A DNA stretch of 64,000 nt, taken from positions 496,001 through 560,000 of the forward strand of contig NZ_RZGZ01000001.1 of the NCBI RefSeq assembly GCF_003990045.1, written 5' to 3'. A model generated the notes under the pieces. It saw only the letters and a list, made by a program, of their open reading frames with translations. It was not told the DNA's origin and searched no databases. Each line of letters begins with the position of its first letter. Positions within the stretch are counted from its first letter, which is position 1. This document shows, one piece after another, positions 1 to 64,000 of this stretch. Origin of the DNA: Labedella endophytica. GTDB taxonomy: Bacteria; Actinomycetota; Actinomycetes; Actinomycetales; Microbacteriaceae. Both the position numbers and the translations under genes were made by a program.

Positions 1-240
1 TCCGAGAACGACGTCACGGACAGCGAGGGTCAGGACGCCCAGGCGCAGCAGTACGCCACGGTCCTCGCGGCCTGCCTCCGCTCGGAAACCTGTGTCTCGT
101 ACACGACGTGGGGAGTGGACGATCGGTTCGACTGGTGGATCGACGACGACGGCGGCCTGCAGCAGGGCCACGACTTCCTGTTCGACGACGGAGAGCCGAC
201 GCCAGCATACGACGCGGTGAGGAAGGTGCTCGCGGACTGA
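1..240 (+). CDS. GH10 endo-1,4-beta-xylanase, C-terminal fragment
   Basis: The 5' part lies outside the window; 79 C-terminal residues remain in frame 1, ending in TGA. The tail reads like the end of a glycoside hydrolase family 10 TIM barrel: a SENDV segment where the family has its second catalytic-strand region (usually TE(L/F)DV), a QAxxY helix, a CLRSETC cysteine pair, the TTWGVDD strand with following tryptophans, LLFDD-like FLFDDGEPTPAYDAV and a final helix. By family knowledge it is a secreted enzyme hydrolysing xylan backbone. The catalytic acid and signal peptide cannot be checked here. Assignment rests on the tail motifs only but these are characteristic. Confidence 0.8.
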   Translation, partial: SENDVTDSEGQDAQAQQYATVLAACLRSETCVSYTTWGVDDRFDWWIDDDGGLQQGHDFLFDDGEPTPAYDAVRKVLAD

Positions 241-326
241 TCGTCGAGTATCTGTGGAGCTCCCAGCGCGAGCGTCGGGTCGCCGAGCGGCGGCTGGCCG
301 AGCGAGGGCTCGCACTCCCCGTCGCG

Positions 327-332
327 TAGGCT
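327..332 (+). promoter_or_regulatory. -10 element for the histidine phosphatase gene (leaderless)
   Basis: TAGGCT lies 6 nt before the ATG at 339 and there is no Shine-Dalgarno sequence, so the transcript probably starts at or next to the start codon. Confidence 0.5.
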
Positions 333-338
333 CGGAGC

Positions 339-938
339 ATGCCGATCGCCCTCATCCGCCATGGTCAGACCGACTGGAACGCCGCTCTCCGCATTCAGGG
401 ATCGACGGACATTCCGCTCAACGACATCGGACGGGAGCAGGCCGGGGGCATCGTCCACCGACTCGACGCCTCGCGCTGGGACATCGTGGTCAGTTCTCCG
501 CTCTCGCGGGCTCGCGAGACCGCCGAGATCCTCGCCGCGGGCCTCGGGCTCGAGCTCGGACCGGCGATCCCCGAGCTCGTCGAACGCGGGTACGGCGAGG
601 CCGAGGGGGCGACGGCCGAGGTCATCCGAGAGAACTGGCCGGATCGTCAGTACCCCGGGATGGAGAGCGAGGCCGACGTCCAGGCCCGCGGTGCCGCGGC
701 GATCGCGGCGATCGAGGAGCGCTTCCCCGGACGGAATGTGCTGGCCGTCAGCCACGGGACCCTCATCCGCCTCGCGGTGGGGTTCGTCACCGGGACGGTC
801 GTCGCGTCATTGCCCAACACCGCGATCGTCGAGATCGACCGCGAGGGCGAGCGCTGGGTCCTCGTGGACGCCGAAGTCACGGTCGACGGCGTCGAGGCCG
901 CCGTCCGGATCGGGCATCCCGCTCCCAGCGCTCGCTGA
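339..938 (+). CDS. Histidine phosphatase family protein (phosphoglycerate mutase-like)
   Basis: A 199-residue cytosolic phosphohydrolase of the branch with a phospho-histidine intermediate. The N-terminus carries the RHG motif (residues 7-9, LIRHGQTDWN), an SPLSRARETAE segment supplying phosphate-binding arginines near residue 57, an E-R-GYGEAEG acid region near residue 82, and the second active-site histidine in AVSHGTLIR (about residue 139). Length is normal for single-domain members such as CobC/PhoE-like enzymes. Substrate cannot be deduced. The ATG is chosen because a TAGGCT -10 box sits 6 nt upstream. Confidence 0.9.
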   Translation: MPIALIRHGQTDWNAALRIQGSTDIPLNDIGREQAGGIVHRLDASRWDIVVSSPLSRARETAEILAAGLGLELGPAIPELVERGYGEAEGATAEVIRENWPDRQYPGMESEADVQARGAAAIAAIEERFPGRNVLAVSHGTLIRLAVGFVTGTVVASLPNTAIVEIDREGERWVLVDAEVTVDGVEAAVRIGHPAPSAR

Positions 939-1001
939 CGGCGGGCCGACGTCGCGTGGGCGACGCCGTGCGCGCGTGGCGAGGGCGGCCCGCGCATGGA
1001 G

Positions 1002-1007
1002 GACAAT
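1002..1007 (+). promoter_or_regulatory. -10 element for the TauE/SafE gene (leaderless)
   Basis: GACAAT lies 6 nt before the GTG at 1014. It supports that GTG over the in-frame ATG at 996, which has no ribosome-binding site. Confidence 0.4.
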
Positions 1008-1013
1008 AGGCCG

Positions 1014-1820
1014 GTGCCGACTCGTCATTCCCCCCGCACCATCACGTTCCTGATCCTCATCGGGCTCGTCGCCGGTTTCATGTCGGGCCTCTTCGGTGTG
1101 GGCGGCGGAATCATCATCGTGCCCGCGCTCGTGATCCTCGCCGGTTTCGAGCAGCGATTGGCGGCCGGAACCTCTCTCGCCGCGATCCTCCCCACCGCCA
1201 TCGTCGGCGTCGTGACCTATGCGATCCAGGGCCACGTCGACGTCGTCGTGGCGCTCATCCTGGCCGCGGGTGCCGTCGTCGGGGCACAGATCGGCTCGTT
1301 CCTCCTGAGCAGGCTCCCGAAGGCCGTGCTCCAGTGGGGCTTCATCGCGTTCCTACTCGTCGTCGTGGTCCAGCTCTTCCTCGTCGTGCCCTCGCGCGAC
1401 GAGGGTGTCGAGCTCTCGGTCGGCGTCGTCGTCGGCCTCGTAGCCCTCGGCCTCGTGACGGGTGTGCTCTCGGGGCTGCTCGGCATCGGCGGGGGCGTCG
1501 TGGTCGTCCCCATGCTCATCCTGCTGTTCGGCTCGAGCGACCTCGTCGCGAAGGGCTCGTCGCTGCTCATGATGATCCCGACGGCGCTCTCCGGCACCAT
1601 CGCCAACACGCGCCGGAGGAACGTCGACCTGATGGCGGCGGCGATCGTGGGTGTCGCCGCCTGCACGACGACGACGGTCGGAGCCCTCGTGGCCGCCGCC
1701 CTCGCGCCCGACGTGGCGAACGTGCTGTTCGCCGTCTTCCTCGTGCTCATCGCCGCTCGGATGATCTCCGACATGATCCGCGCGCGACGGGCTCGCGGCC
1801 GGGAAGGGCTCGAGGGCTGA
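1014..1820 (+). CDS. TauE/SafE-family sulfite/anion exporter
   Basis: A 268-residue integral membrane protein of the TauE/SafE (DUF81) family. Two homologous halves are visible: each opens with a GLVAGFMSGLFGVGGG / GLVTGVLSGLLGIGGG re-entrant signature followed by a (I/V)(I/V)VP strand and a hydrophobic helix, which is diagnostic. About eight membrane helices are expected; the C-terminus is Arg-rich and cytosolic. Family members export sulfite, sulfoacetate or related organosulfur anions, but substrates are mostly unknown. I prefer GTG 1014 as the start; ATG 996 would add six residues. It follows the histidine phosphatase in the same direction but has its own -10. Confidence 0.9.
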   Translation: MPTRHSPRTITFLILIGLVAGFMSGLFGVGGGIIIVPALVILAGFEQRLAAGTSLAAILPTAIVGVVTYAIQGHVDVVVALILAAGAVVGAQIGSFLLSRLPKAVLQWGFIAFLLVVVVQLFLVVPSRDEGVELSVGVVVGLVALGLVTGVLSGLLGIGGGVVVVPMLILLFGSSDLVAKGSSLLMMIPTALSGTIANTRRRNVDLMAAAIVGVAACTTTTVGALVAAALAPDVANVLFAVFLVLIAARMISDMIRARRARGREGLEG

Positions 1821-1859
1821 GGGGAGCGGCACGGCCTCTGGCCGTGGCGGGGGTGGCTG

Positions 1860-1865
1860 TAGTCT
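1860..1865 (+). promoter_or_regulatory. -10 element for the hadA-like gene (leaderless)
   Basis: TAGTCT lies 6 nt before the GTG start at 1872; no Shine-Dalgarno sequence is present. It would drive the hadA-hadB-murB operon. Confidence 0.5.
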
Positions 1866-1871
1866 GAGGGT

Positions 1872-2318
1872 GTGTCTGTGAACCCCGCGATCCAGGGCAG
1901 GGAGTTCCCGCCCGTCGCCCCTTACCTCGTCGGTCGTGAGAAGGTGCGCGAGTTCGCTCGCGCCGTCCTCGCGACCTCGCCCCTCCACTCGGACCCGGAG
2001 GCCGCTCGCGCCGCCGGGTACGCCGACGTCGTCGCTCCGCCAACGTTCGCCGTCGTCATCCAGGAGGCGACGCTCGCCCAGCTGCTCGCCGAGCCGGACA
2101 CCGGCATCGACTTCACCCGTGTCGTGCACGGCGACCAGCGCTTCACCTTCGGCCGCCCGATCGTCGCCGGCGACGAGCTGACAGCCACGCTGCGCGTCGC
2201 GAGCGTCAAGTCGCTCGGCGCCCACTCGATGGTCACGGCCGAGACGACCGTGACGGACCCGGACGGCGCTCACGTCGTGACCGCCATCTCCACCCTCGTC
2301 GTCAGGGGAGACGAATGA
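1872..2318 (+). CDS. FAS1-like MaoC-type dehydratase subunit (HadA-like)
   Basis: A 148-residue hotdog-fold protein of the N-terminal half MaoC dehydratase family. It starts with the PYLVGREKVREFARAVL segment and has the APPTFAVVIQ and VVHGDQRFTFGRPIVAGDELTATL stretches typical of mycobacterial HadA and UPF0336 proteins. This half lacks the catalytic Asp/His dyad and pairs with a MaoC subunit, here the next gene, with which it overlaps by ATGA. In mycobacteria HadAB is the (3R)-hydroxyacyl-ACP dehydratase of FAS-II; in an organism without mycolates the acyl substrate is uncertain. The GTG start follows a leaderless-type -10. Confidence 0.85.
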   Translation: MSVNPAIQGREFPPVAPYLVGREKVREFARAVLATSPLHSDPEAARAAGYADVVAPPTFAVVIQEATLAQLLAEPDTGIDFTRVVHGDQRFTFGRPIVAGDELTATLRVASVKSLGAHSMVTAETTVTDPDGAHVVTAISTLVVRGDE

Positions 2319-2752
2319 CGCAGCAGCAGGCCGGCCTCGACATCGAGACCCTCCAGACGGGCGACGTGGTCGTCGAGCGCGAGTACGCGCTCACCCGTGA
2401 CACCCTCGTCCGCTATGCCGGGGCGTCGGGCGACTTCAACCCGATCCACTACCGCGACGACGTCGCCGCGAGCGTCGGCCTCCCCGGCGTGCTCGCGCAC
2501 GGGATGCTCACGATGGGACTCGCGGTGCAGCCCGTCGTCGACGTCGTCGGAGACCCCGGTCGGGTCACCGACTACCAGGTGCGCTTCACGCGTCCCGTCG
2601 TCGTGGATCCGCAGGACGGCGTGACCGTCTCGGTCTCGGCCAAGGTCGGCGCGCTCCTCCCCGAGGAATTGGCCGTCCGACTCGACCTCACGGTCACGGC
2701 TGGCGGCACGACCGTGCTCGGCAAGGCACAGGTCCGCGTCTACATCGGATGA
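2315..2752 (+). CDS. MaoC family dehydratase (HadB-like)
   Basis: A 145-residue hotdog-fold hydratase/dehydratase. The hydratase-2 motif is intact: YAGASGDFNPIHYRDD provides the catalytic Asp40 and His45, followed by GLPGVLAHGMLTMG. It overlaps the preceding HadA-like gene and the following murB by 4 nt each (ATGA), so the three are almost certainly co-translated. The expected role is dehydration of beta-hydroxyacyl thioesters as a heterodimer with the upstream subunit. The pair sits upstream of tRNA-Trp-secE-nusG as hadABC does in mycobacteria. Confidence 0.9.
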   Translation: MTQQQAGLDIETLQTGDVVVEREYALTRDTLVRYAGASGDFNPIHYRDDVAASVGLPGVLAHGMLTMGLAVQPVVDVVGDPGRVTDYQVRFTRPVVVDPQDGVTVSVSAKVGALLPEELAVRLDLTVTAGGTTVLGKAQVRVYIG

Positions 2753-3897
2753 CCGCACCCGTCCCCTTCTCCACGCTCACCACGTTCCGCGTCGGCGGCG
2801 AGCCCGCGGAGTTCGTCGCGGCATCGACCCGTGAGGAGCTGCTCGACGCCGTCGTCGACGGCTGGCGCCGGTTCGACGAGTGGATGGTCGTGGGCGGGGG
2901 CTCGAACTTGCTCGTCGGTTCCGATGGATTCCCGGGCATCGCGATCGCGGTGCGCACCCGGGGGATCGACATCGTTCCGGCGGATGGACTGCCCGCGGGG
3001 ACGGTACGCCTCCGCGTCCAGGCCGGGGAGTCCTGGGACGAGGTCGTCGCCGCCGCCGTGGACGCAGGGCTCGGCGGGATCGAGGCCCTCTCCGGCATCC
3101 CCGGTTCGACCGGTGCCTCGCCCATCCAGAACATCGGCGCGTACGGCGCCGAGGTGGGCGACGTGCTCGCCTCCGTCGAGCTGCTCGATCGCGAGACCGG
3201 GGAACTCGTCCACGTCCCCGCCTCCGGGCTCGGACTCGGCTACCGCACATCGGTGCTGAAGCGCCACGGCGGTGCCCCGGCCGAGCGCGAGGGCGTCGTC
3301 GTGTCCGTCGATCTCGACCTCACCCGATCCGTCGACGGCCTCGGTGGTCCCATCGCCTACCCGCAGCTCGCGGGGGCGCTCGGCGTGCAGCTCGGCGAGC
3401 GGGTGCCGCTGCGCTCCGTGCGCGACGCCGTGCTCGCGCTCCGTTCCTCGAAGGGCATGGTGCTCGACGCGGATGACCCCGACACGTGGAGCGCCGGCTC
3501 GTTCTTCACCAATCCCATCGTCCCCGAACGATTGGCCACGACGCTGCCGGCCGACGCGCCGCGGTGGCCCGTCGGCGACGTCGAGGAACCCGCAACGGTG
3601 CTGCCTCTCGACGGCTCGAAGGGGTTCGACCTCCCCCCTCGGCCGCGCGTGGAGGAGGAGCGTCTCGTGAAACTCAGCGCGGCCTGGCTCATCGAGAACG
3701 CCGGTGTGCACAAGGGGTTCGCGTTGCCGGGATCCCGGGCCGGCATCTCGACGAAGCACACGCTCGCCCTCACGAACCGCGGCAACGCGACGGGTGAGGA
3801 CATCGCCGCTCTGGCGCGGTTCGTCAGCGCTCGTGTCCACGCCGAGTTCGGTGTGATGCTCCGGCCGGAACCGGTGGTCGTCGACCTCGAGATCTGA
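2749..3897 (+). CDS. murB: UDP-N-acetylenolpyruvoylglucosamine reductase MurB
   Basis: A 382-residue cytosolic flavoenzyme that reduces UDP-GlcNAc-enolpyruvate to UDP-MurNAc with NADPH, the second committed step of peptidoglycan synthesis. Visible features are the FAD-binding VVGGGSNLL loop (about residues 47-54), GIPGSTGASPIQNIGAYGAEV (split here: GIPGSTGASP and QNIGAYGAEV, about residue 120), the catalytic-serine loop AGSFFTNPIV near residue 250, SAAWLIENAG, and the C-terminal glutamate in MLRPEPVVVDL. Length fits actinobacterial type I MurB. It is translationally coupled to the dehydratase pair by an ATGA overlap, an arrangement repeated in related genomes by my recollection. Confidence 0.95.
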   Translation: MTAPVPFSTLTTFRVGGEPAEFVAASTREELLDAVVDGWRRFDEWMVVGGGSNLLVGSDGFPGIAIAVRTRGIDIVPADGLPAGTVRLRVQAGESWDEVVAAAVDAGLGGIEALSGIPGSTGASPIQNIGAYGAEVGDVLASVELLDRETGELVHVPASGLGLGYRTSVLKRHGGAPAEREGVVVSVDLDLTRSVDGLGGPIAYPQLAGALGVQLGERVPLRSVRDAVLALRSSKGMVLDADDPDTWSAGSFFTNPIVPERLATTLPADAPRWPVGDVEEPATVLPLDGSKGFDLPPRPRVEEERLVKLSAAWLIENAGVHKGFALPGSRAGISTKHTLALTNRGNATGEDIAALARFVSARVHAEFGVMLRPEPVVVDLEI

Positions 3898-3981
3898 CGC
3901 GGACGGGGGGCATTCGACCGCCGTCCGAACGGAATCCGCTCGGATAGGCTCGTCCTCGTCACGACCGAGGAGGATCACACG

Positions 3982-5670
3982 ATGTCGCAGCCCCCGCCCT
4001 GGCCACCGCAGCCGCCTCGGGCGCCGGGGAACCAGCCTCCTCAGGAGCCGAGCGCTCCGCGCATCCCGCCGCCGCCCCCGGCACGCGAACCCGAGCAGGT
4101 CGAGCCGCGGCTCCGTCCGGACTCCGTCGAATCCGAGCAGGCCGTGACGACGCCGGAGCACGTTTCGGGCTCGACCGACCCGGACGCTCCGGACGCTCCG
4201 GAGGCCCCGTGGATCCCCGAGAGGCCGGCCGCCCCCGAGGTTCCGACCCCACCCGCCGGCGCTGAGGCCGACGTCTACGTTCCCGACCGGCCGGAGGCAC
4301 CTCCCGCGTCGCTCCCGGACCCGGAGCTCCGTCGATCGACGGAGGCAGCTCCCGACGACGCCTCCGCCGCGTCCGCCGCGTCCGCCGCGTCCGCCGACTC
4401 CACCGCGTCCGCCGACGAGGCCTCGCAGTCGTCCGGCTTCGGTCCGGGGCAGTACCCCGTGCAGGGGCAGGTCGGTCCGCAGGACGACCGGACGCAGCAG
4501 CCCGGTCCGCAGGACGACCGAACGCAGCAGTACGGTCAGTCCGGTCAGGCGCAGCAGTACGGTCAGTCCGGTCAGACGCGGCAGTACGACCAGACGCAGC
4601 AGCCCGGTCAGCCCGGTCAGACGCAGCAGTACGGCCGACCGGCCCCGAACGTGATCCCGAACCCGTACGTGCAGCCGAACGCGCCCCACGGGCAGCAGAA
4701 CATGGGCGGCTCGACTCCTCAGCCCCCGTACTCGACGCCTCAGCCCCCGTACTCGACGCCTCAGCCCCCGTACTCGACGCCGCAGCCGCCGTACTCGACG
4801 CCGCAGCCCCCGAGTGCCTCTGGCCAGAGCGTCGGCTACCCGGGGAGTCAGCAGCCCGGTTATGGCACCCCTCCGATGCAGCCTCCCCCTGGCGACCAGG
4901 GCGGCGGATACGGCGGAGGGTACGGTGGGCAACCCCCGCAGCCGCCGAGGAAGAAGGGACTCCCCGGCTGGGGATGGGCTCTCATCGGTGTCGGTGCCCT
5001 GGCACTCGTCGCGATCATCGTCGTGATCGCGCTCGTCGTCTCGGCCTCCATGGCCCCGGTGACGTCGACCGGCGAGGGAGGGGGCGGAGAATCGGAGTCC
5101 CCGAGTGCGTCAGAGACCCCGAGTGCGTCGGAGACCCCGACGCCCACCCCGACCGGTGCAGCGGACGATGGCGTCGTCGCGCTCGACGAGTACGGCGTAT
5201 TCGACGTTGATCCGGACTTCATCGTGGACCTGCCGGGCGGTTGGGTACAGACCGTCACGGACGACGACGGACAGGACGTCTGGGAAGCGAGCGCCCTCCC
5301 GTGCTCCTTCGACACGATCGTCGACTCGCTGGACGCCGGCGACACCGACGAGGAGGGTGGAGACGAGACCGTGACCCTCGAGGCCGTGGAACGCGATGCC
5401 GAGGCGATCGCGGACGACTACACCGAGGCGGACATCGTCGAGACCGGGGGGACCGTCACGGTCCTCGCCGAGGACGGCACGGAGATCGAGTTCATGACCA
5501 GCCAGGTCGATTTCGTCGCCGACGACGGCACGGAGGCGTACTTCCTCATCGGGACACGGGTGTTCGTGGAGTCGGGTACGTACCTGTCGTTCGCGCTCTC
5601 GTGCGAGACGACGCAGGACCCGTCGCTCTTCGAGGCCGCCGTCGACAGGGTGAGCATCGCCACCACCTGA
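3982..5670 (+). CDS. Pro/Gln-rich single-pass membrane protein with extracytoplasmic C-terminal domain
   Basis: 562 residues, function unknown. Residues 1-325 are low complexity: a Pro/Glu-rich opening, an Ala-Ser-rich stretch, Gln-rich repeats of the type DDRTQQ and QYGQSGQ, five PQPPYST repeats and a GGGYGG segment. A basic KKG precedes one hydrophobic helix (about residues 329-358), then a Ser/Glu/Thr-Pro linker and an acidic globular domain of about 170 residues with two cysteines (PCSFDT, SCETTQ). Topology is likely cytosolic disordered N-terminus and external C-terminus, as in many actinobacterial DUF4190/septum-associated proteins, but no named family is claimed. RBS GAGGAGG precedes ATG. 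Confidence 0.75.
   Translation: MSQPPPWPPQPPRAPGNQPPQEPSAPRIPPPPPAREPEQVEPRLRPDSVESEQAVTTPEHVSGSTDPDAPDAPEAPWIPERPAAPEVPTPPAGAEADVYVPDRPEAPPASLPDPELRRSTEAAPDDASAASAASAASADSTASADEASQSSGFGPGQYPVQGQVGPQDDRTQQPGPQDDRTQQYGQSGQAQQYGQSGQTRQYDQTQQPGQPGQTQQYGRPAPNVIPNPYVQPNAPHGQQNMGGSTPQPPYSTPQPPYSTPQPPYSTPQPPYSTPQPPSASGQSVGYPGSQQPGYGTPPMQPPPGDQGGGYGGGYGGQPPQPPRKKGLPGWGWALIGVGALALVAIIVVIALVVSASMAPVTSTGEGGGGESESPSASETPSASETPTPTPTGAADDGVVALDEYGVFDVDPDFIVDLPGGWVQTVTDDDGQDVWEASALPCSFDTIVDSLDAGDTDEEGGDETVTLEAVERDAEAIADDYTEADIVETGGTVTVLAEDGTEIEFMTSQVDFVADDGTEAYFLIGTRVFVESGTYLSFALSCETTQDPSLFEAAVDRVSIATT
4711..4812 (+). repeat. 21-bp coding tandem repeat (STPQPPY)
   Basis: Five in-frame 21-bp units encode STPQPPY; the first three to four are nearly identical at the DNA level, so copy number is probably variable. 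Confidence 0.9.
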
Positions 5671-5678
5671 TCACCCAT

Positions 5679-5744
5679 ACGCGAAAGTGCGGACTTTCGT
5701 CGCTCGTCCGACTGGACGAGCGACGAAAGTCCGCACTTTCGCGT
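5679..5744. terminator. 31-bp perfect inverted repeat between convergent genes
   Basis: Arms 5679-5709 and 5714-5744 are perfectly complementary around the 4-nt loop GACT. Each arm itself contains a CGAAAGT/ACTTTCG inverted repeat, so alternative cruciform or two-hairpin folds exist. It lies between a + gene and a - gene and probably acts as a bidirectional terminator, though its length and nested symmetry also suit a REP-like element. Confidence 0.7.
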
Positions 5745-5771
5745 GGTGATCAGGCGTGAGCGGTGCTCGCG

Positions 5772-6962
<1,191 letters not shown>

Positions 6963-6968
6963 CCGTCC

Positions 6969-6974
6969 ACCGTA
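6969..6974 (-). promoter_or_regulatory. -10 element for the aminotransferase gene (leaderless)
   Basis: On the minus strand TACGGT is followed by 6 nt and the GTG start at 6962. Confidence 0.5.
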
Positions 6975-7191
6975 GCCCTCCTGCCCCTGCGGCGACCTCC
7001 CGGTTGCGCGATCGGACTGCGCTCGTGGCAGAGGATCGAGGAGAGGCTGCGGTGACCCCCGAATGGGGCCCGCCCGGAAACGGGTATCGACGCCGCGGAA
7101 CTTCACCGTGAGACTGATCACACGCTCCGACGCACTCGGGGTACCTCCGACGCACACGGAGGTCACGCGACACGACCTGGGGGGCCAGGAA

Positions 7192-7371
7192 ATGACGACC
7201 TACGACGTCGGCAGTCGACCGCTCGGCGAGCCCACGGCCCTCGACGGACACGAGCTGGCCGCGGCCCGCCGCGACTCGGCCCCCATCCGCGGCATCCTCT
7301 TCGGCCTCGCCATCGTCGTCCCGATTTGGGTCGGCGCCGGTTTCGGCGTCGCCGCACTCCTCTCCCTCTGA
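7192..7371 (+). CDS. Small single-pass membrane protein, unknown function
   Basis: 59 residues: a polar N-terminal half ending in [10 protein letters not shown], then one hydrophobic helix ([20 protein letters not shown]) and a short LLSL tail. Start ATG is preceded by GGGGCCAGGAA, a reasonable ribosome-binding site; codon bias matches the neighbours. The next small gene has the same plan (polar head, SxPI(R/A)G, GL(A/I)xxVPxW helix), suggesting a duplicated pair. No family name can be assigned. Confidence 0.6.
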
Positions 7372-7421
7372 TCCGATTCACCCTCTGGCTCTGATCCGAT
7401 TCACCCTCTGGCTCTGATCCG
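7366..7421 (+). repeat. 23-bp tandem repeat overlapping a stop codon
   Basis: The unit CTCTGATCCGATTCACCCT plus CTGG occurs twice head to tail and a third partial copy follows. The TGA of the upstream small gene lies inside the first copy. Confidence 0.8.
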
Positions 7422-7553
7422 TCTCGCCCCCTGACCGGCGACCGGAGGGGGAACGTCGTGTGAACACCGGCCTTTTCGGGGACCTCCACCTGTCATTCGT
7501 GGCGCGGCACGCGCAAGCTGGACGCAGTAGGTTCGTCGTCGGAGGGAGTTTCC

Positions 7554-7703
7554 ATGGTCGCCATCGGTCGCGATGATCGTCACGATCTCGTCGAACGCGC
7601 CTCGGAGTCGTCCCCGATCGCCGGTGTCGTGCACGGACTCATCCTCGCCGTGCCGCTCTGGACGCTCGTCGCGAGCGTCATCGTCGCGGTCTCGACGCAC
7701 TGA
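7554..7703 (+). CDS. Small single-pass membrane protein, paralogue-like to the upstream small gene
   Basis: 49 residues: a charged head (VAIGRDDRHDLVERASESS) and one hydrophobic helix (GLILAVPLWTLVASVIVAV). RBS GGAGGGAG lies 7-8 nt before ATG. The SSPIAGVVHGLILAVPLW block parallels [18 protein letters not shown] in the gene before it, so the two probably arose by duplication and may form a pair of membrane peptides. Function unknown. Confidence 0.6.
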   Translation: MVAIGRDDRHDLVERASESSPIAGVVHGLILAVPLWTLVASVIVAVSTH

Positions 7704-7762
7704 CCTCCCGCGCGTCGCCACCCCGATCGAGGGGCGACGAGACCGAGCGGTGGGCGTCCGGC

Positions 7763-7791
7763 TTTACCGGGTGCCGGGCGTCGTCTACACT
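7763..7791 (+). promoter_or_regulatory. Promoter for tRNA-Trp / secE-nusG
   Basis: TTTACC, 17-nt spacer, TACACT: a well-formed sigma-70-type promoter about 155 nt before the tRNA. The presumed 5' end begins with a GGTGG/CCACC hairpin. Confidence 0.6.
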
Positions 7792-7946
7792 GGTGCAGGT
7801 GGTGAAATCCACCAAGCTTTTCTGCGCCCATTTTTGTGGGTGGGTCGATCCGGGTCTCGTATGCGGTTCGATCACGGAGGAGTGTCGTGGATTTCGTCGC
7901 TGATGCTCCGGTCCTCCCGGAGCGGATCTCGAGCGATCGGGATCGA

Positions 7947-8019
7947 AGGGCGGTGGCTCAATTGGTAGAGCAGCGGTCTCCAAAACCGCAGGTTGCAGGT
8001 TCAAGTCCTGTCCGCCCTG
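7947..8019 (+). tRNA. tRNA-Trp (CCA anticodon)
   Basis: 73 nt. Acceptor stem AGGGCGG/CCGCCCT, D-arm with TGGTAGAGC, anticodon stem GCGGT/ACCGC with loop CTCCAAA giving anticodon CCA at 7980-7982, and T-arm GGTTCAAGTCC. Discriminator G; the 3' CCA is not encoded. Its place just upstream of secE is conserved in actinobacteria. Confidence 0.98.
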
Positions 8020-8061
8020 CGCGTCGGCCCGATGGTGTCGACACGGGAAAGGTGTAACGAG

Positions 8062-8340
8062 GTGGCCCGAAAAGTTATCGACGAGCCGAGCGAGGAAGTC
8101 GTCGCGAACGCGAAGAAGGACCGCGCGGCGCGACGTGGACCCCTCGCCGGGCTCATCGTGTTCCTCAAGCAGGTGGTGGGCGAACTCAAGAAGGTCGTCA
8201 CGCCTACTCGCAAAGAACTGTTCAGCTACACGGGTGTCGTCCTCGTCTTCGTGGTGATCATGATGGCGATCGTCTACGGCCTCGACCAGCTGTTCAGCTT
8301 CATCGTGATCTTCGTCTTCGGAACCCCGGCCGGCGGTTAG
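8062..8340 (+). CDS. secE: Preprotein translocase subunit SecE
   Basis: 92 residues. The single-helix SecE of Gram-positives clamps SecY in the Sec translocon. The conserved cytosolic amphipathic segment FLKQVVGELKKVVTPTRKEL precedes one membrane helix (YTGVVLVFVVIMMAIVYGLDQLF). The GTG start follows GGAAAGGTGTAACGAG; the frame extends back into the tRNA gene, which excludes earlier starts. It begins the tRNA-Trp-secE-nusG-rplK-rplA cluster. Confidence 0.95.
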   Translation: MARKVIDEPSEEVVANAKKDRAARRGPLAGLIVFLKQVVGELKKVVTPTRKELFSYTGVVLVFVVIMMAIVYGLDQLFSFIVIFVFGTPAGG

Positions 8341-8473
8341 CGCCGCTCGACCGGCGGGCGAGATCTCACCCGCCCTCCTCGTGACCGACATTCACGACGA
8401 CCACGCAAGACTGCTCGGATGACGCGTGCGCATCGCACACCGTCCGAAACGAAATCGAAGGAAGAGAATCCAC

Positions 8474-9649
8474 GTGCCTGACAGAAACCGCGACGACATC
8501 GACCTCTCGGCTGCCGCCGAGCAGTCGAGCGAGGTCGAAGAAGCACAGGAGGGTGGAACCCTCTCGGAGGCCGTTCACTCCGTCGACGCGGCGGAGCACG
8601 AGGCGATCCACATCGAGTCCGACGATGACGATGACGACGAGTCGGCCGCCGACCTGAACGACATCGACGCTATCGCCGAGGTGCCCGACCCCGAGGCAGA
8701 CGCGATCGTCGAGGACGCTCTCGAGATCGATGAGACCGCCGAGGTCGAAGCCGCCGCCGAGGCGATCGAGGACGAGGAAGAGGTCGAGGAAGCCGATGAG
8801 GCGGCCGAGTCCTCCGAGTTCGACGACTCTCCCTACACGGGCGAGCCGCCCGCCGGTTCCGACGACGACGAGACGCCCGCCGTCGACACCGAGGTCGCCG
8901 ACGTGACCGCAGCCGTCGACGACATCATCGAGGCGGAGACCGAGGGCGGCGTCGACGTCGAGCGTCCGGACGACACCGAGGCATCCGACGCCGAGGCGCC
9001 TGCCGCCGAGGACGCCGAGCTGGTCGAGGTCGACCCGTACGACGCGTTCCGTGCCGAGCTCCGCACGCTCCCGGGCAAGTGGTACGTCATTCACTCCTAC
9101 GCCGGATTCGAGCGTCGAGTGAAGGCCAACATCGAGCAGCGCAAGGGTTCGCTCGAGGTCGAGGAGTACATCTACCAGGTCGAGGTCCCCGTGGAGGACG
9201 TCGTCGAGATCAAGAACGGTCAGCGCAAGATGGTCACGCGCGTCCGGATCCCCGGCTACGTGCTCGTCCGCATGGACCTCAACGAGGACTCCTGGTCGGT
9301 CGTCCGCCACACCCCGGGTGTCACGGGCTTCGTCGGCAACGCGCACAACCCCACCCCGCTGCGCTTCGAGGAGTCCTTCAACATGTTGAAGAGCCTCGTC
9401 GAGATCGCGGAGCCGGCACCGACGAAGGGCGGCGGCCAGAAGGGCTCGTCCACGACGTCGCGCTCCATCCCCGCCGAGGTCGACTTCGAGATCGGCGAGA
9501 CGATCACCATCAAGGAAGGCTCGTTCGCCGGGCTTCCCGGGTCGATCAGCGAGATCAAGCCGGAGAGCGGCAAGCTCACCGTCCTCGTCTCCCTGTTCGA
9601 GCGCGAGACCCCCGTCGAGCTCAGCTTCGACCAGGTCTCGAAGCTCTAA
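8474..9649 (+). CDS. nusG: Transcription termination/antitermination factor NusG
   Basis: 391 residues, about twice the length of E. coli NusG because residues 1 to about 195 are a very acidic, disordered extension (runs such as DDDDDE). The NGN domain begins at [11 protein letters not shown] (about residue 202) and contains the [14 protein letters not shown] and [13 protein letters not shown] strands that contact RNA polymerase; the KOW domain starts at [17 protein letters not shown] (about residue 336). NusG suppresses or promotes pausing and couples Rho and ribosomes. GTG start follows GAAGGAAGAG; earlier in-frame codons lack a site. Acidic extensions are known in actinobacterial NusG. Confidence 0.96.
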
Positions 9650-9747
9650 CCCCGCAGCGCTTATCCCCATAGCCACCGCCGCCCTCGAGGCGTGCGGGAG
9701 AGCGTCCATCATCCGATGGCGTTCGAACTCATAAAGAAGGAAGAGAC

Positions 9748-10179
9748 ATGGCACCGAAGAAGAAGGTCACAGGTCTGATTAAGCTTCAGATCAAGGCCGG
9801 CGCCGCCAACCCCGCTCCGCCTATCGGACCGGCTCTCGGTCAGCACGGCGTGAACATCATGGAGTTCTGCAAGGCGTACAACGCTGCGACGGAAGCCCAG
9901 CGCGGAAACGTCATCCCGGTCGAGATCACCGTGTACGAGGACCGCTCGTTCACGTTCATCCTCAAGACCCCGCCGGCCGCCGAACTCATCAAGAAGGCCG
10001 CTGGAGTCGCCAAGGGCTCCTCGACCCCGCACACCGTCAAGGTCGCGAAGCTCACGCAGGCTCAGGTCCGCGAGATCGCCGAGGCCAAGCAGCCCGACCT
10101 CAACGCGAACGACATCGACGCCGCGGCGAAGATCATCGCCGGTACCGCCCGTTCCATGGGCATCACCGTCGAGGCCTGA
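9748..10179 (+). CDS. rplK: 50S ribosomal protein L11
   Basis: 143 residues, standard length. Shows the N-terminal [20 protein letters not shown] and [20 protein letters not shown] signatures, and the C-terminal 23S-binding domain with [14 protein letters not shown] and [13 protein letters not shown]11 binds the GTPase-associated centre of 23S rRNA and is needed for RelA and release-factor responses. Strong RBS GAAGGAAGAG. Located between nusG and rplA as is universal. Confidence 0.99.
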
Positions 10180-10277
10180 CGCTCACCAGCACCCATCGCT
10201 CGTTCCGCTGGTTCGAGCACCGAATTCGTGGCAGCGCCGGCCAGGCGCAGATGACCACATTCTCACAGGAGAAAAAA

Positions 10278-10967
10278 ATGGCACAGAAGTCAAAGGCCTA
10301 CCGGGCCGCGGCCGACAAGCTCGAAGAGGGCAAGTTCTACTCCACCTCCGAGGCTGTCGAGCTCGCTCAGCAGACCGGTTCGGCCAAGTTCAACAGCACC
10401 GTCGAGGTCGCCCTCAAGCTCGGCGTCGACCCCCGCAAGGCGGACCAGATGGTCCGTGGCACCGTCATCCTGCCGCACGGCACGGGCAAGACGGCGCGCG
10501 TCATCGTGTTCGCGACGGGACCGGCCGCTGACGCCGCGATCGCCGCGGGCGCCGACGAGGTCGGCGGCGACGAGCTCATCGAGAAGGTCGCGGGCGGCTA
10601 CACGTCGTTCGACTCCGCCGTCTCGACGCCGGAGCTCATGGGCAAGGTCGGCCGTCTCGGAAAGGTCCTGGGCCCGCGTGGCCTCATGCCCAACCCGAAG
10701 ACCGGCACCGTGACCCCGGACGTCGCGAAGGCCGTCACCGAGATCAAGGGCGGAAAGATCGAGTTCCGCGTCGACAAGCACGCCAACGTGCACTTCGTCG
10801 TGGGCAAGGCTCAGTTCACGAAGGAGCAGCTCGAGGAGAACCTCGCCGCCGCTCTGGACGAGGTCGTCCGTCTCAAGCCGTCGAGCTCCAAGGGACGCTA
10901 CATCCAGAAGGGCGCCGTCTCGACGACCTTCGGACCGGGCATCCCGCTCGACGTCAACGTGTTCTGA
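10278..10967 (+). CDS. rplA: 50S ribosomal protein L1
   Basis: 229 residues, standard length. Contains the typical [63 protein letters not shown] and HFVVGKAQF segments. L1 forms the mobile stalk of the large subunit and in other bacteria represses its own operon by binding the rplK leader; that leader here was not clearly recognised. ATG follows ACAGGAGAAAAAA. A strong terminator follows. Confidence 0.99.
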
Positions 10968-10994
10968 TCCGCACGTAGCCGTACCTGATCCACG

Positions 10995-11026
10995 CGAAGG
11001 GCCCCGCCATACGGCGGGGCCCTTCG
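10995..11026 (+). terminator. Intrinsic terminator after rplA
   Basis: 14-bp perfect G/C-rich stem (10995-11008 with 11013-11026), loop ATAC, followed by TCGTCG rather than a T-run. Confidence 0.85.
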
Positions 11027-11106
11027 TCGTCGAGGAGCCACGGGTGGACGTCACGATGCCGGCGGACATGACGCGCGTGGGATGCGTCACGCCTCCCGCG
11101 TGCGAT

Positions 11107-11373
11107 TCAGACGCGGACCGCGGCGACGTCCGGCGCACGGGTACCCGCGAGTACGTCGAGGGGGATCTCGAAGGAGGTCGACAGCACCTCGAGCTCGGTC
11201 CACGTGAACGGGACGAGGCCGGCGATGCGTTCGTACGCCGCCGTGCGCCCGAGTGAGAGGCCGGCCTCCTGGAGTGCGAGGACGGCGTCGCGTCGCGGGA
11301 TGCTGCGGCGAGCGAGTTCGGCACGCACGGCCCCCGCTGCGATGTGGAATTCGGGGACCCGGGCGGCATTCAT
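11107..11373 (-). CDS. Small helix-turn-helix protein (XRE/immunity-repressor-like)
   Basis: 88 residues. The layout resembles a Cro/C1-type HTH: AAGAVRAELARRSIPRRDAVLAL, a turn GLSLGRTAAYERIAGLVPF, then TWTELEVLSTSFEIPLDVLAG, matching the usual 'ELxxLAxxxxIPLDxL' ending of phage-type repressors. No other domain. Start ATG has TACGAT 6 nt upstream (leaderless type). It is divergent from the resolvase-like gene with 140 bp between them, so it may regulate both; that is inference. Confidence 0.55.
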   Translation of the reverse strand: MNAARVPEFHIAAGAVRAELARRSIPRRDAVLALQEAGLSLGRTAAYERIAGLVPFTWTELEVLSTSFEIPLDVLAGTRAPDVAAVRV

Positions 11374-11379
11374 TGCGCC

Positions 11380-11385
11380 ATCGTA
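11380..11385 (-). promoter_or_regulatory. -10 element for the HTH gene (leaderless)
   Basis: Minus-strand TACGAT, 6 nt, ATG at 11373. Confidence 0.5.
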
Positions 11386-11471
11386 TGCGGCCCCGCCGGG
11401 CGGGCATCCGCACTGTCCACAGTCATCCACAGTCCCTGGCTTCGATCGCCCGGACGCCGTCCGTCCCTCTT

Positions 11472-11477
11472 TAGACT
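11472..11477 (+). promoter_or_regulatory. -10 element for the resolvase-like gene
   Basis: TAGACT about 36 nt before the ATG at 11514, which has its own GAGGAGG ribosome-binding site. Confidence 0.4.
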
Positions 11478-11513
11478 CGGGATCGCCACAGGACGACTAC
11501 CCGAGGAGGCCCG

Positions 11514-11867
11514 ATGGCGATCATGGGATACGCGCGCGCAGTGGGACGGGGGGACGCCCTCGAGAAGCAGATCGCCGCCCTCGAAGCGGCGGGAATCGAC
11601 GACCTGTTCGTCGACAAGCTCGGCGCCGGTCGCGAGGGATTCCCCGCCCTCACGGAGTGTCTGACGTCTCTCGACGCCGGCGATGTGCTGACGGTCACGG
11701 ACATCGAGAGTCTGCCGAGGGGTGTACCCGCGCTCGTCGGCGTCATACGTCAGGTGCGGGCGCGTGGGGCCCATTTCCGCGAGCTCTCCGGGCGGTACGA
11801 CACCACCACGGCGCGAGGCGCGGCGTTCTTCCAGTGGATCGACGCGCTCGAGCAGCGGCTCGAGTAG
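11514..11867 (+). CDS. Resolvase-like protein lacking the catalytic serine
   Basis: 117 residues that follow the N-terminal serine-recombinase fold from end to end: MGYARAVGRGDALEKQIAAL, AAGIDDLFVDKLGAGREGFPAL, LDAGDVLTVTDIESLPRG, LVGVIRQVRARGAHFREL, and DTTTARGAAFFQWIDALEQ. In active resolvases the first block is YARVSTxDQ with the nucleophilic serine; here that position is valine. The LDRLGRS arginine block reads IESLPRG, so one of two arginines is also lost. There is no DNA-binding C-terminal domain. It is therefore probably not a recombinase; a regulatory or structural role is possible. RBS GAGGAGG. Confidence 0.7.
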   Translation: MAIMGYARAVGRGDALEKQIAALEAAGIDDLFVDKLGAGREGFPALTECLTSLDAGDVLTVTDIESLPRGVPALVGVIRQVRARGAHFRELSGRYDTTTARGAAFFQWIDALEQRLE

Positions 11868-12227
11868 GCATCGTCTTGTCGATGTCGATGTCGTTGTCGG
11901 TGTCGGTGAGCGGGCAGCGATGACGGGCGCGCATCGGATTGTCCCTCCAGCGGGGGACGGCCGCTGAAGCTGAGGTTCACTCGGGTAGACGTGGATTATC
12001 ACCCGTGATCCAGCCCTGTTTCGCACGTCTTCGGGCCTCTTCGGGGATTCTCATCCGCCGCGTCCGTCGTGTCCCCGAGAACAGGGGGGACCACGCTTTG
12101 GACCATTAACCCAGGGAAGCTGAAGACGATTCCCAGCCCCTCGCGATGGTTGACCCTGAATCGCCTCCCGAGCGCCGCCTGTGCGCCCGGACGGAGGTGG
12201 AGCTGCACGGGGATCGAGAGGACCACC
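11868..12227. other. Intergenic region before the giant surface-protein gene
   Basis: About 360 bp without a convincing gene. It starts with a degenerate hexamer run (TGTCGA/TGTCGT/TGTCGG, about 11876-11909). No clear promoter or known riboswitch could be recognised; the large-gene reading frame stays open upstream to 12069, but that stretch lacks protein-like composition. Confidence 0.5.
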
Positions 12228-15200
12228 ATGGGCATCACGGGGAAGCCGACACACGGATCGACACGCGGACGAGTGTCCGCGTGGGCGGGAGCCCGACGCG
12301 GGCGCACAGACCACCGGCAGCGCACAGGGGCGTCGACCCCACTCGCCGGGGCGATGCTCGGAGGTGAACGGGGCCGCGCGACCGCGCTCGGTCTCGTGCT
12401 CCTCCTGCTCGCAGCGATCCTGACGAGCTTCACCGTTCTCGCCCAGACGAGCCCGGCCGTCGCCGCTCCCGGTACCCCCGGGGTACCCGGCGACCCGATC
12501 GTGCTCTACACCGAGGACTTCGAGAACCGCGCCGCGAACTCGAACACCCGGCTCGTGGACTACACCTCCGACACAGGGATGTCCTACTCGGGGAGTACCT
12601 TCTGGACGACCCGTGCGAACTGCAACGGGTTCATCATCAACCGCCTGAGCCCTCGGGTCGCGGGAGACTGCAACGGTCCTGCAGGGACGGGGACGAACGC
12701 CGGCGGGGCTGCGAACTACAACCACCTGACCGCCGTTCCTTACGCCCTGGGCCAGCTGCGCGGCGCGGCGAACCCGTCGGCCAATGCGGCGGCCAGCTCG
12801 TACACCGCGGGATCGGGAACCGATAACGAGGTCCAGTTCCGGACCGACAGCGCTCTCACCCTGCCCACGGCGAACCGGTTCATCACCTTCTCTGTGGACG
12901 CCGGTGCCATGAACTGCTTCTCGACACATCCCGAGCTGCGTTTCTACCTCGTGAACGACGCGGGGCAGGAGATCCCCGTCTCGGACAGCGCGATCGATCC
13001 GTGTACCGATCCCCGGACGAGCGTTTTCAACGGCCTCAGGCGAGACGGAACGACCGTGGCGGTGAGCGCGGGCACGTTCGCCGCGGACTCCTCCGTGCTC
13101 CTCCAGGGCAGCTCGCTCGGAATCGTGATGCGGAACGAGAACGGCTTCGGTAACGGCAACGACGGCGCGTACGACAACATCCAGGTCCTCGACGTGACCC
13201 CGCAGCTCGACAAGTCCTTCTCCCCCCGGTCGGTCCCCCTCGGAGGCGTGTCGACTCTGACCTTCACGGTGACGAACACATCGGAACTCGCCGCCAAGCC
13301 CGGTTGGAGCGGCACGGACGTCCTCGAGTCCGGACTCGTCGTCGCGGACCCGGCGAACACGTCGACGACGTGTGCCAACGGCGCGGTCGCCACGAGCGCC
13401 GGCAGCGACACCATCGACCTCTCCGGCGATCTCCTCGCGGGCCAGGTGTCGTGCACGTTCTCCGTCGACGTGACATCCACGGTCCCCGTCACAGGCGGCA
13501 TCCCGAACAGATTCGAGAACTGCGCGTCCAACTTCCCCGATCTCGTCGGCCTCAACCCGCCGGCCTGCGCCGACCTCGAGTTCTATGGAACGCCGGAACT
13601 CGAGATAACGAAGTCGAGCGACGCCACGACGGACGTCCGTCCGGGTGACACCGTCACCTACTCGGTCACCGCGACGAACATCGGCGACGACGACTTCACG
13701 GTCGCGGATCCCGCCATCGTCATCGACGACCTCTCGGGTGTCCTCGACGACGGCACCTACGACGGCAACGCTACATCGACGCGGGGGACCGACCCCGTCT
13801 TCGACGACCCACGGCTGACCTGGAGCGGAGCGCTCGCGAAGGGCGAGTCGGTCACGATCGATTACACGGTCACCATCGACGGCAGCGGCGACGGCGAGGT
13901 CCGCAACGTCGCATTCGGATCGGACGACCTCATCACGCCGACTCCCGAATGCGATCCGCCGGTCGATGGGACGGATCCCGACACCGGCCTCCCCTGTTCG
14001 GTTGAGGAATTCGACCTGCCGAGACTCGTGATCGACAAGGCGGCCGACCGCACCGAGCTTCCCGCCAGCGGTGACCAGGTCACCTACACGGTCACGATCA
14101 CGAACCCGTCCGATGTGGCATACACGACCGCTCTTCCCGCGACCGCGGAGGACGACCTCTCCGACGTCCTCGACGACGCCACCCTCGACGAGTCGAGCAT
14201 CGCCGCATCGAGCGGAACGGCGACGTTCGCCGATCCGACCCTGACGTGGTCCGGCTCGCTCGCGGCGGGTGCGTCCGCCACCATCACCTACACGGTGACC
14301 TACACCGGCGAGGGCGACCACGTCCTCACCAACACCGCCTGCGTGCCAGCGGGCGACGTCTCCTCTCCCGACCTGCCGTGCGATTCGGTGGAGATCCCCG
14401 GTTCCGGTCTCTCCCAGTGGAAATCGGCGAGTCCGTCGAGCGACCCGCTCGTGGCCGGATCGACGGTCGCCTACACCCTCTTCTTCGAGAACGACGGGGA
14501 GACCGCTGCGGCCGTCGACGCCGTCGATGACCTGACCCACGTGACCGACGACGCGGACGTGACGGTCGACGTCTCCTCGCCCGACGGCCTCACGGTCACC
14601 CGGACGGGGGACCGGATCGCGATCAGCGGTTCCGTACCGGCGGGGGAGACCCACACGGTCACCTACACCGTGACGATCAAGGCCGATGGCGAGCGTGGCG
14701 ATGACATCGTCGCCAACTACCTCATCGATCCCGACGGCATCGTTCCGACGGATCCGACCTGCGAACCGACGAACGAGCAGGAGCCCGACTGCACGACCAA
14801 CCCGGTCGGGAGCGTCGAATACAGCAAGTCGGTCGAGACCGCAGCCACGCCGATCACCGACGGTACGGAGCTGACCTACACCCTCACCGTCGCCAACACG
14901 GGTCAGACCGTCATGGACGTCTCGAAGACCGACGACCTCACGGGAGTGCTCGACGACGCCGACGTGACGAGCGCTCCGATCGTCGCAGGGTCCTCGACCG
15001 TGACCGCATCGCCGGTCGTGGGTGGGATCATCACCCTCGGGGGAACCATCGGCGTCGGCGAGACGGCGACGATCACCTACGTGGTGTCGGTGAAGCCGCA
15101 GGCCGAGCGCGGGGACAACTCAGCCGCGAACTTCCTGGTCGCCCCGGGTGAGGAGACGCCCGAGGTGTGCGAGCCCGGCAGCGACCAGTGCACCGTGACG

Positions 15201-18200
15201 CCGTTGCCCGACATCGAGCCGTCGAAGTCCGTGAACCCGGCGTCGGGTTCGAGCGTCTCAGCGGGTGACGAGCTCGAGTACACGCTGACCTTCGTGAACG
15301 ACGGGCGTGCTGCGGGGACGGTGGACTACGTCGACTTCCTGACGGACGTCCTCGATGACGCCACGGTCACGGGCCAGCCGGCGTCGTCCGATCCGTCCGT
15401 CGAGGCGGTGCTGACGGGTGATGAGCTCGCGGTGTCCGGCACGATCGATGCGGGTGCGACGGTCACGGTCACCTATCGCGTGACGGTGAACGCGGACGGC
15501 GCACGAGGCGACAACCGATTGGGTAACTTCCTGACGGATGGGACTCCTCCGCCGCCGAACCCCGAGTGCGTCGAGGGGGACCCGTTGTGCACGGTCAACC
15601 TGGTCGGCGAGCTCCACGACTGGAAGAGCGTCGAGGCGTCCGAGACGCCCGTCGCCGCCGGCACGGAACTCACGTACACGCTGCACTTCGAGAACCGCGG
15701 GGAGGGTGACGTAGACGTGAATCGCATCGACGACCTGACCCACGTGCTCGACGACGCCGACGTGACGGCCGAACCGGCCTCGGACACCCTCACGGTGACC
15801 CGGGACGGTGAGACCATCTCGATCGCGGGCTCGCTCGAGCCCGGCGAGTCGGCGACGGTGACCTACACGGTGACCGTCAAGGCGGATGGCGCTCGCGGTG
15901 ATGACGCGGCGGTGAACTTCCTCCTGCTGCCTGGAACGCCGACGCCCGAACCCGTCTGTCAGCCGACCGATGCTGAGGAGCCCGACTGCACCACGACGCC
16001 CATCGGCTCGTACACCGCCGCCAAGTCGGTCGAGGCATCGACCGATCCGATCGGCCCCGGGACCCAGCTGACCTACACGCTGACGTTCGACAACCAGTCG
16101 GCGGCCGCTGTGTCGATCGTGGAGACCGACGACCTGACGCGCGTGCTGGACGATGCCGAGATGACGACACCTCCGGTGTCGTCGGATCCGGCACTCACGG
16201 TGTCACCGGTCATGGACGGAGTGACGCGGATCACGGGTACGCTCGCGGCCGGTCAGACGGTCACGGTCACGTATGTCGTCACGGTGAACGAGGAGTCCGC
16301 TCGGGGTGACAACTCCGCAGACAACTTCCTGGTACCGGGTACCCCGCCCCCCGGCGAGGAGTACGAGTGCGAGCCGGGTGATCCGCGCTGCACCGAGACC
16401 CCGTTGCCGAGCATCGAGCCCTCGAAGTCGGTTGATCCGGCACCGGGGACCCCGGTGAAGGCCGGCGAGGTACTCACCTACACGCTCTCGTTCGAGAACG
16501 TCGGCCAGGCCGCCGGTGACGTCTCTTACACCGATTTCCTCGCCGATGTCCTGGACGACGCCGCTCTGACGGGTCAGCCGGTGTCCTCCGATCCCGGTGT
16601 GTCCGTGATCGTGGACGGCGAGACCATCGCGGTCTCGGGCACGATCGAGGCCGGTGCGACGGTGACGGTCACCTACCAGGTGACAGTGAAGCCCGATGGG
16701 GAGCGCGGAGACAACCGGGCGACCAACTTCGTGACCGACGGGACGCCCCCCACCCCCACCGAGGAGTGTGAGGACGGCGACCCGTTGTGCACGACGACCC
16801 TGATCGGTGAGCTCCACGACTGGAAGACGGTCGAGGCGTCGGAGACGCCCGTCGCCGCCGGCACGGAGCTGACGTACACGCTGCACGTCGAGAACCGCGG
16901 GGCGGGGAGCATCGACGTGAACCGCGCCGACTTCCTCACCCACGTGCTCGACGACGCCGATGTGACGGCCGAGCCGACGTCGGACACCCTCACGGTGGCC
17001 CGGGACGGTGAGACCATCTCGATCACGGGCTCCCTCGGGGCGGGTGAGTCCGCGACGGTCGTCTACACCGTCACGGTCAAGGCCGATGGAGAGCGGGGCG
17101 ACTCGATCGCCGCGAACTTCCTGATCCCGGTCGAACCGGGTGAGGAGATCCCGCCGCCTCCGACCGACCCGGTCTGCCAGCCGACCGACACGGAAGAGCC
17201 GGACTGCACGACGACCCCGATCGGTCAGCTGACGACGGGTAAGTCGGTGGAGGCATCGTCCGACCCGATCGTGCCCGGCACGACCCTGACCTACACGCTG
17301 ACCTTCGACAACCAGTCGGCAGCCGCCGTGACGGTGGATCACGACGACGATCTGTCGAGCGTGCTCGACGACGCCGACGTGACGAGCATCCCGGAGTCCT
17401 CCGACCCGGTCCTCACGGTCTCCCCGATCATCGATGGTTCTCTGTCGATCACCGGTGAGCTCGCACCCGGCCAGACGGTCACCGTCACCTACGTGGTGAC
17501 GGTGAAGGAGGAAGCCGATCGCGGTGACGACGTGGCCACGAACTTCCTCGTGAAGGACGGCGAGACGCCTCCGGAGGAGTGCGTGGAGGGCGACCCAAAC
17601 TGCACGAGCACGCCGCTGCCGAACGTCGATGCGGCGAAGTCGGTCGACCCTGCCTCGGGTTCGAGCGTCCGCGCCGGTGACGTCCTCACCTACACGCTCA
17701 CGTTCACGAACGACGGGAACGCCACGGGGGCAGTCGACTACACCGACTACCTCGCCGACATCATCGACGACGCGACGATCACGGGCGCACCGGCGTCATC
17801 GGACGCCGCGGTCTCCGCGGTGGTCGACGGCGAGACGATCACCGTCGCCGGGTCCCTCGCGGCCGGAGCGACGGTCACGGTGACCTATGAGGTCACGGTG
17901 GGCGCCGACGGCGAGCGCGGGGACAATCACCTCGGGAACTTCCTGGTGCCTCGCGAGGAGATCCCACCGACGGAGTGCGTCGAGGGATCGACGCTCTGCA
18001 CCGAGAACCCGATCGGCGAGCTGCACGACTGGAAGACCGTCGAGGCGTCGGAGACGCCGGTCGCTGCCGGTACCGAGCTGACATACACGCTGCATTTCGA
18101 GAACCGCGGGGAGGGACACGTGGATGTGAACCGCATCGACTTCCTGACCCACGTCCTCGACGATGCCGACGTCACGGCTGAACCGTCGTCCGACACCCTC

Positions 18201-21200
18201 ACGGTGACGCGAGACGGTGAGACCATCACGATCACGGGCTCCCTCGAGCCGGGCGAGTCGTCGACCGTCGTCTACACGGTCACGGTCAAGGCCGACGGCG
18301 AACGCGGCGATGACACGGCGGCCAACTTCCTGATCCCGTTCGAGCCGGGCGAGGAGATTCCGCCGCCGCCCACCGACCCGACGTGTGAACCCACGGACGC
18401 ACAGGAGCCGGACTGCACGACGACCTCGATCGGCAGCTACACGGCCGTGAAGACGGTCACGCCGGACGAGACGCCCGTCGGCGTGGGGACGGTCCTCGCC
18501 TACACGCTCACGTTCACGAACGCGAGCGAGGCGGACGCCGAGGTCGACGAGACGGACACGCTCACGGGTGTGTTCGACGACGCGACCCTGGTGGACGGAC
18601 CCACCTCGAGCGCGGACTCCCTCGTGGTATCCGCGATCACGGACGGCGCCTTCACGATCGTGGGAACGCTGGCCCCGGGCGAGACGGTCACGGTCGTCTA
18701 CACGGTGTCGGTGAACCCGGAGTCGAACCGCGGTGACAACCTCGCGGCGAACACGCTCCTCCCCACCGACGGTGATGAGGAGTGCACGCAGGAACGCTGC
18801 ACCGAGACGCCGCTGCCGACGATCGTCCCCTCGAAGTCGGTATCCCCGACCGACGGCTCGACCGTGACGGCCGGTGACGTCGTGACCTACACGCTCACGT
18901 TCGAGAACACGAGCGAGGTGGACGGTTCCATCGAGTTCACGGACGACCTGTCCGGCGTCCTCGACGACGGCACGGTGACGAGTCAGCCGACGTCGTCCTC
19001 GCCCACGGGATCCGCGACCCTCGACGGTGACATCATCACCGTGGTCGGCTCCGTTCCCGCGGGAACGACCGTCACGGTCGTCTACGAGGTCACGGTGTTG
19101 CCCGACGGGCAGCGCGGCGACGACATCATGGGCAACGTGCTCGTGCCCGAGGGAACGGTGCCGGAAGACGAATGCGAGGAGGGCGACCCCCTTTGCACCG
19201 TCACCTACGTCGGTGAGCTCCACGACTGGAAGAGCGTCGAAGCGTCTGAGACGCCCGTCGCCGCCGGCACGGAACTGACCTACACGCTGCACGTCGAGAA
19301 CCGCGGAGAGGGCACGGTCGACGTGAACCGCATCGACTTCCTCACCCACGTGCTCGACGACGCCGATGTGACGGCCGAACCCGTCTCGGACACCCTCACG
19401 GTGACCAGGGACGGCGAGACCATCACGATCACGGGCTCCCTCGGAGCCGGCGAATCCGCCACCGTGGTCTACACCGTCACGGTGAAGGCCGACGACGAGC
19501 GCGGCGACGACACGGCGGCCAACTTCCTCGTGCCGAACGACGACCCCGAGGTCCCGCCGACGCCGCCGACCGACCCGGTCTGCCAGCCGACGGATGCCGA
19601 GGAACCGGACTGCACCACGACGCCGATCGGGCGACTGGATACCTCGAAGGCGGTCTCCGCCTCGAGTGACCCCATCGTGGCCGGAACGCTGCTCGCCTAC
19701 ACGCTGACGTTCGACAACCAGTCGGAAGCCGACGTGGAGGTGGACAAGATCGACGACCTCTCGGGTGTCCTCGACGACGCGACGGTGACCGCGGAGCCCG
19801 TCTCCTCGGACGCCGCCCTCACCGCGACGCGCGACGGGAGCACGATCTCCATCACCGGAACGATCGCGGCCGGTCAGACGATCACCGTCACCTACGTCGT
19901 GACCGTGAACGACGAGTCGGAGCGTGGCGACAACATCGCGGACAACTTCCTCGTGAACACCGGTGAGACCGTGACGGAGTGTGTGGAGGGCGACCCGAAC
20001 TGCACGGTCACGCCGCTGCCGAACGTGGACTCGTCGAAGTCGGTCGATCCGGCCAGCGGGTCGACGGTCCTCCCGGGTGACGTCCTCACCTACACGCTGA
20101 CCCTGACGAACTCCGGCGAGGCCGTCGGTGCGGTCCAGCGCACCGACTACCTCGAGGGAGTGCTCGACGACGCGGCGTGGACGGACGGACCGACAGTGTC
20201 GGACCCGGGCGTGACGGCGGTGCTCGACGGGACGGAACTCGTCCTCGGCGGAACGCTCGACCCCGGACAGACGGTCACGGTGACCTACACGGTCACGGTG
20301 CTGCCGAACGCCGAGCGCGGCGACGACACCCTCCGGAACTTCCTGATGGAGGAGCCGCCGGGTACGGATCCCGAATGCGAGGAGGGCGAGTGCACGGAGA
20401 ACTACGTTCCCCGGATCGTCGACTCGAAGTCCGCCGACCCCATCTCGGGTACGCCGATCGCCGCCGGCCAGGAGGTCACCTACACGCTGACCTTCCGGAA
20501 CGACGGGACCGCGACCGGTGAGGTGGCCAAGGAGGACGTCCTGACCGACGTGCTCGACGACGCCGACCTCACGGCGGCGCCCAGCTCATCGAGCGACGCG
20601 CTCACGGTGTCGGACCTCACGGACGGACGCATCCTCATCACGGGATCGCTCGAGCCGGGCGAGTCCGCGACGGTGACCTACTCGGTGACGGTCCGTCCGT
20701 TCTCCGGACAGGGCGATCATGTCCTCGGCAACTGGCTCGTCCTCCCGGGCGAGACGCCGCCGGCCGACTGCACCGTCGACATGTCGACGGCCCGCGCTAC
20801 GGCCGCGAGCGACCCGGACTGCACGGTCCACCCCATCGGCGAGATCGCGGCGACCAAGTCGGGCGACCCGCGGACGGGGACGGCGGTGACGCAGGGCCAG
20901 GTGCTCCGCTACAGCCTGACCTTCACCAACACGGGCACGGGGACCGCGACCGTCGACTACACCGACCACCTCGGTGATGTGTTCGACGACGCGACCCTCA
21001 CGAGCGGGCCGTCGAGCGACGTCGAGTCCGTGGAACTGGAGCTGTCGGGCGACACGTTGACCGTGGGCGGCTCACTCGCCGCCGGGACGACCGCGATCGT
21101 GACGTACAGCGTCACCGTCATGGCGTACGACCGGCAGGGCAACCACATGCTCGACAACTTCCTGGGACTGAGCGGGAGCGACCCGGAGGAGAGCTGCATC

Positions 21201-21398
21201 GCGGACAACCCGCTCTGCACCTCCAACCCGGTGACAGCCCCGCCGCCCCTGGCGGTCACGGGTGGTGAGCTCGGGACGGGTGCGATGGCGCTCATGATCC
21301 TGCTCCTCCTCGGCGGAGTGCTCGCGATCGAGACCAGCCGGCAGCGCCGACTGCTCCTCGAGTCCGTGGGGACGCGCGACGAGCACGGCGTGAGTTGA
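12228..21398 (+). CDS. Giant LAXTG-anchored surface protein of about 20 DUF11-like modules
   Basis: 3056 residues. A long basic N-terminus leads to a hydrophobic signal segment (about residues 51-73) with likely cleavage after AVAA near 80. A lectin-like beta-sandwich region (about 85-325, starting PIVLYTEDFENR) follows, then about 20 Ig-like DUF11/DUF7507-type modules of about 130 residues, each with an N-terminal (D/S)K(S/A/T) strand, LTYTLTFxN, a (L/V)LDDA segment, GxLxxGxTxTVTYxVTV and a terminal N(F/W)L. Fifteen modules form five A-B-C triads (from residue 728). Every linker holds a cysteine pair. The C-terminus has LAVTG at 3008-3012, a hydrophobic helix and an RQRR tail: a class E sortase signal. 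It probably projects from the wall as an adhesin or stalk. ATG 12228 has GAGAGG upstream; ATG 12354 is an alternative. Confidence 0.9.
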   Translation: MGITGKPTHGSTRGRVSAWAGARRGRTDHRQRTGASTPLAGAMLGGERGRATALGLVLLLLAAILTSFTVLAQTSPAVAAPGTPGVPGDPIVLYTEDFENRAANSNTRLVDYTSDTGMSYSGSTFWTTRANCNGFIINRLSPRVAGDCNGPAGTGTNAGGAANYNHLTAVPYALGQLRGAANPSANAAASSYTAGSGTDNEVQFRTDSALTLPTANRFITFSVDAGAMNCFSTHPELRFYLVNDAGQEIPVSDSAIDPCTDPRTSVFNGLRRDGTTVAVSAGTFAADSSVLLQGSSLGIVMRNENGFGNGNDGAYDNIQVLDVTPQLDKSFSPRSVPLGGVSTLTFTVTNTSELAAKPGWSGTDVLESGLVVADPANTSTTCANGAVATSAGSDTIDLSGDLLAGQVSCTFSVDVTSTVPVTGGIPNRFENCASNFPDLVGLNPPACADLEFYGTPELEITKSSDATTDVRPGDTVTYSVTATNIGDDDFTVADPAIVIDDLSGVLDDGTYDGNATSTRGTDPVFDDPRLTWSGALAKGESVTIDYTVTIDGSGDGEVRNVAFGSDDLITPTPECDPPVDGTDPDTGLPCSVEEFDLPRLVIDKAADRTELPASGDQVTYTVTITNPSDVAYTTALPATAEDDLSDVLDDATLDESSIAASSGTATFADPTLTWSGSLAAGASATITYTVTYTGEGDHVLTNTACVPAGDVSSPDLPCDSVEIPGSGLSQWKSASPSSDPLVAGSTVAYTLFFENDGETAAAVDAVDDLTHVTDDADVTVDVSSPDGLTVTRTGDRIAISGSVPAGETHTVTYTVTIKADGERGDDIVANYLIDPDGIVPTDPTCEPTNEQEPDCTTNPVGSVEYSKSVETAATPITDGTELTYTLTVANTGQTVMDVSKTDDLTGVLDDADVTSAPIVAGSSTVTASPVVGGIITLGGTIGVGETATITYVVSVKPQAERGDNSAANFLVAPGEETPEVCEPGSDQCTVTPLPDIEPSKSVNPASGSSVSAGDELEYTLTFVNDGRAAGTVDYVDFLTDVLDDATVTGQPASSDPSVEAVLTGDELAVSGTIDAGATVTVTYRVTVNADGARGDNRLGNFLTDGTPPPPNPECVEGDPLCTVNLVGELHDWKSVEASETPVAAGTELTYTLHFENRGEGDVDVNRIDDLTHVLDDADVTAEPASDTLTVTRDGETISIAGSLEPGESATVTYTVTVKADGARGDDAAVNFLLLPGTPTPEPVCQPTDAEEPDCTTTPIGSYTAAKSVEASTDPIGPGTQLTYTLTFDNQSAAAVSIVETDDLTRVLDDAEMTTPPVSSDPALTVSPVMDGVTRITGTLAAGQTVTVTYVVTVNEESARGDNSADNFLVPGTPPPGEEYECEPGDPRCTETPLPSIEPSKSVDPAPGTPVKAGEVLTYTLSFENVGQAAGDVSYTDFLADVLDDAALTGQPVSSDPGVSVIVDGETIAVSGTIEAGATVTVTYQVTVKPDGERGDNRATNFVTDGTPPTPTEECEDGDPLCTTTLIGELHDWKTVEASETPVAAGTELTYTLHVENRGAGSIDVNRADFLTHVLDDADVTAEPTSDTLTVARDGETISITGSLGAGESATVVYTVTVKADGERGDSIAANFLIPVEPGEEIPPPPTDPVCQPTDTEEPDCTTTPIGQLTTGKSVEASSDPIVPGTTLTYTLTFDNQSAAAVTVDHDDDLSSVLDDADVTSIPESSDPVLTVSPIIDGSLSITGELAPGQTVTVTYVVTVKEEADRGDDVATNFLVKDGETPPEECVEGDPNCTSTPLPNVDAAKSVDPASGSSVRAGDVLTYTLTFTNDGNATGAVDYTDYLADIIDDATITGAPASSDAAVSAVVDGETITVAGSLAAGATVTVTYEVTVGADGERGDNHLGNFLVPREEIPPTECVEGSTLCTENPIGELHDWKTVEASETPVAAGTELTYTLHFENRGEGHVDVNRIDFLTHVLDDADVTAEPSSDTLTVTRDGETITITGSLEPGESSTVVYTVTVKADGERGDDTAANFLIPFEPGEEIPPPPTDPTCEPTDAQEPDCTTTSIGSYTAVKTVTPDETPVGVGTVLAYTLTFTNASEADAEVDETDTLTGVFDDATLVDGPTSSADSLVVSAITDGAFTIVGTLAPGETVTVVYTVSVNPESNRGDNLAANTLLPTDGDEECTQERCTETPLPTIVPSKSVSPTDGSTVTAGDVVTYTLTFENTSEVDGSIEFTDDLSGVLDDGTVTSQPTSSSPTGSATLDGDIITVVGSVPAGTTVTVVYEVTVLPDGQRGDDIMGNVLVPEGTVPEDECEEGDPLCTVTYVGELHDWKSVEASETPVAAGTELTYTLHVENRGEGTVDVNRIDFLTHVLDDADVTAEPVSDTLTVTRDGETITITGSLGAGESATVVYTVTVKADDERGDDTAANFLVPNDDPEVPPTPPTDPVCQPTDAEEPDCTTTPIGRLDTSKAVSASSDPIVAGTLLAYTLTFDNQSEADVEVDKIDDLSGVLDDATVTAEPVSSDAALTATRDGSTISITGTIAAGQTITVTYVVTVNDESERGDNIADNFLVNTGETVTECVEGDPNCTVTPLPNVDSSKSVDPASGSTVLPGDVLTYTLTLTNSGEAVGAVQRTDYLEGVLDDAAWTDGPTVSDPGVTAVLDGTELVLGGTLDPGQTVTVTYTVTVLPNAERGDDTLRNFLMEEPPGTDPECEEGECTENYVPRIVDSKSADPISGTPIAAGQEVTYTLTFRNDGTATGEVAKEDVLTDVLDDADLTAAPSSSSDALTVSDLTDGRILITGSLEPGESATVTYSVTVRPFSGQGDHVLGNWLVLPGETPPADCTVDMSTARATAASDPDCTVHPIGEIAATKSGDPRTGTAVTQGQVLRYSLTFTNTGTGTATVDYTDHLGDVFDDATLTSGPSSDVESVELELSGDTLTVGGSLAAGTTAIVTYSVTVMAYDRQGNHMLDNFLGLSGSDPEESCIADNPLCTSNPVTAPPPLAVTGGELGTGAMALMILLLLGGVLAIETSRQRRLLLESVGTRDEHGVS
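14409..20414 (+). repeat. Five tandem ~1.2-kb A-B-C coding triads
   Basis: Triads begin at 14409, 15612, 16812, 18021 and 19218 and measure 1203, 1200, 1209, 1197 and 1197 bp, all multiples of three. A modules start LSQWK or LHDWK, B modules end in a linker of six residues between cysteines, C modules start I(E/V)PSK or V(D)xxK. Triads 2-5 share long near-identical DNA in the A module; the first triad is more diverged. Confidence 0.9.
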
Positions 21399-21405
21399 CA
21401 CCACA

Positions 21406-21442
21406 CCGACCGGGACGGGGCGCCACGCTCCGTCCCGGTCGG
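21406..21442 (+). terminator. Intrinsic terminator after the giant surface-protein gene
   Basis: 13-bp perfect stem (21406-21418 with 21430-21442), 11-nt loop, followed by TTCT. Confidence 0.8.
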
Positions 21443-21491
21443 TTCTCGACTCGGCGGACGACGAGATCCGCCTCGGAAGATGGAGCAGGAC

Positions 21492-21686
21492 ATGGCGACG
21501 ACGCATCAGGTCCACGGACCCACGGTCCACCGATCGACCTTCGTGCCGCCCCGGCGGGAGGCGCGAGCGGAACGGTCGCTGAGAGAGGCGCATCGACGGA
21601 GACGTCGCGCGGTCCTGATCGTCGCCGTCAGCGGGGTGGCGGCGCTCGTCACCGCGTCCGGGTCGACCATTCTGCTCACGCGCTGA
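21492..21686 (+). CDS. Small basic single-pass membrane protein, unknown function
   Basis: 64 residues. The head is rich in Arg and His (PPRREARAERSLREAHRRRRR) and is followed by one hydrophobic helix (AVLIVAVSGVAALVTASGSTILL). ATG is preceded by GGAGCAGG at good spacing; an earlier in-frame ATG at 21480 is less well placed. It lies behind the terminator of the surface-protein gene, so it needs its own promoter, which I could not identify. No family recognised. Confidence 0.5.
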   Translation: MATTHQVHGPTVHRSTFVPPRREARAERSLREAHRRRRRAVLIVAVSGVAALVTASGSTILLTR

Positions 21687-21922
21687 CCGAGCCTGCTCAC
21701 TCTGATCTGCGAGGGGGACCACCGGGGCGGACCAACTTGGCCCCCTCTGCCCGTTGCCCGCCCTGCTCCCGCGCATGCTTGAACTGGCGTCATCCGAGCG
21801 GTGCCGCCTCCCAGTACTCCTTCTCGTGGTCGAGGTCGCGATCCCGACACCATGAGGAGGATCGGCGTCACCATCGTCCCGGCCGCAAGCCGGGCACCCG
21901 TTTCCCGCGGGCGGTGATGCTC

Positions 21923-21966
21923 GACCGGTCGCCGGAGGATCCCTGAACTCCTCCGGCGTCCCGGTC
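21923..21966. terminator. Long hairpin, possible bidirectional terminator
   Basis: GACCGG/CCGGTC and GCCGGAGGA/TCCTCCGGC stems separated by a 2/3-nt internal loop, with a 9-nt apical loop. Confidence 0.5.
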
Positions 21967-22022
21967 ATCGCTCGGAACCCCTTCGTTCCCACGAGGGAAG
22001 GACCGGGCACGCGCCCGCCGGG

Positions 22023-22042
22023 GCGGGGGCCCAAACCCCCGC
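22023..22042 (-). terminator. Terminator after the KimA-type gene
   Basis: GCGGGGG/CCCCCGC stem around CCCAAA, about 25 nt beyond the stop codon at 22066. Confidence 0.5.
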
Positions 22043-22065
22043 GCCGGTCGGGCGGCCGTCGGCGA

Positions 22066-24099
22066 TCAGGCCGGAGGGGTCCGATCCCGTCGCGTCCGGT
22101 CCTCACCGCGGTACTCTCCCCGCCGCTCGTCGCCCGGCAACGGTCTCGACCGCCGGCCGTAGATCAGCTCCGACGAATCGAGCAGCCACGGCACGAGGGC
22201 GATCGTCACACCGTGTACGAGCATGAGCTGCTGGCTGATGCGCTTCGCGCGGCGGTTGTGCAGGAACGACTCCCACCAATGGCCCACGATGTACTGGGGC
22301 AGGTAGACGGTCACGACCTCGGGTCCGTGCTTCCGGCGGTGGGCCTCGATGTACGCGATCACCGGGTGTGCGTACGCGCGGTACGGCGACTCGACGATCA
22401 CGAGCGGCACGTCGATCTCGAACTCCGCCCACTGCTCGACGAGGCGGTTCGTCGCCTCCTCGTCGACGGACACGTGCAGGGCGGCGACCGATGCGTGTCG
22501 CGCGGCGAGGGCGTAGTCGATGGCTTTCAGCACGGGTTTCTGCAGCGTGCCCACGAGGACGATGGCGTGGTCGCCCTCGGCACCGAAGCGCGGGCGATCC
22601 TCGACGCGGATCTCGTGCTCGACGTCGCGGTAGTAGCGGTTGACGCCGATCATGAGGGTGAACAGGATCGGCATGAGCACGAAGACGAGCCAGGCGCCGT
22701 GGGTGAACTTCGTGATCGTGACCACGATGAGCACACTCCCGGTGAGCGCGGCGCCCGCGGTGTTGATGACGAGGCTCACGCGCACGGAGCTCCGGTTCGG
22801 TGTGCCCTCCCGGAGGAGCCGTCGCCAGTGCCTGACCATGCCGAGCTGGCCCAGGGTGAAGGACACGAAGACCCCGATGATGTAGAGCTGGATGAGCTGT
22901 GTGAGGCTCGCCTGGTAGATCACGAGGATGACGCTCGCGGCGAGGCCGAGCACGATCATGCCGTTGGAGTAGACGAGTCGGTCGCCGCGCGTGTTGAGGG
23001 CCTTCGGTGCGTACCCGTCGCGCGCGAGCACCGAGCCGAGCAGGGGGAAACCGTTGAACGCCGTGTTGGCGGCGAGGAGGAGGACGCACGCGGTGGCGGC
23101 CTGGATGACGAAGAACGGGATGCTCCCCATCCCGAAGGTGGCGGCGGCGACCTGGGCCATGAGGCTCGGCTGCGGTGACGTCTCGCAGTTCGCGAAGCCC
23201 ACGAGGTCGCACGCGTCCTCTGCGTAGTGCACGCCCGCGATGAGGGCGAGGGCCGTCAGGCCCACGAAGAGCGCGATGGCCGTGCCGCCCATGATGACGA
23301 GCGTCTTCTGCGCGTTCTGCACCTTCGGCTGGCGGAACGCCGGCACGCCGTTGGCGACGGCCTCGACGCCGGTCAGGGCGCTGCATCCGCTCGAGAACGC
23401 ACGGAGCAGCAGCAGGATGAAGGCGGCCCGGCTGAGGTCGTCGCCTTCCACGGTGAACGCGGCGCTCGAGGCGACGGGGGCGTCCCCGAGGAGCGCGCGC
23501 ACGAGACCCGCCACGATCATGACGGCGACGCTCCCGATGAAGAGGTAGGTCGGGAGCGCGAAGGCGCGAGACGACTCCCGCACACCCCGCAGGTTCACCG
23601 CCATGAGCAGCAGGACGAAGACCACCGCGAGCTCGATCCGGAGCGGATTGAGCGCGGGGATCGCCGAGATGATGTTGTCGACGCCCGAGGCGACCGACAC
23701 GGCCACCGTGAGGACGTAGTCCACGAGCAGGGCCGACGCGACGACGACTCCAGCCTTCTCGCCCAGATTCTTGTGCGCGACTTCGTAGTCGCCGCCGCCC
23801 GACGGGTACGCCTTGATGAGCTGGCGATAGCTCAGCACCACCACGACGAGCAGGACGACGACGGCCGCCGCGATCCACGGCGCGAAGCTCAAGAACGCGA
23901 GCCCGCCGAGCATCAGGATCATGAGGAGTTCTTGCGGCGCGTACGCCACGGAGGAGAGCGCATCGGAAGCGAAGATCGGCAGCGCGAGTTTTTTCGGCAG
24001 CAGCTGACCGTCGAGCTTCTCCGAGGGGAGGGGGTCGCCGATGATCCAGCGTTTGGGGGAGCGGGCGTCGGCGTCGGGAGCGCGACCTTCTGTTGTCAC
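22066..24099 (-). CDS. kimA: KimA-family potassium importer (APC superfamily)
   Basis: 677 residues. The N-terminal SSVAYAPQE, LSYRQLIKAYPSGGGDY, AHKNLGEKAG and VDYVLTVAVSVASGVDN segments, the central RAFSSGCSALTGVEA(V/I)(A/S)N block and AANTAFNGFPLLG ... RGDRLVYSNG closely follow Bacillus KimA (formerly YdaO), a high-affinity proton-coupled K+ symporter. About twelve helices are followed by a ~190-residue cytosolic domain (LVGTLQKPVLKAIDYALAAR, UspA-like) that dimerises in KimA. In Firmicutes its activity and synthesis respond to c-di-AMP; no ydaO riboswitch is visible here. GTG start follows TAGAGT by 8 nt. Divergent from a LuxR-type regulator. Confidence 0.85.
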   Translation of the reverse strand: MTTEGRAPDADARSPKRWIIGDPLPSEKLDGQLLPKKLALPIFASDALSSVAYAPQELLMILMLGGLAFLSFAPWIAAAVVVLLVVVVLSYRQLIKAYPSGGGDYEVAHKNLGEKAGVVVASALLVDYVLTVAVSVASGVDNIISAIPALNPLRIELAVVFVLLLMAVNLRGVRESSRAFALPTYLFIGSVAVMIVAGLVRALLGDAPVASSAAFTVEGDDLSRAAFILLLLRAFSSGCSALTGVEAVANGVPAFRQPKVQNAQKTLVIMGGTAIALFVGLTALALIAGVHYAEDACDLVGFANCETSPQPSLMAQVAAATFGMGSIPFFVIQAATACVLLLAANTAFNGFPLLGSVLARDGYAPKALNTRGDRLVYSNGMIVLGLAASVILVIYQASLTQLIQLYIIGVFVSFTLGQLGMVRHWRRLLREGTPNRSSVRVSLVINTAGAALTGSVLIVVTITKFTHGAWLVFVLMPILFTLMIGVNRYYRDVEHEIRVEDRPRFGAEGDHAIVLVGTLQKPVLKAIDYALAARHASVAALHVSVDEEATNRLVEQWAEFEIDVPLVIVESPYRAYAHPVIAYIEAHRRKHGPEVVTVYLPQYIVGHWWESFLHNRRAKRISQQLMLVHGVTIALVPWLLDSSELIYGRRSRPLPGDERRGEYRGEDRTRRDRTPPA

Positions 24100-24107
24100 G
24101 AGCGGCG

Positions 24108-24113
24108 ACTCTA
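24108..24113 (-). promoter_or_regulatory. -10 element for the kimA-like gene
   Basis: Minus-strand TAGAGT 8 nt before the GTG start; no Shine-Dalgarno sequence. Confidence 0.4.
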
Positions 24114-24270
24114 CTCCGCGCACGGTCCCCGGGCCAGCCCGTTCCGATGAATCGCCGGGGGAGGAACGAGGATCGTCGCCGCATGGCCGGATCGTCCCCC
24201 ATGTGGGCCCGTCGGACGTCCGCGGGAATGGCGGGAAAAGAAAAGTGGAAGCGGCGGGACGCGGCTCCAC

Positions 24271-24276
24271 TAGAGT
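24271..24276 (+). promoter_or_regulatory. -10 element for the LAL regulator transcript
   Basis: TAGAGT on the plus strand, about 44 nt before the possible leader ATG and 160 nt before the regulator start. Confidence 0.35.
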
Positions 24277-24319
24277 GACCCTGAACCGCTCATCCCAGCC
24301 CCCGATGAGGATGATCCCC

Positions 24320-24439
24320 ATGTCGTCGTCCCTGCGACCGCCGTGCCGCGATCGGCAGACGCCCCCGTCGTCGCAACGCCCCGCTGGCCTGCGACGTGTG
24401 CTCGGTCCCCGCGACCGAGAGACGCCGCGACACCGATGA
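24320..24439 (+). CDS. Possible 39-residue Arg-rich leader peptide
   Basis: An ATG with GAGG 9 nt upstream opens a short frame ending in a TGA that overlaps the regulator start as ATGA. The peptide (MSSSLRPPCRDRQ...ETPRHR) is rich in Arg and Pro and resembles nothing known. The coupling is suggestive but composition alone cannot confirm translation. Confidence 0.3.
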   Translation: MSSSLRPPCRDRQTPPSSQRPAGLRRVLGPRDRETPRHR

Positions 24440-26982
24440 TCTACGGTGCCCCTCGCCCGGGCGAGCGGGAGATCGCGCGGCCGCGGCTCGAGGGCCTTCT
24501 CTCCTCGGGCCATGTCGTGATCGTCCGTGCCGGGCGCGGCGCGGGAAAGACGACGAGCGTGGCGTCGTGGGCTCGCAACACGTCTGAACACGGGGCGTGG
24601 ATCACGGTCGACGCCGACATTGCCGCACGAGCGGCCTTCTGGACACGGACCCTCGGTTTCCTCTCCGACGCCTGCCCGATCTCGCATGTGACCGGAGTGG
24701 CCGAGTTCACGGTGGCGCCCGACGTCCGCCGGTCACTGGCGGCATGGGCGCTCGGCGTCCAGGAAGATCTCACGGTCGTCGTCGACGACGTCGACCACGC
24801 CGACCCGCTCGTGTTCGCGGACCTGATGTGGTTCGCGACCCTGTCGCAACGGCTCCGCGTCGTCGTCACCACCCGGCCGGACGCGGTCGCATTCGACTCG
24901 ATGCCACGGGGCGCGGTCCTGCTCGGGAACGAGGAGTTGTCGCTCTCCGCGCAGGAGGCCTCTTCTCTCATGCGTTCGCACGGTATCGATGTCGGTCCAG
25001 GCGATGACGTCGCCGCGGCGCTCGTGCGACTGACCGTGGGCGCGCCGTCCGCGATCTCCGCCGTCGCCCGCGGCGGGGCGAATACGACGCTCCGACAGGC
25101 GGATGTCGAGCCCTCTCCCGCTCGCTGGATCCTGGACGTGATCCTCCGTGACGCCCTGGCCGGTCGCCCCCTGCTCGACGGTGGCGGCGATGCCGAGCTC
25201 ATCGCCGTCGCCGCTCTCTTCGACGGGATCTCCGTCGCCGAGTTGAGTCGGATCGTCGAAGAGTCCGACGAGACCGTCCGGGATGCCCTGCACCGTGCCG
25301 CGAATATCGGCTACGGCTCGTGGACGACCGAGATCGACGGACGATTCCGCGTCCTGCCGGCGGTGAGGGCAGACCGAACCGGTTCGGTGGCCACCGTCGA
25401 TCCGGTCCTCATCGCGCGCGCCGCGGCCCTCCACGCCCGACGGGGTGAATCGTTCGAGGCCGTCACCCTCGCCATCGCGAATGGGGATTTCACGGCGGCG
25501 ACGGAGTACGGCATGGACTCCTTCGTCTCGCTCCTGCGCGATCACTCGGAGCCCCTGCTCGCACAGCTCTCGGCCGTCCCGCTCTCCGCGCTGTCCGCGC
25601 ACCCCCTTCTTGTCCTCTTCCTGGCGATGCTGCATGCTCGAGCGCCTCGGGGACGCCGCGCGATGCTGGCGCACTACGCGCGGGCCGAGTTCCTCTCCCG
25701 GGCCGGCTCCCGCAATGCGCGGGCCACCGATCGAGCGGTCATCCTCATCGTTCGATCGGCCATGCTCCGGCTCACCGGCCGGGGCGAGGCTGCGCGCAAC
25801 GTCGCACGTCAGTCGCTCGACGCGCTCGACGCTGCGTCTCCGGTCGAGGCGGAGGGGCTCGGTGCCCTCCGCGGCGCTCTCCTCGGCCAGGCCACGCTCG
25901 CGTTCTTCGCCGCCGGCGACATGGCCGAGGCGCGGGACCTGTCCGCTCGTAAGGCGACACTCGACGGAGCTGGCCCGCAGATGCGTCATTCGGCCTGGAC
26001 GCGGTCCGCCTTCATCGAGGGTGTGTGGGGCGACATCGACGGCGCGCGCGAGCGTCTCGAGGCGACGGCGGGACTGGAGGGGTGGCCCGAGAAGTTCTTC
26101 GTCGTCCCGGCCGTCGTCACGCGAGCGATGCTGGCCGTCGAGGAGGGCGACTTCGACTCGGCAGAGACCGGCCTCAGGGACCTCGGATCCCGGCTCCAGG
26201 AGGTCGAGTACTGGCCTGCGGGTGTCGTCCTGCAGGCGTTCGTCCGCATCGCCGCCGGCCGGTCTGACCGCGCGCTCGATCTCCTCGACGCGGCCGAGGG
26301 GAACCCGGGGGCCATACCCGTCTCGCGCCCCGCGCGCCGTATCCTTCTCGAGGCTCGAGCGTTCACCCACGTCTCGGCCGGCCGGATCGGGGATGCCCGC
26401 CTGGTCATGCGGCGCTTGTCGTCGGCGGAGCGGAAGGGCTCGATCGTCGACGTCATCATCCGCCTCGTCGACGACGAGCCCATCGAGGCTATCGCCGCTG
26501 CTTCGGCGGGGCTCGAGATGCCGCGCTCCGAGCGGGCTGAGACGATGCTCAGAATCCTGAGGGCCACGGCCGCTCTGCGGCTCGGCTACCGCCCGGCCGC
26601 CGAGCGTGACTTTCGTCGCGCCCTCGAACGATTGCGCACCGTCGGCCTCGGGTCGGCCTGGGCGGTCGTCCCCGCTCGGGACCGTGATGCGGTCGATGCC
26701 GTCGTACGCGAGGTCGGCGACGCCGAGATCGTCGACCGACTCTCTGTGTTCCCGTCTCTCATCCCCGATCTTCCGCGGTACGCCGCACTGACGCGGCGCG
26801 AGCGGCTCGTCATCGCCGGCGTCGTCGACGGACTCACGAATGCCGAGATCTCGGTGCGCCTCGGCGTGTCTCCGAACACGGTGAAGAAGCAGCGGGCATC
26901 CGCCTACGGCAAGCTGGGTGCGTCGACGCGCGAGGAGGCGATCGAGGCTGCTCTGGCCCGGGGTCTACTCGACGGGGAGTAG
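24436..26982 (+). CDS. LuxR-family large ATP-binding regulator (LAL/MalT-like)
   Basis: 848 residues with the STAND-ATPase plan of MalT-type regulators: a P-loop VRAGRGAGKTT near residues 31-41, a Walker B LTVVVDDVDHAD near 111-122, a TTRPDAVAF sensor segment, a winged-helix section, a long alpha-helical TPR-like middle, and a C-terminal LuxR HTH (LTRRERLVIAGVVDGLTNAEISVRLGVSPNTVKKQ..., split across about residues 785-835). Such proteins activate transcription when ATP and an inducer bind. Inducer unknown. The divergent K+ importer is a candidate target by position only. The start overlaps the end of a possible leader peptide; an in-frame GTG at 24343 is an alternative. Confidence 0.85.
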   Translation: MIYGAPRPGEREIARPRLEGLLSSGHVVIVRAGRGAGKTTSVASWARNTSEHGAWITVDADIAARAAFWTRTLGFLSDACPISHVTGVAEFTVAPDVRRSLAAWALGVQEDLTVVVDDVDHADPLVFADLMWFATLSQRLRVVVTTRPDAVAFDSMPRGAVLLGNEELSLSAQEASSLMRSHGIDVGPGDDVAAALVRLTVGAPSAISAVARGGANTTLRQADVEPSPARWILDVILRDALAGRPLLDGGGDAELIAVAALFDGISVAELSRIVEESDETVRDALHRAANIGYGSWTTEIDGRFRVLPAVRADRTGSVATVDPVLIARAAALHARRGESFEAVTLAIANGDFTAATEYGMDSFVSLLRDHSEPLLAQLSAVPLSALSAHPLLVLFLAMLHARAPRGRRAMLAHYARAEFLSRAGSRNARATDRAVILIVRSAMLRLTGRGEAARNVARQSLDALDAASPVEAEGLGALRGALLGQATLAFFAAGDMAEARDLSARKATLDGAGPQMRHSAWTRSAFIEGVWGDIDGARERLEATAGLEGWPEKFFVVPAVVTRAMLAVEEGDFDSAETGLRDLGSRLQEVEYWPAGVVLQAFVRIAAGRSDRALDLLDAAEGNPGAIPVSRPARRILLEARAFTHVSAGRIGDARLVMRRLSSAERKGSIVDVIIRLVDDEPIEAIAAASAGLEMPRSERAETMLRILRATAALRLGYRPAAERDFRRALERLRTVGLGSAWAVVPARDRDAVDAVVREVGDAEIVDRLSVFPSLIPDLPRYAALTRRERLVIAGVVDGLTNAEISVRLGVSPNTVKKQRASAYGKLGASTREEAIEAALARGLLDGE

Positions 26983-27007
26983 GGCGACGGCGGACCCTCC
27001 CAGCGCC

Positions 27008-28411
27008 TCAGTGCCCGGTGAGGGGTGCGAGCAGGCGCGCAGCGACGGAGCGTTTGCCCGTCGCCTTCTCCTCGGTGTCGGCGAGGGTCGTGCCGACGAG
27101 TCCCAGGTTCGCCCCGACGAAGCGCAGCGGCTCCGGCTCCCAGCGGGGAGAGGTGTGACCGACCCAGGGGAGGGAGACGATGTCGCTGTCCGCTGCCGTG
27201 ACGAGGTCGGCGAGCGTGCGTCCGGCGAGGTTCGTCGTGCCGACGCCGTCGCCCACGTAGCCGCCCGCGAGCCCGACGCGAGTCCGGCGGTTGTACGTCA
27301 CCGTCGCGTGCCAGTCGCGAGGGACGCCGAGCGGGCCGCCCCACGAATGCGTGATGCGTGCGTCGGACGCGGCCGGGAACATCTCCACGAGGGTGTGGTG
27401 CAGGTGCTCGAAGACGCGCTCGACGCGGTCGTAGCTGTCGTCGATGGTCGAGCCCCAGTGGTACCGCGCGCCGCGGCCTCCGAACGCGAAGCGGTTGTCG
27501 GCGGTGCGCTGCCCGTAGATGAGCAGATGGCGGTAGTCCGTGAACGTCTGGCCGTGCTCGATTCCGGCGGCGTCCCAGAAGGAATCGGGGAGGGGCTCCG
27601 TCGCGATCATGAGCGAGTAGAGCGGCATGACGCGCCGACCGATGCCGGGCAGTTGGGAGCCGTACGCCTCGGTCGCGAGCAGGATCGAGCCGGCGGCGAT
27701 GCGCGTGCGCCCCACGGGGGTCTCCGCGACTACTTCGCCCTCGGTCCACGACACGGCGGCGGTCTGCTCGAAGATCCGCACACCGCGTGCTTCGACGACC
27801 TCGGCGAGGGAACGCACGAGCTTCGCCGGCTGGATGCGCGCACAGTCCGGATTGAACGTGGCGGCGATCGCGCCGTCGGGGCGCGACCGGGACGACTCCG
27901 CCCCGCGGAAGTCCCAGAACTCCCGCCGGTCGACGCCGAACGTGTTGTTCGCCTCGACTTCCGCGAGGGCCGACGTGCGCTGCACGTCCGACATGGCGAA
28001 GGAGACCGTTCCCCCCTTCGAGAAGTCGCACGCGATCTCCTCGGCGGCGACCACGCGGCCCACCTCGTCGACCGTGTCGACCATGGCCTGGCGCATGCGC
28101 CGGGCGGCGTCGTGGCCGTAGTCGGCCACGAGCGAGGACGTCTCGCGCGGGAAGAGCGCGGAGCACCAGCCGCCGTTCCGCCCGGAGGCGCCGAAGCCCG
28201 CGATCTCCTTCTCGATGACCACGACGGACAACGACGGGTCGTTCTCCGTCAGGTAGTACGCGGCCCACAGGCCCGTGAGGCCGCCACCCACGATGCACAC
28301 GTCCACGTCGAGGCCGTCGGGGGCGAATGCGCGGGGGAGGAGGTCGTCGGTCCCCTCCTCTGCGAGGGCGTCGAACCAGAAGGAGGTATCGCGGTACGGG
28401 CGCGTCGTCAT
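27008..28411 (-). CDS. FAD-dependent amine oxidase, PuuB-like (DAO family)
   Basis: 467 residues of the D-amino-acid-oxidase (DAO) fold. The N-terminal VDVCIVGGGLTGLWAAYYLTEN is the dinucleotide-binding fold (about residues 35-56) and GFGASGRNGGWCS the second FAD contact seen in PuuB and related oxidases; GLAGGYVGDGVGTTNLAGRTLADL closes the FAD site. Such enzymes oxidise gamma-glutamylputrescine or other secondary amines. It lies 59 bp behind a class III aminotransferase and an AsnC-type regulator, so a role in polyamine breakdown is likely; exact substrate is not shown. Confidence 0.85.
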   Translation of the reverse strand: MTTRPYRDTSFWFDALAEEGTDDLLPRAFAPDGLDVDVCIVGGGLTGLWAAYYLTENDPSLSVVVIEKEIAGFGASGRNGGWCSALFPRETSSLVADYGHDAARRMRQAMVDTVDEVGRVVAAEEIACDFSKGGTVSFAMSDVQRTSALAEVEANNTFGVDRREFWDFRGAESSRSRPDGAIAATFNPDCARIQPAKLVRSLAEVVEARGVRIFEQTAAVSWTEGEVVAETPVGRTRIAAGSILLATEAYGSQLPGIGRRVMPLYSLMIATEPLPDSFWDAAGIEHGQTFTDYRHLLIYGQRTADNRFAFGGRGARYHWGSTIDDSYDRVERVFEHLHHTLVEMFPAASDARITHSWGGPLGVPRDWHATVTYNRRTRVGLAGGYVGDGVGTTNLAGRTLADLVTAADSDIVSLPWVGHTSPRWEPEPLRFVGANLGLVGTTLADTEEKATGKRSVAARLLAPLTGH

Positions 28412-28470
28412 GGGGCTGCTTTCTCGATCGGTGCGGGGGGACGCGACGCTGCGCCCGAGGTCGTCGGGGA

Positions 28471-29895
28471 TTACAGGCGGTTGCTCGCTTCCGTGAGCAC
28501 GCTGCGGAGGATCTGTTCGATCTGGTCGAACTCACGCGGACCGGTTGTGAGCGGCGGGGCGAGCTGGATCACGGGGTCGCCGCGATCGTCCGCTCGGCAG
28601 TAGAGGCCGGCGTCGAAGAGAGCCCGGGACAGGAAGCCACGGAGCAGACGCTCGGACTCGTCGTCGTCGAACGTCTCCTTGGTCTTCTTGTCCTTCACGA
28701 GCTCGATCCCGAAGAAGTAGCCGTCGCCGCGCACGTCGCCGACGATCGGGATGTCGAGGAGTTTCTCGAGGGACGAGCGGAAGTACGCGGAGTTGTCGAG
28801 CACGTTCTGGTTGAGTCCCTCGCGCTCGAAGATGTCGAGGTTGGCCATGGCGACGGCCGTGGAGACGGGGTGTCCGCCGAATGTGTAGCCGTGGGAGAAC
28901 GACGTCTGGCCGTGCGCGAACGGCTCGTAGATACGGTCGCTGATGATCGTGGCGCCGAGTGGCGAGTAGCCGCTCGTGAGGGCCTTCGCGCACGTGATCA
29001 TGTCGGGAACATAGTCGTAGGCGTCGCACGCGAACATGTGTCCGATGCGGCCGAAGGCGCAGATGACCTCGTCGCTCACGAGGAGCACGTCGTGCTTGTC
29101 GCAGATCTCGCGGACGCGCTGGAAGTAACCCTTCGGCGGCGGGAAGCACCCGCCGGAGTTCTGCACCGGCTCGAGGAAGACGGCCGCGACGGTGTCGGCG
29201 CCCTCGAACTCGATCATCTCCTCGATGCGGTTCGCCGCCCAGATGCCGAACTCCTCCTCGGTGCCGGTGAAGCCCATCTCGTCCGAGCGGTAGTAGTTGG
29301 TGTTCGGCACGCGGAAGCCGCCGGGGGTCACGGGCTCGTACATCGCCTTCATCGCCGGGATGCCCGTGATGGCGAGGGCGCCCTGCGGGGTGCCGTGGTA
29401 GGCGACCGCGCGCGAGATGACCTTCGTCTTCATCGGCTTGCCCTGGAGCTTCCAGAAGTGCTTCGCGAGCTTGAACGCCGTCTCGACGGCCTCGCCGCCG
29501 CCCGTGGCGAAGAACACCTTGTTGAGGTCGCCCGGGGCGTAGTCGGCGAGGCGATCGGCGAGCTCGATGGCCCCGGGGTGCGTGTATCCCCAGATGGGGA
29601 AGAAGGCGAGCTGCTCGGCCTGCTTGGCGGCGGCCTCGGCGAGTTCCCGGCGGCCGTGGCCGGCAGCCACGACGAAGAGCCCGGAAAGGGCGTCGAAGTA
29701 CTCCTTGCCGTTGCTGTCGTAGATGTGGTGGCCGGAGCCCTTGACGATGATCGGGACGGAACCCTTCGCGAGCGACGACTGCCGCGCGAAGTGCATCCAG
29801 AGGTGATCGGTCGCCTTCGCGTTGAGCGCGTCGGTGTCGTACGTCACGAGGTCTCCCGGGGCGTGCAGGCGGGTGTCGGAATCGAACAGGGTCAT
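28471..29895 (-). CDS. Class III aminotransferase (putrescine/omega-amino acid type)
   Basis: 474 residues, PLP-dependent fold type I. Features: GSGHHIYDSNGKEYFDALSG, FATGGGEAVETAFKLAKHF, the SRAVAYHGTPQGALAITG loop, the cofactor aspartate in LLVSDEVICAFGRIG, the Schiff-base lysine in CAKALTSGYSPLGA and SHGYTFGGHPVS. The closest described group contains putrescine-pyruvate and beta-alanine/omega-amino acid transaminases. ATG overlaps the AsnC stop (ATGA), so it is translationally coupled to its presumed regulator. With the downstream oxidase it fits polyamine catabolism. Confidence 0.9.
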   Translation of the reverse strand: MTLFDSDTRLHAPGDLVTYDTDALNAKATDHLWMHFARQSSLAKGSVPIIVKGSGHHIYDSNGKEYFDALSGLFVVAAGHGRRELAEAAAKQAEQLAFFPIWGYTHPGAIELADRLADYAPGDLNKVFFATGGGEAVETAFKLAKHFWKLQGKPMKTKVISRAVAYHGTPQGALAITGIPAMKAMYEPVTPGGFRVPNTNYYRSDEMGFTGTEEEFGIWAANRIEEMIEFEGADTVAAVFLEPVQNSGGCFPPPKGYFQRVREICDKHDVLLVSDEVICAFGRIGHMFACDAYDYVPDMITCAKALTSGYSPLGATIISDRIYEPFAHGQTSFSHGYTFGGHPVSTAVAMANLDIFEREGLNQNVLDNSAYFRSSLEKLLDIPIVGDVRGDGYFFGIELVKDKKTKETFDDDESERLLRGFLSRALFDAGLYCRADDRGDPVIQLAPPLTTGPREFDQIEQILRSVLTEASNRL

Positions 29896-30356
29896 CTGGT
29901 CCCCCAGTTGTAGAGCTGTTTGCGGAGTTTGAGGTAGACGAACGTCTCGGTCGAGAGCACGCCCTCGAGGCTGCGGATCTGCTCGTTGAGGATGTCGAGG
30001 AGCTTCTCGTCGTCTTCGCACACGATCTCGACGAGAAGATCGAAGCTGCCGGCCGTGAGCACGACGTAGTCGACGGCCGGGATATCGGCGACCGCGTCGG
30101 CGACGGCGCGAGTGTCTCCAGAGATGCGCACACCGATCATGGCCTGGCGGAGGAAGCCCAACTGGAGTGGGTCGGTGACGGCGACGATCTGCATGACGCC
30201 GCCGTCGATGAGCTTCTGCACACGCTGGCGGACGGCAGCCTCCGAGAGTCCGACGGCCTTGCCGATGTCCGCGTAGGACCGTCGTCCGTCGTCCTGCAGT
30301 TGCTCGATGATGGCCTTCGATGTGTCGTCAAGGGAAACGCGGCCATCTCTCGTCAT
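29892..30356 (-). CDS. Lrp/AsnC family transcriptional regulator
   Basis: 154 residues. N-terminal wHTH: LDDTSKAIIEQLQDDGRRSYADIGKAVGLSEAAVRQRVQKLIDGGVMQIVAV, then the RAM effector domain (QAMIGVRISGD ... VDYVVLTAGSFDLLVEIVCEDDEKL). Lrp-type proteins bind amino acids or related amines and control adjacent catabolic genes. It leads the operon with the aminotransferase and oxidase and is divergent from a second oxidase. A CAATAT -10 lies 6 nt before the ATG. Confidence 0.93.
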   Translation of the reverse strand: MTRDGRVSLDDTSKAIIEQLQDDGRRSYADIGKAVGLSEAAVRQRVQKLIDGGVMQIVAVTDPLQLGFLRQAMIGVRISGDTRAVADAVADIPAVDYVVLTAGSFDLLVEIVCEDDEKLLDILNEQIRSLEGVLSTETFVYLKLRKQLYNWGTR

Positions 30357-30362
30357 GTCGCC

Positions 30363-30368
30363 ATATTG
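30363..30368 (-). promoter_or_regulatory. -10 element for the AsnC-type gene (leaderless)
   Basis: Minus-strand CAATAT, 6 nt, ATG at 30356. Confidence 0.4.
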
Positions 30369-30472
30369 TCAGTTCGGTCTCCTCTCGGCAAGCGGATCCG
30401 AAGGAAACCCACCGCTGCACAGCTGAAATCGTTAGCATGGATGCAGCCTCCCACCTGCCGACCCCCTGCCAT

Positions 30473-30536
30473 CCGTGAGGTGTCGCATTCTGTTGCCTGG
30501 CGCGTGCGTGAAGCAACACGATGCGACACCTCACGG
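30473..30536. repeat. REP-like palindrome, copy 1
   Basis: Arms CCGTGAGGTGTCGCAT (30473-30488) and its exact complement (30521-30536), then a TGTTGC/GCAACA inner stem after a 2-nt mismatch, and a 16-nt loop. The same sequence recurs at 49985-50048. Here it lies between divergent genes, so a terminator role is unlikely. Confidence 0.85.
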
Positions 30537-30560
30537 GGGTGATGAAAGGAAGCGACCCGC

Positions 30561-31979
30561 ATGGGTGACACCGTTTTCGAGAGACGACCGGCCCCGACCT
30601 CGGCCGTCGACCACTCCCTGTCATCGAGCCGTCAGGGGGTCTTCTGGCTCGAGGACCTCGGCGACCGCGACGCCCTGGAGCCGCTCACGGGCGACACCGC
30701 GACCGATCTGCTCGTCGTGGGCGGCGGCTATACGGGTCTCTGGACAGCGCTGCGCGCCCTCGAACGGGACCCGTCGCTGCGCGTGACCGTCGTCGAGGCG
30801 AAGACGATCGGATGGGCGGCCTCCGGCCGGAACGGCGGTTTCGTCGAGGCGAGCCTCACCCACGGTGCGGAGAACGGCGCCGCACGGTGGCCGGATGAAC
30901 TCCACCAGCTCGAGCGACTCGGGGTCGAGAACCTCGATGGCATCGAGGAGACGGTCGCGCGCTACGGCCTCGACTGCGAGTTCGAGCGCACCGGTTACCT
31001 CTCGGTCGCGGTCGAGCCCCACCAGGTGCCGTGGCTCACGGAATCCGACGGTGAGGGCGGTCGGTTCCTCGACCAGCAGGAGATCCGCGCGAGCGTCAAC
31101 TCGCCGACCTACCTCGCGGGCCTCGCCGTGCCGCCGCGTGACTCGGCCCTCGTCCATCCCGCGAAGCTCGCGGCGGAACTCGCGCGAGTGGTGCGTGAGC
31201 TCGGAGGCACGATCCACGAGCGTACGCTCGTGCGCGGCCTCGAGAAGTCCGGTGACGGCGTGTCCGTCCGCACCTCCGGTGGCACCGTCCGAGCGCAGCA
31301 GGTCGTGCTCGGTACGAACGCCTTCCCGTCCCTGCTGCTCCGCAATCGCCTCATGACCGTGCCCGTGTACGACTACGTGCTCATGACCGAGCCCCTCACC
31401 GCGGAGCAGAAGGCCGAGATCGGGTGGGAGGGCCGGCAGGGGATCGGTGACCTCGCGAACCAATTCCACTACTACCGGCAGACGGCGGACGACCGGATCC
31501 TCTGGGGAGGGTACGACGCGATCTACCACGCCGGTGGGCGCATCCGCCCGGAGTACGATCGACGGCCGGCGTCCTACCGCACGCTCGCTTCGCACTTCCT
31601 CACGACCTTCCCGCAGCTCGAGGGCATCCGCTTCTCGCACACGTGGGGCGGCGTGATCGACACGAGCACGCAGTTCTCCGCATTCTTCGGCTCGGCTCTC
31701 GGCGGCCGGGTGGCCTACGCGGCGGGCTTCACGGGCCTCGGTGTCGGGGCGACGCGCTTCGCCGCGGACGTGATGCTGGACCTCCTCTCCGGCGAGCAGA
31801 CCGAGCGGACGCAGCTCGAGATGGTGCGCAAGCGCCCGCTGCCGTTCCCCCCGGAGCCCGCTGCCTCGATCGGCGTGAACGCCACCCGATGGTCACTCGA
31901 TCGCGCCGACCACAACGGCGGCCGCCGCAACCTGCTCCTGAAGACCCTCGACGCGCTGGGCCTCGGCTTCGACTCCTGA
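30561..31979 (+). CDS. FAD-dependent amine oxidase, PuuB-like, second copy
   Basis: 472 residues with the same plan as the oxidase at 27.0-28.4 kb: DLLVVGGGYTGLWTALRALE (FAD fold, about residues 53-72), GWAASGRNGGFVEASLTHG, and the C-terminal SHTWGGVIDTS ... AAGFTGLGVGATRFAADVML. The two copies are clearly divergent in sequence, so they may act on different amines. RBS AAGGAAG precedes ATG. It is transcribed away from the AsnC operon, and a REP-like palindrome occupies the shared upstream region. Confidence 0.87.
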   Translation: MGDTVFERRPAPTSAVDHSLSSSRQGVFWLEDLGDRDALEPLTGDTATDLLVVGGGYTGLWTALRALERDPSLRVTVVEAKTIGWAASGRNGGFVEASLTHGAENGAARWPDELHQLERLGVENLDGIEETVARYGLDCEFERTGYLSVAVEPHQVPWLTESDGEGGRFLDQQEIRASVNSPTYLAGLAVPPRDSALVHPAKLAAELARVVRELGGTIHERTLVRGLEKSGDGVSVRTSGGTVRAQQVVLGTNAFPSLLLRNRLMTVPVYDYVLMTEPLTAEQKAEIGWEGRQGIGDLANQFHYYRQTADDRILWGGYDAIYHAGGRIRPEYDRRPASYRTLASHFLTTFPQLEGIRFSHTWGGVIDTSTQFSAFFGSALGGRVAYAAGFTGLGVGATRFAADVMLDLLSGEQTERTQLEMVRKRPLPFPPEPAASIGVNATRWSLDRADHNGGRRNLLLKTLDALGLGFDS

Positions 31980-31987
31980 CCCCCCAC

Positions 31988-32035
31988 TGAAAATCCCCTC
32001 TGTGCCCGGATATCCGCGCACAGAGGGGATTTTCA
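31988..32035. terminator. 18-bp inverted repeat between convergent genes
   Basis: Arms 31988-32005 and 32018-32035 are perfectly complementary and A/T-rich at the base (TGAAAATCCCC), giving T-runs on both strands. The loop contains the 10-bp palindrome CGGATATCCG. Suited as a bidirectional terminator. Confidence 0.8.
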
Positions 32036-32050
32036 GGTGGGAGGAGGGGG

Positions 32051-32965
32051 TCAGCCTCCGGCGAGGGTCTGGGCGAGCGAGGAGCCGTCGCCCGTCTTCT
32101 TGCTGGCTCTGCTCAGCACGATCGCGACGAGGGCGAGCGCCACGAGCGTGAGCAGGAGCATGACTGTCGACATCGCGGCGATCTCGGGACGGAGGGTCGA
32201 GCGGAGCGACGCGAAGACGTACACCGGCCACGGCGTCGAACCGGCGACGGAGACGAAGCTCGAGAGCACCGTGTTGTCGAGGCTGAGTGTGAACGACAGG
32301 AGCGCCCCGGAGATGACCGCCGGCCGCATGAGCGGGAAGGTGATCGTCCAGAACCGCTGGATGGGCGGTGCGCCGAGGTCGGCAGCCGCCTCCTCGAGCG
32401 ACTCGTTGAGCCCCGCCATCCTCGCCCGGACGATGAACGTCACCACGGCACAGGCGAACAACGAGTGCGCGATCACGAGCCGCACCTGGCCGAGGTTGAA
32501 GATCGACAGCCCCCAATCGGCGCCGAGAGTGACGAACCAGGGCAGGAGCGACACGGCGTTGACGATCTCCGGGGTCACCATCGCGAGCCCGAGCAGGGCG
32601 ACGAGCCATCCCGTCCACCGGCCGCCCCGTCGGGCGAGCGCGACGCCCGCGAACGATCCGAGGATCGTCGAGACCACCGCGGAGCCCGCCGCGGCCGCGA
32701 GCGATACCTGGATCGTCGCGACGATCGTCGGGTTGTTGAACGCGTTCGCGTAGGAATCGAGACCGAAGCCCTGCCACGACTGCAACTGGCGACCCGTGTT
32801 GAACGAGTAGGCGACGATGACGAGGACCGGGAAGAAGAGGAACAGCAGCCCCACGATCCCCCAGATCCCGAGCAGGGCGTCCCCGACGGCCGGGGGTCGG
32901 CGTCGGGCGCGCGGCTCCTCCGTTCGGGGCGGCGCAGCTGTCGTGCGTTCGGCTGTCGCGGTCAT
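32051..32965 (-). CDS. potC: ABC transporter permease, PotC-type (polyamine)
   Basis: 304 residues, six predicted helices. The binding-protein-dependent permease signature is present as ESLEEAAADLGAPPIQRFWTITFPLMRPAVISGALLSF (EAA loop, split across about residues 190-230), with SLDNTVLSSFVSV, typical of PotC/YdcV permeases. A Pro/Arg-rich cytosolic head precedes helix 1. It ends a five-gene operon and overlaps potB by ATGA. Confidence 0.88.
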   Translation of the reverse strand: MTATAERTTAAPPRTEEPRARRRPPAVGDALLGIWGIVGLLFLFFPVLVIVAYSFNTGRQLQSWQGFGLDSYANAFNNPTIVATIQVSLAAAAGSAVVSTILGSFAGVALARRGGRWTGWLVALLGLAMVTPEIVNAVSLLPWFVTLGADWGLSIFNLGQVRLVIAHSLFACAVVTFIVRARMAGLNESLEEAAADLGAPPIQRFWTITFPLMRPAVISGALLSFTLSLDNTVLSSFVSVAGSTPWPVYVFASLRSTLRPEIAAMSTVMLLLTLVALALVAIVLSRASKKTGDGSSLAQTLAGG

Positions 32966-33930
32966 CTGATCGCTCCCGTCGTGTCGAGGTCGCCGAGATG
33001 CCGGAACCGCCGGAGAGCGATTCCGATGAGCCTGAAGAGCACCCCGAATGCGATGACGACGAGAAGGATCGCGAGCATCAGCACGATCGCCATCGCCGAT
33101 CCGAGCGCCCAGTTCTGCGCTCGCTGGAACTGCCCGGCGACCATCTGGCCGACCATGCTGCCCGACGCGCCGCCGAGCACGCTCGGGGTGATGTAGTCAC
33201 CCATGAGCGGCACGAAGACGAGCAGCATGCCGGCGAGGATCCCGGGCAGGGCGAGCGGGATGGTGACACGCCAGAAGCTCGACCACCAGTTCCCGCCGAG
33301 GTCACGGCTGGCCTCGAGCAGTTTGTGGTCCATCCGTTCCAGGGCCACGTAGAGCGGCAGGATCATGAGCGGGAGGTAGTTGTACACCACACCCAGCTGC
33401 ACGGCTTGCTGCGTGTAGAGCACCTGGAGCGGCCCGTTCAGGAGGCCGATCCCGTTGAGGAAGTCCGAGAGGAAGCCCTCGGGGCTCAGCGTGATCTGCC
33501 AGCCGATCGTGCGCACGAGGAAGTTGGTCCAGTACGGCACGAGGACGAGGGCGACCACGAGGCCGCGAGCGCGCGGCGAGAGCTTGACGGCCATCCAGTA
33601 CGCCATCGGGAACCCGATCAGCACGCACAGCGCCGTTCCCGTGATCGCGATCTGGGTGGTGCGCCAGAAGGTCGTGAGGAACGCGGGGTCGAGGGCCTCG
33701 ACATAACGCGCGAGCGACAGGACGTCGTTCGAGTGTGTCACGTAGAGGCTCGGCTTCTCACCGAAGCTGTACCAGAGGATGAGCCCGAACGGCACGATGA
33801 AGAAGAACACCAACCACACCGCGATCGGCACGGCGAGGAACCCCACCGACCCCGTGAACCGCCGCTTCGCGCGCGGCGGCTCGGGGGTCGGCGGTGCCGC
33901 CGCGGGAGGCGCCGTGGCGACCGAGGTCAT
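32962..33930 (-). CDS. potB: ABC transporter permease, PotB-type (polyamine)
   Basis: 322 residues. After a Pro/Ala-rich head come about six helices, the VPFGLILWYSFGEKP external segment and an EAA loop LLEASRDLGGNWWSSFWRVTIPLALPGI. It pairs with PotC as the membrane core of a spermidine/putrescine-type importer. The start at 33930 overlaps the potD stop (ATGA), and its stop overlaps the potC start likewise. Confidence 0.88.
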   Translation of the reverse strand: MTSVATAPPAAAPPTPEPPRAKRRFTGSVGFLAVPIAVWLVFFFIVPFGLILWYSFGEKPSLYVTHSNDVLSLARYVEALDPAFLTTFWRTTQIAITGTALCVLIGFPMAYWMAVKLSPRARGLVVALVLVPYWTNFLVRTIGWQITLSPEGFLSDFLNGIGLLNGPLQVLYTQQAVQLGVVYNYLPLMILPLYVALERMDHKLLEASRDLGGNWWSSFWRVTIPLALPGILAGMLLVFVPLMGDYITPSVLGGASGSMVGQMVAGQFQRAQNWALGSAMAIVLMLAILLVVIAFGVLFRLIGIALRRFRHLGDLDTTGAIR

Positions 33931-35063
33931 TGACCCGCCGCCGCCGTGAGCTCGTCGTAGATGGACACGATCGTCTGCTCGGCGTCGGTGAGTTCGGCGA
34001 ACACGAACTTCTCGACCTGCTCCGGGGTGAAGAAGATGAGTTCCGGCATCTCCACGCCGGCCTCCGCCGCCATCTCTTCGATACCGGTCACACCGGTGTT
34101 GTAGCCGATGTAGAGGAGCTCTTCGAGGGACACCTCGGGGTCGAGTACGTAGTTGATGAACTCGTGGGCGGCGTCTGCGTTCGGGGCCCCCTTCACGATC
34201 GCCCAGTTGTCCTGCCACAGGTTCCCGCCCTCGGCGGGTGTGACGTACTTGTAGCGCGTCGGGTCCTCGTTCTCGAGGATCCCTTGGCGGCCGTCACCGT
34301 TCCATGCGTGGGCGAGGACGCGTCCGTTCTGCGCGATCGTGCCGCTCGGGTACGACTCGAACGCCTGCACGTGCGGCGCGATGGTCTCCGTGATGAAGAC
34401 GCGGTACTCCTCCAGGTGGCCCTCGTCCGTCGTGTTCGGATCGATGCCCTTCCACAGGAAGTAGGCGTAGGCGATCTCTCCCGGGTCTTCGAGCAGCGAC
34501 ATCTTGCCGCTCGCCTCGTTCTGTGCCGCGTCCCAGAAGTCGCCCCAGGTCGTCAGCTCTCGCGTGATGACGGTCGAGTCGTACACATAGCCCGTGGTGC
34601 CGAAGTCCTTGGGGACCGAGTACTTGTTGCCCGGGTCGAATTCCTGGTCGATGTAGGCGGGGTCGAGGTACTCCATGTTGGGGATCTTCGAGTGGTCGAG
34701 CTCCTCGAGCAGGTCGGAGGCGGCCATCTGGGGGATGTACTGGTGGGTGGGGACGCAGAGGTCGTACCCGCTCGTGCCGCTCGCCGTGACGAGCTTCGAG
34801 ATCATCTCCTGGTTGGACCCGTAGCTGTCGATCGTGATCGACGGCCCGACGTCCTTCGTGAATGCCTTGAGGACCTCGGGGGCGTCGTACTCTCCCCACG
34901 TGTAGATGTTGAGGCCGTTGGAGGTCCCGCCGCCACCGCCGGTGGAGCAGGCCGCCAGGGCCGCCGTGACCCCGAGGCCGAGGGCGCCGCCGAGGAAGAG
35001 TCGGCGCGACAGGGCCGAGGTCATGGCCTCGGGAAGGAGCACGCGAACGGGCTTGTCTGACAT
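33927..35063 (-). CDS. potD: Polyamine ABC transporter substrate-binding lipoprotein, PotD-type
   Basis: 378 residues. The signal region has a twin-arginine motif SRRLFLGG, a hydrophobic core and the lipobox LAAC (Cys near residue 47), so it is probably a Tat-exported lipoprotein. The mature part opens with LNIYTWGEYDAPEVLKAFTKD, the usual PotD/PotF start, and contains SGYDLCVPTHQYIPQM, LAHAWNGDGRQG and PAEGGNLWQDNWAIVKGAPN, the segments forming the polyamine site. Other Met starts within 35 residues exist; 35063 places the Tat motif near residue 30. Confidence 0.9.
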   Translation of the reverse strand: MSDKPVRVLLPEAMTSALSRRLFLGGALGLGVTAALAACSTGGGGGTSNGLNIYTWGEYDAPEVLKAFTKDVGPSITIDSYGSNQEMISKLVTASGTSGYDLCVPTHQYIPQMAASDLLEELDHSKIPNMEYLDPAYIDQEFDPGNKYSVPKDFGTTGYVYDSTVITRELTTWGDFWDAAQNEASGKMSLLEDPGEIAYAYFLWKGIDPNTTDEGHLEEYRVFITETIAPHVQAFESYPSGTIAQNGRVLAHAWNGDGRQGILENEDPTRYKYVTPAEGGNLWQDNWAIVKGAPNADAAHEFINYVLDPEVSLEELLYIGYNTGVTGIEEMAAEAGVEMPELIFFTPEQVEKFVFAELTDAEQTIVSIYDELTAAAGQ

Positions 35064-35065
35064 GG

Positions 35066-36190
35066 TCACTCGCTTTCGGTGGGTGCGGTGGGGGTGGGGA
35101 AGATGTGGACCGACTCGGCCGTCCACCTGCAGTACACGTCGGCGCCGGGGGTCGTCGGCACGTCGATACCGCGCGGGGAGCGCGCCATGATCTTGAGTCC
35201 GTCTGGGGTGATGGTGACGATCTGGAGCGCCGAGCCCAGCTGACTGACGCTCATGAGCGTCGATCGGATCTCGTTCGCGCCTCCCGAGGGAGTGGTCGAG
35301 ATGCCGACGTGCTCGGGGCGGACGGCGACGTCGGCCGGCGCGCCGGCCACCGGGTCACCGGCCGGTTCGCGCGTCGAGACGAGGGTCCCCCCGGGGACCG
35401 TGACCGACCAGGCGCCGGGTCCGCCGGCGAGCTCGCCTGTGAAGAAGTTCTGCTGGCCGATGAAGCCGGCGACGTAGGCGCTCGCCGGGTCGTCGTACAC
35501 GGCGGCCGGCGGGCCGATCTGCTCGAGACGGCCGGAGTTCATGACGGCGATGCGATCGCTCATCGTCATGGCCTCCTCCTGGTCGTGCGTGACGAAGACG
35601 AACGTCGTGCCGAGCTGCTGCTGGAGGAGCTTGAGCTCGATCTGCATCTCCTCGCGCAGCTTGCGGTCGAGCGCCGACATCGGCTCGTCGAGGAGGAGCA
35701 CGGCCGGCCGGTTGACGAGCGCGCGGGCGAGCGCGATGCGCTGCTGCTGACCGCCGGACAGCTGGGCGGGCATGCGCTCGGCGAAGGTGCCCATCCGCAC
35801 CATCTGGAGAGCCTCGGAGACCCGCTCTCTCACCTCGTTCTTCGGCGTCTTCTGGTAGCGGAGCCCGTAGGCCACGTTCTGCGCCACCGAGAGGTGCGGG
35901 AAGAGCGCGTATGCCTGGAACACCGTATTGACCGGGCGCTTGTGAGGCGGGAGCGCCTCCACGTGCTTCGTCGCGATCGAGATCGACCCCGTGTCCGGGT
36001 ACTCGAATCCGCCGATCATGCGCAGCGTCGTCGTCTTGCCGCAGCCGCTCGGTCCGAGGAGCGAGATGAACTCGCCGGCGTTGACGTGCAGGTCGAGGTC
36101 GCGCACGGCATAGTTCTTCCCGTAGATCCGAGAGACCCCGTTCAGGGTGACCTCTCCGGCACGGGCCTCGTCGACCAGATGTGTCGTCAT
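35066..36190 (-). CDS. potA: Polyamine ABC transporter ATP-binding protein, PotA-type
   Basis: 374 residues. Walker A LLGPSGCGKTTTLRMIGGFE (about residues 44-63), Q-loop VFQAYALFPHLSVAQNVAYG, signature LSGGQQQRIALARAL, Walker B VLLLDEPMSALD and H-loop VTHDQEEAMTMSDR are all intact. A C-terminal TOBE domain follows (VRPEHVGIS). It energises PotBC. It overlaps the amidohydrolase upstream (ATGA) and stops 2 nt before potD. Confidence 0.93.
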   Translation of the reverse strand: MTTHLVDEARAGEVTLNGVSRIYGKNYAVRDLDLHVNAGEFISLLGPSGCGKTTTLRMIGGFEYPDTGSISIATKHVEALPPHKRPVNTVFQAYALFPHLSVAQNVAYGLRYQKTPKNEVRERVSEALQMVRMGTFAERMPAQLSGGQQQRIALARALVNRPAVLLLDEPMSALDRKLREEMQIELKLLQQQLGTTFVFVTHDQEEAMTMSDRIAVMNSGRLEQIGPPAAVYDDPASAYVAGFIGQQNFFTGELAGGPGAWSVTVPGGTLVSTREPAGDPVAGAPADVAVRPEHVGISTTPSGGANEIRSTLMSVSQLGSALQIVTITPDGLKIMARSPRGIDVPTTPGADVYCRWTAESVHIFPTPTAPTESE

Positions 36191-37851
36191 CGTCGTCCTT
36201 CCATCGGGCGGCCTGCGCCCGTCGAGGGTGTTTCGAACACCACGCGTCCGCCGACGATCGTGTACGCCACGGAGGCGTCGGCGATCTCCGCTGTCGGGGC
36301 GGAGAAGATGTCACGGTCGAGGATCGTGACGTCGGCGTCGTAGCCGACCGCGATCCTTCCCGTGCGGTGTTCGTCGGCGTTGGCGTACGCGCTGCCGGCG
36401 GTGTAGCCCACGACGGCGTCCGAGAGAGAGATCGCCTGCTCGCCGAAGAGCGGGTCGGTCGCGCGGCCGGGCGGGCACCGCGTGACGGCCGTGTGCATGA
36501 TCTCGAGCGGGTTCGCCGTGCTCACGGGCCAGTCCGATCCGAGGGCGAGCGTCGCGCCCGCGCGTCGGAGGCTCGCGAACGGATACTGCCAGGCCGCCCG
36601 CCTGGCGCCGAGGAAGGGGATCGTGAGCTCGTCCATCTGCGATTCGTGCCGCGCCCAGAGGGGCTGGATGCTCGCCACGGCGTCGAGGCCGGCGAATCGC
36701 GCGATGTCGTCAGGGTGGATGATCTGGAGGTGGGCGAGAAGCGGGCGCCTCATGCCGGGGGTCGACTCGATCGCGTCGAGAGCCTCCCGGACGGCGCGGT
36801 CACCGAGCGTGTGGAAGTGGACGCGGAGACCGGCGGCGGTGAGGGCCGCGGAGGCCTCCGTGAGCATGCCGGGGTCGACGAAGCTCTTGCCGGCGTTCGA
36901 CGTGGAGCAGCCGCAGCCGTCGAGGTAGGGCTCGAGCATGGCGGCGGTGAAGTTCTCCGCGACACCGTCCTGCATGATCTTGACGCTGCCGGCGCTGAAG
37001 CGGTCACCTGCCACCGCGTCGCGGTTCGCGACGAAGGCCTCGATCTGGTCGAGCCCCTTCTCCCGCTCCCACCATTGCGCGCCGACGACACGGGCGAGGA
37101 GCCGGCCGTCTGCGTCGAGGCGGCGGTAGGAGGCGAGGTTGTCGAGTCCCCGATCGCCGGATTCGACCATGGCGTCCTGCCAGGCCGTGACGCCCCAGGC
37201 GAAGAGCTGTTCCTGGGCGAGCAGGAATCCCCTGTCCACGTCGTCGTCGCCGAGCGGGGGCACGTGCGCGGAGACGAGCTCCATCGCGCCCTCCTGGAGG
37301 CAGCCCACGGGGTCGCCGTCGGCGTCGCGCTCGACGCGACCGGAGAGCGGGTCGATCGTGTCGCGGGTGACCCCGGCGATCTCGAGGGCTTTCGAATTGA
37401 CCCATGCGCCGTGACCGTCGCGGTTCGGCAGGTAGACGGGCCGGTCGGGAACGACGCGATCGAGCAGATCCTTCGTCGGGATGCCGCCGGGGAAGAGGTC
37501 CATGCCCCAGCCGCCCCCGGTGATCCAGGCGCGATCGGGATTCGCGGCGGCGTAGGCCGAGATCCGCTCGAGGTACCCGTCGATCGAGTCCTCGTCGGAG
37601 AGGTCGCACGTGATGAGGGTGTTCCCGGCGTGGTGGGGGTGGATGTGTGAATCCTGGAAACCGGGGGAGACGAGGCCGCCGGCGGCGTCGATCGTCTCGG
37701 TGGGCCGGGCGGGGAGCGCGTCGACGGCGTCGGAGCCGATCGCAGCGACCCGGCCGTCCACCAGAGCGACGGGTTCTTCCTGGATGTGGCCATCCAGGAA
37801 GACCCGGCCACCGGTGATGAGGATCGCTTCGGGAGTGCGACCGTGGTGCAT
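36187..37851 (-). CDS. Amidohydrolase family 3 protein (YtcJ-like)
   Basis: 554 residues of the metal-dependent hydrolase superfamily. The metal-binding GFQDSHIHPHH motif is at about residue 63, and the C-terminal LGSDWPVSTANPLEIMH motif supplies the last aspartate. YtcJ/LAF3-type enzymes hydrolyse N-substituted amides; the substrate is unknown. As first gene of the operon with potADBC it may release an amine or act on an imported acylated polyamine; that is inference. ATG follows GGAAAGG. Confidence 0.88.
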   Translation of the reverse strand: MHHGRTPEAILITGGRVFLDGHIQEEPVALVDGRVAAIGSDAVDALPARPTETIDAAGGLVSPGFQDSHIHPHHAGNTLITCDLSDEDSIDGYLERISAYAAANPDRAWITGGGWGMDLFPGGIPTKDLLDRVVPDRPVYLPNRDGHGAWVNSKALEIAGVTRDTIDPLSGRVERDADGDPVGCLQEGAMELVSAHVPPLGDDDVDRGFLLAQEQLFAWGVTAWQDAMVESGDRGLDNLASYRRLDADGRLLARVVGAQWWEREKGLDQIEAFVANRDAVAGDRFSAGSVKIMQDGVAENFTAAMLEPYLDGCGCSTSNAGKSFVDPGMLTEASAALTAAGLRVHFHTLGDRAVREALDAIESTPGMRRPLLAHLQIIHPDDIARFAGLDAVASIQPLWARHESQMDELTIPFLGARRAAWQYPFASLRRAGATLALGSDWPVSTANPLEIMHTAVTRCPPGRATDPLFGEQAISLSDAVVGYTAGSAYANADEHRTGRIAVGYDADVTILDRDIFSAPTAEIADASVAYTIVGGRVVFETPSTGAGRPMEGRR

Positions 37852-37997
37852 GTGAGACCTTTCCGTCGGCGGAACGCGGGGGAGCGTTTCGCGCAGTACG
37901 GGAATTCTGTTGTCTCGGGGCCGGAAAGGGAATACCCCGGCTCGGAGATTTACACAATTGAAACGGCAATCGAATCGCCTTCATTCGACGGAAACGC

Positions 37998-38026
37998 TTG
38001 CGATCGGACCTGGGATCGACTGATAC
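37998..38026 (+). promoter_or_regulatory. Promoter for the cupin gene
   Basis: TTGCGA, 17-nt spacer, TGATAC, about 36 nt before the ATG at 38063. Confidence 0.5.
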
Positions 38027-38062
38027 CGTGTCGCAGACGTCCACAACGACTCGGAGAGACCC

Positions 38063-38410
38063 ATGCCAGAACTCGTTCCCGCACCGGATTCCGTCCTGCA
38101 CCTCCCGGCTGTCGACCTGCACCCGATGGACGCGGGGGAAGGCGCCCCGCTGACGCGCTGGACCGAGCTCGGCCCACTTTTCGGCGAAGCCGCCCAGTCG
38201 TTCGGCGTCTGGGAGATGGAGCCGGGGGTCGCGCTCGACACGGAGGTCGACGAGGTGTTCGTCGTGATCTCGGGTGCCTGCACGATCGAGTTCCTCGACT
38301 CGGGGGAGGAGATCGACGTCTCGGCCGGAGACCTGGTCCGGCTCGCGGAGGGCTCACGCACGCGGTGGACCGTGACGACGACCCTGCGGAAGCTCTACCT
38401 CGCGCCCTGA
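38063..38410 (+). CDS. Cupin-domain protein (Cupin_3/DUF861-like)
   Basis: 115 residues forming one small beta barrel: VWEMEPGVALDTEVDEVFVVISGACTIEF, then DVSAGDLVRLAEGSRTRWTVTTTLRKLYLA. The ending W-x-V-x(5)-LRKLYL is typical of the Cupin_3 group found beside amine and ureide catabolism genes and in PuuR-like proteins. The usual His-x-His metal ligands are poorly conserved, so it may bind a small molecule without metal. RBS GGAGAG; its own promoter. Neighbour context suggests amine metabolism. Confidence 0.8.
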   Translation: MPELVPAPDSVLHLPAVDLHPMDAGEGAPLTRWTELGPLFGEAAQSFGVWEMEPGVALDTEVDEVFVVISGACTIEFLDSGEEIDVSAGDLVRLAEGSRTRWTVTTTLRKLYLAP

Positions 38411-38456
38411 AGTGTGACGCGCCGTGGTGTCCGAGTGGCGAGCGCGCCGACGGCGA

Positions 38457-38487
38457 CGGCGCGGGCCTCCGTCGAGGACCCGCGCCG
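38457..38487. terminator. Hairpin after the cupin gene
   Basis: CGGCGCGGG/CCCGCGCCG stem with an inner CCTC/GAGG stem, followed by TTCT; lies between convergent genes. Confidence 0.6.
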
Positions 38488-38553
38488 TTCTCCGTCTGTT
38501 CCGCTCGTCTGTCCGCCAGTCCGCTCGTCAGGCCGTCGGGCGTCGACGGATCG

Positions 38554-39177
38554 TCAGTGGGTCAGGATCCGCTTGATCGACGTTGCCGCGCGCTCGAGCT
38601 CGATCCGCAGCTCGGCGAGCTGAGCCGACGTGAACGAGCGTCCCGAACCGATGTGCGTCCGCAGGGCGGCCCTGGTGTCGTGTCGGAACACGTTCAGGGC
38701 CAGTTCCGCATCCTGCAGAGCGAGTCGCGACGTGGTCCGGTCGTCCGGGGTCGTCGATGAGACGGGGGGAACGCGGGAGGCCGACTCCCGAGCGTCCCGC
38801 GCGGCCGACGCCAGTTCGGCCTTGAGACTCTTCATCGCGGTCGTCACGTCCGAACGCACCTCGTGGGCCAGACGGCGCACGGAATCGGTGACCTCGGACT
38901 CCACCCGTCCGAGCTCGTCCCCGCGGGCGGCGAGCTCCGCGCGACCGGCGTCGGTGATGCGGTAGACGGTCTTGCGACCGTCGCTCGCCTTCGTGACGAG
39001 TCCCTCCTCTTCGAGCTTGGCGAGACGGGGGTAGATCGTTCCGGCGCTCGGGCTGTAGGTCCCTCCGAATCGGTCGCCCAGGGCCTGGATGAGCTCGTAG
39101 CCGTGGCGCGGGGTCTCGTCGAGGAGTTTCAGCAGGTACAGCCGGAGGCTGCCGTGGGAGAAGACGGGGGGCGTCAT
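38554..39177 (-). CDS. PadR family transcriptional regulator
   Basis: 207 residues. N-terminal PadR wHTH: LYLLKLLDETPRHGYELIQALGDRFGGTYSPSAGTIYPRLAKLEEEGLVTK and RKTVYRITDAGRAEL. The C-terminal half is a helical dimerisation region rich in Arg/Glu. PadR proteins usually repress their own operon. Overlaps the upstream DUF4097 gene by ATGA; two palindromic candidate operators lie upstream of that gene. Confidence 0.93.
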   Translation of the reverse strand: MTPPVFSHGSLRLYLLKLLDETPRHGYELIQALGDRFGGTYSPSAGTIYPRLAKLEEEGLVTKASDGRKTVYRITDAGRAELAARGDELGRVESEVTDSVRRLAHEVRSDVTTAMKSLKAELASAARDARESASRVPPVSSTTPDDRTTSRLALQDAELALNVFRHDTRAALRTHIGSGRSFTSAQLAELRIELERAATSIKRILTH

Positions 39178-40121
39178 CGTGCGCCGTCCTGGCCGTGGGT
39201 CGCGGTGCCTGCGCCGTCGTCGGCTCCGGAGAGATCGTCGGAGAAGGTGTCTCCGGACGGGAAGGAGTCAGAATCCGCGAAGGTGTGACCGTCCCGCTCC
39301 GCCGCGTCGGGCCGAGCGGCCCTCCGCACGACGGAGACGTCGCCCGAGACGGTGTTCGCGACCACCTCGACCGAGAAGGCGTCCACGCCCGCGATGGTCT
39401 GGTGGTAGCCGCGGCCGCGCATGCCCTTCACGACCTCGCCGTCGAGCTGGAGCGTGCCGCTCACCGTGTTGACGGTGTAGGCGGCGCCCAGGGTGTCGTC
39501 GACGCGAGCGGTGAGCGCGCCGGAGACGCTGTTCACCCGGATCCGATCGCAGCGACCGTCGATGTCCGCGAAGACGTCGCCGGACACGGTGTCGACCTTG
39601 ACGCGGTCGATCCGTCCGGAGAGGGTGACGTCCCCCGACACGGAGTCGGCCGACACGGCGCCCAGGTGGTTCTGCGCGCTCAACTCGCCGGAGACGCTGT
39701 GGAGGACGAGGTCGCCCTCGAGGCCCTCCGTCTGGATCTCCCCGCTCACGGTCGACAGGCGTGCCCGCGTGGTCAGTCCGGTGACGAGCGCATCGGCCGA
39801 GACGCTGCCGAGCGTCACGGCGATCGCGCGCGGTACGAGCACGCTCACGGAGGCCTTCGCGGAGTTGCGGCCGAAAGCGCTCAGCAGATCGCCGACGTTG
39901 TCCCATCGCAGTTGCGGGTGATCGATGTCGAGGACGTCGCCGTCGATCGAGATCTTGAGATCACGATGGAGGACCGAGTGCACCTCGACGCGCGCGCCGG
40001 GCTCGTCGTGGCCGATGATGTCGATCTGCCCGCCGAGCAGGCTCACCTTCAGGGATCGCACGACCTCGATATCGATCACCCGGGTGTGCCCCGGCGCGAT
40101 GATCCATTTCTCCCGTGCCAT
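39174..40121 (-). CDS. DUF4097-type putative adhesin/toastrack beta-helix protein
   Basis: 315 residues. The core is a repeated beta-strand pattern (VSGEIQTEGLEGDLVLHSVSGELSAQNHLGAVSADSVSGDVTLSG...) with the unit 'VSG(D/E)V' about every 20-25 residues, the hallmark of DUF4097 'toastrack' proteins. There is no signal peptide or membrane helix, so it appears cytosolic. Function unknown; co-occurrence with PadR regulators is common. First gene of a two-gene operon, RBS GAGGAGAGG. Confidence 0.85.
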   Translation of the reverse strand: MAREKWIIAPGHTRVIDIEVVRSLKVSLLGGQIDIIGHDEPGARVEVHSVLHRDLKISIDGDVLDIDHPQLRWDNVGDLLSAFGRNSAKASVSVLVPRAIAVTLGSVSADALVTGLTTRARLSTVSGEIQTEGLEGDLVLHSVSGELSAQNHLGAVSADSVSGDVTLSGRIDRVKVDTVSGDVFADIDGRCDRIRVNSVSGALTARVDDTLGAAYTVNTVSGTLQLDGEVVKGMRGRGYHQTIAGVDAFSVEVVANTVSGDVSVVRRAARPDAAERDGHTFADSDSFPSGDTFSDDLSGADDGAGTATHGQDGAR

Positions 40122-40136
40122 GATGCGTCCTCTCCT

Positions 40137-40150
40137 CGCGATATATCGCG
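40137..40150. promoter_or_regulatory. Candidate PadR operator 1
   Basis: CGCGATATATCGCG, a perfect 14-bp palindrome just upstream of the ribosome-binding site of the DUF4097 gene. Confidence 0.6.
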
Positions 40151-40160
40151 TTGTGATTTC

Positions 40161-40174
40161 ACGATATGTCGCGA
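40161..40174. promoter_or_regulatory. Candidate PadR operator 2
   Basis: ACGATATGTCGCGA, an imperfect copy of operator 1 with its centre 23 bp away, about two helical turns. Confidence 0.5.
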
Positions 40175-40316
40175 TCTCGGCGACGTCAAGTGGCGGTCTC
40201 CTCGCGCGATCTCTCCACAGGCGACCCGTTCGGCGGGTTGTCCACGGATCGGCCCGCCCCTGACTCGACGCCTTCCCTCCAGTACGTACCGTTCGGAATC
40301 GACCGAGGAGGATGCG

Positions 40317-41249
40317 ATGAACGCGTTAGGCGAGACGATCGATGGCGTCGGCCAAGACGGTGCCGACCGCGACGGTACCGACCAGGACGCTGCTGCGGGC
40401 CCGCCGGACCAGGGGAGAGGGGACGGCGGATCCGGTACCGCGACCGTGGCCGCCGACAGGAGGCCGGCCCTCTCGACCACCACGATCGTCCTGTCGATCG
40501 CGGCGGCGGTCGTCGTTCAGGTGACGGTGTGGACGGCCGGGATCGTCGTGGGACTCGCGTTCCTCGCGGGCGTCGCTGCACCGGGCGATGGTCACGCGGA
40601 GCACCCGACGGGTCCCGAGCACATTCCGTGGGGTGACGTCGTCCCCGAATCGCAGATGCCCGAGCAGGACGTCCCCGGGCCGGGCGGCGCGGATCTCGAC
40701 GACGTGGACCGCGACGAAGCCGGCACCGACTGGAGTCTCGACGGGTTCGCCGACTTCGACGATGCGCGCCTGAAGCTCACGGGTGATCCGGGCGACGAAT
40801 GGTCATCGACCCGCCTCCGGGGCCAGAGCGTCTGGGTCGACGCGCGGTGCCGCCTCACGGCCGACATCGTGGACGTGGTGGGGACGGGTGTCGAGAACAT
40901 GACGGACGAGTCCGACGCGGAGGCCTCCGAGCAGGTGGCGCGATCACTCGCGGACGGCGCCCTCGGAGGAGTCGCGACACGGTCGGATCCGACGCCCGCG
41001 ATCGTCCGACTCCCTCACTCGGAGGACGGCCGAGACGTCGACGGAGGAGCCGTCGAACTCACGAGCGTCGCTCTCGTTCCGGACGGATCCGACGTCGCAT
41101 CGTCGTTCCTCGTGGTGTCGGTCAGAGCGTCGGCCGGCCAGGACCGCGCGATCGTCGTCGCCCTCGCGTGCATCGATACCGCACCCGATCGAGCGGACGC
41201 GATGACGCGCGATCTCGTCGGCCGTTTCCAACTCGAGTCGTTCTCGTGA
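40317..41249 (+). CDS. Single-pass membrane protein with acidic external domain, unknown function
   Basis: 310 residues. A disordered acidic/Gly-rich head (about 1-50), one hydrophobic helix (TTTIVLSIAAAVVVQVTVWTAGIVVGLAFLAGVA region, about 52-90), then an acidic extracytoplasmic domain with two cysteines (ARCRLTADIV and ALACIDT). The architecture recalls the Pro/Gln-rich protein at 4-5.7 kb, whose external domain also has two cysteines. RBS GAGGAGGATGCG before ATG. Not assigned to a family. Confidence 0.7.
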   Translation: MNALGETIDGVGQDGADRDGTDQDAAAGPPDQGRGDGGSGTATVAADRRPALSTTTIVLSIAAAVVVQVTVWTAGIVVGLAFLAGVAAPGDGHAEHPTGPEHIPWGDVVPESQMPEQDVPGPGGADLDDVDRDEAGTDWSLDGFADFDDARLKLTGDPGDEWSSTRLRGQSVWVDARCRLTADIVDVVGTGVENMTDESDAEASEQVARSLADGALGGVATRSDPTPAIVRLPHSEDGRDVDGGAVELTSVALVPDGSDVASSFLVVSVRASAGQDRAIVVALACIDTAPDRADAMTRDLVGRFQLESFS

Positions 41250-41288
41250 CCGGAACGGTTCTCCCCCGCTGGTCTCCCTCGAGGGCGG

Positions 41289-41320
41289 CAGCTCCACGCC
41301 CAGGGCGTCAGATGGAGCTG
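41289..41320. terminator. Composite hairpin between convergent genes
   Basis: CAGCTCC/GGAGCTG outer stem and an ACGCCC/GGGCGT inner stem. Confidence 0.4.
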
Positions 41321-41360
41321 GCGCGCTCGCTCGGGAGTAGCCCTTTCGGTGAGGGAGGGG

Positions 41361-42020
41361 TCAGGGGGCGAGGGGGAGCGGAGTGGTCGGTGGGCGGGAC
41401 TCGGACGCGTCGATCGACTCCTCGGCGGCTTGCACGGTGACGACGGGTGCACGGATGGCGAAGAAGGGGAGCGTCAGGTTGCAGAGGGGGCCGATGAGGA
41501 GCGCGAACGCGACCGTGCCGAGCCCCACGTTGCCGCCGAGGATCCAGCCCGTCGCGAGCACGGTGATCTCCACGGACGTGCGAGCGACCCAGATCGGGAC
41601 GCCGAACCGCCGGTTGAGGCCCGTCATGAGCCCGTCGCGCGGACCCGGTCCCATGCGCGCTCCGATGTAGAGGCCGCTCGCCACGGCGAGCAGGACCAGT
41701 CCGGCGACGAACATGAGGATCTGCGCCCACAGCTCGGTCATGGGAGGCACGAGCCACAGTCCGAGTTCGATCGACGGTCCGATGATCAGGATGTTGAGGA
41801 TCGTCCCGACGCCGGGGCGCTGGCGCAGTGGGATCCAGAGCAGCAGGACGAGGACCCCCACGATGTTCGTGAGCACCCCGATGCCGAGGCCGGTGTGGAT
41901 CGACAGGCCCTGGGACAGGACCGTCCACGGGTCCACTCCCAGCACCGCGCGGATCATGAGTGCGTCGGCCACGCCGTAGAGGACGAGGCCGACGAGGAGC
42001 TGGGAGATCCGGCGAGGCAT
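41361..42020 (-). CDS. YczE/YitT-family membrane protein
   Basis: 219 residues, five to six helices. Segments LLVGLVLYGVADALMIRAVLGVDPWTVLSQGL, SGLYIGARMGPGPRDGLMTGLNRRFG and ILGGNVGLGTVAFALLIGPLCNL match the YczE/YyaS branch (GxxLG.PWxV..G, GPRD, GxGT motifs). Function unknown, transport suspected. Divergent from a MocR-type regulator, the pairing described for yczE-yczR. Start ATG 42020 is preferred to an upstream TTG. Confidence 0.85.
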   Translation of the reverse strand: MPRRISQLLVGLVLYGVADALMIRAVLGVDPWTVLSQGLSIHTGLGIGVLTNIVGVLVLLLWIPLRQRPGVGTILNILIIGPSIELGLWLVPPMTELWAQILMFVAGLVLLAVASGLYIGARMGPGPRDGLMTGLNRRFGVPIWVARTSVEITVLATGWILGGNVGLGTVAFALLIGPLCNLTLPFFAIRAPVVTVQAAEESIDASESRPPTTPLPLAP

Positions 42021-42041
42021 GATCAGTATCCAATTGCCTAT

Positions 42042-42064
42042 TTGGCCTTGGAGCAAGAGGCCAA
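42042..42064. promoter_or_regulatory. Candidate MocR operator between yczE-like and MocR genes
   Basis: TTGGCCT, 9-nt spacer, AGGCCAA: a perfect inverted repeat just upstream of the MocR -10 TATGGT, in the 62-bp divergent gap. Confidence 0.5.
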
Positions 42065-42070
42065 TACAAC

Positions 42071-42076
42071 TATGGT
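42071..42076 (+). promoter_or_regulatory. -10 element for the MocR gene (leaderless)
   Basis: TATGGT, 6 nt, ATG at 42083. Confidence 0.5.
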
Positions 42077-42082
42077 GGCCGC

Positions 42083-43513
42083 ATGGTCGATGTCCACATC
42101 ACGGCGCGCGCCCTCACATCCCTCCTCGGGGACTGGCGCGGGACCGACGCCGCCTACCGCAGCCTCTCCGATCGCGTGCGGCTCCTCATCCTCGACGGGC
42201 GCGTTCCGACGGACACCCGGCTTCCCGCCGAGCGCGATCTGGCCGAGCGGCTCGGCCTCAGCCGCACGACGGTGACGGCCGCGTATCGCGAGCTCCGCGA
42301 GAACGGCTACCTCGAGAGCCTGCGCGGATCGGGGAGCGTCGCCCGTCTTCCCGGGGCCGCCCCCGACGTAGCCCCCGTGCGCGAACACGGGGCGCTGGAC
42401 TTCAGCAAAGCCTCGATGCCGGCGTCCGCTCTCGTCGCCGAGGCCTCCGTCGCAGCGGCGGCCCGGTTGCCCCGCTACCTGACCGAGTTCGACTACGACC
42501 CGGTAGGGCTCCCCGAGCTGCGGCGGGCTCTCGCCGAGCGGTACAGCGCGGCCGGGCTCCCGACCTCCCCGGACGAGATCATGGTGACCCTCGGCGCCCA
42601 GCACGCGATCGGCCTGCTCGCGCGCACCATGGTGTCCCGCGGCGATCGCGCTCTCCTCGAGATGCCGAGCTATCCCCACGCGCACGATGCGCTGCGGGCA
42701 GTGGGTGCCCGCCTCGTGCCCGTCACGGTGACGAGCGATCGGGGTTGGGACGACGCCGAGGTGACGCAGGCGTTCGAGCGGACCAACCCGGTCCTCGCGT
42801 ACCTCATGCCCGATTTCCACAACCCGACGGGCGCGTCGATGACCCCCGCGACGCGAGCGACGGTACGCCGGGCCGCTGCGCGCACCGGCACGATCCTCGT
42901 GATCGACGAGACGACGGCCGATCTCTCGATCGATCGAGCCGCACCCCACCGCCCGTTCGCGGCGGACAACGCCGAAGGGGCGCGCATCATCACGATCGGC
43001 TCGCTCGGGAAGACCGTCTGGGGCGGGCTCCGGATCGGCTGGATCCGCGCCGACCGTGCCACGATCCGCAAGCTCGTCGTGGCCCGGTCCATCGGAGACC
43101 TCGGCACACCCATCCTCGAGCAGCTCGTGAGCGTCGAACTCCTCCCGCGGCTCGACGAGATCATCGACCTGCGCCGCTCCCAGCTGGCGGCGACGCGCTA
43201 CCGCGTCGAGCAGCTCCTCGCCGAGAACTTCCCCCGCTGGGAGGTGCCGCGCGTACACGGAGGGCTCGCCCTGTGGGTCGGCATCGGAGCCCCCTTGAGT
43301 TCCCAGCTCGCCCTCGCCTCCAGGTCGCAGGGCCTCGTCGTCGCGGCCGGCCCGCGCTTCGGTATCGACGGGGCGTTCGAGCGGTTCCTCCGTATCCCGA
43401 TCACGTACTCCATCCCGGAGACCGAGCGGGGGATCGAGGCGCTCCGGCGGGCCTGGGCATCGCTCGTGCGCGACCCGGCACCGGCGATGCCGGACCTCGC
43501 CTCGGTCGTCTAG
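42083..43513 (+). CDS. MocR-type PLP-dependent transcriptional regulator (GntR wHTH fused to aminotransferase fold)
   Basis: 476 residues. GntR wHTH at about 20-85 (LRLLILDGRVPTDTRLPAERDLAERLGLSRTTVTAAYRELRENGYL), linker, then a fold type I aminotransferase domain: LGAQHAIGLLARTM, PSYPHAHDALRAVGARLVPV, PDFHNPTGASM, VIDETTADLSID, Schiff-base lysine in GSLGKTVWGGLRIGWIR. Such proteins sense PLP or an aldimine and control a neighbouring gene, here most likely the divergent YczE-like gene. Starts leaderless. Confidence 0.92.
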   Translation: MVDVHITARALTSLLGDWRGTDAAYRSLSDRVRLLILDGRVPTDTRLPAERDLAERLGLSRTTVTAAYRELRENGYLESLRGSGSVARLPGAAPDVAPVREHGALDFSKASMPASALVAEASVAAAARLPRYLTEFDYDPVGLPELRRALAERYSAAGLPTSPDEIMVTLGAQHAIGLLARTMVSRGDRALLEMPSYPHAHDALRAVGARLVPVTVTSDRGWDDAEVTQAFERTNPVLAYLMPDFHNPTGASMTPATRATVRRAAARTGTILVIDETTADLSIDRAAPHRPFAADNAEGARIITIGSLGKTVWGGLRIGWIRADRATIRKLVVARSIGDLGTPILEQLVSVELLPRLDEIIDLRRSQLAATRYRVEQLLAENFPRWEVPRVHGGLALWVGIGAPLSSQLALASRSQGLVVAAGPRFGIDGAFERFLRIPITYSIPETERGIEALRRAWASLVRDPAPAMPDLASVV

Positions 43514-43700
43514 CACGCCGTCCGACCGTCGCTCTCCGGCCCCGGCATCGTCGGCCGGAGGGGCCCGTCCCTGTGGGAGAATCGGAGGTGTGCGGCCCGA
43601 GCGCCGCGCACGCCGGCGCTCGTCGGTCGGCGGAGACGCACACACCGCTGTCGACCTCGGCGCCTGACCGCCGGTGCGACGGCCGTATCGAGGGACCTCC

Positions 43701-46700
43701 GTGCACATCCTTGCCGTCCTGAGCATGAAGAACCGTGCGCTCATCGCGCTCGTCACGATCGTCGTGGCGGTGTTCGGCGGGCTCGCTCTCACGAGCCTCA
43801 AGCAGGAGCTCGCGCCGAGCGTCGAGTTCCCGCAGCTCGCCGTCGTCACGAGCTACCCGGGGGCGTCGCCGGCGGTGGTGGAGGAGGACGTCTCGACACC
43901 GATCGAGACCGCGGTGCAGGGCATCGCCGGGGTGGAGTCGACGACCGCCACCTCGAGCACGAACCTGAGCCTCGTCTCGGTCACGTTCGCGTACGGCACG
44001 GACCTCGCGAGCGCCGAGCAGAAGGTGACCCTCGCGATCAACCGGCTCTCCTCGCAGCTGCCGGAGGACGTGGACCCGCAGACCCTCACGGGTGGTCTCG
44101 ACGATCTTCCGGTGATCCAGATCGCCGCGACCGGCGGCGGATCCACCGACGAGCTGTCCGCCGCGATCAACAACTCGGTGCTCTCCGATATCCGCGAACT
44201 CGACGGCGTCCGCGACGCGACGCTCTCCGGCGAGACCGGCCAGCGGGTGACGATCGTGCCGGACCAGGCGGCGCTCGTCACGGCCGGGCTCGGTCAGACG
44301 GCCATCTCCGACGCACTCGATCAGAACGGCGTGCTCATCCCGGCCGGCGAGATCACCGAGGACGGCCGGACCTTCGCCGTGCAGGCCGGTTCGCGACTCG
44401 CGAGCGTCGACGACGTCGCGGGCCTCCCGCTCGTCGGTCAGACGACGGCGGGCGATCCCCTCACGATCGGCGACGTCGCGACCGTCGAGCTCACGGACGA
44501 CCCCGTGACCTCGATCTCGCGCGTCGACGGCGAGGACGCCCTGACCATCGCGGTCACGAAGCTCCCTGACGCCAACACGGTCGACGTCTCGGAGGCGGTG
44601 AGCGCGATCATCCCCGACCTCGAGGAGTCCCTCGGATCCGACGCCACCCTCACGGTCGTCTTCGACCAGGCGCCGTACATCCAGCAGTCCATCGAGGCTC
44701 TCGCGACGGAGGGGCTCCTCGGGCTCTTCTTCGCCGTCATCGTCATCCTGGTCTTCCTGCTGTCGATCCGGGCGACCCTCGTCACGGCGATCTCGATCCC
44801 GACGTCCGTGCTCGTGACCTTCATCGGCATGCAGGCCGCCGGTTATACGCTCAACATCATCACGCTCGGTGCGCTCACGATCGCGATCGGGCGCGTCGTC
44901 GACGACTCCATCGTGGTCATCGAGAACATCAAGCGGCACCTGGCCCTCGTGGGCCGGGAGAGCGGTGCGGAGGGGCGCGTCGGCGCGATCCTCCGCGGCG
45001 TGCGCGAGGTGGCCGGTGCCGTCACCGCGTCGACGGTGACGTCCGTCGCGGTGTTCCTGCCCCTCGCCTTCGTCGGCGACATCTCGGGAGAGCTGTTCCG
45101 CCCGTTCGCCCTCACCGTGACGATCGCGCTCCTCGCCTCGCTGCTCGTTTCGCTCACGATCGTGCCGGTGCTCGCGTACTGGTTCCTGCGGGCGCCGAAG
45201 ACCAAGGAGACGGCAGCGACAGACCGTGCCGCAGCCTCGGAGACCACGCCCGTCGCCGCGCCCGTGGTGGCCGCCGACCGCGGTGACGAGGCCGACCGCG
45301 GTGACGAGGCCGAGCGCGGTGACGAGGCCGAACCGGCCGGAACCGAGCCCCTCACCTCCGCACCTGCAACGGAGCCGGTCGCGTCGGAACAGGTCGAGGC
45401 GGACCGGGTCGGGACGGACGCGGTCGAGCCGGAGCCGATGGATGCTCGACCCGAGCCGGTCGACCCGGCCGAGCACGTCGACGCGGACACGGATGCGGCG
45501 GCGGAGGCGGAGTCCTTCCCCGACGAGGACGAGCCCGACGACATCGAGTCGACCGACGTGCCGAGCGCGCGCCCGTCCCGCCCGGCCGGGGTGGCCGCTG
45601 CCCCCGCGATCGTCGAGCCCGGGTGGATCGTCGACGCCCGTCGCCCGCCGGCGGAGCCCGAGCGGGCCCTCGAGCCCGAGTCGACCTCCGACCTCGATCC
45701 GATCTCCGAGCCCGATCCGACCTCCGAGCCCGATACCCTCGAGGACACGACCGACCCGACCGAGCTGACCGAGCCGGCCGAGCCGACCGCGGAAGCCCAC
45801 GTCGAGCCCGAATCCATGCCGACGCCGGAGCCGACGCCGGAGCCGACGCCGGAGCCGGAGCCGGAGTCGACGCCGGAGCCGGAGACGAAGCCCGAGACGG
45901 CACCAGAGGCGGTACCTGAGGCGGCACCGGAGCCCGTGCGCGAGCCCGTCCTCGCCTCGACCGCGGTGCCGGCGGTGCCGACCGCCGCGACCGCACCGGC
46001 CCTCTCCCGCCGTGCCCGCCGCGACGGCGCGGCCGTGGACGACGACGTCGAGCACCCCACCCTGCTGCAGCGCGGCTACCTCCCGATGATCCGGTGGACG
46101 CTGCGGCACTCGGCGGTCACGCTCGTGCTCGCGCTCCTCGTGCTCGTGGGAACGGGCTTCGCCGTGCCGTTCATGAAGACCAACTTCCTCGGCAGCTCGG
46201 GGCAGAACACCTTCAGCATCACCCAGACCCTTCCCGTGGGGACGAGCCTCGAAGAACTCGACGCCGCATCGCAGGACGTCGAGCAGGCCCTCCTCGGCAC
46301 CGACGGCGTCGAGACCGTCCAGCTGTCGATGGGGTCAGGCGGAAGCGGCATCCAGTCGCTCTTCGGAGGCGGCGGCGAAGGAACGATCAGCTACTCGATC
46401 ACGACCGACGAGGACGCCGACCAGGACGCCCTGCAGGCGGACGTCCGGGACGAGCTGGCCGACATCGAGGGCGCCGGGGACATCAGCGTCCAGGTGTCGA
46501 GCGGGTTCGGAGGGTCGAGCGACATCGAGGTGGAGGTCACCGCACCGAACCAGGATGCACTGCTCACAGCGACCGACGAGATCGTCGCGGCCGTGCGCGA
46601 CCTCGACGTCGTGTCCGAGGTCACCGACAACCTGTCCGAGTCGCGGCCCTACATCGAGGTCGCGGTCGACCGGGAGGCCGCCGCCGCGGCCGGATACTCC

Positions 46701-47618
46701 GAGGTCGCCCTCGGCGCCATCGTCTCGGGGGCCATGCAGCCCCAGACCGTGGGCAGCATCGTGATCGACGAGACGACCCTGTCGATCTACATCGCGAGCG
46801 AGGACCCGCCGACCACGCGCGACGAGCTCGCGGCGCTCGAGATCCCGACACCCACGGGCATCGTCGCTCTGGACAGCCTCGCGACCATCGAGCAGGTCGA
46901 CGGCCCCGCGTCGATCACGACCGTCTCGGGACTGCGCTCCGCCACGGTGAGCGTCACCCCCTCGAGCGACGACGTCGGCACGGCGAGCGGACTCGTCCAA
47001 GAGGCGATCGATGGTTCCGACCTCACGGGCGGGGCGTCCGCCGGCCTCGGTGGCGTGGCCACCGACCAGTCGAGCGCCTTCGAGCAGCTCGGGCTCGCCC
47101 TCCTCGCGGCCATCCTGATCGTGTACATCGTGATGGTGGCGACGTTCCGTTCGCTGCGTCAGCCGCTCCTCCTGCTCGTCTCGGTGCCGTTCGCGGCCAC
47201 CGGCGCGATCGGTCTCCAGGTGCTCACGGACGTGCCGCTCGGAGTCCCCTCGCTCATCGGTGTGCTCATGCTCATCGGGATCGTCGTGACGAATGCGATC
47301 GTGCTCGTGGACCTCGTGAACCAGTACCGGCGTCGGGGGATGACGGTGCCCGAGGCGGTGGAACACGGCTCGGTCCGCCGACTGCGCCCGATCCTCATGA
47401 CGGCGCTCGCGACGATCTTCGCGCTCGCCCCGATGGCCCTCGGCATCACGGGCCACGGCGGGTTCATCTCACAGCCCCTCGCGATCGTCGTGATCGGAGG
47501 CCTCGTGTCCTCGACGGTCCTGACGCTCATCGTGCTCCCGAGCCTCTACAACCTCGTCGAGGGCGCGAAGGACCGGCGGCACGCCCGCCGGGCGGCGAAG
47601 GCGGCACGCACCGCCTGA
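43701..47618 (+). CDS. RND-family efflux permease with large Pro/Glu-rich cytosolic insert
   Basis: 1305 residues. Two RND halves: helix 1 ALIALVTIVVAVFGGLALTSL, EFPQLAVVTSYPGASPAVVEEDVSTPIE (porter domain), helices 2-6 with GRVVDDSIVVIENIKRHL (the conserved intramembrane Asp pair) and ASTVTSVAVFLPLAFV; second half from HPTLLQRGYLPMIRWTLRHS with VSVPFAATGAIGL, LIGIVVTNAIVLVDLVNQYRRRG and PILMTALATIFALAPMALG. Between the halves, about residues 500-785 are disordered (TPEPTPEPTPEPEPE and RGDEA repeats). Probably proton-driven export of lipids or drugs; no adaptor or outer-membrane partner is nearby, as expected in a monoderm. GTG start follows AGGGACC. Confidence 0.9.
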   Translation: MHILAVLSMKNRALIALVTIVVAVFGGLALTSLKQELAPSVEFPQLAVVTSYPGASPAVVEEDVSTPIETAVQGIAGVESTTATSSTNLSLVSVTFAYGTDLASAEQKVTLAINRLSSQLPEDVDPQTLTGGLDDLPVIQIAATGGGSTDELSAAINNSVLSDIRELDGVRDATLSGETGQRVTIVPDQAALVTAGLGQTAISDALDQNGVLIPAGEITEDGRTFAVQAGSRLASVDDVAGLPLVGQTTAGDPLTIGDVATVELTDDPVTSISRVDGEDALTIAVTKLPDANTVDVSEAVSAIIPDLEESLGSDATLTVVFDQAPYIQQSIEALATEGLLGLFFAVIVILVFLLSIRATLVTAISIPTSVLVTFIGMQAAGYTLNIITLGALTIAIGRVVDDSIVVIENIKRHLALVGRESGAEGRVGAILRGVREVAGAVTASTVTSVAVFLPLAFVGDISGELFRPFALTVTIALLASLLVSLTIVPVLAYWFLRAPKTKETAATDRAAASETTPVAAPVVAADRGDEADRGDEAERGDEAEPAGTEPLTSAPATEPVASEQVEADRVGTDAVEPEPMDARPEPVDPAEHVDADTDAAAEAESFPDEDEPDDIESTDVPSARPSRPAGVAAAPAIVEPGWIVDARRPPAEPERALEPESTSDLDPISEPDPTSEPDTLEDTTDPTELTEPAEPTAEAHVEPESMPTPEPTPEPTPEPEPESTPEPETKPETAPEAVPEAAPEPVREPVLASTAVPAVPTAATAPALSRRARRDGAAVDDDVEHPTLLQRGYLPMIRWTLRHSAVTLVLALLVLVGTGFAVPFMKTNFLGSSGQNTFSITQTLPVGTSLEELDAASQDVEQALLGTDGVETVQLSMGSGGSGIQSLFGGGGEGTISYSITTDEDADQDALQADVRDELADIEGAGDISVQVSSGFGGSSDIEVEVTAPNQDALLTATDEIVAAVRDLDVVSEVTDNLSESRPYIEVAVDREAAAAAGYSEVALGAIVSGAMQPQTVGSIVIDETTLSIYIASEDPPTTRDELAALEIPTPTGIVALDSLATIEQVDGPASITTVSGLRSATVSVTPSSDDVGTASGLVQEAIDGSDLTGGASAGLGGVATDQSSAFEQLGLALLAAILIVYIVMVATFRSLRQPLLLLVSVPFAATGAIGLQVLTDVPLGVPSLIGVLMLIGIVVTNAIVLVDLVNQYRRRGMTVPEAVEHGSVRRLRPILMTALATIFALAPMALGITGHGGFISQPLAIVVIGGLVSSTVLTLIVLPSLYNLVEGAKDRRHARRAAKAARTA

Positions 47619-47645
47619 GCGGGCCACCGCGCAGGACACCGACGG

Positions 47646-47681
47646 CGGCGCCGGCACTCGACCACTCGAGTGCCGGCGCCG
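47646..47681 (+). terminator. Terminator after the RND gene
   Basis: 16-bp perfect stem (47646-47661 with 47666-47681), loop CCAC, followed by TCGTT. Confidence 0.75.
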
Positions 47682-47829
47682 TCGTTCGGATGGTGCGCAC
47701 CGCGCGCGATCGGGAGCGGGGTCTGTTCACGTTCTGCACATCTTCCGTCCATCGACAGGCCCGGGATTGCATCGGAGCATGGGGGGAACTCGGCAGCGAC
47801 GCCGCACCCATGACCCGAGAGGTGTCCCG

Positions 47830-49041
47830 ATGTCCCGTCCCGTCCGCGTTCTCTCGCTCTACGAAGGCTTCTTCGCCGGCGGCGCGCGCATCCTGCATTC
47901 CGACCTCGTGTCCGGGCTGCACTCCTCCGCCGGGCAGGAGCACGCCGTGCTCTCGATCGCCTCGGCGGCCGGGCGCGAGTCCACGGTGCAGCAGATGGAG
48001 GACGATCCGCGGTACCGCCGCCTGCGGGCGGCGGGGGTCGGCATCACCGCGCTCGGTCGCACCGCGGGAGTGCACCCGCCCGAGCGGACGTCGTTCACGG
48101 ACGAGGAGCTGCTCCGCGCCGCCGACGCGGTCGCCGCAGCGGACGTGGTGCTGTCGCTCAAGGAGCAGCCGGTCGGTCTCCTCCTCGCGCTCCGGGATCG
48201 CGGGCTGATTCCCGACGTCCCTGTCGCGGTGTGCCTGCACCGATCGGATCCATTGCACTCGGGACCAGCGCTCGGCTGGCTCGTCGAGGCCACGGCGACG
48301 GGGCTCGTGACCGCGACGGTGTCGTGCGCCGAGTCGACGAGCGAGGCCTACGCGCGAGCGGGGGTGACGGCGGACAGCCGCTTCGTGATCGCGAACGGCA
48401 TCGACACCGACCGTTTCCGTCCAGGGGACACCGCCGGGGATCGGGCGACCCGCGACCGACTCGGTATCTCGGACGGCGCCCCCGTCGTCGTCTTCGCGGC
48501 GCGCTTCGACGCGATGAAGGACCCGGGGCTCTTCCTCCGGTCCGCGGCCGCCCACGCGCGGACCGACCCCGACACCCACTACGTGCTGTGCGGCGCAGGG
48601 ATGACGTGGGACAACGCGGCGTTCGCGGCGCTCGCCCACGAGTCGGGCGTCGCGCCGTCGTCGCGCGTGCACCCCCTCGGGATCGTCGAGGACATGCCGT
48701 CCGTCTACCGGATCGCCGACATCGTCGCGCTCACGAGTGCGTTCGGGGAGGCGTCCCCGCTCTGCCTCGTCGAGGGGGCGGCGTGCGGGGCGACGCCCGT
48801 CACGACCGACGTCGGTGACGCGGCCCGGCGCGTCGAGGGAATCGGGGTCGTGACGTCCCACGACGCCTCCGAGATCGCCGCGGCGTGGACGGACGTCCTC
48901 GCAGGTCGCGGGGGACTGCGGGAGGCGGCCCTCGCCTCACGCCCGCGGTTCGGTCGCGACCGGATGATCGAGGAATACCGGTCGGCCGTCGAGGACCTCG
49001 TCGCTGCTCGTGCCGCCGAGGACGTCGCGCTCGCGGGGTAG
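47830..49041 (+). CDS. Glycosyltransferase family 4-like protein
   Basis: 403 residues, GT-B fold. N-terminal RVLSLYEGFFAGGARILHSDLVSGLHS is the usual glycine-rich acceptor half opening; the C-terminal half has ANGIDTDRFRPGD, VVVFAARFDAMKDPGLFLRSAA, HPLGIVEDMPSVYRIADIVALTSAFGEASPLCLVEGAACGATPV with the E-x7-E-type nucleotide-sugar motif, and TTDVGDAARRV. Donor and acceptor unknown. RBS GAGAGG. No other polysaccharide genes adjoin it. Confidence 0.87.
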   Translation: MSRPVRVLSLYEGFFAGGARILHSDLVSGLHSSAGQEHAVLSIASAAGRESTVQQMEDDPRYRRLRAAGVGITALGRTAGVHPPERTSFTDEELLRAADAVAAADVVLSLKEQPVGLLLALRDRGLIPDVPVAVCLHRSDPLHSGPALGWLVEATATGLVTATVSCAESTSEAYARAGVTADSRFVIANGIDTDRFRPGDTAGDRATRDRLGISDGAPVVVFAARFDAMKDPGLFLRSAAAHARTDPDTHYVLCGAGMTWDNAAFAALAHESGVAPSSRVHPLGIVEDMPSVYRIADIVALTSAFGEASPLCLVEGAACGATPVTTDVGDAARRVEGIGVVTSHDASEIAAAWTDVLAGRGGLREAALASRPRFGRDRMIEEYRSAVEDLVAARAAEDVALAG

Positions 49042-49072
49042 CCGCGCGTTAGCCTTGATCGGGAGGCAACGC

Positions 49073-49594
49073 GTGACCAGGACACCCGATTCGGACGACC
49101 CGCTCGAGGATCTTCCGCTCGACAGCGACAGCGACAGCGACAGCCCATCCGCTGCGCCGCCGAGCGCTCGGCCTCGACTCGACGGCCGCTCCGTGCTCCT
49201 CGTCTTCGCCGGCGGCGTCGTCGGTACGGGGATCCGCGAAGGATTCGCCCTCGCCTTCCCAGCGGCATCGGGTGGATTCCCGACGACCATCTTCGTCATC
49301 AACGTCCTCGGGGCCTTCGTTCTGGGCGCACTCCTCGAGGTCCTGGCGCGGAGCGGCCCGGACGACGGGGGTCGGCGATCGATGCGCCTCCTCCTCGGGA
49401 CGGGGCTTCTCGGAGGGTTCACCACATACAGTGCCTTCGCGGTCGACACCGCGGTGCTTCTCGGCGACGCCCTCCCGGTGGCCCTCCTGTACGCGGGAGC
49501 GACGCTCGTCGTCGGGCTCGTGTCGGCGTTCGTCGGGATCGTCGCCGCCGGTGCCGCCCACACCCGGTCACGCGAGCGGTCGGCCCGCCCATGA
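49073..49594 (+). CDS. crcB: Fluoride channel subunit CrcB/FluC, first of pair
   Basis: 173 residues. A disordered acidic head (DSDDPLEDLPLDSDSDSDS) precedes four helices. Family motifs: GGVVGTGIREGF, VINVLGAFVLGALLEVL (conserved Asn), and GTGLLGGFTTYSAFAVDT with the GFTTYS loop forming the fluoride path. Fluc channels are dual-topology dimers; two adjacent, overlapping genes normally give a heterodimer of opposite orientations. GTG start follows GGGAGG. No fluoride riboswitch fits in the 31-nt gap upstream. Confidence 0.9.
   Translation: MTRTPDSDDPLEDLPLDSDSDSDSPSAAPPSARPRLDGRSVLLVFAGGVVGTGIREGFALAFPAASGGFPTTIFVINVLGAFVLGALLEVLARSGPDDGGRRSMRLLLGTGLLGGFTTYSAFAVDTAVLLGDALPVALLYAGATLVVGLVSAFVGIVAAGAAHTRSRERSARP
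49121..49144 (+). repeat. GACAGC hexanucleotide repeat in crcB
   Basis: Four exact GACAGC units encode DSDSDSDS in the disordered head; slippage would add or remove DS without a frameshift. Confidence 0.8.
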
Positions 49595-49971
49595 TCTCCC
49601 TCTGGCTGTTCGCGGCGATCTGCGTCGCCGGCGGACTCGGGGCCGCCCTCCGATTCACGGTCGACGCGGTGATCACCGCGCGTGTGACCGTCCCGTTCCC
49701 GATCGCGACGACCGTCATCAACGTCACGGGCTCGTTCGTCCTCGGCGTCCTCACGGGCGCCGCGGCATCGGCCGGCCTCCCCTCCGAGTGGTTGCTCATC
49801 GGCGGGGGCGGCCTCATGGGCGGCTACACGACGTTCAGTACCGCGAGCGTCGAGACCGTGCGGCTCGTGCAACGGAGGCGCTACCTCGCCGCCGCGGCCA
49901 ACGGAACCGGCATGGTGGTTCTCGCCGTCGGAGCCGCGGCCCTCGGCGTCCTCCTCGGCGCGGCCCTCTGA
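49591..49971 (+). CDS. crcB: Fluoride channel subunit CrcB/FluC, second of pair
   Basis: 126 residues, four helices. Motifs GGLGAALRFTVDAVI, TTVINVTGSFVLGVLTG and GGGGLMGGYTTFSTASVETVRL match Fluc proteins. The start overlaps the previous crcB stop (ATGA), so the two subunits are made in a coupled fashion. Exports F- passively from the cytosol. Confidence 0.92.
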   Translation: MISLWLFAAICVAGGLGAALRFTVDAVITARVTVPFPIATTVINVTGSFVLGVLTGAAASAGLPSEWLLIGGGGLMGGYTTFSTASVETVRLVQRRRYLAAAANGTGMVVLAVGAAALGVLLGAAL

Positions 49972-49984
49972 CCCCTCCCAACCG

Positions 49985-50048
49985 CCGTGAGGTGTCGCCG
50001 TCCGTTGCCTCGCAGGCCGATCAGAGAACAGAATGCGACACCTCACGG
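49985..50048. repeat. REP-like palindrome, copy 2
   Basis: Arms CCGTGAGGTGTCGC (49985-49998) and its complement (50035-50048). The right side reads, in reverse, CCGTGAGGTGTCGCATTCTG, identical to the left side of copy 1 at 30473; both copies also share GTTGCCT next to the left arm. Here it lies between convergent genes. Confidence 0.85.
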
Positions 50049-50059
50049 GGCTTTGAAGG

Positions 50060-51421
50060 TCAGGGAGCGTCGTCCCCGGCGCCGTCGATGTCCGCTCGAC
50101 GGAGGGGGTAGCGCCGCAGGGTCGCGAGGCTCGCAGCGACGAGGGTCGCCGGCACGATGCTGAATGCCACGACGATGCCCGCGACGGCGCTCGCCGACTG
50201 ATCGACGGAGGTGCCGCCCGTCGACTCGACGTAGCCGGTGAGCGCGAGCACCACGGTGAACAGGATGGCGCCGAAACCCAGGCCGGTCGTCTCGCCGGCG
50301 CTCCACAGGCCGCCGATGACTCCGGCGTGGCCCGAGCCGTGACGGCGGGCGTCGTCGGAGATGACGTCCGGCAGCATCGCGAGAGGAAACGCCTGCATGC
50401 CCGCGAAGGAGGCGCCCGCCAGGGCGATGGGGGCGTAGACCCAGGGCCCGGGGGCCCACAGCAGCCCGAGGAGCAGGAGGGTGGCGACCGTGAAGCCGAT
50501 GCTCGCGAGCACGAACCCCCTCTCCTTGCCGATTCGCCTCGCGAGCACGCCCCACGCGGGGGCGAGCAGCACTGCGGGCGCGATGAGAGCGACGAAGAGG
50601 GGGGTGACGGCGAGTTCCGAGCGCAGCACCCAGGTGGCGACGAACTGAGCGCCCGCGAGCATCAGGCCGGCGGCGAGGCACTGCAGCATGTAGGTCGAGA
50701 GGAGGGCGCGGAATGCTCGGCTGCGGCGCAGCGCGTCGACCCCGCCCGAGTAGTTCTGCGCGAGCGACGCCGTCGCACGCACGCTCGCGCGAGGGATGTC
50801 CGTGGGTGCGACGCGCGAGGCCACGAGCATTCCCGCCCCGATGACGACTCCCGCCACGGCGCCCATGAGGAGATAGCCGGTCCCGTCGTCTCCCGGGACG
50901 GCTCGGAGGGCCGGACCGCCCGCCCCGAAGAGCAGGAGGGCCACGGTGAGCACGACGACGCGCCAGGTGAGCAGTCGGGTGCGCTCGTCGTACCGCTTCA
51001 CGAGTTCGGCGGGGAGGGCGACGTACGGCACCTGGAAGAGACTGAACGCCGTCGCCGAGAGCAGGAATGCGACGAGCACCCACAGGCCGCTCGCGACCGG
51101 ACCGAGCGACGCCGGGGCGGCGAACGTGAGGGCGAACAGCGCGGGGATCGTGAGGGCGCCCCAGACCATGTACCGGCGGCGGGACCCCGTGCGGGCGAGG
51201 CTCTGGTCGCTCCGCGCGCCGATGACGGGGTCGATCAGCACATCCCAGACCTTCGCGACCGTGACGATCGCGCCCGCGGCGAGTGCGGCGACCCCGAGGG
51301 TGTCGGTGAGGAAGTAGACGAGGACGAGCCCGGGGAGCGTGGCGAAACCACCGGTCGCGAGCGAGCCCACGGCGTAGGCCGCGACGGTGCGCCTCTCGAG
51401 CGACCGCGACAGCGCATCCAT
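50060..51421 (-). CDS. MFS transporter, GPH/MFS_2 sugar:cation symporter type
   Basis: 453 residues, twelve helices. Diagnostic MFS_2 segments: AYAVGSLATGGFATLPGLVLVYFLTD, KVWDVLIDPVIGARSDQSLARTGSRRRYMVWG (helix 2-3 loop with D-x-x-DP), SLFQVPYVALPAELVKRYDERTRL and PDVISDDARRHGSGHAGVIGG. Family members import melibiose, xylosides or glucuronides by Na+ or H+ symport; substrate not deducible. TAGGCT 6 nt before ATG. Confidence 0.88.
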   Translation of the reverse strand: MDALSRSLERRTVAAYAVGSLATGGFATLPGLVLVYFLTDTLGVAALAAGAIVTVAKVWDVLIDPVIGARSDQSLARTGSRRRYMVWGALTIPALFALTFAAPASLGPVASGLWVLVAFLLSATAFSLFQVPYVALPAELVKRYDERTRLLTWRVVVLTVALLLFGAGGPALRAVPGDDGTGYLLMGAVAGVVIGAGMLVASRVAPTDIPRASVRATASLAQNYSGGVDALRRSRAFRALLSTYMLQCLAAGLMLAGAQFVATWVLRSELAVTPLFVALIAPAVLLAPAWGVLARRIGKERGFVLASIGFTVATLLLLGLLWAPGPWVYAPIALAGASFAGMQAFPLAMLPDVISDDARRHGSGHAGVIGGLWSAGETTGLGFGAILFTVVLALTGYVESTGGTSVDQSASAVAGIVVAFSIVPATLVAASLATLRRYPLRRADIDGAGDDAP

Positions 51422-51427
51422 AGCCCG

Positions 51428-51433
51428 AGCCTA
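51428..51433 (-). promoter_or_regulatory. -10 element for the MFS_2 gene (leaderless)
   Basis: Minus-strand TAGGCT, 6 nt, ATG at 51421. Confidence 0.5.
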
Positions 51434-51447
51434 GTCCGGGGCTGTCG

Positions 51448-52053
51448 TCAGGGTCTCTGCAGCCAGGGGCGGATGAGGCGCGTCACCGCCGGGAGGACCC
51501 AGAAGGTCATGATCGGCGTGAGTACGAGCGTCGTGATCAGGACTCGCCAGAGCACGGCGACGTCCTCCCAACCGGGGAGGAACGCCACGAGCAGGCTGAA
51601 GACGAGATTCACGGGGAAGAAGCCGAGCCAGATGCTCACGGCCTGCTTCCACCGCGGGGGGACGGCCACGGTCCCGATGCTCCCGGTCGGCGGCGAGGCC
51701 GTCGATCCCGTCTCCGGGGCGCCGACGTCGACCGATCGACCCACCGGCTGATCGAACCATCCCTCGATGCCCGTCCGGCGCTCGACCCGGGATTCCGTCG
51801 CGAAGTCGCGCCCCGTGCCGAGCCACCACTGCCGTTCGGGGGAGTGTTCCCAGGTGGTCAGGGTCTGCTCGTCCGAGAAGCGATAGAGCATGTGCCAGGT
51901 CCACGAATCATCACCCGCCCGCACCCAGCCGGATCCGAGAAAACCCGGATGCTTGTTCGCGAGCTGGATGCCCGCCTGTACCCATGCGGTGGCCTCGGTG
52001 ATGCGTGCGGGATCCACCGCTCGCTCGATCGAGACCGTGATCGGTTGTGCCAT
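51448..52053 (-). CDS. ABM-domain protein with two C-terminal membrane helices
   Basis: 201 residues. Residues 1-100 resemble an antibiotic-biosynthesis-monooxygenase ferredoxin-like domain (PITVSIERAVDPARITEATAWVQAGIQLANKHPGFLGSGWVR ... WHMLYRFSDEQTLTTWEHSPERQWWL). Residues about 140-200 form two helices (VSIWLGFFPVNLVFSLLVAFL and VLITTLVLTPIMTFWVLPAV). This fusion is known as the COG3224 type; role unknown, possibly heme- or quinone-linked. ATG 52053 has GGAGGG upstream. Confidence 0.8.
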   Translation of the reverse strand: MAQPITVSIERAVDPARITEATAWVQAGIQLANKHPGFLGSGWVRAGDDSWTWHMLYRFSDEQTLTTWEHSPERQWWLGTGRDFATESRVERRTGIEGWFDQPVGRSVDVGAPETGSTASPPTGSIGTVAVPPRWKQAVSIWLGFFPVNLVFSLLVAFLPGWEDVAVLWRVLITTLVLTPIMTFWVLPAVTRLIRPWLQRP

Positions 52054-52181
52054 GCCCTCCAGCATCGACCACGGACGTTTCCGCCGGGTAACGGACGGCA
52101 TGCGCCGACATCGCCGTCGGCGTGTCCCCGTCGCCGGATGGACACCGCCTCCCGCCGTTTCCGCGCTGCCGGGATGGGCCT

Positions 52182-52187
52182 TACTCT
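52182..52187 (+). promoter_or_regulatory. -10 element for the crotonase gene (leaderless)
   Basis: TACTCT, 6 nt, ATG at 52194. Confidence 0.5.
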
Positions 52188-52193
52188 GGGGTC

Positions 52194-53195
52194 ATGACGA
52201 ACGACGATGTCGACATCCGCGTGGTCGGCCGCCTCGGCCACATCACGCTCGACCGGCCCGAGCGGCTCAACGCTCTCACGCCCGGCATCCTCACCCGCAT
52301 CTCGGATGCCCTCGCGTCGTGGCACGAGCTCGACGACGTCGAGACCGTGCTGCTCGACGGTGCCGGTGACCGCGGATTCTGCGCCGGCGGCGACGTGCGC
52401 ATGATCACCGAGTCGACACCGGAGGACGCTCGGGCGTTCTGGGAGCTCGAATACGCCACCGTCCTCCAGATCGCGACCTTCCCGAAGCCCGTCGTCGCGG
52501 TCATGGACGGGGTCACGATGGGCGGCGGCGTCGGCCTCGCCGGTCACGCGCGCCACCGCATCGTGACGGAACGATCCCGCGTCGCGATGCCCGAGGTCCG
52601 CATCGGGCTCGCGCCCGACGTCGGAGGGGCGCTGCTCCTCGCTCGCGCACCCGGTCTCCTCGGTCTGCACCTGGGACTCACGGCCGCGACCATGACGGGA
52701 GCCGACGCCGTCGCCGCGGGCTTCGCGGACGCGTTCGTCCGCTCCGACGACCTCGTCGAACTCGTCGATGCACTGATCGTGGCTGGCCCCGACGCGTCCG
52801 AGATCGTTGCGCGGGTCGCGCAGACTCCTCCGGCATCGGAGCTCCTCGCCGCGCGACCCTGGATCGACGCGGCCTACGACGCGGGCACGATCGACGAGAT
52901 CCTCGCCTCGTTGCGAGCCCGCCCCGAGGCCGGAGCGGCGGAGGCTGCGGACGCCATGGGCTCGATGTCGCCGACCTCGCTCGCCGTGACCCTGCGGACC
53001 GTCGAGCTCGCCGCGCTCGACGACGATCTCGAACGGGTGCTCCACCGTGACCTCGGGGTGTCGACGGCGCTCTTCGCGCGCCCCGACTTCGCCGAGGGCG
53101 TGCGGGCGCAGGTCGTCGACAAGGATCGTGCGCCGCGCTGGGCCCCCGCACAGGTGGATCCCACTGAGGTGGAGGCAATCGTCTCCGCACGCTGA
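52194..53195 (+). CDS. Enoyl-CoA hydratase/isomerase family, 3-hydroxyisobutyryl-CoA hydrolase type
   Basis: 333 residues. Crotonase core: ITLDRPERLNALTPGI, DGAGDRGFCAGGDVRMI (first oxyanion strand), AVMDGVTMGGGVGLAGHARHRIVTERSRVAMPEVRIGLAPDVGGALLLARAPG. The MPE(V/T)xIGLxPDVGG motif and the extra helical C-terminal part with R(A/P)WID are typical of 3-hydroxyisobutyryl-CoA hydrolases in valine degradation rather than of simple hydratases. No other valine genes adjoin it. Leaderless start. Confidence 0.85.
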   Translation: MTNDDVDIRVVGRLGHITLDRPERLNALTPGILTRISDALASWHELDDVETVLLDGAGDRGFCAGGDVRMITESTPEDARAFWELEYATVLQIATFPKPVVAVMDGVTMGGGVGLAGHARHRIVTERSRVAMPEVRIGLAPDVGGALLLARAPGLLGLHLGLTAATMTGADAVAAGFADAFVRSDDLVELVDALIVAGPDASEIVARVAQTPPASELLAARPWIDAAYDAGTIDEILASLRARPEAGAAEAADAMGSMSPTSLAVTLRTVELAALDDDLERVLHRDLGVSTALFARPDFAEGVRAQVVDKDRAPRWAPAQVDPTEVEAIVSAR

Positions 53196-53240
53196 TCACT
53201 CGGCATCGATCCGACGTGGTCGCGTCTGCGCCCGCACACG

Positions 53241-53275
53241 ACGAAGCCCCCTCGGCCAGGCCGAGGGGGCTTCGT
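53241..53275. terminator. Bidirectional terminator after the crotonase gene
   Basis: 17-bp stem ACGAAGCCCCCTCGGCC with its complement around a single central A (53258); lies between convergent genes. Confidence 0.85.
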
Positions 53276-53289
53276 CGATCACCGCTGGA

Positions 53290-53556
53290 TTAGGAGCGGC
53301 TCTTGCGTCCCGTGAGGGCGCCGTAGATCAGGAGCACGACGATCGCGCCGCCGATCGCGAGGAGCCAGGTGCCGATGTCGAAGAACTCTTCGAGGCCGCG
53401 GCCGAAGAGAAGGCTGCCGATGAAACCACCGAGCAGTGCGCCCACGACTCCGAGGACGAGGGTGATGAGCCAGCCGCCACCCTGCCGTCCGGGAAGAATG
53501 AGCTTAGCGATCGCACCAGCGATCAGTCCGAGAAGGAGAAATCCGAGGAATCCCAT
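53290..53556 (-). CDS. GlsB/YeaQ/YmgE family stress-response membrane protein
   Basis: 88 residues with three hydrophobic helices rich in Gly: LLLGLIAGAIAKLILPGRQGGGW, LGVVGALLGGFIGSLLFG, WLLAIGGAIVVLLIYGALTGRK. The GLIAGxIAKxLxPG motif and GxxGAxxGGxxG helix define the family. Small membrane proteins induced by stress; molecular role unknown. Strong RBS GGAGGTG. Confidence 0.92.
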   Translation of the reverse strand: MGFLGFLLLGLIAGAIAKLILPGRQGGGWLITLVLGVVGALLGGFIGSLLFGRGLEEFFDIGTWLLAIGGAIVVLLIYGALTGRKSRS

Positions 53557-53966
53557 GTGTCACACCTCCATGTTGGTGCGGCGGGCCGTCGTGTGGCTCC
53601 ACCGCGTACGGCCGAACCTCGACCGCTGCCCCAACGTTAGGGGTAGCTGAGAGGTATCGAGGGGGCCTTGCATCGGGGCATGCAAGCGCGGTACACGCGC
53701 GTCGGCGGGTGCGCCAGTCGGATAAGACCCCCGGGGGTCGTGCGTTCTTCTCCCCGGTGCTGTAACGTAGGCAGGTCGGTTTCTGGACACCGCGGACCAT
53801 CCATCCGCGGGCCCCACTGTTTGTCTAGAGGACCGGTTCCCAGCGAAAACGCTGGTGAGATCACATCGAGTGAACGGTCCCCGGCCACACTGACGCCCGG
53901 GTATGCGCGCGCGACATCGTCGTGCCGTGAACGCTGTTTGACGCGAATCACCCAGGAAGGCATTCC
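53557..53966. other. Divergent control region and structured leader of the RNA helicase
   Basis: 410 bp without a gene. It holds the 14-bp palindrome GACCCCCGGGGGTC at 53726-53739, a TAACGT -10-like box at 53763-53768, and about 190 nt of leader with stacked hairpins. Confidence 0.5.
53775..53880 (+). promoter_or_regulatory. Structured 5' leader of the DEAD-box helicase mRNA
   Basis: Hairpins CCGCGG/CCGCGG (53790-53795, 53805-53810) and CCAGCG-AAAA-CGCTGG (53840-53855); the latter is enclosed by GACCGGTTC/GAACGGTC (53831-53839, 53872-53879), forming a multi-branch fold. No match to a riboswitch I know. Confidence 0.4.
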
Positions 53967-56126
53967 ATGCCCAAGAACAACAAAGCCGGCGGCGGACGTC
54001 CGGCCCGCAACTTCGATCCCTCGTACGGCCCGAAGCGCAGCTCCAGTAGCCCCGGAAGCCGCAGCCCCAAGCACCGAGGTTTCCGCGAGCAGCAGCCGGT
54101 CGAGAAGAAGGCCCGCTGGAACGCCGATGAGCGTGCCGAGCGGGCGAACGACCGGGCGCCGCGTGATGAGCGTCCCGCGCGGAATGACCGTTTCTCGCGT
54201 GATGAGCGTCCTGCCCGCACCGACCGCTTCTCTCGCGATGAGCGTCCTGCTCGGAACGATCGGGATTCGCGTGATGCACGGCCCGCGCGCAACGATCGGT
54301 TCTCGCGTGATGAGCGTCCTGCTCGGAACGATCGGGATTCGCGTGATGCACGGCCTGCGCGCAACGACCGTTTCTCGCGTGACGAGCGTCCTGCTCGGAA
54401 CGATCGGGATTCGCGTGATGCACGGCCTGCGCGCAACGACCGTTTCTCGCGTGACGAGCGTCCGGCTCGTACCGATCGCTTTTCCCGTGATGAGCGTCCC
54501 GCTCGGAATGATCGCGATTCGCGCGATGAGCGTCCGGCTCGTACCGATCGCTTCTCTCGCGATGAGCGTCCTGCTCGCAACGATCGCGACTCGCGTGATG
54601 CACGGCCCGCGCGAAACGACCGGTTCTCTCGCGACGAGCGTCCGGCCCGCAACGACCGTTTCTCTCGCGACGAGCGTCCGGCCCGCAACGACCGGTTCTC
54701 GCGTGATGAGCGTCCGGCCCGCAACGACCGCGATTCGCGTGACGAGCGTCCGGCTCGCAACGACCGTTTCTCTCGCGACGATCGCCCGGCTCGAACCGAT
54801 CGATTCTCTCGCGACGACCGTCCGCGACGCGACGACCGCTCCGGTTCCGGCTCGCGCGGGTCGTTCCCTGCGTCCCGCGAGGCGGGCAACCGGTACTCGC
54901 CGAACGACGACGTCGTCCTCGAGCGGCTCGAGGCCGACGCGATCCAGGCGGAGGATGTCGAGGGTGTGACCTTCGGCGACCTCGGTCTCGGCGGAAACAT
55001 CACGCGCGCCCTCGCCGAACTCGGTGCCGAGAGCCCCTTCCCCATCCAGGCGGCGACGATCCCCGACGTGCTCGCGGGGCGCGACGTGCTCGGCCGCGGC
55101 CGGACCGGGAGCGGCAAGACGATCGCCTTCGGCGCTCCCCTCGTGGAGAAGCTCATGGAGAACGGCGGAGGCAAGAACCGCCAGATGGGCCGGAAGCCCC
55201 GCGCGCTCGTCCTCGCCCCCACGCGTGAACTCGCGCTCCAGATCGACGGCACGATCCAGCCCATCGCGCGCAGCGTCGGGCTCTTCACGACCCAGATCTA
55301 CGGCGGTGTTCCCCAAGGCCGTCAGGCCGGTGCCCTCCAGCGCGGCGTCGACATCGTCATCGGCACCCCTGGGCGCATCGAGGACCTCATCGAGCAGGGT
55401 CGACTCGACCTCTCCGAAGTCGTCGTGACCGTGCTCGACGAGGCCGACCACATGTGCGACCTCGGGTTCCTCGAGCCCGTGCAGCGCATCCTCCGGAAGA
55501 CCTCGAACGGCGGACAGAAGCTCCTCTTCTCCGCGACGCTCGATCGCGGGGTCGCGGCGCTCGTCGACGAGTTCCTCAAGAAGCCCGCCGTGCACGAGGT
55601 TGCCGGCGAGGACCAGGCGTCCTCGACGATCGATCACCGCGTGCTCGTGATCGAGCACAAGGACAAGGACGAGCTGATCGAGCGTCTCGCGAACCGCGAC
55701 GAGAAGACGCTCATCTTCGCCCGCACCCGCGCCTACGCCGAGCGGCTCACCGATCAGCTCGAGGACGTGGGCATCCTCGCCGTCGCGCTGCACGGAGACC
55801 TCAACCAGGCCCGACGGACCCGCAACCTCGAGAAGCTCACATCGGGACGCGTCAACGTGCTCGTCGCCACGGATGTCGCCGCTCGCGGGATCCATGTCGA
55901 CGACATCACCCTCGTCGTGCAGGCGGACGCTCCCGACGAATACAAGACGTACATGCACCGGTCCGGTCGCACGGGACGCGCCGGCAAGGAGGGGACCGTC
56001 GTGACCCTCATCACGCGCAGCAGGCAGCGTCGGATGGCGGAACTGCTCGAGCGTGCGGAGATCGACGCGGAGTTCGTCGACACCCACCCGAGCGACGACC
56101 TCGTGGCGGAGCTCGCGACTCGCTGA
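53967..56126 (+). CDS. DEAD-box ATP-dependent RNA helicase with repetitive Arg/Asp N-terminus
   Basis: 719 residues. Residues about 66-300 are 18 copies of RD(E/A/D)RPAR(N/T)DR(F/D)S plus one degenerate copy. The helicase core starts near residue 333: VTFGDLGLGGNITRAL and FPIQAATIP (Q motif), GRTGSGKTIAFG (I), APTRELALQI (Ia), GTPGRIEDLI (Ib), LDEADHMCDLGF (II, DEAD), SATLD (III), IFARTRAYAERL (IV), TDVAARGIHVDDI (V), HRSGRTGRAG (VI). It ends soon after motif VI. Unwinds structured RNA, probably in cold adaptation or ribosome assembly. The repeat arm is a polyampholyte and may bind RNA or drive condensation. RBS AGGAAGG. Confidence 0.93.
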   Translation: MPKNNKAGGGRPARNFDPSYGPKRSSSSPGSRSPKHRGFREQQPVEKKARWNADERAERANDRAPRDERPARNDRFSRDERPARTDRFSRDERPARNDRDSRDARPARNDRFSRDERPARNDRDSRDARPARNDRFSRDERPARNDRDSRDARPARNDRFSRDERPARTDRFSRDERPARNDRDSRDERPARTDRFSRDERPARNDRDSRDARPARNDRFSRDERPARNDRFSRDERPARNDRFSRDERPARNDRDSRDERPARNDRFSRDDRPARTDRFSRDDRPRRDDRSGSGSRGSFPASREAGNRYSPNDDVVLERLEADAIQAEDVEGVTFGDLGLGGNITRALAELGAESPFPIQAATIPDVLAGRDVLGRGRTGSGKTIAFGAPLVEKLMENGGGKNRQMGRKPRALVLAPTRELALQIDGTIQPIARSVGLFTTQIYGGVPQGRQAGALQRGVDIVIGTPGRIEDLIEQGRLDLSEVVVTVLDEADHMCDLGFLEPVQRILRKTSNGGQKLLFSATLDRGVAALVDEFLKKPAVHEVAGEDQASSTIDHRVLVIEHKDKDELIERLANRDEKTLIFARTRAYAERLTDQLEDVGILAVALHGDLNQARRTRNLEKLTSGRVNVLVATDVAARGIHVDDITLVVQADAPDEYKTYMHRSGRTGRAGKEGTVVTLITRSRQRRMAELLERAEIDAEFVDTHPSDDLVAELATR
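54162..54845 (+). repeat. 36-bp coding minisatellite in the helicase gene
   Basis: Eighteen full contiguous 36-bp units (54162-54809) and one diverged unit; no spacers. Part of the array shows a 72-bp period, NDRDS-RDAR alternating with NDRFS-RDER. Confidence 0.95.
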
Positions 56127-56150
56127 TCCCTCATCCCGACGACGTCGAGT

Positions 56151-56178
56151 CGCCCTCTCTTCCACCGAAGAGGGGGCG
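56151..56178. terminator. Bidirectional terminator after the helicase gene
   Basis: 12-bp stem with one G-U pair (56151-56162 with 56167-56178), loop CACC, between convergent genes. Confidence 0.75.
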
Positions 56179-56207
56179 ATTCGTCACGAGGCCTCGGACG
56201 TCACCGA

Positions 56208-56435
56208 TCACAGGGACGGGCTGCGGGAGAGATCCTCGAGGGCCTGTTCGGCCCGCTGATGCGCGAGCTCGTACGCCTCCGATCGGCCGAAGAGGGCGAG
56301 CAGCAGGCTCGCGATCGGACCGAGGAAGAACGAGATCAGGAACCAATTGAGCCGGGATCGGCCGAGCGCCGAGGCGACGGCCGCGTTGAGGGAGATGATC
56401 GCGAGCCAGCTTCCGCCGGTGAGTGCCCAGTCCAT
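56208..56435 (-). CDS. Small two-helix membrane protein, unknown function
   Basis: 75 residues: SWLAIISLNAAVASALGRSR, then LNWFLISFFLGPIASLLLALF and a charged amphipathic tail. The plan resembles short 'phospholipase D-nuclease-like/superinfection' membrane peptides, where a GR(S)xxxW(F)xxxxxLGPxA motif is frequent, but no function is implied. TAGGCT lies 6 nt before the ATG (leaderless). Confidence 0.65.
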   Translation of the reverse strand: MDWALTGGSWLAIISLNAAVASALGRSRLNWFLISFFLGPIASLLLALFGRSEAYELAHQRAEQALEDLSRSPSL

Positions 56436-56441
56436 GACGCC

Positions 56442-56447
56442 AGCCTA
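56442..56447 (-). promoter_or_regulatory. -10 element for the small membrane protein gene (leaderless)
   Basis: Minus-strand TAGGCT, 6 nt, ATG at 56435. Confidence 0.5.
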
Positions 56448-56456
56448 GGGGCGCTG

Positions 56457-57593
56457 TCAGAACAAGGTCGGCCCGTCGGGCTCGGCGAATCGTACGCCGG
56501 TCGGGGGTGGCGACGGCGTCCGTACGGTCGTCGCCGTGCGGCGATCCTCGCTCGTGTGGCCGAGGGGGCGTCGCTCCCCGTCCGGGCCGCGGAACAGGCC
56601 GAGCGCGCTCGACCGGACTCCGCCTGTCGTGGGATCCTCGCGACCTTCGTCGAGACCATGAGACCGGATCAGGGGTCTGATGCGGTTGGCGAGCCACTGG
56701 CGGTAGGCCTTCGGCGCGTACGCGCCGTCTGCGTAGAGGTCGCGATAACGCGGAACGAGTTCCGGCCGGGTCCGTTCGAGCCAATGCATGAACCACGGTT
56801 TCACGCCGGGTTTGAGGAAGAGTGCCGAATACAGCACGGAGGTGGCGCCGGCCGCGGCGATGCGCTGAAGCGCATGGTCGAGGTGTTCCGTGGTGTCGGT
56901 GAGCCACGGCAGTACCGGCATGAGGAAGACGGAGCAGTCGAAACCCGCGTCGCGCGCGGCGGTCACCGTGCGCAGTCGTGCCTCGGCGCTCGGCGTCCCC
57001 GGTTCGATCGACGCCTGGAGATCGTCGTCGTAGATCGCGATGGACATCGCGATGTCGACGGGGACGTGCCCGGCTGCATCGGCGAGGAGGGGGAGGTCGC
57101 GCCGGAGGAGGGTGCCCTTCGTGAGGATCGACAGCGGAGTGCCCGACGACGCGAGCGCGCTGATGATCCCGGGCATGAGCGCATATCGCCCCTCCGCTCG
57201 CTGATACGGGTCGGTGTTGGTGCCGAGGGCCACGGGGTTGTGCCGCCACGTGGGTTTCGCGAGTTCCCGCTCGAGCACCTCCGCCACGTTGAGCTTGACG
57301 ATCACCTGGCTGTCGAAGTCGGTGCCCGCGTTGAGGTCGAGGTAGGTGTGCGTGGGGCGGGCGAAGCAGTAGACGCACGCGTGGCTGCAGCCGCGGTAGG
57401 GGTTGATGGTCCAGCCGAAGGGCATGCCCGAGCCGGTCGGCACCTTGTTCAGGGCCGACTTCGCGAGGATCTCGTGGAAGGTGACGCCGGCGAACTCCGG
57501 GGTGGTGATGCTGCGCACGATGGTGTTGATGCGGGCGAGGCCCGGTAGCGTCGACGCCTCGTCGGCGCGGACCTCCTGCGTGCTCCATCTCAT
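56457..57593 (-). CDS. Radical SAM protein, Rv2578c/SplB-like
   Basis: 378 residues. The [4Fe-4S] motif is GCSHACVYCFARPTH (C-x3-C-x2-C, about residue 70). WTINPYRGCSHACVYC, LGTNTDPYQRAEGRYALMPGII, LTKGTLLRRDLPLL and VFLMPVLPWLTDT are hallmarks of the COG1533 group, which includes spore photoproduct lyase-like DNA-repair photolyase homologues and mycobacterial Rv2578c. Biochemical role unproven. A LexA-type box lies right at its promoter, supporting a DNA-damage role. ATG 57593 is 7 nt after TCTAAT; ATG 57602 would be an alternative start. Confidence 0.88.
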   Translation of the reverse strand: MRWSTQEVRADEASTLPGLARINTIVRSITTPEFAGVTFHEILAKSALNKVPTGSGMPFGWTINPYRGCSHACVYCFARPTHTYLDLNAGTDFDSQVIVKLNVAEVLERELAKPTWRHNPVALGTNTDPYQRAEGRYALMPGIISALASSGTPLSILTKGTLLRRDLPLLADAAGHVPVDIAMSIAIYDDDLQASIEPGTPSAEARLRTVTAARDAGFDCSVFLMPVLPWLTDTTEHLDHALQRIAAAGATSVLYSALFLKPGVKPWFMHWLERTRPELVPRYRDLYADGAYAPKAYRQWLANRIRPLIRSHGLDEGREDPTTGGVRSSALGLFRGPDGERRPLGHTSEDRRTATTVRTPSPPPTGVRFAEPDGPTLF

Positions 57594-57600
57594 GAGTCTC

Positions 57601-57606
57601 ATTAGA
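57601..57606 (-). promoter_or_regulatory. -10 element for the radical SAM gene (leaderless)
   Basis: Minus-strand TCTAAT, 7 nt, ATG at 57593; it overlaps the LexA-type box. Confidence 0.4.
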
Positions 57607-57618
57607 ACATATGTTCGA
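57603..57618. promoter_or_regulatory. LexA (SOS) box
   Basis: On the minus strand TCGAACATATGTTCTA, matching 11 of the 12 defined positions of the actinobacterial consensus TCGAAC-N4-GTTCGA, with the central 12 bp perfectly palindromic. It overlaps the -10 of the radical SAM gene. Confidence 0.75.
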
Positions 57619-57774
57619 ATGAATGGCACTCCTCGCATCCCGTCGGATGCCCCGTCGAACCGGCCAGGTCTGGTCGCTGCAAGAACACCGAACTCGCGCC
57701 GTCGGACGGTGCAGCGATGGGGGAGAGGGGCGTTGGGGGATAGCGTGGGAGGACGACGGAGACCGGAGGACACC

Positions 57775-58575
57775 ATGCGCGTCGCACTCGCCCAGATCGT
57801 GAGCACGGAGGACGTCGCCGCCAACCTGCTGCTCGTCGAGGAGGTGGCGGCGCGCGCGGCCGAGCAGGGCGCCGACCTCGTCGTCTTCCCCGAAGCGACG
57901 ATGCGCGCGTTCGGACACCCCCTGCGCGAGATCGCCGAGCCGATCGACGGCCCGTGGGGCACCGGCGTGGTCTCGATCGCTCGGCGCCTCGACACCACGA
58001 TCGTCGTCGGGATGTTCACCCCCGGAGAGGGCGGACGTGTGCGCAACACGCTCCTCCTCGCGGGACCCGACGCCACCTCCTCGTACGACAAGGTGCACCT
58101 CTTCGACGCGTTCGGCTTCCTCGAGTCGCGGACGGTCGAGCCGGGCACGACGGCGGTCACCGCGGAGGTCGCCGGAACCACCATCGGTCTGGCGACCTGC
58201 TACGACATCCGCTTCCCCGACCTCTTCGTCGCCTCCGCGCGAGCCGGTGCACGCGTCCAGATCGTGTGCGCGTCGTGGGGGGCCGGTCCAGGGAAGGCCG
58301 CGCAGTGGGAGCTCCTCGCTCGATCCCGCGCGATCGACACGACGAGCGTCGTCGTCGCCGTCGGTCAGGGCGATCCGCGCGCCGCTGGAGTCGACGCGGT
58401 GGCCGATGCGCCGACCGGGATCGGGCACAGCGTCGTGGTCTCGCCGTTCGGCGAGGTGCTCCACGCCCTCGGAGCCGACCCCGACCTGCTCGTCGTGGAT
58501 CTGGACCTGAGCGCGGTCGACGACGCCCGGAGGACGCTCCCCGTCCTCGACAACCGCGTCGACGGGCTCGTCTGA
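57775..58575 (+). CDS. Carbon-nitrogen hydrolase (nitrilase superfamily)
   Basis: 266 residues. The catalytic triad regions are clear: Glu in ADLVVFPEATM (about residue 42), Lys in SSYDKVHLFDAFG (about 107), Cys in GLATCYDIRFPDLF (about 142). The YDK(V/I)HLFD and CYDIRFP forms are those of the Nit1/Nit2 (omega-amidase or deaminated-glutathione amidase) branch. RBS CCGGAGG. Divergent from the radical SAM gene across 181 bp. Confidence 0.92.
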   Translation: MRVALAQIVSTEDVAANLLLVEEVAARAAEQGADLVVFPEATMRAFGHPLREIAEPIDGPWGTGVVSIARRLDTTIVVGMFTPGEGGRVRNTLLLAGPDATSSYDKVHLFDAFGFLESRTVEPGTTAVTAEVAGTTIGLATCYDIRFPDLFVASARAGARVQIVCASWGAGPGKAAQWELLARSRAIDTTSVVVAVGQGDPRAAGVDAVADAPTGIGHSVVVSPFGEVLHALGADPDLLVVDLDLSAVDDARRTLPVLDNRVDGLV

Positions 58576-58597
58576 CGCGGACCGTGCAGAGCCCGCC

Positions 58598-59383
58598 TCA
58601 GACGGCGGCGCGCACGGCGACGACGACCGCGGCGGTCGCGATCCAGAACACCACCGTGAAGACGCCGTCGCGCCGTCGCAGGGGAACGAGGTGCCGTTCC
58701 GTCCTCGTCGGGTGAGCGCCGAAGGCCCGCGCGTCCATCGCGAGGGCCACCCGTTCCGCGTGCCGGATGGCTCCCGCCAGCAGGGGCACGACGGATCCCG
58801 TGAAGCGACGGACGGCCGCGACCGGGCCGCGGCGACCTCCCGTTCCGCGCACGCGGTGCGCGTGGCGGATAAGTTCGATGTCGTGGCGGAAGCGGGGGAC
58901 GAACCGGTAGGCCGCGAGCGCCGTGTACCCGATGCGGTAGGGCACCCGCAGATGCTGGACCGTTGACCTGACGAAGTCGGACCCGTCTGTCGTCAGCCCG
59001 GCGATGAGGGCGAGGAGGAGGAGCGCCGCGAGCCGCAGCGCCGCGGCGAGCCCCGCGGCGAGAGACCCGAGGAAGAGACGGTACTCGCCGACCTGGACGA
59101 GGAGGACGGACTGGTCGACCGCCGCGGGATTGGACCAGACACCGAATCCGAGCGCCCCGACGGTGACGACGAGGGGGAGCCCGAGCAGGAGGAGGAGCAC
59201 GGTCCTGGCTGACGGGCGGGCCCCGACGAGCAGGACGGAGAGGGCCAACGCGAGGACCGCGAGGGGCGTGGCGATGTCGCGAGACACGATGACGGCGACC
59301 ATGGCGGGCAGCGGCGCGACGATTTTCACGAGGGGGTTCAGGCCGTGCAGGAATCCACCCCGCCGAGCGCCCGTCGCGTTCAC
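58598..59383 (-). CDS. ECF transporter transmembrane subunit EcfT
   Basis: 261 residues. Cobalt-type (CbiQ/YkoC) permease: GLNPLVKIVAPLPAMVAVIV, five to six helices, and the two coupling Ala-Arg-Gly-type motifs, seen here as AMDARAFGAHPTRT near the C-terminus and the RFRHDIELIRHAHRVRG helix. It links the ATPase to the substrate-binding S subunit. GTG 59383 overlaps the ATPase stop (GTGA), which fixes the start. Confidence 0.87.
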   Translation of the reverse strand: MNATGARRGGFLHGLNPLVKIVAPLPAMVAVIVSRDIATPLAVLALALSVLLVGARPSARTVLLLLLGLPLVVTVGALGFGVWSNPAAVDQSVLLVQVGEYRLFLGSLAAGLAAALRLAALLLLALIAGLTTDGSDFVRSTVQHLRVPYRIGYTALAAYRFVPRFRHDIELIRHAHRVRGTGGRRGPVAAVRRFTGSVVPLLAGAIRHAERVALAMDARAFGAHPTRTERHLVPLRRRDGVFTVVFWIATAAVVVAVRAAV

Positions 59384-61119
59384 GCGGAGCCTCCCCCGGG
59401 GAGCTGCTGCAGTCGAGTGAGGGATCGCCACTCGGGATGGTGCCGCAGCCCGCGGAGCGCGCGCGCGAGCGGCGGTGTGCGGAGGCCGGCGCGCTCGAGG
59501 AGCGTGTGGTCGGCCAGGACGTCGTCCGTCCGACCGTGCGCGAGTACCGCCCCGTCGTCGAGCACGACGATGCTCGACGACGCTTCGGCGACGAGCTGCA
59601 TGTCATGGGTCACGACGACGACGGTGGTCCCGGCCCGGTGGAGGTCGACGAGCAGGGAGACGAGTTCGTCGGCGCGCGCCCGGTCCTGACCGAACGTCGG
59701 TTCGTCGAGGACGAGCACGTCGGCCCCGCCGATGAGTGCGGTGCCCACCGAGAGTCGCCTCTTCTGGCCCCCGGAGAGGAGGAACGGATTCACGTCGCGG
59801 GCGTCGGACAGCCCGAACCGCTCGAGGAGACCGTCGACGCGTCGCCGGACGCCGTCCTCGTCGTCCCCCGCCGATCGCGGTCCGTGGGCGAGCTCGTCGA
59901 ACACGGAGTGGGTCACGAACTGGTGCTCGGGATTCTGGAACACGAAGCCGATGCGCTCGGCGACGGCGCCAACGGACGCCCGCGCGGGGTCGAGGCCGCC
60001 GACAGACACGGTGCCGCGGGGTGGACGCACGAGGCCCGCGATCGCGTGGGCGAGGGTCGTCTTGCCGGCACCGTTCGTGCCGACGACCGCGACGAACTCG
60101 CCGGCACGGATCGTGAGGTCGACGTCGCGCAGCACGGACCGGCGGGCCCGTCCACGGCCGCGCGTCACCGTGAGGGATCGCACGGTGATGGCGGCGGGAG
60201 CGTCCGGCTCCTGGCCATTCTCGAGAATCGGCGGGAGTCGCGGAAGGTCCGACCGTGCGTCGAGGGCCGCGCCGAGGTCCGCCGCCGTGAGGGGCATCCG
60301 CTCGAACGCCAGTCCCGCGCGTCCGAGGCGCAGCGCCGCTGTCGTCGCGGTGGGCAGCCAGACGCCCAACCGCTCGAGGTCCGCGGCGTGACCTCCGAGG
60401 ACCGCCGACGGCGTGCCGTCGAACACGGTGCGGCCGGTCGCGTCGAGCACGACCACGCGGTCGACGAGCTCGACGGCCGCATCGAGATCGTGCTCCACGA
60501 GGACCACGGAGCGCGACCCGTCGGCGACGACGTCGCGGAGCGCTGCGTACACGTCGTCGGCACCGGCGCCGTCGAGATTGGCGGTCGGTTCGTCGAGGAC
60601 GAGCACGTCGGAGCTCGCGGCGAGCGCGGCAGCGATCGCGAGCCGCTGCTTCCCCCCTCCCGACAGGATGTCGGGGTCGTCGTCACGTCGGTCCCACAGG
60701 CCCACACGGCGCAAGGCGTCTTCCGCGCCCGCCAGTACCGCGCCCACCGGCACGAGGCGGTTCTCGGCGGCGAAGCAGACCTCGTCGAGCACGCTGCGCG
60801 TCACGATCTGCGCGTCGGGGTCCTGGAACACCATCGCGACGCGCTCGCTCAACTCGGCCACGGAGTGCTCGGTGGTGTCGAGTCCCGCGACCCGGACGCG
60901 ACCCTCGACGTCGGCGGCGATGACGTGGGGGACGAGCCCGTCGAGGGCGAGGGTGAGGGTCGACTTGCCCGATCCGCTCGGACCGAGGAGGAGCACGACC
61001 TCTCCGCGCGTGACCGTCAACGACGCCCCGCTCGGCGTCCAGTCGGATCGGCCGTGGTGCCGGATCCGCAGTCCGTCGACCTCGACGACGGGTAGCCGTG
61101 TGGTGTCCTCCGGCGTCAT
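59380..61119 (-). CDS. Fused ECF transporter ATPase (EcfA1-EcfA2)
   Basis: 579 residues with two complete ABC domains. Domain 1: LLGPSGSGKSTLTLALDGL, VFQDPDAQIVTRSV, SGGGKQRLAIAAAL, VLVLDEPTANLD, VLVEHDLDAAVEL. Domain 2: VGTNGAGKTTLAHAIAG, VFQNPEHQFVTHSV, LSGGQKRRLSVGTALI, VLVLDEPTFGQD, VVTHDMQLVAEA. The first signature is SGGGKQR rather than SGGQ(K/R)QR. The same fused form is found in YkoD. Overlaps ecfT (GTGA); 28 nt behind the S subunit gene. Confidence 0.92.
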   Translation of the reverse strand: MTPEDTTRLPVVEVDGLRIRHHGRSDWTPSGASLTVTRGEVVLLLGPSGSGKSTLTLALDGLVPHVIAADVEGRVRVAGLDTTEHSVAELSERVAMVFQDPDAQIVTRSVLDEVCFAAENRLVPVGAVLAGAEDALRRVGLWDRRDDDPDILSGGGKQRLAIAAALAASSDVLVLDEPTANLDGAGADDVYAALRDVVADGSRSVVLVEHDLDAAVELVDRVVVLDATGRTVFDGTPSAVLGGHAADLERLGVWLPTATTAALRLGRAGLAFERMPLTAADLGAALDARSDLPRLPPILENGQEPDAPAAITVRSLTVTRGRGRARRSVLRDVDLTIRAGEFVAVVGTNGAGKTTLAHAIAGLVRPPRGTVSVGGLDPARASVGAVAERIGFVFQNPEHQFVTHSVFDELAHGPRSAGDDEDGVRRRVDGLLERFGLSDARDVNPFLLSGGQKRRLSVGTALIGGADVLVLDEPTFGQDRARADELVSLLVDLHRAGTTVVVVTHDMQLVAEASSSIVVLDDGAVLAHGRTDDVLADHTLLERAGLRTPPLARALRGLRHHPEWRSLTRLQQLPGGGSA

Positions 61120-61147
61120 CCCCGCGGAGCCGGTCGTTCGACGGCGG

Positions 61148-61747
61148 TCACGCAGCGGCCATCGCGAGCGGGGCCGGGTGCTTCCGCGGGCGTCGGCGGT
61201 CCATCTCTCCCTGGACTCCCCGAGCGGCGCCCGTCGAGTCGACACCGCGCGCGACGAGGCGGGCCAACCAGGTGACGACGAGGGGGCTCACGACGAAGAG
61301 TCCGATGTAGACGGTCTCCGCGAGGGGTGGGAAATGATCGGGGCCCACGAGGATCAGAACGAAGACCCCCATGACGATGCCGGCGACGATCGCGGCGACG
61401 GCGAAGACCCAGCCCTTCCAGTAGCGATAACGCGTGACGAGGAACGGCAGTTCCTGCAGTGCCCCGATGAGGAGCCCAACCCCCACGTGCCTCCACAGGT
61501 TGACCGGATCGATGGCGGACGCGGCGAGGCCTGCGATCGTGCCCGTGAGCAATGCCACTCCACCGCGGCGGAGGAGGGTCTGCGCCACCACGCCGGGGAA
61601 GAAGTACACGCCGATGAGTACGCCGTAGATCACCGGGACGGTGAGCAGGACGACCGCGTGCAGGTAGCCGACGATCCCGAAGACGAGCCCGCCGGCGACG
61701 CCGATGGCGGCGCACGTGAGGAGGAGGCGAGTGCTCAGAGAGGTCAT
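61148..61747 (-). CDS. ECF transporter substrate-specific subunit (YkoE-like)
   Basis: 199 residues, about five to six helices and a basic tail (MDRRRPRKHPAPLA). VPVIYGVLIGVYFFPGVVAQTLLRRGGVALLTGTIAGLAA and LLIGALQELPFLVTRYRYWKGWVFAVAA follow the YkoE pattern (PIYGxWF...KPGAAL..E..A, G.xQGxGAE..F.xxRwk). YkoE-type subunits bind thiamine precursor HMP, but the iron box upstream points to iron, heme or siderophore uptake; substrate is open. First gene of the S-A-T operon. Confidence 0.82.
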   Translation of the reverse strand: MTSLSTRLLLTCAAIGVAGGLVFGIVGYLHAVVLLTVPVIYGVLIGVYFFPGVVAQTLLRRGGVALLTGTIAGLAASAIDPVNLWRHVGVGLLIGALQELPFLVTRYRYWKGWVFAVAAIVAGIVMGVFVLILVGPDHFPPLAETVYIGLFVVSPLVVTWLARLVARGVDSTGAARGVQGEMDRRRPRKHPAPLAMAAA

Positions 61748-61807
61748 TCTGGCGTGCTTTCGGATCGCAGGAGAGGTGTCGTGATCGAGCGGCGGTGCAA
61801 ACGTCAG

Positions 61808-61826
61808 TTTAGTTAGGCATACCTTA
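61808..61826 (-). promoter_or_regulatory. DtxR/IdeR-type iron box
   Basis: Read on the minus strand TAAGGTATGCCTAACTAAA matches 14 of 19 positions of TTAGGTTAGCCTAACCTAA, including the GCCTAAC core. It lies 61 nt before the S-subunit start and about 97 nt before the divergent acyltransferase. Confidence 0.65.
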
Positions 61827-61910
61827 GAACGCGAGCCGGTTCGGACGATGCGGCTCGGTCGACCGTGCCGCACCGGGTGGAGGAATCCCGCCCCGGCATG
61901 CGCCGACTCC

Positions 61911-61916
61911 TATGCT
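61911..61916 (+). promoter_or_regulatory. -10 element for the acyltransferase gene (leaderless)
   Basis: TATGCT, 6 nt, ATG at 61923. Confidence 0.5.
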
Positions 61917-61922
61917 GACTGC

Positions 61923-63263
61923 ATGAGCGAGGCCGCAGCAGTCGGAACGTCCCCCTCCCGGTCGAGCGCCGCGAGCAGCGCAGCATCGATTGACCTCTCG
62001 AAGAGGGACCTCACCCTCGACCTGGCGCGCGTCTTCTGCGTGCTGCTCGTCGTCGTGATCCACCTCCTCATGGTCGGCGTCGGCACGGGCCCCGACGGTG
62101 GCATCGCCGTGTCGCGGCCGCTCGAGGAGCAGTGGTGGTTCGCGCCGGTGACCTGGATCGGCCAGATCATGCCCCTCTTCTTCGTCGTCGGGGGCTTCGC
62201 GTCCCTCACCGCCTGGCGGAGCCTGCGGAGGCGCGGCGGGAACGCGGCCGACTACGTCCGGAACCGGGTGCTCCGGCTCGCGCAGCCCGCCCTTCCGCTG
62301 TTCGTCTTCTACGTCGTCGCGATCGGGGGCGCCCGACTGCTCGGGGTCGACCCGGGGCTCGTCGAGGTCGCCGTCGTCGGAGCAGCCTCGCCCCTGTGGT
62401 TCCTCGCCGCCTACACGCTCTGCCAGGCGCTCGTGCCGCTCATGGCCGGCTGGCACGCGCGCGCTCCCCGGCGGGCCCTGCTCGTGCTCCTCGCCGGAGC
62501 CGTCGTGGTCGACGCGCTGCGCTACACCGCCGGTATCGACGGGATCGGGCTCGCGAACCTTTTCTTCGTGTGGCTCCTCGTCCAGCAGATCGGGTTCTGG
62601 TACGCCGACGGGTGGTTCGTGGCACGGCGCTGGTGGACCCTCGCCGTGATCGCCGCCGTCGCGTACGCCACCCTCGTCCCGCTCACGGAGTGGGGCCCGT
62701 ACTCCGTCGACATGCTCGGAAACCTCAATCCGCCCACCGTCCCGCTCGTGGCGCTCGCGGTGGGCCAGGCGTGCGTGCTGCGGCTGCTCCGACCGGTCCT
62801 CTCACGGCTCATGAACACACACGCCGCCCGTGCGGCCGTGTTCGTCGTCGGCACGAGACTCATGACCATCTACCTGTGGCACCTCCCCGTCATCCTGATC
62901 GTCTCGGGGGCGGCGCTCCTCGTGCCGTGGGCGAGCCCGGCGCCCGCGAGCCCCGCGTGGTGGTGGTCGCGCCCGCTGCTGTTCGTGCTCGTCATGGCCG
63001 CGGTCTTCGCCTTGTCGTTCCTCGTCGGTCGCTGGGAGGCTCCGCGCATGGCGGGGGCGACCCCGCGTCCGGCGATCGTCGCGGTGGCGACCCTTCTCGC
63101 CTTCATCCCGCCGTTCGTCGTGATGGAGTGGTCCATGGGCCTGCCCATCGCCGTCGTGGGCAGTGTGCTCCTGTCGGTGGCGGTCCTGATGCTCGGTCGC
63201 GGCGCTCCGGATCCCGCGCGGCGGCTCAGCCCGGCTGGATCGGGCGGCGTCGACGGGGCGTGA
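61923..63263 (+). CDS. Acyltransferase-3 family membrane protein
   Basis: 446 residues, about ten helices. After a Ser/Ala-rich head comes RDLTLDLARVFCVLLVVVIHLLMVG, with the D-x-x-R and H of the family active site, WIGQIMPLFFVVGGFASLTAW, VRNRVLRLAQPALP, and MTIYLWHLPVILIV. Such proteins transfer acyl groups to lipids or cell-surface sugars. Acceptor unknown. The last 38 nt overlap the convergent pirin gene. Start is leaderless-type; an upstream ATG at 61848 lacks signals. Confidence 0.87.
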   Translation: MSEAAAVGTSPSRSSAASSAASIDLSKRDLTLDLARVFCVLLVVVIHLLMVGVGTGPDGGIAVSRPLEEQWWFAPVTWIGQIMPLFFVVGGFASLTAWRSLRRRGGNAADYVRNRVLRLAQPALPLFVFYVVAIGGARLLGVDPGLVEVAVVGAASPLWFLAAYTLCQALVPLMAGWHARAPRRALLVLLAGAVVVDALRYTAGIDGIGLANLFFVWLLVQQIGFWYADGWFVARRWWTLAVIAAVAYATLVPLTEWGPYSVDMLGNLNPPTVPLVALAVGQACVLRLLRPVLSRLMNTHAARAAVFVVGTRLMTIYLWHLPVILIVSGAALLVPWASPAPASPAWWWSRPLLFVLVMAAVFALSFLVGRWEAPRMAGATPRPAIVAVATLLAFIPPFVVMEWSMGLPIAVVGSVLLSVAVLMLGRGAPDPARRLSPAGSGGVDGA

Positions 63264-64000
63264 GCCGGACCGTCGGAAGGGGAGGGGCCGGGATGCGGTC
63301 GTCCCCGTGTCCCTCGACGACGCCGAAGCGGGGGTTCCTCGCCTCCCAATCGGTGCGTGCCGCGACGATCTCGTCGTGGTCGCGTCCGACGAAGTTCCAC
63401 CACATCACGAGATCGTCCTCGAAGGGCTCGCCGCCGAGCAGGACGAAGCGGGCGCCGTCCGTACTCTCGATCGCGAGCACGGAACGCCCCGATCCGAGGT
63501 AGAGGAGCGGACCGGACGAGACCCTCGTGCCGGCGACGGTGACCGTACCGCTCAAGACGAGGACGGCATGCTCGAAAGAGGTATCGAGGGGGAGCGAGAC
63601 GTCGGTGCCCGGCTCCACGACGATGTCGGCCCCGAGGAGGGGGGAGAACACCATGGCCGGGGATGTCGCGCCTCCGAGCGTTCCGAGCATGACGGTGGCG
63701 GCCAGACCGGGCTGTCGGTGCACAGGGAGCTCGGTGTGCTGCTCGAAGAAGGGGGCCACGTGCGCGGAGGCCGCCGGGAGCGCCGTCCACAACTGCAGGC
63801 CATGCATCTCGGCCGGCTCCTCGGGGAGGGAGAGCTCCGAGTGAGAGATGCCGAGACCGGCCGTCATCATGTTGAGCTGCCCGGGCGCCACGACCACGTC
63901 GCTCCCGACGCTGTCGCGGTGGCGGATGTCGCCGTCGATCGGCCAGGTGACGGTCTGCAGTCCGATGTGCGGGTGAGGCAGGACCCGCATCACGGCGCTC
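63226..64000 (-). CDS. Pirin family protein, N-terminus cut by window end
   Basis: About 258 residues visible; the frame continues past 64000 (…SAVMRVLPHPH), and the usual first ~50 residues of a pirin are missing. Metal ligands are seen in LPHPHIGLQTVTW (two His), and in GISHSE and MHGLQLW, forming the first cupin; the second cupin domain (FSPLLGADIVVEPGTDVSLPL ... GEPFEDDLVMWWNFVGRDHDEI) is also typical. Some bacterial pirins are quercetinases; role here unknown. Converges on the acyltransferase gene and overlaps it by 38 nt. Confidence 0.92.
   Translation of the reverse strand, partial: SAVMRVLPHPHIGLQTVTWPIDGDIRHRDSVGSDVVVAPGQLNMMTAGLGISHSELSLPEEPAEMHGLQLWTALPAASAHVAPFFEQHTELPVHRQPGLAATVMLGTLGGATSPAMVFSPLLGADIVVEPGTDVSLPLDTSFEHAVLVLSGTVTVAGTRVSSGPLLYLGSGRSVLAIESTDGARFVLLGGEPFEDDLVMWWNFVGRDHDEIVAARTDWEARNPRFGVVEGHGDDRIPAPPLPTVRLTPRRRRPIQPG

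Follow-up and report, generated by a model that had tools for sequence, protein, structure and literature searches.

The window analysed here is a stretch of 64,000 nucleotides from Labedella endophytica, which carries on its minus strand a gene for a radical SAM enzyme of the Rv2578c family, preceded by a LexA-type (SOS) box and a predicted promoter (Table 1). The gene reads from a start at 57593 (MRWS), with a further in-frame ATG at 57602, to a stop codon at 56457-56459, and its product (P0001) contains the cluster motif CX3CX2C at residues 72-79. Against the model of the PA0069 family (NF033668) the protein reaches 215.7 bits, below the cut-off of 360, and TIGR04070, the model for spore photoproduct lyase (SPL), is absent among its matches at E 0.01. 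The DEAD-box helicase of the same region has a long N-terminal repeat of the RDERPARNDRFS type, which is open in several frames.

Table 1. Positions of the radical SAM gene, its upstream elements and two other genes in the window
Feature	Position	Strand	Basis
Rv2578c-family radical SAM gene	56460..57593	minus	NF038135, 511.5 bits (cut-off 430); PF04055
LexA (SOS) box TCGAACATATGTTCTA	57603..57618	minus	11 of 12 bases of the actinobacterial consensus; kept in orthologues
Predicted extended -10, TG-T-TCTAAT	57601..57609	minus	Sequence; includes the right half-site of the box
Predicted -35, GTGCCA	57624..57629	minus	4 of 6 bases of TTGACA; TCTAAT lies 17 nt downstream
DEAD-box helicase	53967..56126		
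Nitrilase (divergent)	57775..58575		

The initial annotation described the box as matching the actinobacterial LexA consensus at 11 of 12 bases and as overlapping a -10 element, TCTAAT, with the ATG seven nucleotides further on. Both statements are borne out: a direct pattern match at 57618-57603 on the minus strand differs from TCGAACN4GTTCGA at one of the 12 defined bases, and on the minus strand of the region (GTGCCATTCATTCGAACATATGTTCTAATGAGACTCATGAGATGGAGC) TCTAAT occupies 57606-57601, shares TCTA with the box and is separated from the ATG by the seven nucleotides GAGACTC. The one departure from the operator, G to T, turns the -10 from TCGAAT into the better TCTAAT; the -35 of this gene is itself weak. 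With up to three mismatches allowed, the full 16-mer is found at a single position of the window (and there on both strands, being nearly palindromic), where 100 shuffles of the window gave a mean of 0.07 matches, and at three places in the whole 3.67-Mb genome. The looser 11-of-12 criterion picks out 45 genomic places, and the reversed pattern 3, so that a match to the consensus is by itself unconvincing; it is where the box stands in orthologues that sets it well above chance.

Conservation of the box and promoter layout

Among 80 named relatives, of which the nearest is Labedella phragmitis (81% protein identity), the box lies at a nearly constant place, the best match falling at -23 to -25 in 75. 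There are no mismatches in 39 loci, one in 23, two in 7 and three in 11, giving 62 of 80 with at most one, while in three controls of 78-80 sequences each the best match always had at least three mismatches. These loci, mostly from Microbacteriaceae and Demequina, are not independent; a class-wide sample provides the stronger test.

A gene of the NF038135 family scored above the cut-off in 80 of the 197 genomes of the class sample. Upstream regions were read at 81 class loci, these 80 and one fragment; they derive from 89 entries (58 regions, 30 loci and the window, contig-end fragments and matches below 30 bits being passed over in the fetching) after eight diverged paralogues had been set aside, and 79 are testable, two (L049 and L079) having no MRW start by which to anchor them. 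Retention of the box upstream of orthologues, proposed as a check when the locus was annotated, was found in 77 of these 79 loci, in 14 families, at no more than 100 nt from the start, in keeping with the 75 of 80 named loci; decay in Microbacterium, described below, is the exception. Of the 77 boxes, 65 were recognized by the general consensus (up to two mismatches); the other 12 required a second form, GGGAAC-N4-GTTCTA (up to one mismatch), which was defined post hoc on these same data. No box was found within 100 nt at the two remaining testable loci, L065 and L072, both of which belong to the window's own family.

Controls in the same genomes gave almost nothing. A stretch at 320-420 nt upstream, a distance that starts at the profile match instead of the anchored start codon, held a box in 0 of 79 cases, and the core GAAC-N4-GTTC, required to be exact, occurred at 63 of the 81 class loci against 0 of 79 control stretches. 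With the reversed pattern, and likewise at 750-1000 nt upstream, the best match had two mismatches, in one of 78 sequences each; none of the 78 sequences of either control contained a box with zero or one mismatch. All these upstream counts are kept separate from a family sample, in which 133 of 199 genomes were over the cut-off. A chance match was ruled out on the conservation in orthologues together with these controls.

We also rejected control of the divergent nitrilase as the main role of the box. A nitrilase was found by tblastn in the flanks, some of them short, of one of the 80 named loci; it is therefore the radical SAM gene that the box accompanies.

Column counts over the 80 named loci show a promoter-like arrangement around the box. 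At the distance of a -35 element most loci have TTG[AC], the left TCGAA is conserved at 87-98% per base, and TGTTCGAAT, at 85-100% per base, is the best-conserved block upstream of the start. This block (TGTTCGAAT / TGTTCTAAT) has the form of an extended -10 (TG-N-TCGAAT) at 17 nt from the -35; the six or seven bases between it and the ATG are too few to accommodate a Shine-Dalgarno site. From this spacing transcription would start at the ATG and yield a leaderless mRNA, and the right half of the box probably doubles as the extended -10 of a leaderless promoter. The arrangement is not universal: in the genus that we take to be Streptomyces, 14 of 15 loci have the box further upstream, at -46 to -49, and most show a GAGGAGG run ahead of the ATG, from which an mRNA with a leader would be expected.

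Decay of the box is seen in Microbacterium. In the 17 loci of this genus (L202, L206, L208-L212, L214-L221, L224 and L225) the left half has a mean of 1.9 mismatches and the right half 0.8, against 0.4 (left) and 0.1 (right) for the remaining 63 named loci. Mismatches are inflated, here as in the column counts, by the reading at -24 of five loci, four of them Microbacterium, whose best box lies elsewhere. Greater decay of the left half than of the right, which includes the -10, is as expected if LexA control were being lost and the promoter kept, and this is possibly what is happening in Microbacterium.

Relation to spore photoproduct lyase

COG1533 membership had led the initial annotation to call the protein SPL-related, and in terms of fold this stands. 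In a structure model built from 30 sequences (pLDDT 71, pTM 0.72) the best Foldseek match is SPL (E 9e-7, TM about 0.44). SPL is also the best fold match in the PDB, with Z scores of 14.4-15.0 over 253-265 residues, the alignment at Z 15.0 superposing 253 residues at 3.7 A with 12% identity. Lipoyl synthase (Z 13.0), NifB and PFL activase come next and RlmN lower, so the margin of SPL over lipoyl synthase is small. A profile of the mixed alignment A2, which includes PA0069-type sequences, likewise finds SPL first in the PDB (E 7e-5).

The catalytic residues of SPL are another matter. According to PMC3742179, SPL requires in addition to its cluster a fourth cysteine (C140/C141), the hydrogen-atom donor, and a relay tyrosine (Y98 in Gt, Y99 in Bs), and the C141A change inactivates the Bacillus subtilis enzyme in vivo. 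We compared 62 protein rows, made up of 61 of the 81 class loci (290-460 aa) and P0001, so that the window protein is counted twice; 19 frames of intein length and one fragment are excluded. Apart from C72, C76 and C79 no cysteine of the family is invariant, and no fourth shared cysteine was found in the 62 class rows or in 30 family rows. The relay position, corresponding to Tyr98 and adjoining the third cluster cysteine in the alignments, is Phe in 61 of 62 rows, while the tyrosine of the SAM site (SPL Y96) is kept, as Y78, in 61 of 62.

Since the region of SPL Cys140 is left unaligned in the profile searches, the fourth cysteine was tested by cysteine counts, which need no alignment there. 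Six of the 62 class rows (over the core) and 10 of the 30 family rows (over the aligned stretch) have no cysteine beyond the three of the cluster. It is on these sequences that the argument rests, because SPL of Clostridium acetobutylicum is reported to have its conserved cysteine at a different place (PMC5368176). The one further cysteine of the window protein, C223, lies opposite a leucine of SPL in our reading of the alignment, and the extra cysteines of other members fall at four scattered positions, none of them common to all. The enzyme is thus, by its modelled structure, a relative of SPL in fold that is without the known SPL machinery: it shares with the SPL structures of the 4FHC series the radical SAM fold, the cluster motif and the SAM-site tyrosine, and differs from them in having no fourth conserved cysteine, in the Phe for Tyr98 and in the low identity over the aligned part. 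True SPL identity was rejected on the catalytic residues, and SPL retained as a relative in fold.

As for the excluded frames, 19 of the 81 class-sample orthologues are 490-702 aa long. Three long frames that were scanned (L006 and L072 of this sample and the named locus L223) gave matches to intein-splicing or homing-endonuclease domains within the radical SAM gene, several of these matches being below the Pfam cut-off.

Evidence for SOS regulation in this genome and in other bacteria

The genome of L. endophytica encodes LexA and RecA, and the motif found at the radical SAM gene recurs at recA, with one mismatch, and at imuA', with none; boxes at lexA are weak, with two or three mismatches in all nine genomes compared (this one and eight family members). 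The imuA' gene (NF058630; G000:C7:147888) is one of the two other places in the genome at which the 16-mer occurs. Its layout is similarly compact, a perfect SOS box overlying a TCGAAT -10 with the ATG 8 nt further on (L003:1501-1529).

LexA control of radical SAM genes of this kind has been published. In Streptomyces venezuelae the radical SAM gene vnz_31145 has a LexA ChIP-seq signal and is induced 20-fold by mitomycin C (PMC9380542), and in Mycobacterium tuberculosis a 'DNA repair photolyase', for which the report names no locus, shows RecA-dependent induction by mitomycin C (PMC8151990); we liken both to the present gene by their descriptions and not by the name of the Rv2578c family. The former is another actinobacterial radical SAM gene under LexA, but its published box, TCGACCGTTCGCTC, is placed at -61, instead of the -46 to -49 seen in the genus taken as Streptomyces. 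Before ATGCGCTGG (the MRW start) the published box occurred in 0 of 392 genomes of that genus, among which S. venezuelae is possibly not included. Elsewhere, a radical SAM protein counts among the members of the core SOS regulon of Gram-positives in a seven-genome comparison that included Leifsonia xyli (PMC7739468), SOS regulation of COG1533 SplB is stated for several species (PMC8565304), and splB is described as under LexA, with different motifs, in alpha- and betaproteobacteria, a trait not seen in the gammaproteobacteria of that study (PMC3323433). For alpha- and betaproteobacteria as well as Bacteroidetes these reports concern splB or COG1533 genes, for Gram-positives and Balneolaeota radical SAM genes, all predicted to lie under a local LexA operator as here, although outside actinobacteria the LexA motifs are others. 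The gene targeted by the Samy integrase in Streptomyces (SCO6481 in S. coelicolor) belongs to the Rv2578c family as PMC12924846 names it; the accessible part of that paper contains no mention of LexA, calls a link to repair speculative and reports inactivation of the gene in the strain that natively harbours the Samy prophage. The functional lead offered in the initial annotation is therefore not a new one, and the present gene is a well-supported further case of LexA control of SplB-like radical SAM genes, not a discovery.

For the family names themselves the searchable literature yielded little: Rv2578c was not found in it together with LexA, nor was PA0069, nor an account of such a promoter as LexA-controlled and leaderless, and for Rv2578c and the promoter these are weak negatives, most subscription papers lying outside it. 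Rv2578c is reportedly listed by Davis in 2002 and, it is said, in a 2012 paper on LexA ChIP in M. tuberculosis.

Homologues in other phyla were sought on plasmids. A homologue is carried by 46 plasmid records, of which 13 were fetched for an upstream scan; six more were fetched, and five of these entered alignment A2. In the 200 nt before the start, a codon of our own choosing in most of the fetched records, an exact GTTC-N7-GTTC is present in 9 of 11 alphaproteobacterial loci with PA0069-type homologues, the nine including close relatives (three Rhizobiaceae, two Paracoccus and two Azospirillum). The reversed pattern occurs in 0 of 11, and elsewhere in these loci GTTC-N7-GTTC turns up once in about 38 kb. 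The single Aeromonas locus fetched has a CTGT-N8-ACAG box, CTGTATATATAAACAG. We take both patterns to be LexA box types; neither the two remaining alphaproteobacterial loci nor Gemmatirosa showed any of the boxes sought. On a Runella plasmid (L243:956-2609) the gene of a distant homologue runs into the start of a UvrD-like helicase gene, possibly as part of a repair operon.

Proposed regulation and role of the enzyme

We propose, with a probability of roughly 0.85, that LexA controls the enzyme gene. The gene would then be a monocistronic SOS gene, on whose box, between the -35 and the -10, a LexA dimer would sit in undamaged cells and block the promoter. Cleavage of LexA, triggered by RecA, would free the promoter, and a leaderless mRNA beginning at or next to the ATG would be translated into the Rv2578c-family enzyme, which would most likely process a lesion or otherwise modify DNA by a 5'-deoxyadenosyl radical reaction unlike that of SPL. 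Action on DNA by such chemistry is the reading we favour from the regulation and the fold, with less assurance than LexA control. Of the original suggestion that the gene is controlled by LexA and DNA damage and acts in repair, LexA control is strongly supported by the conservation in orthologues, and the published data from S. venezuelae and M. tuberculosis fit; given that the catalytic cysteine and relay tyrosine of SPL are missing, a role in repair appears likely but unproven and photoproduct-lyase chemistry unlikely.

It might be objected that the palindrome is a conserved core promoter only and no LexA operator, seeing that its right half overlaps the -10, is the best conserved part and in Microbacterium is better kept than the left. 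A promoter has no need of the left TCGAA, which is nevertheless conserved (87-98%), and the excess of the exact core over the control stretches (63/81 against 0/79) and the presence of the motif at recA and imuA' tell against this explanation too, which we regard as the least probable of all those considered. The other alternatives concern the enzyme and both share control by LexA, so that the probabilities attached to the several readings do not add up to one.

A true SPL, or an enzyme reversing thymine dimers, brought under SOS control in bacteria that do not form spores would account for the top fold match (E 9e-7; Z 15.0), the top match of the A2 profile (E 7e-5) and the retained Y78. It is nonetheless improbable, as the cysteines of the cluster alone are invariant, Phe stands for Tyr98 in 61 of 62 rows and a TIGR04070 match is lacking; loss of activity in the C141A enzyme of B. 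subtilis points the same way, with the caveat of the displaced cysteine reported for C. acetobutylicum. Less easily dismissed, if still rather unlikely, is an SOS-induced enzyme whose substrate is protein, tRNA or rRNA and not DNA. The next-best folds (lipoyl synthase, NifB, PFL activase and, lower, RlmN) would suit it, and no repair gene adjoins the radical SAM gene in the window; against it, the nearest fold is that of a DNA repair enzyme, homologues stand under several LexA motifs alongside DNA-repair genes, and in one distant relative there is overlap with a UvrD-like helicase gene.

As an SOS target the gene is ordinary, and the enzyme mildly interesting. The conservation of its control makes a widespread family without a known reaction testable, in that it indicates DNA damage as the probable trigger of the enzyme's production, while the missing SPL residues make reversal of thymine photoproducts by the known mechanism the wrong first assay. 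The result also argues against naming these genes splB. We would tentatively go further, in a suggestion that we ourselves hold to be less likely than not: the Rv2578c and PA0069 enzymes may be a core SOS enzyme spanning phyla, which acts on damaged DNA by radical chemistry that is cysteine-independent and differs from that of every characterised repair enzyme, and in actinobacteria a LexA half-site may have merged with a leaderless -10, with operator and promoter strength traded base by base.

Two further boxes were seen in passing. The remaining genomic place of the 16-mer is a perfect SOS box, TCGAACGTATGTTCGA, at a 201-aa ORF (L002:1501-1516; G000:C2:174280), which has T5orf172/MUG113 matches below the Pfam cut-offs and is possibly another SOS gene. 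One family has a second, diverged copy of the gene (L085-L089), with TCGAA[TA]GCGTGTTC[TC]A upstream in five of the eight paralogue loci fetched for the radical SAM family.
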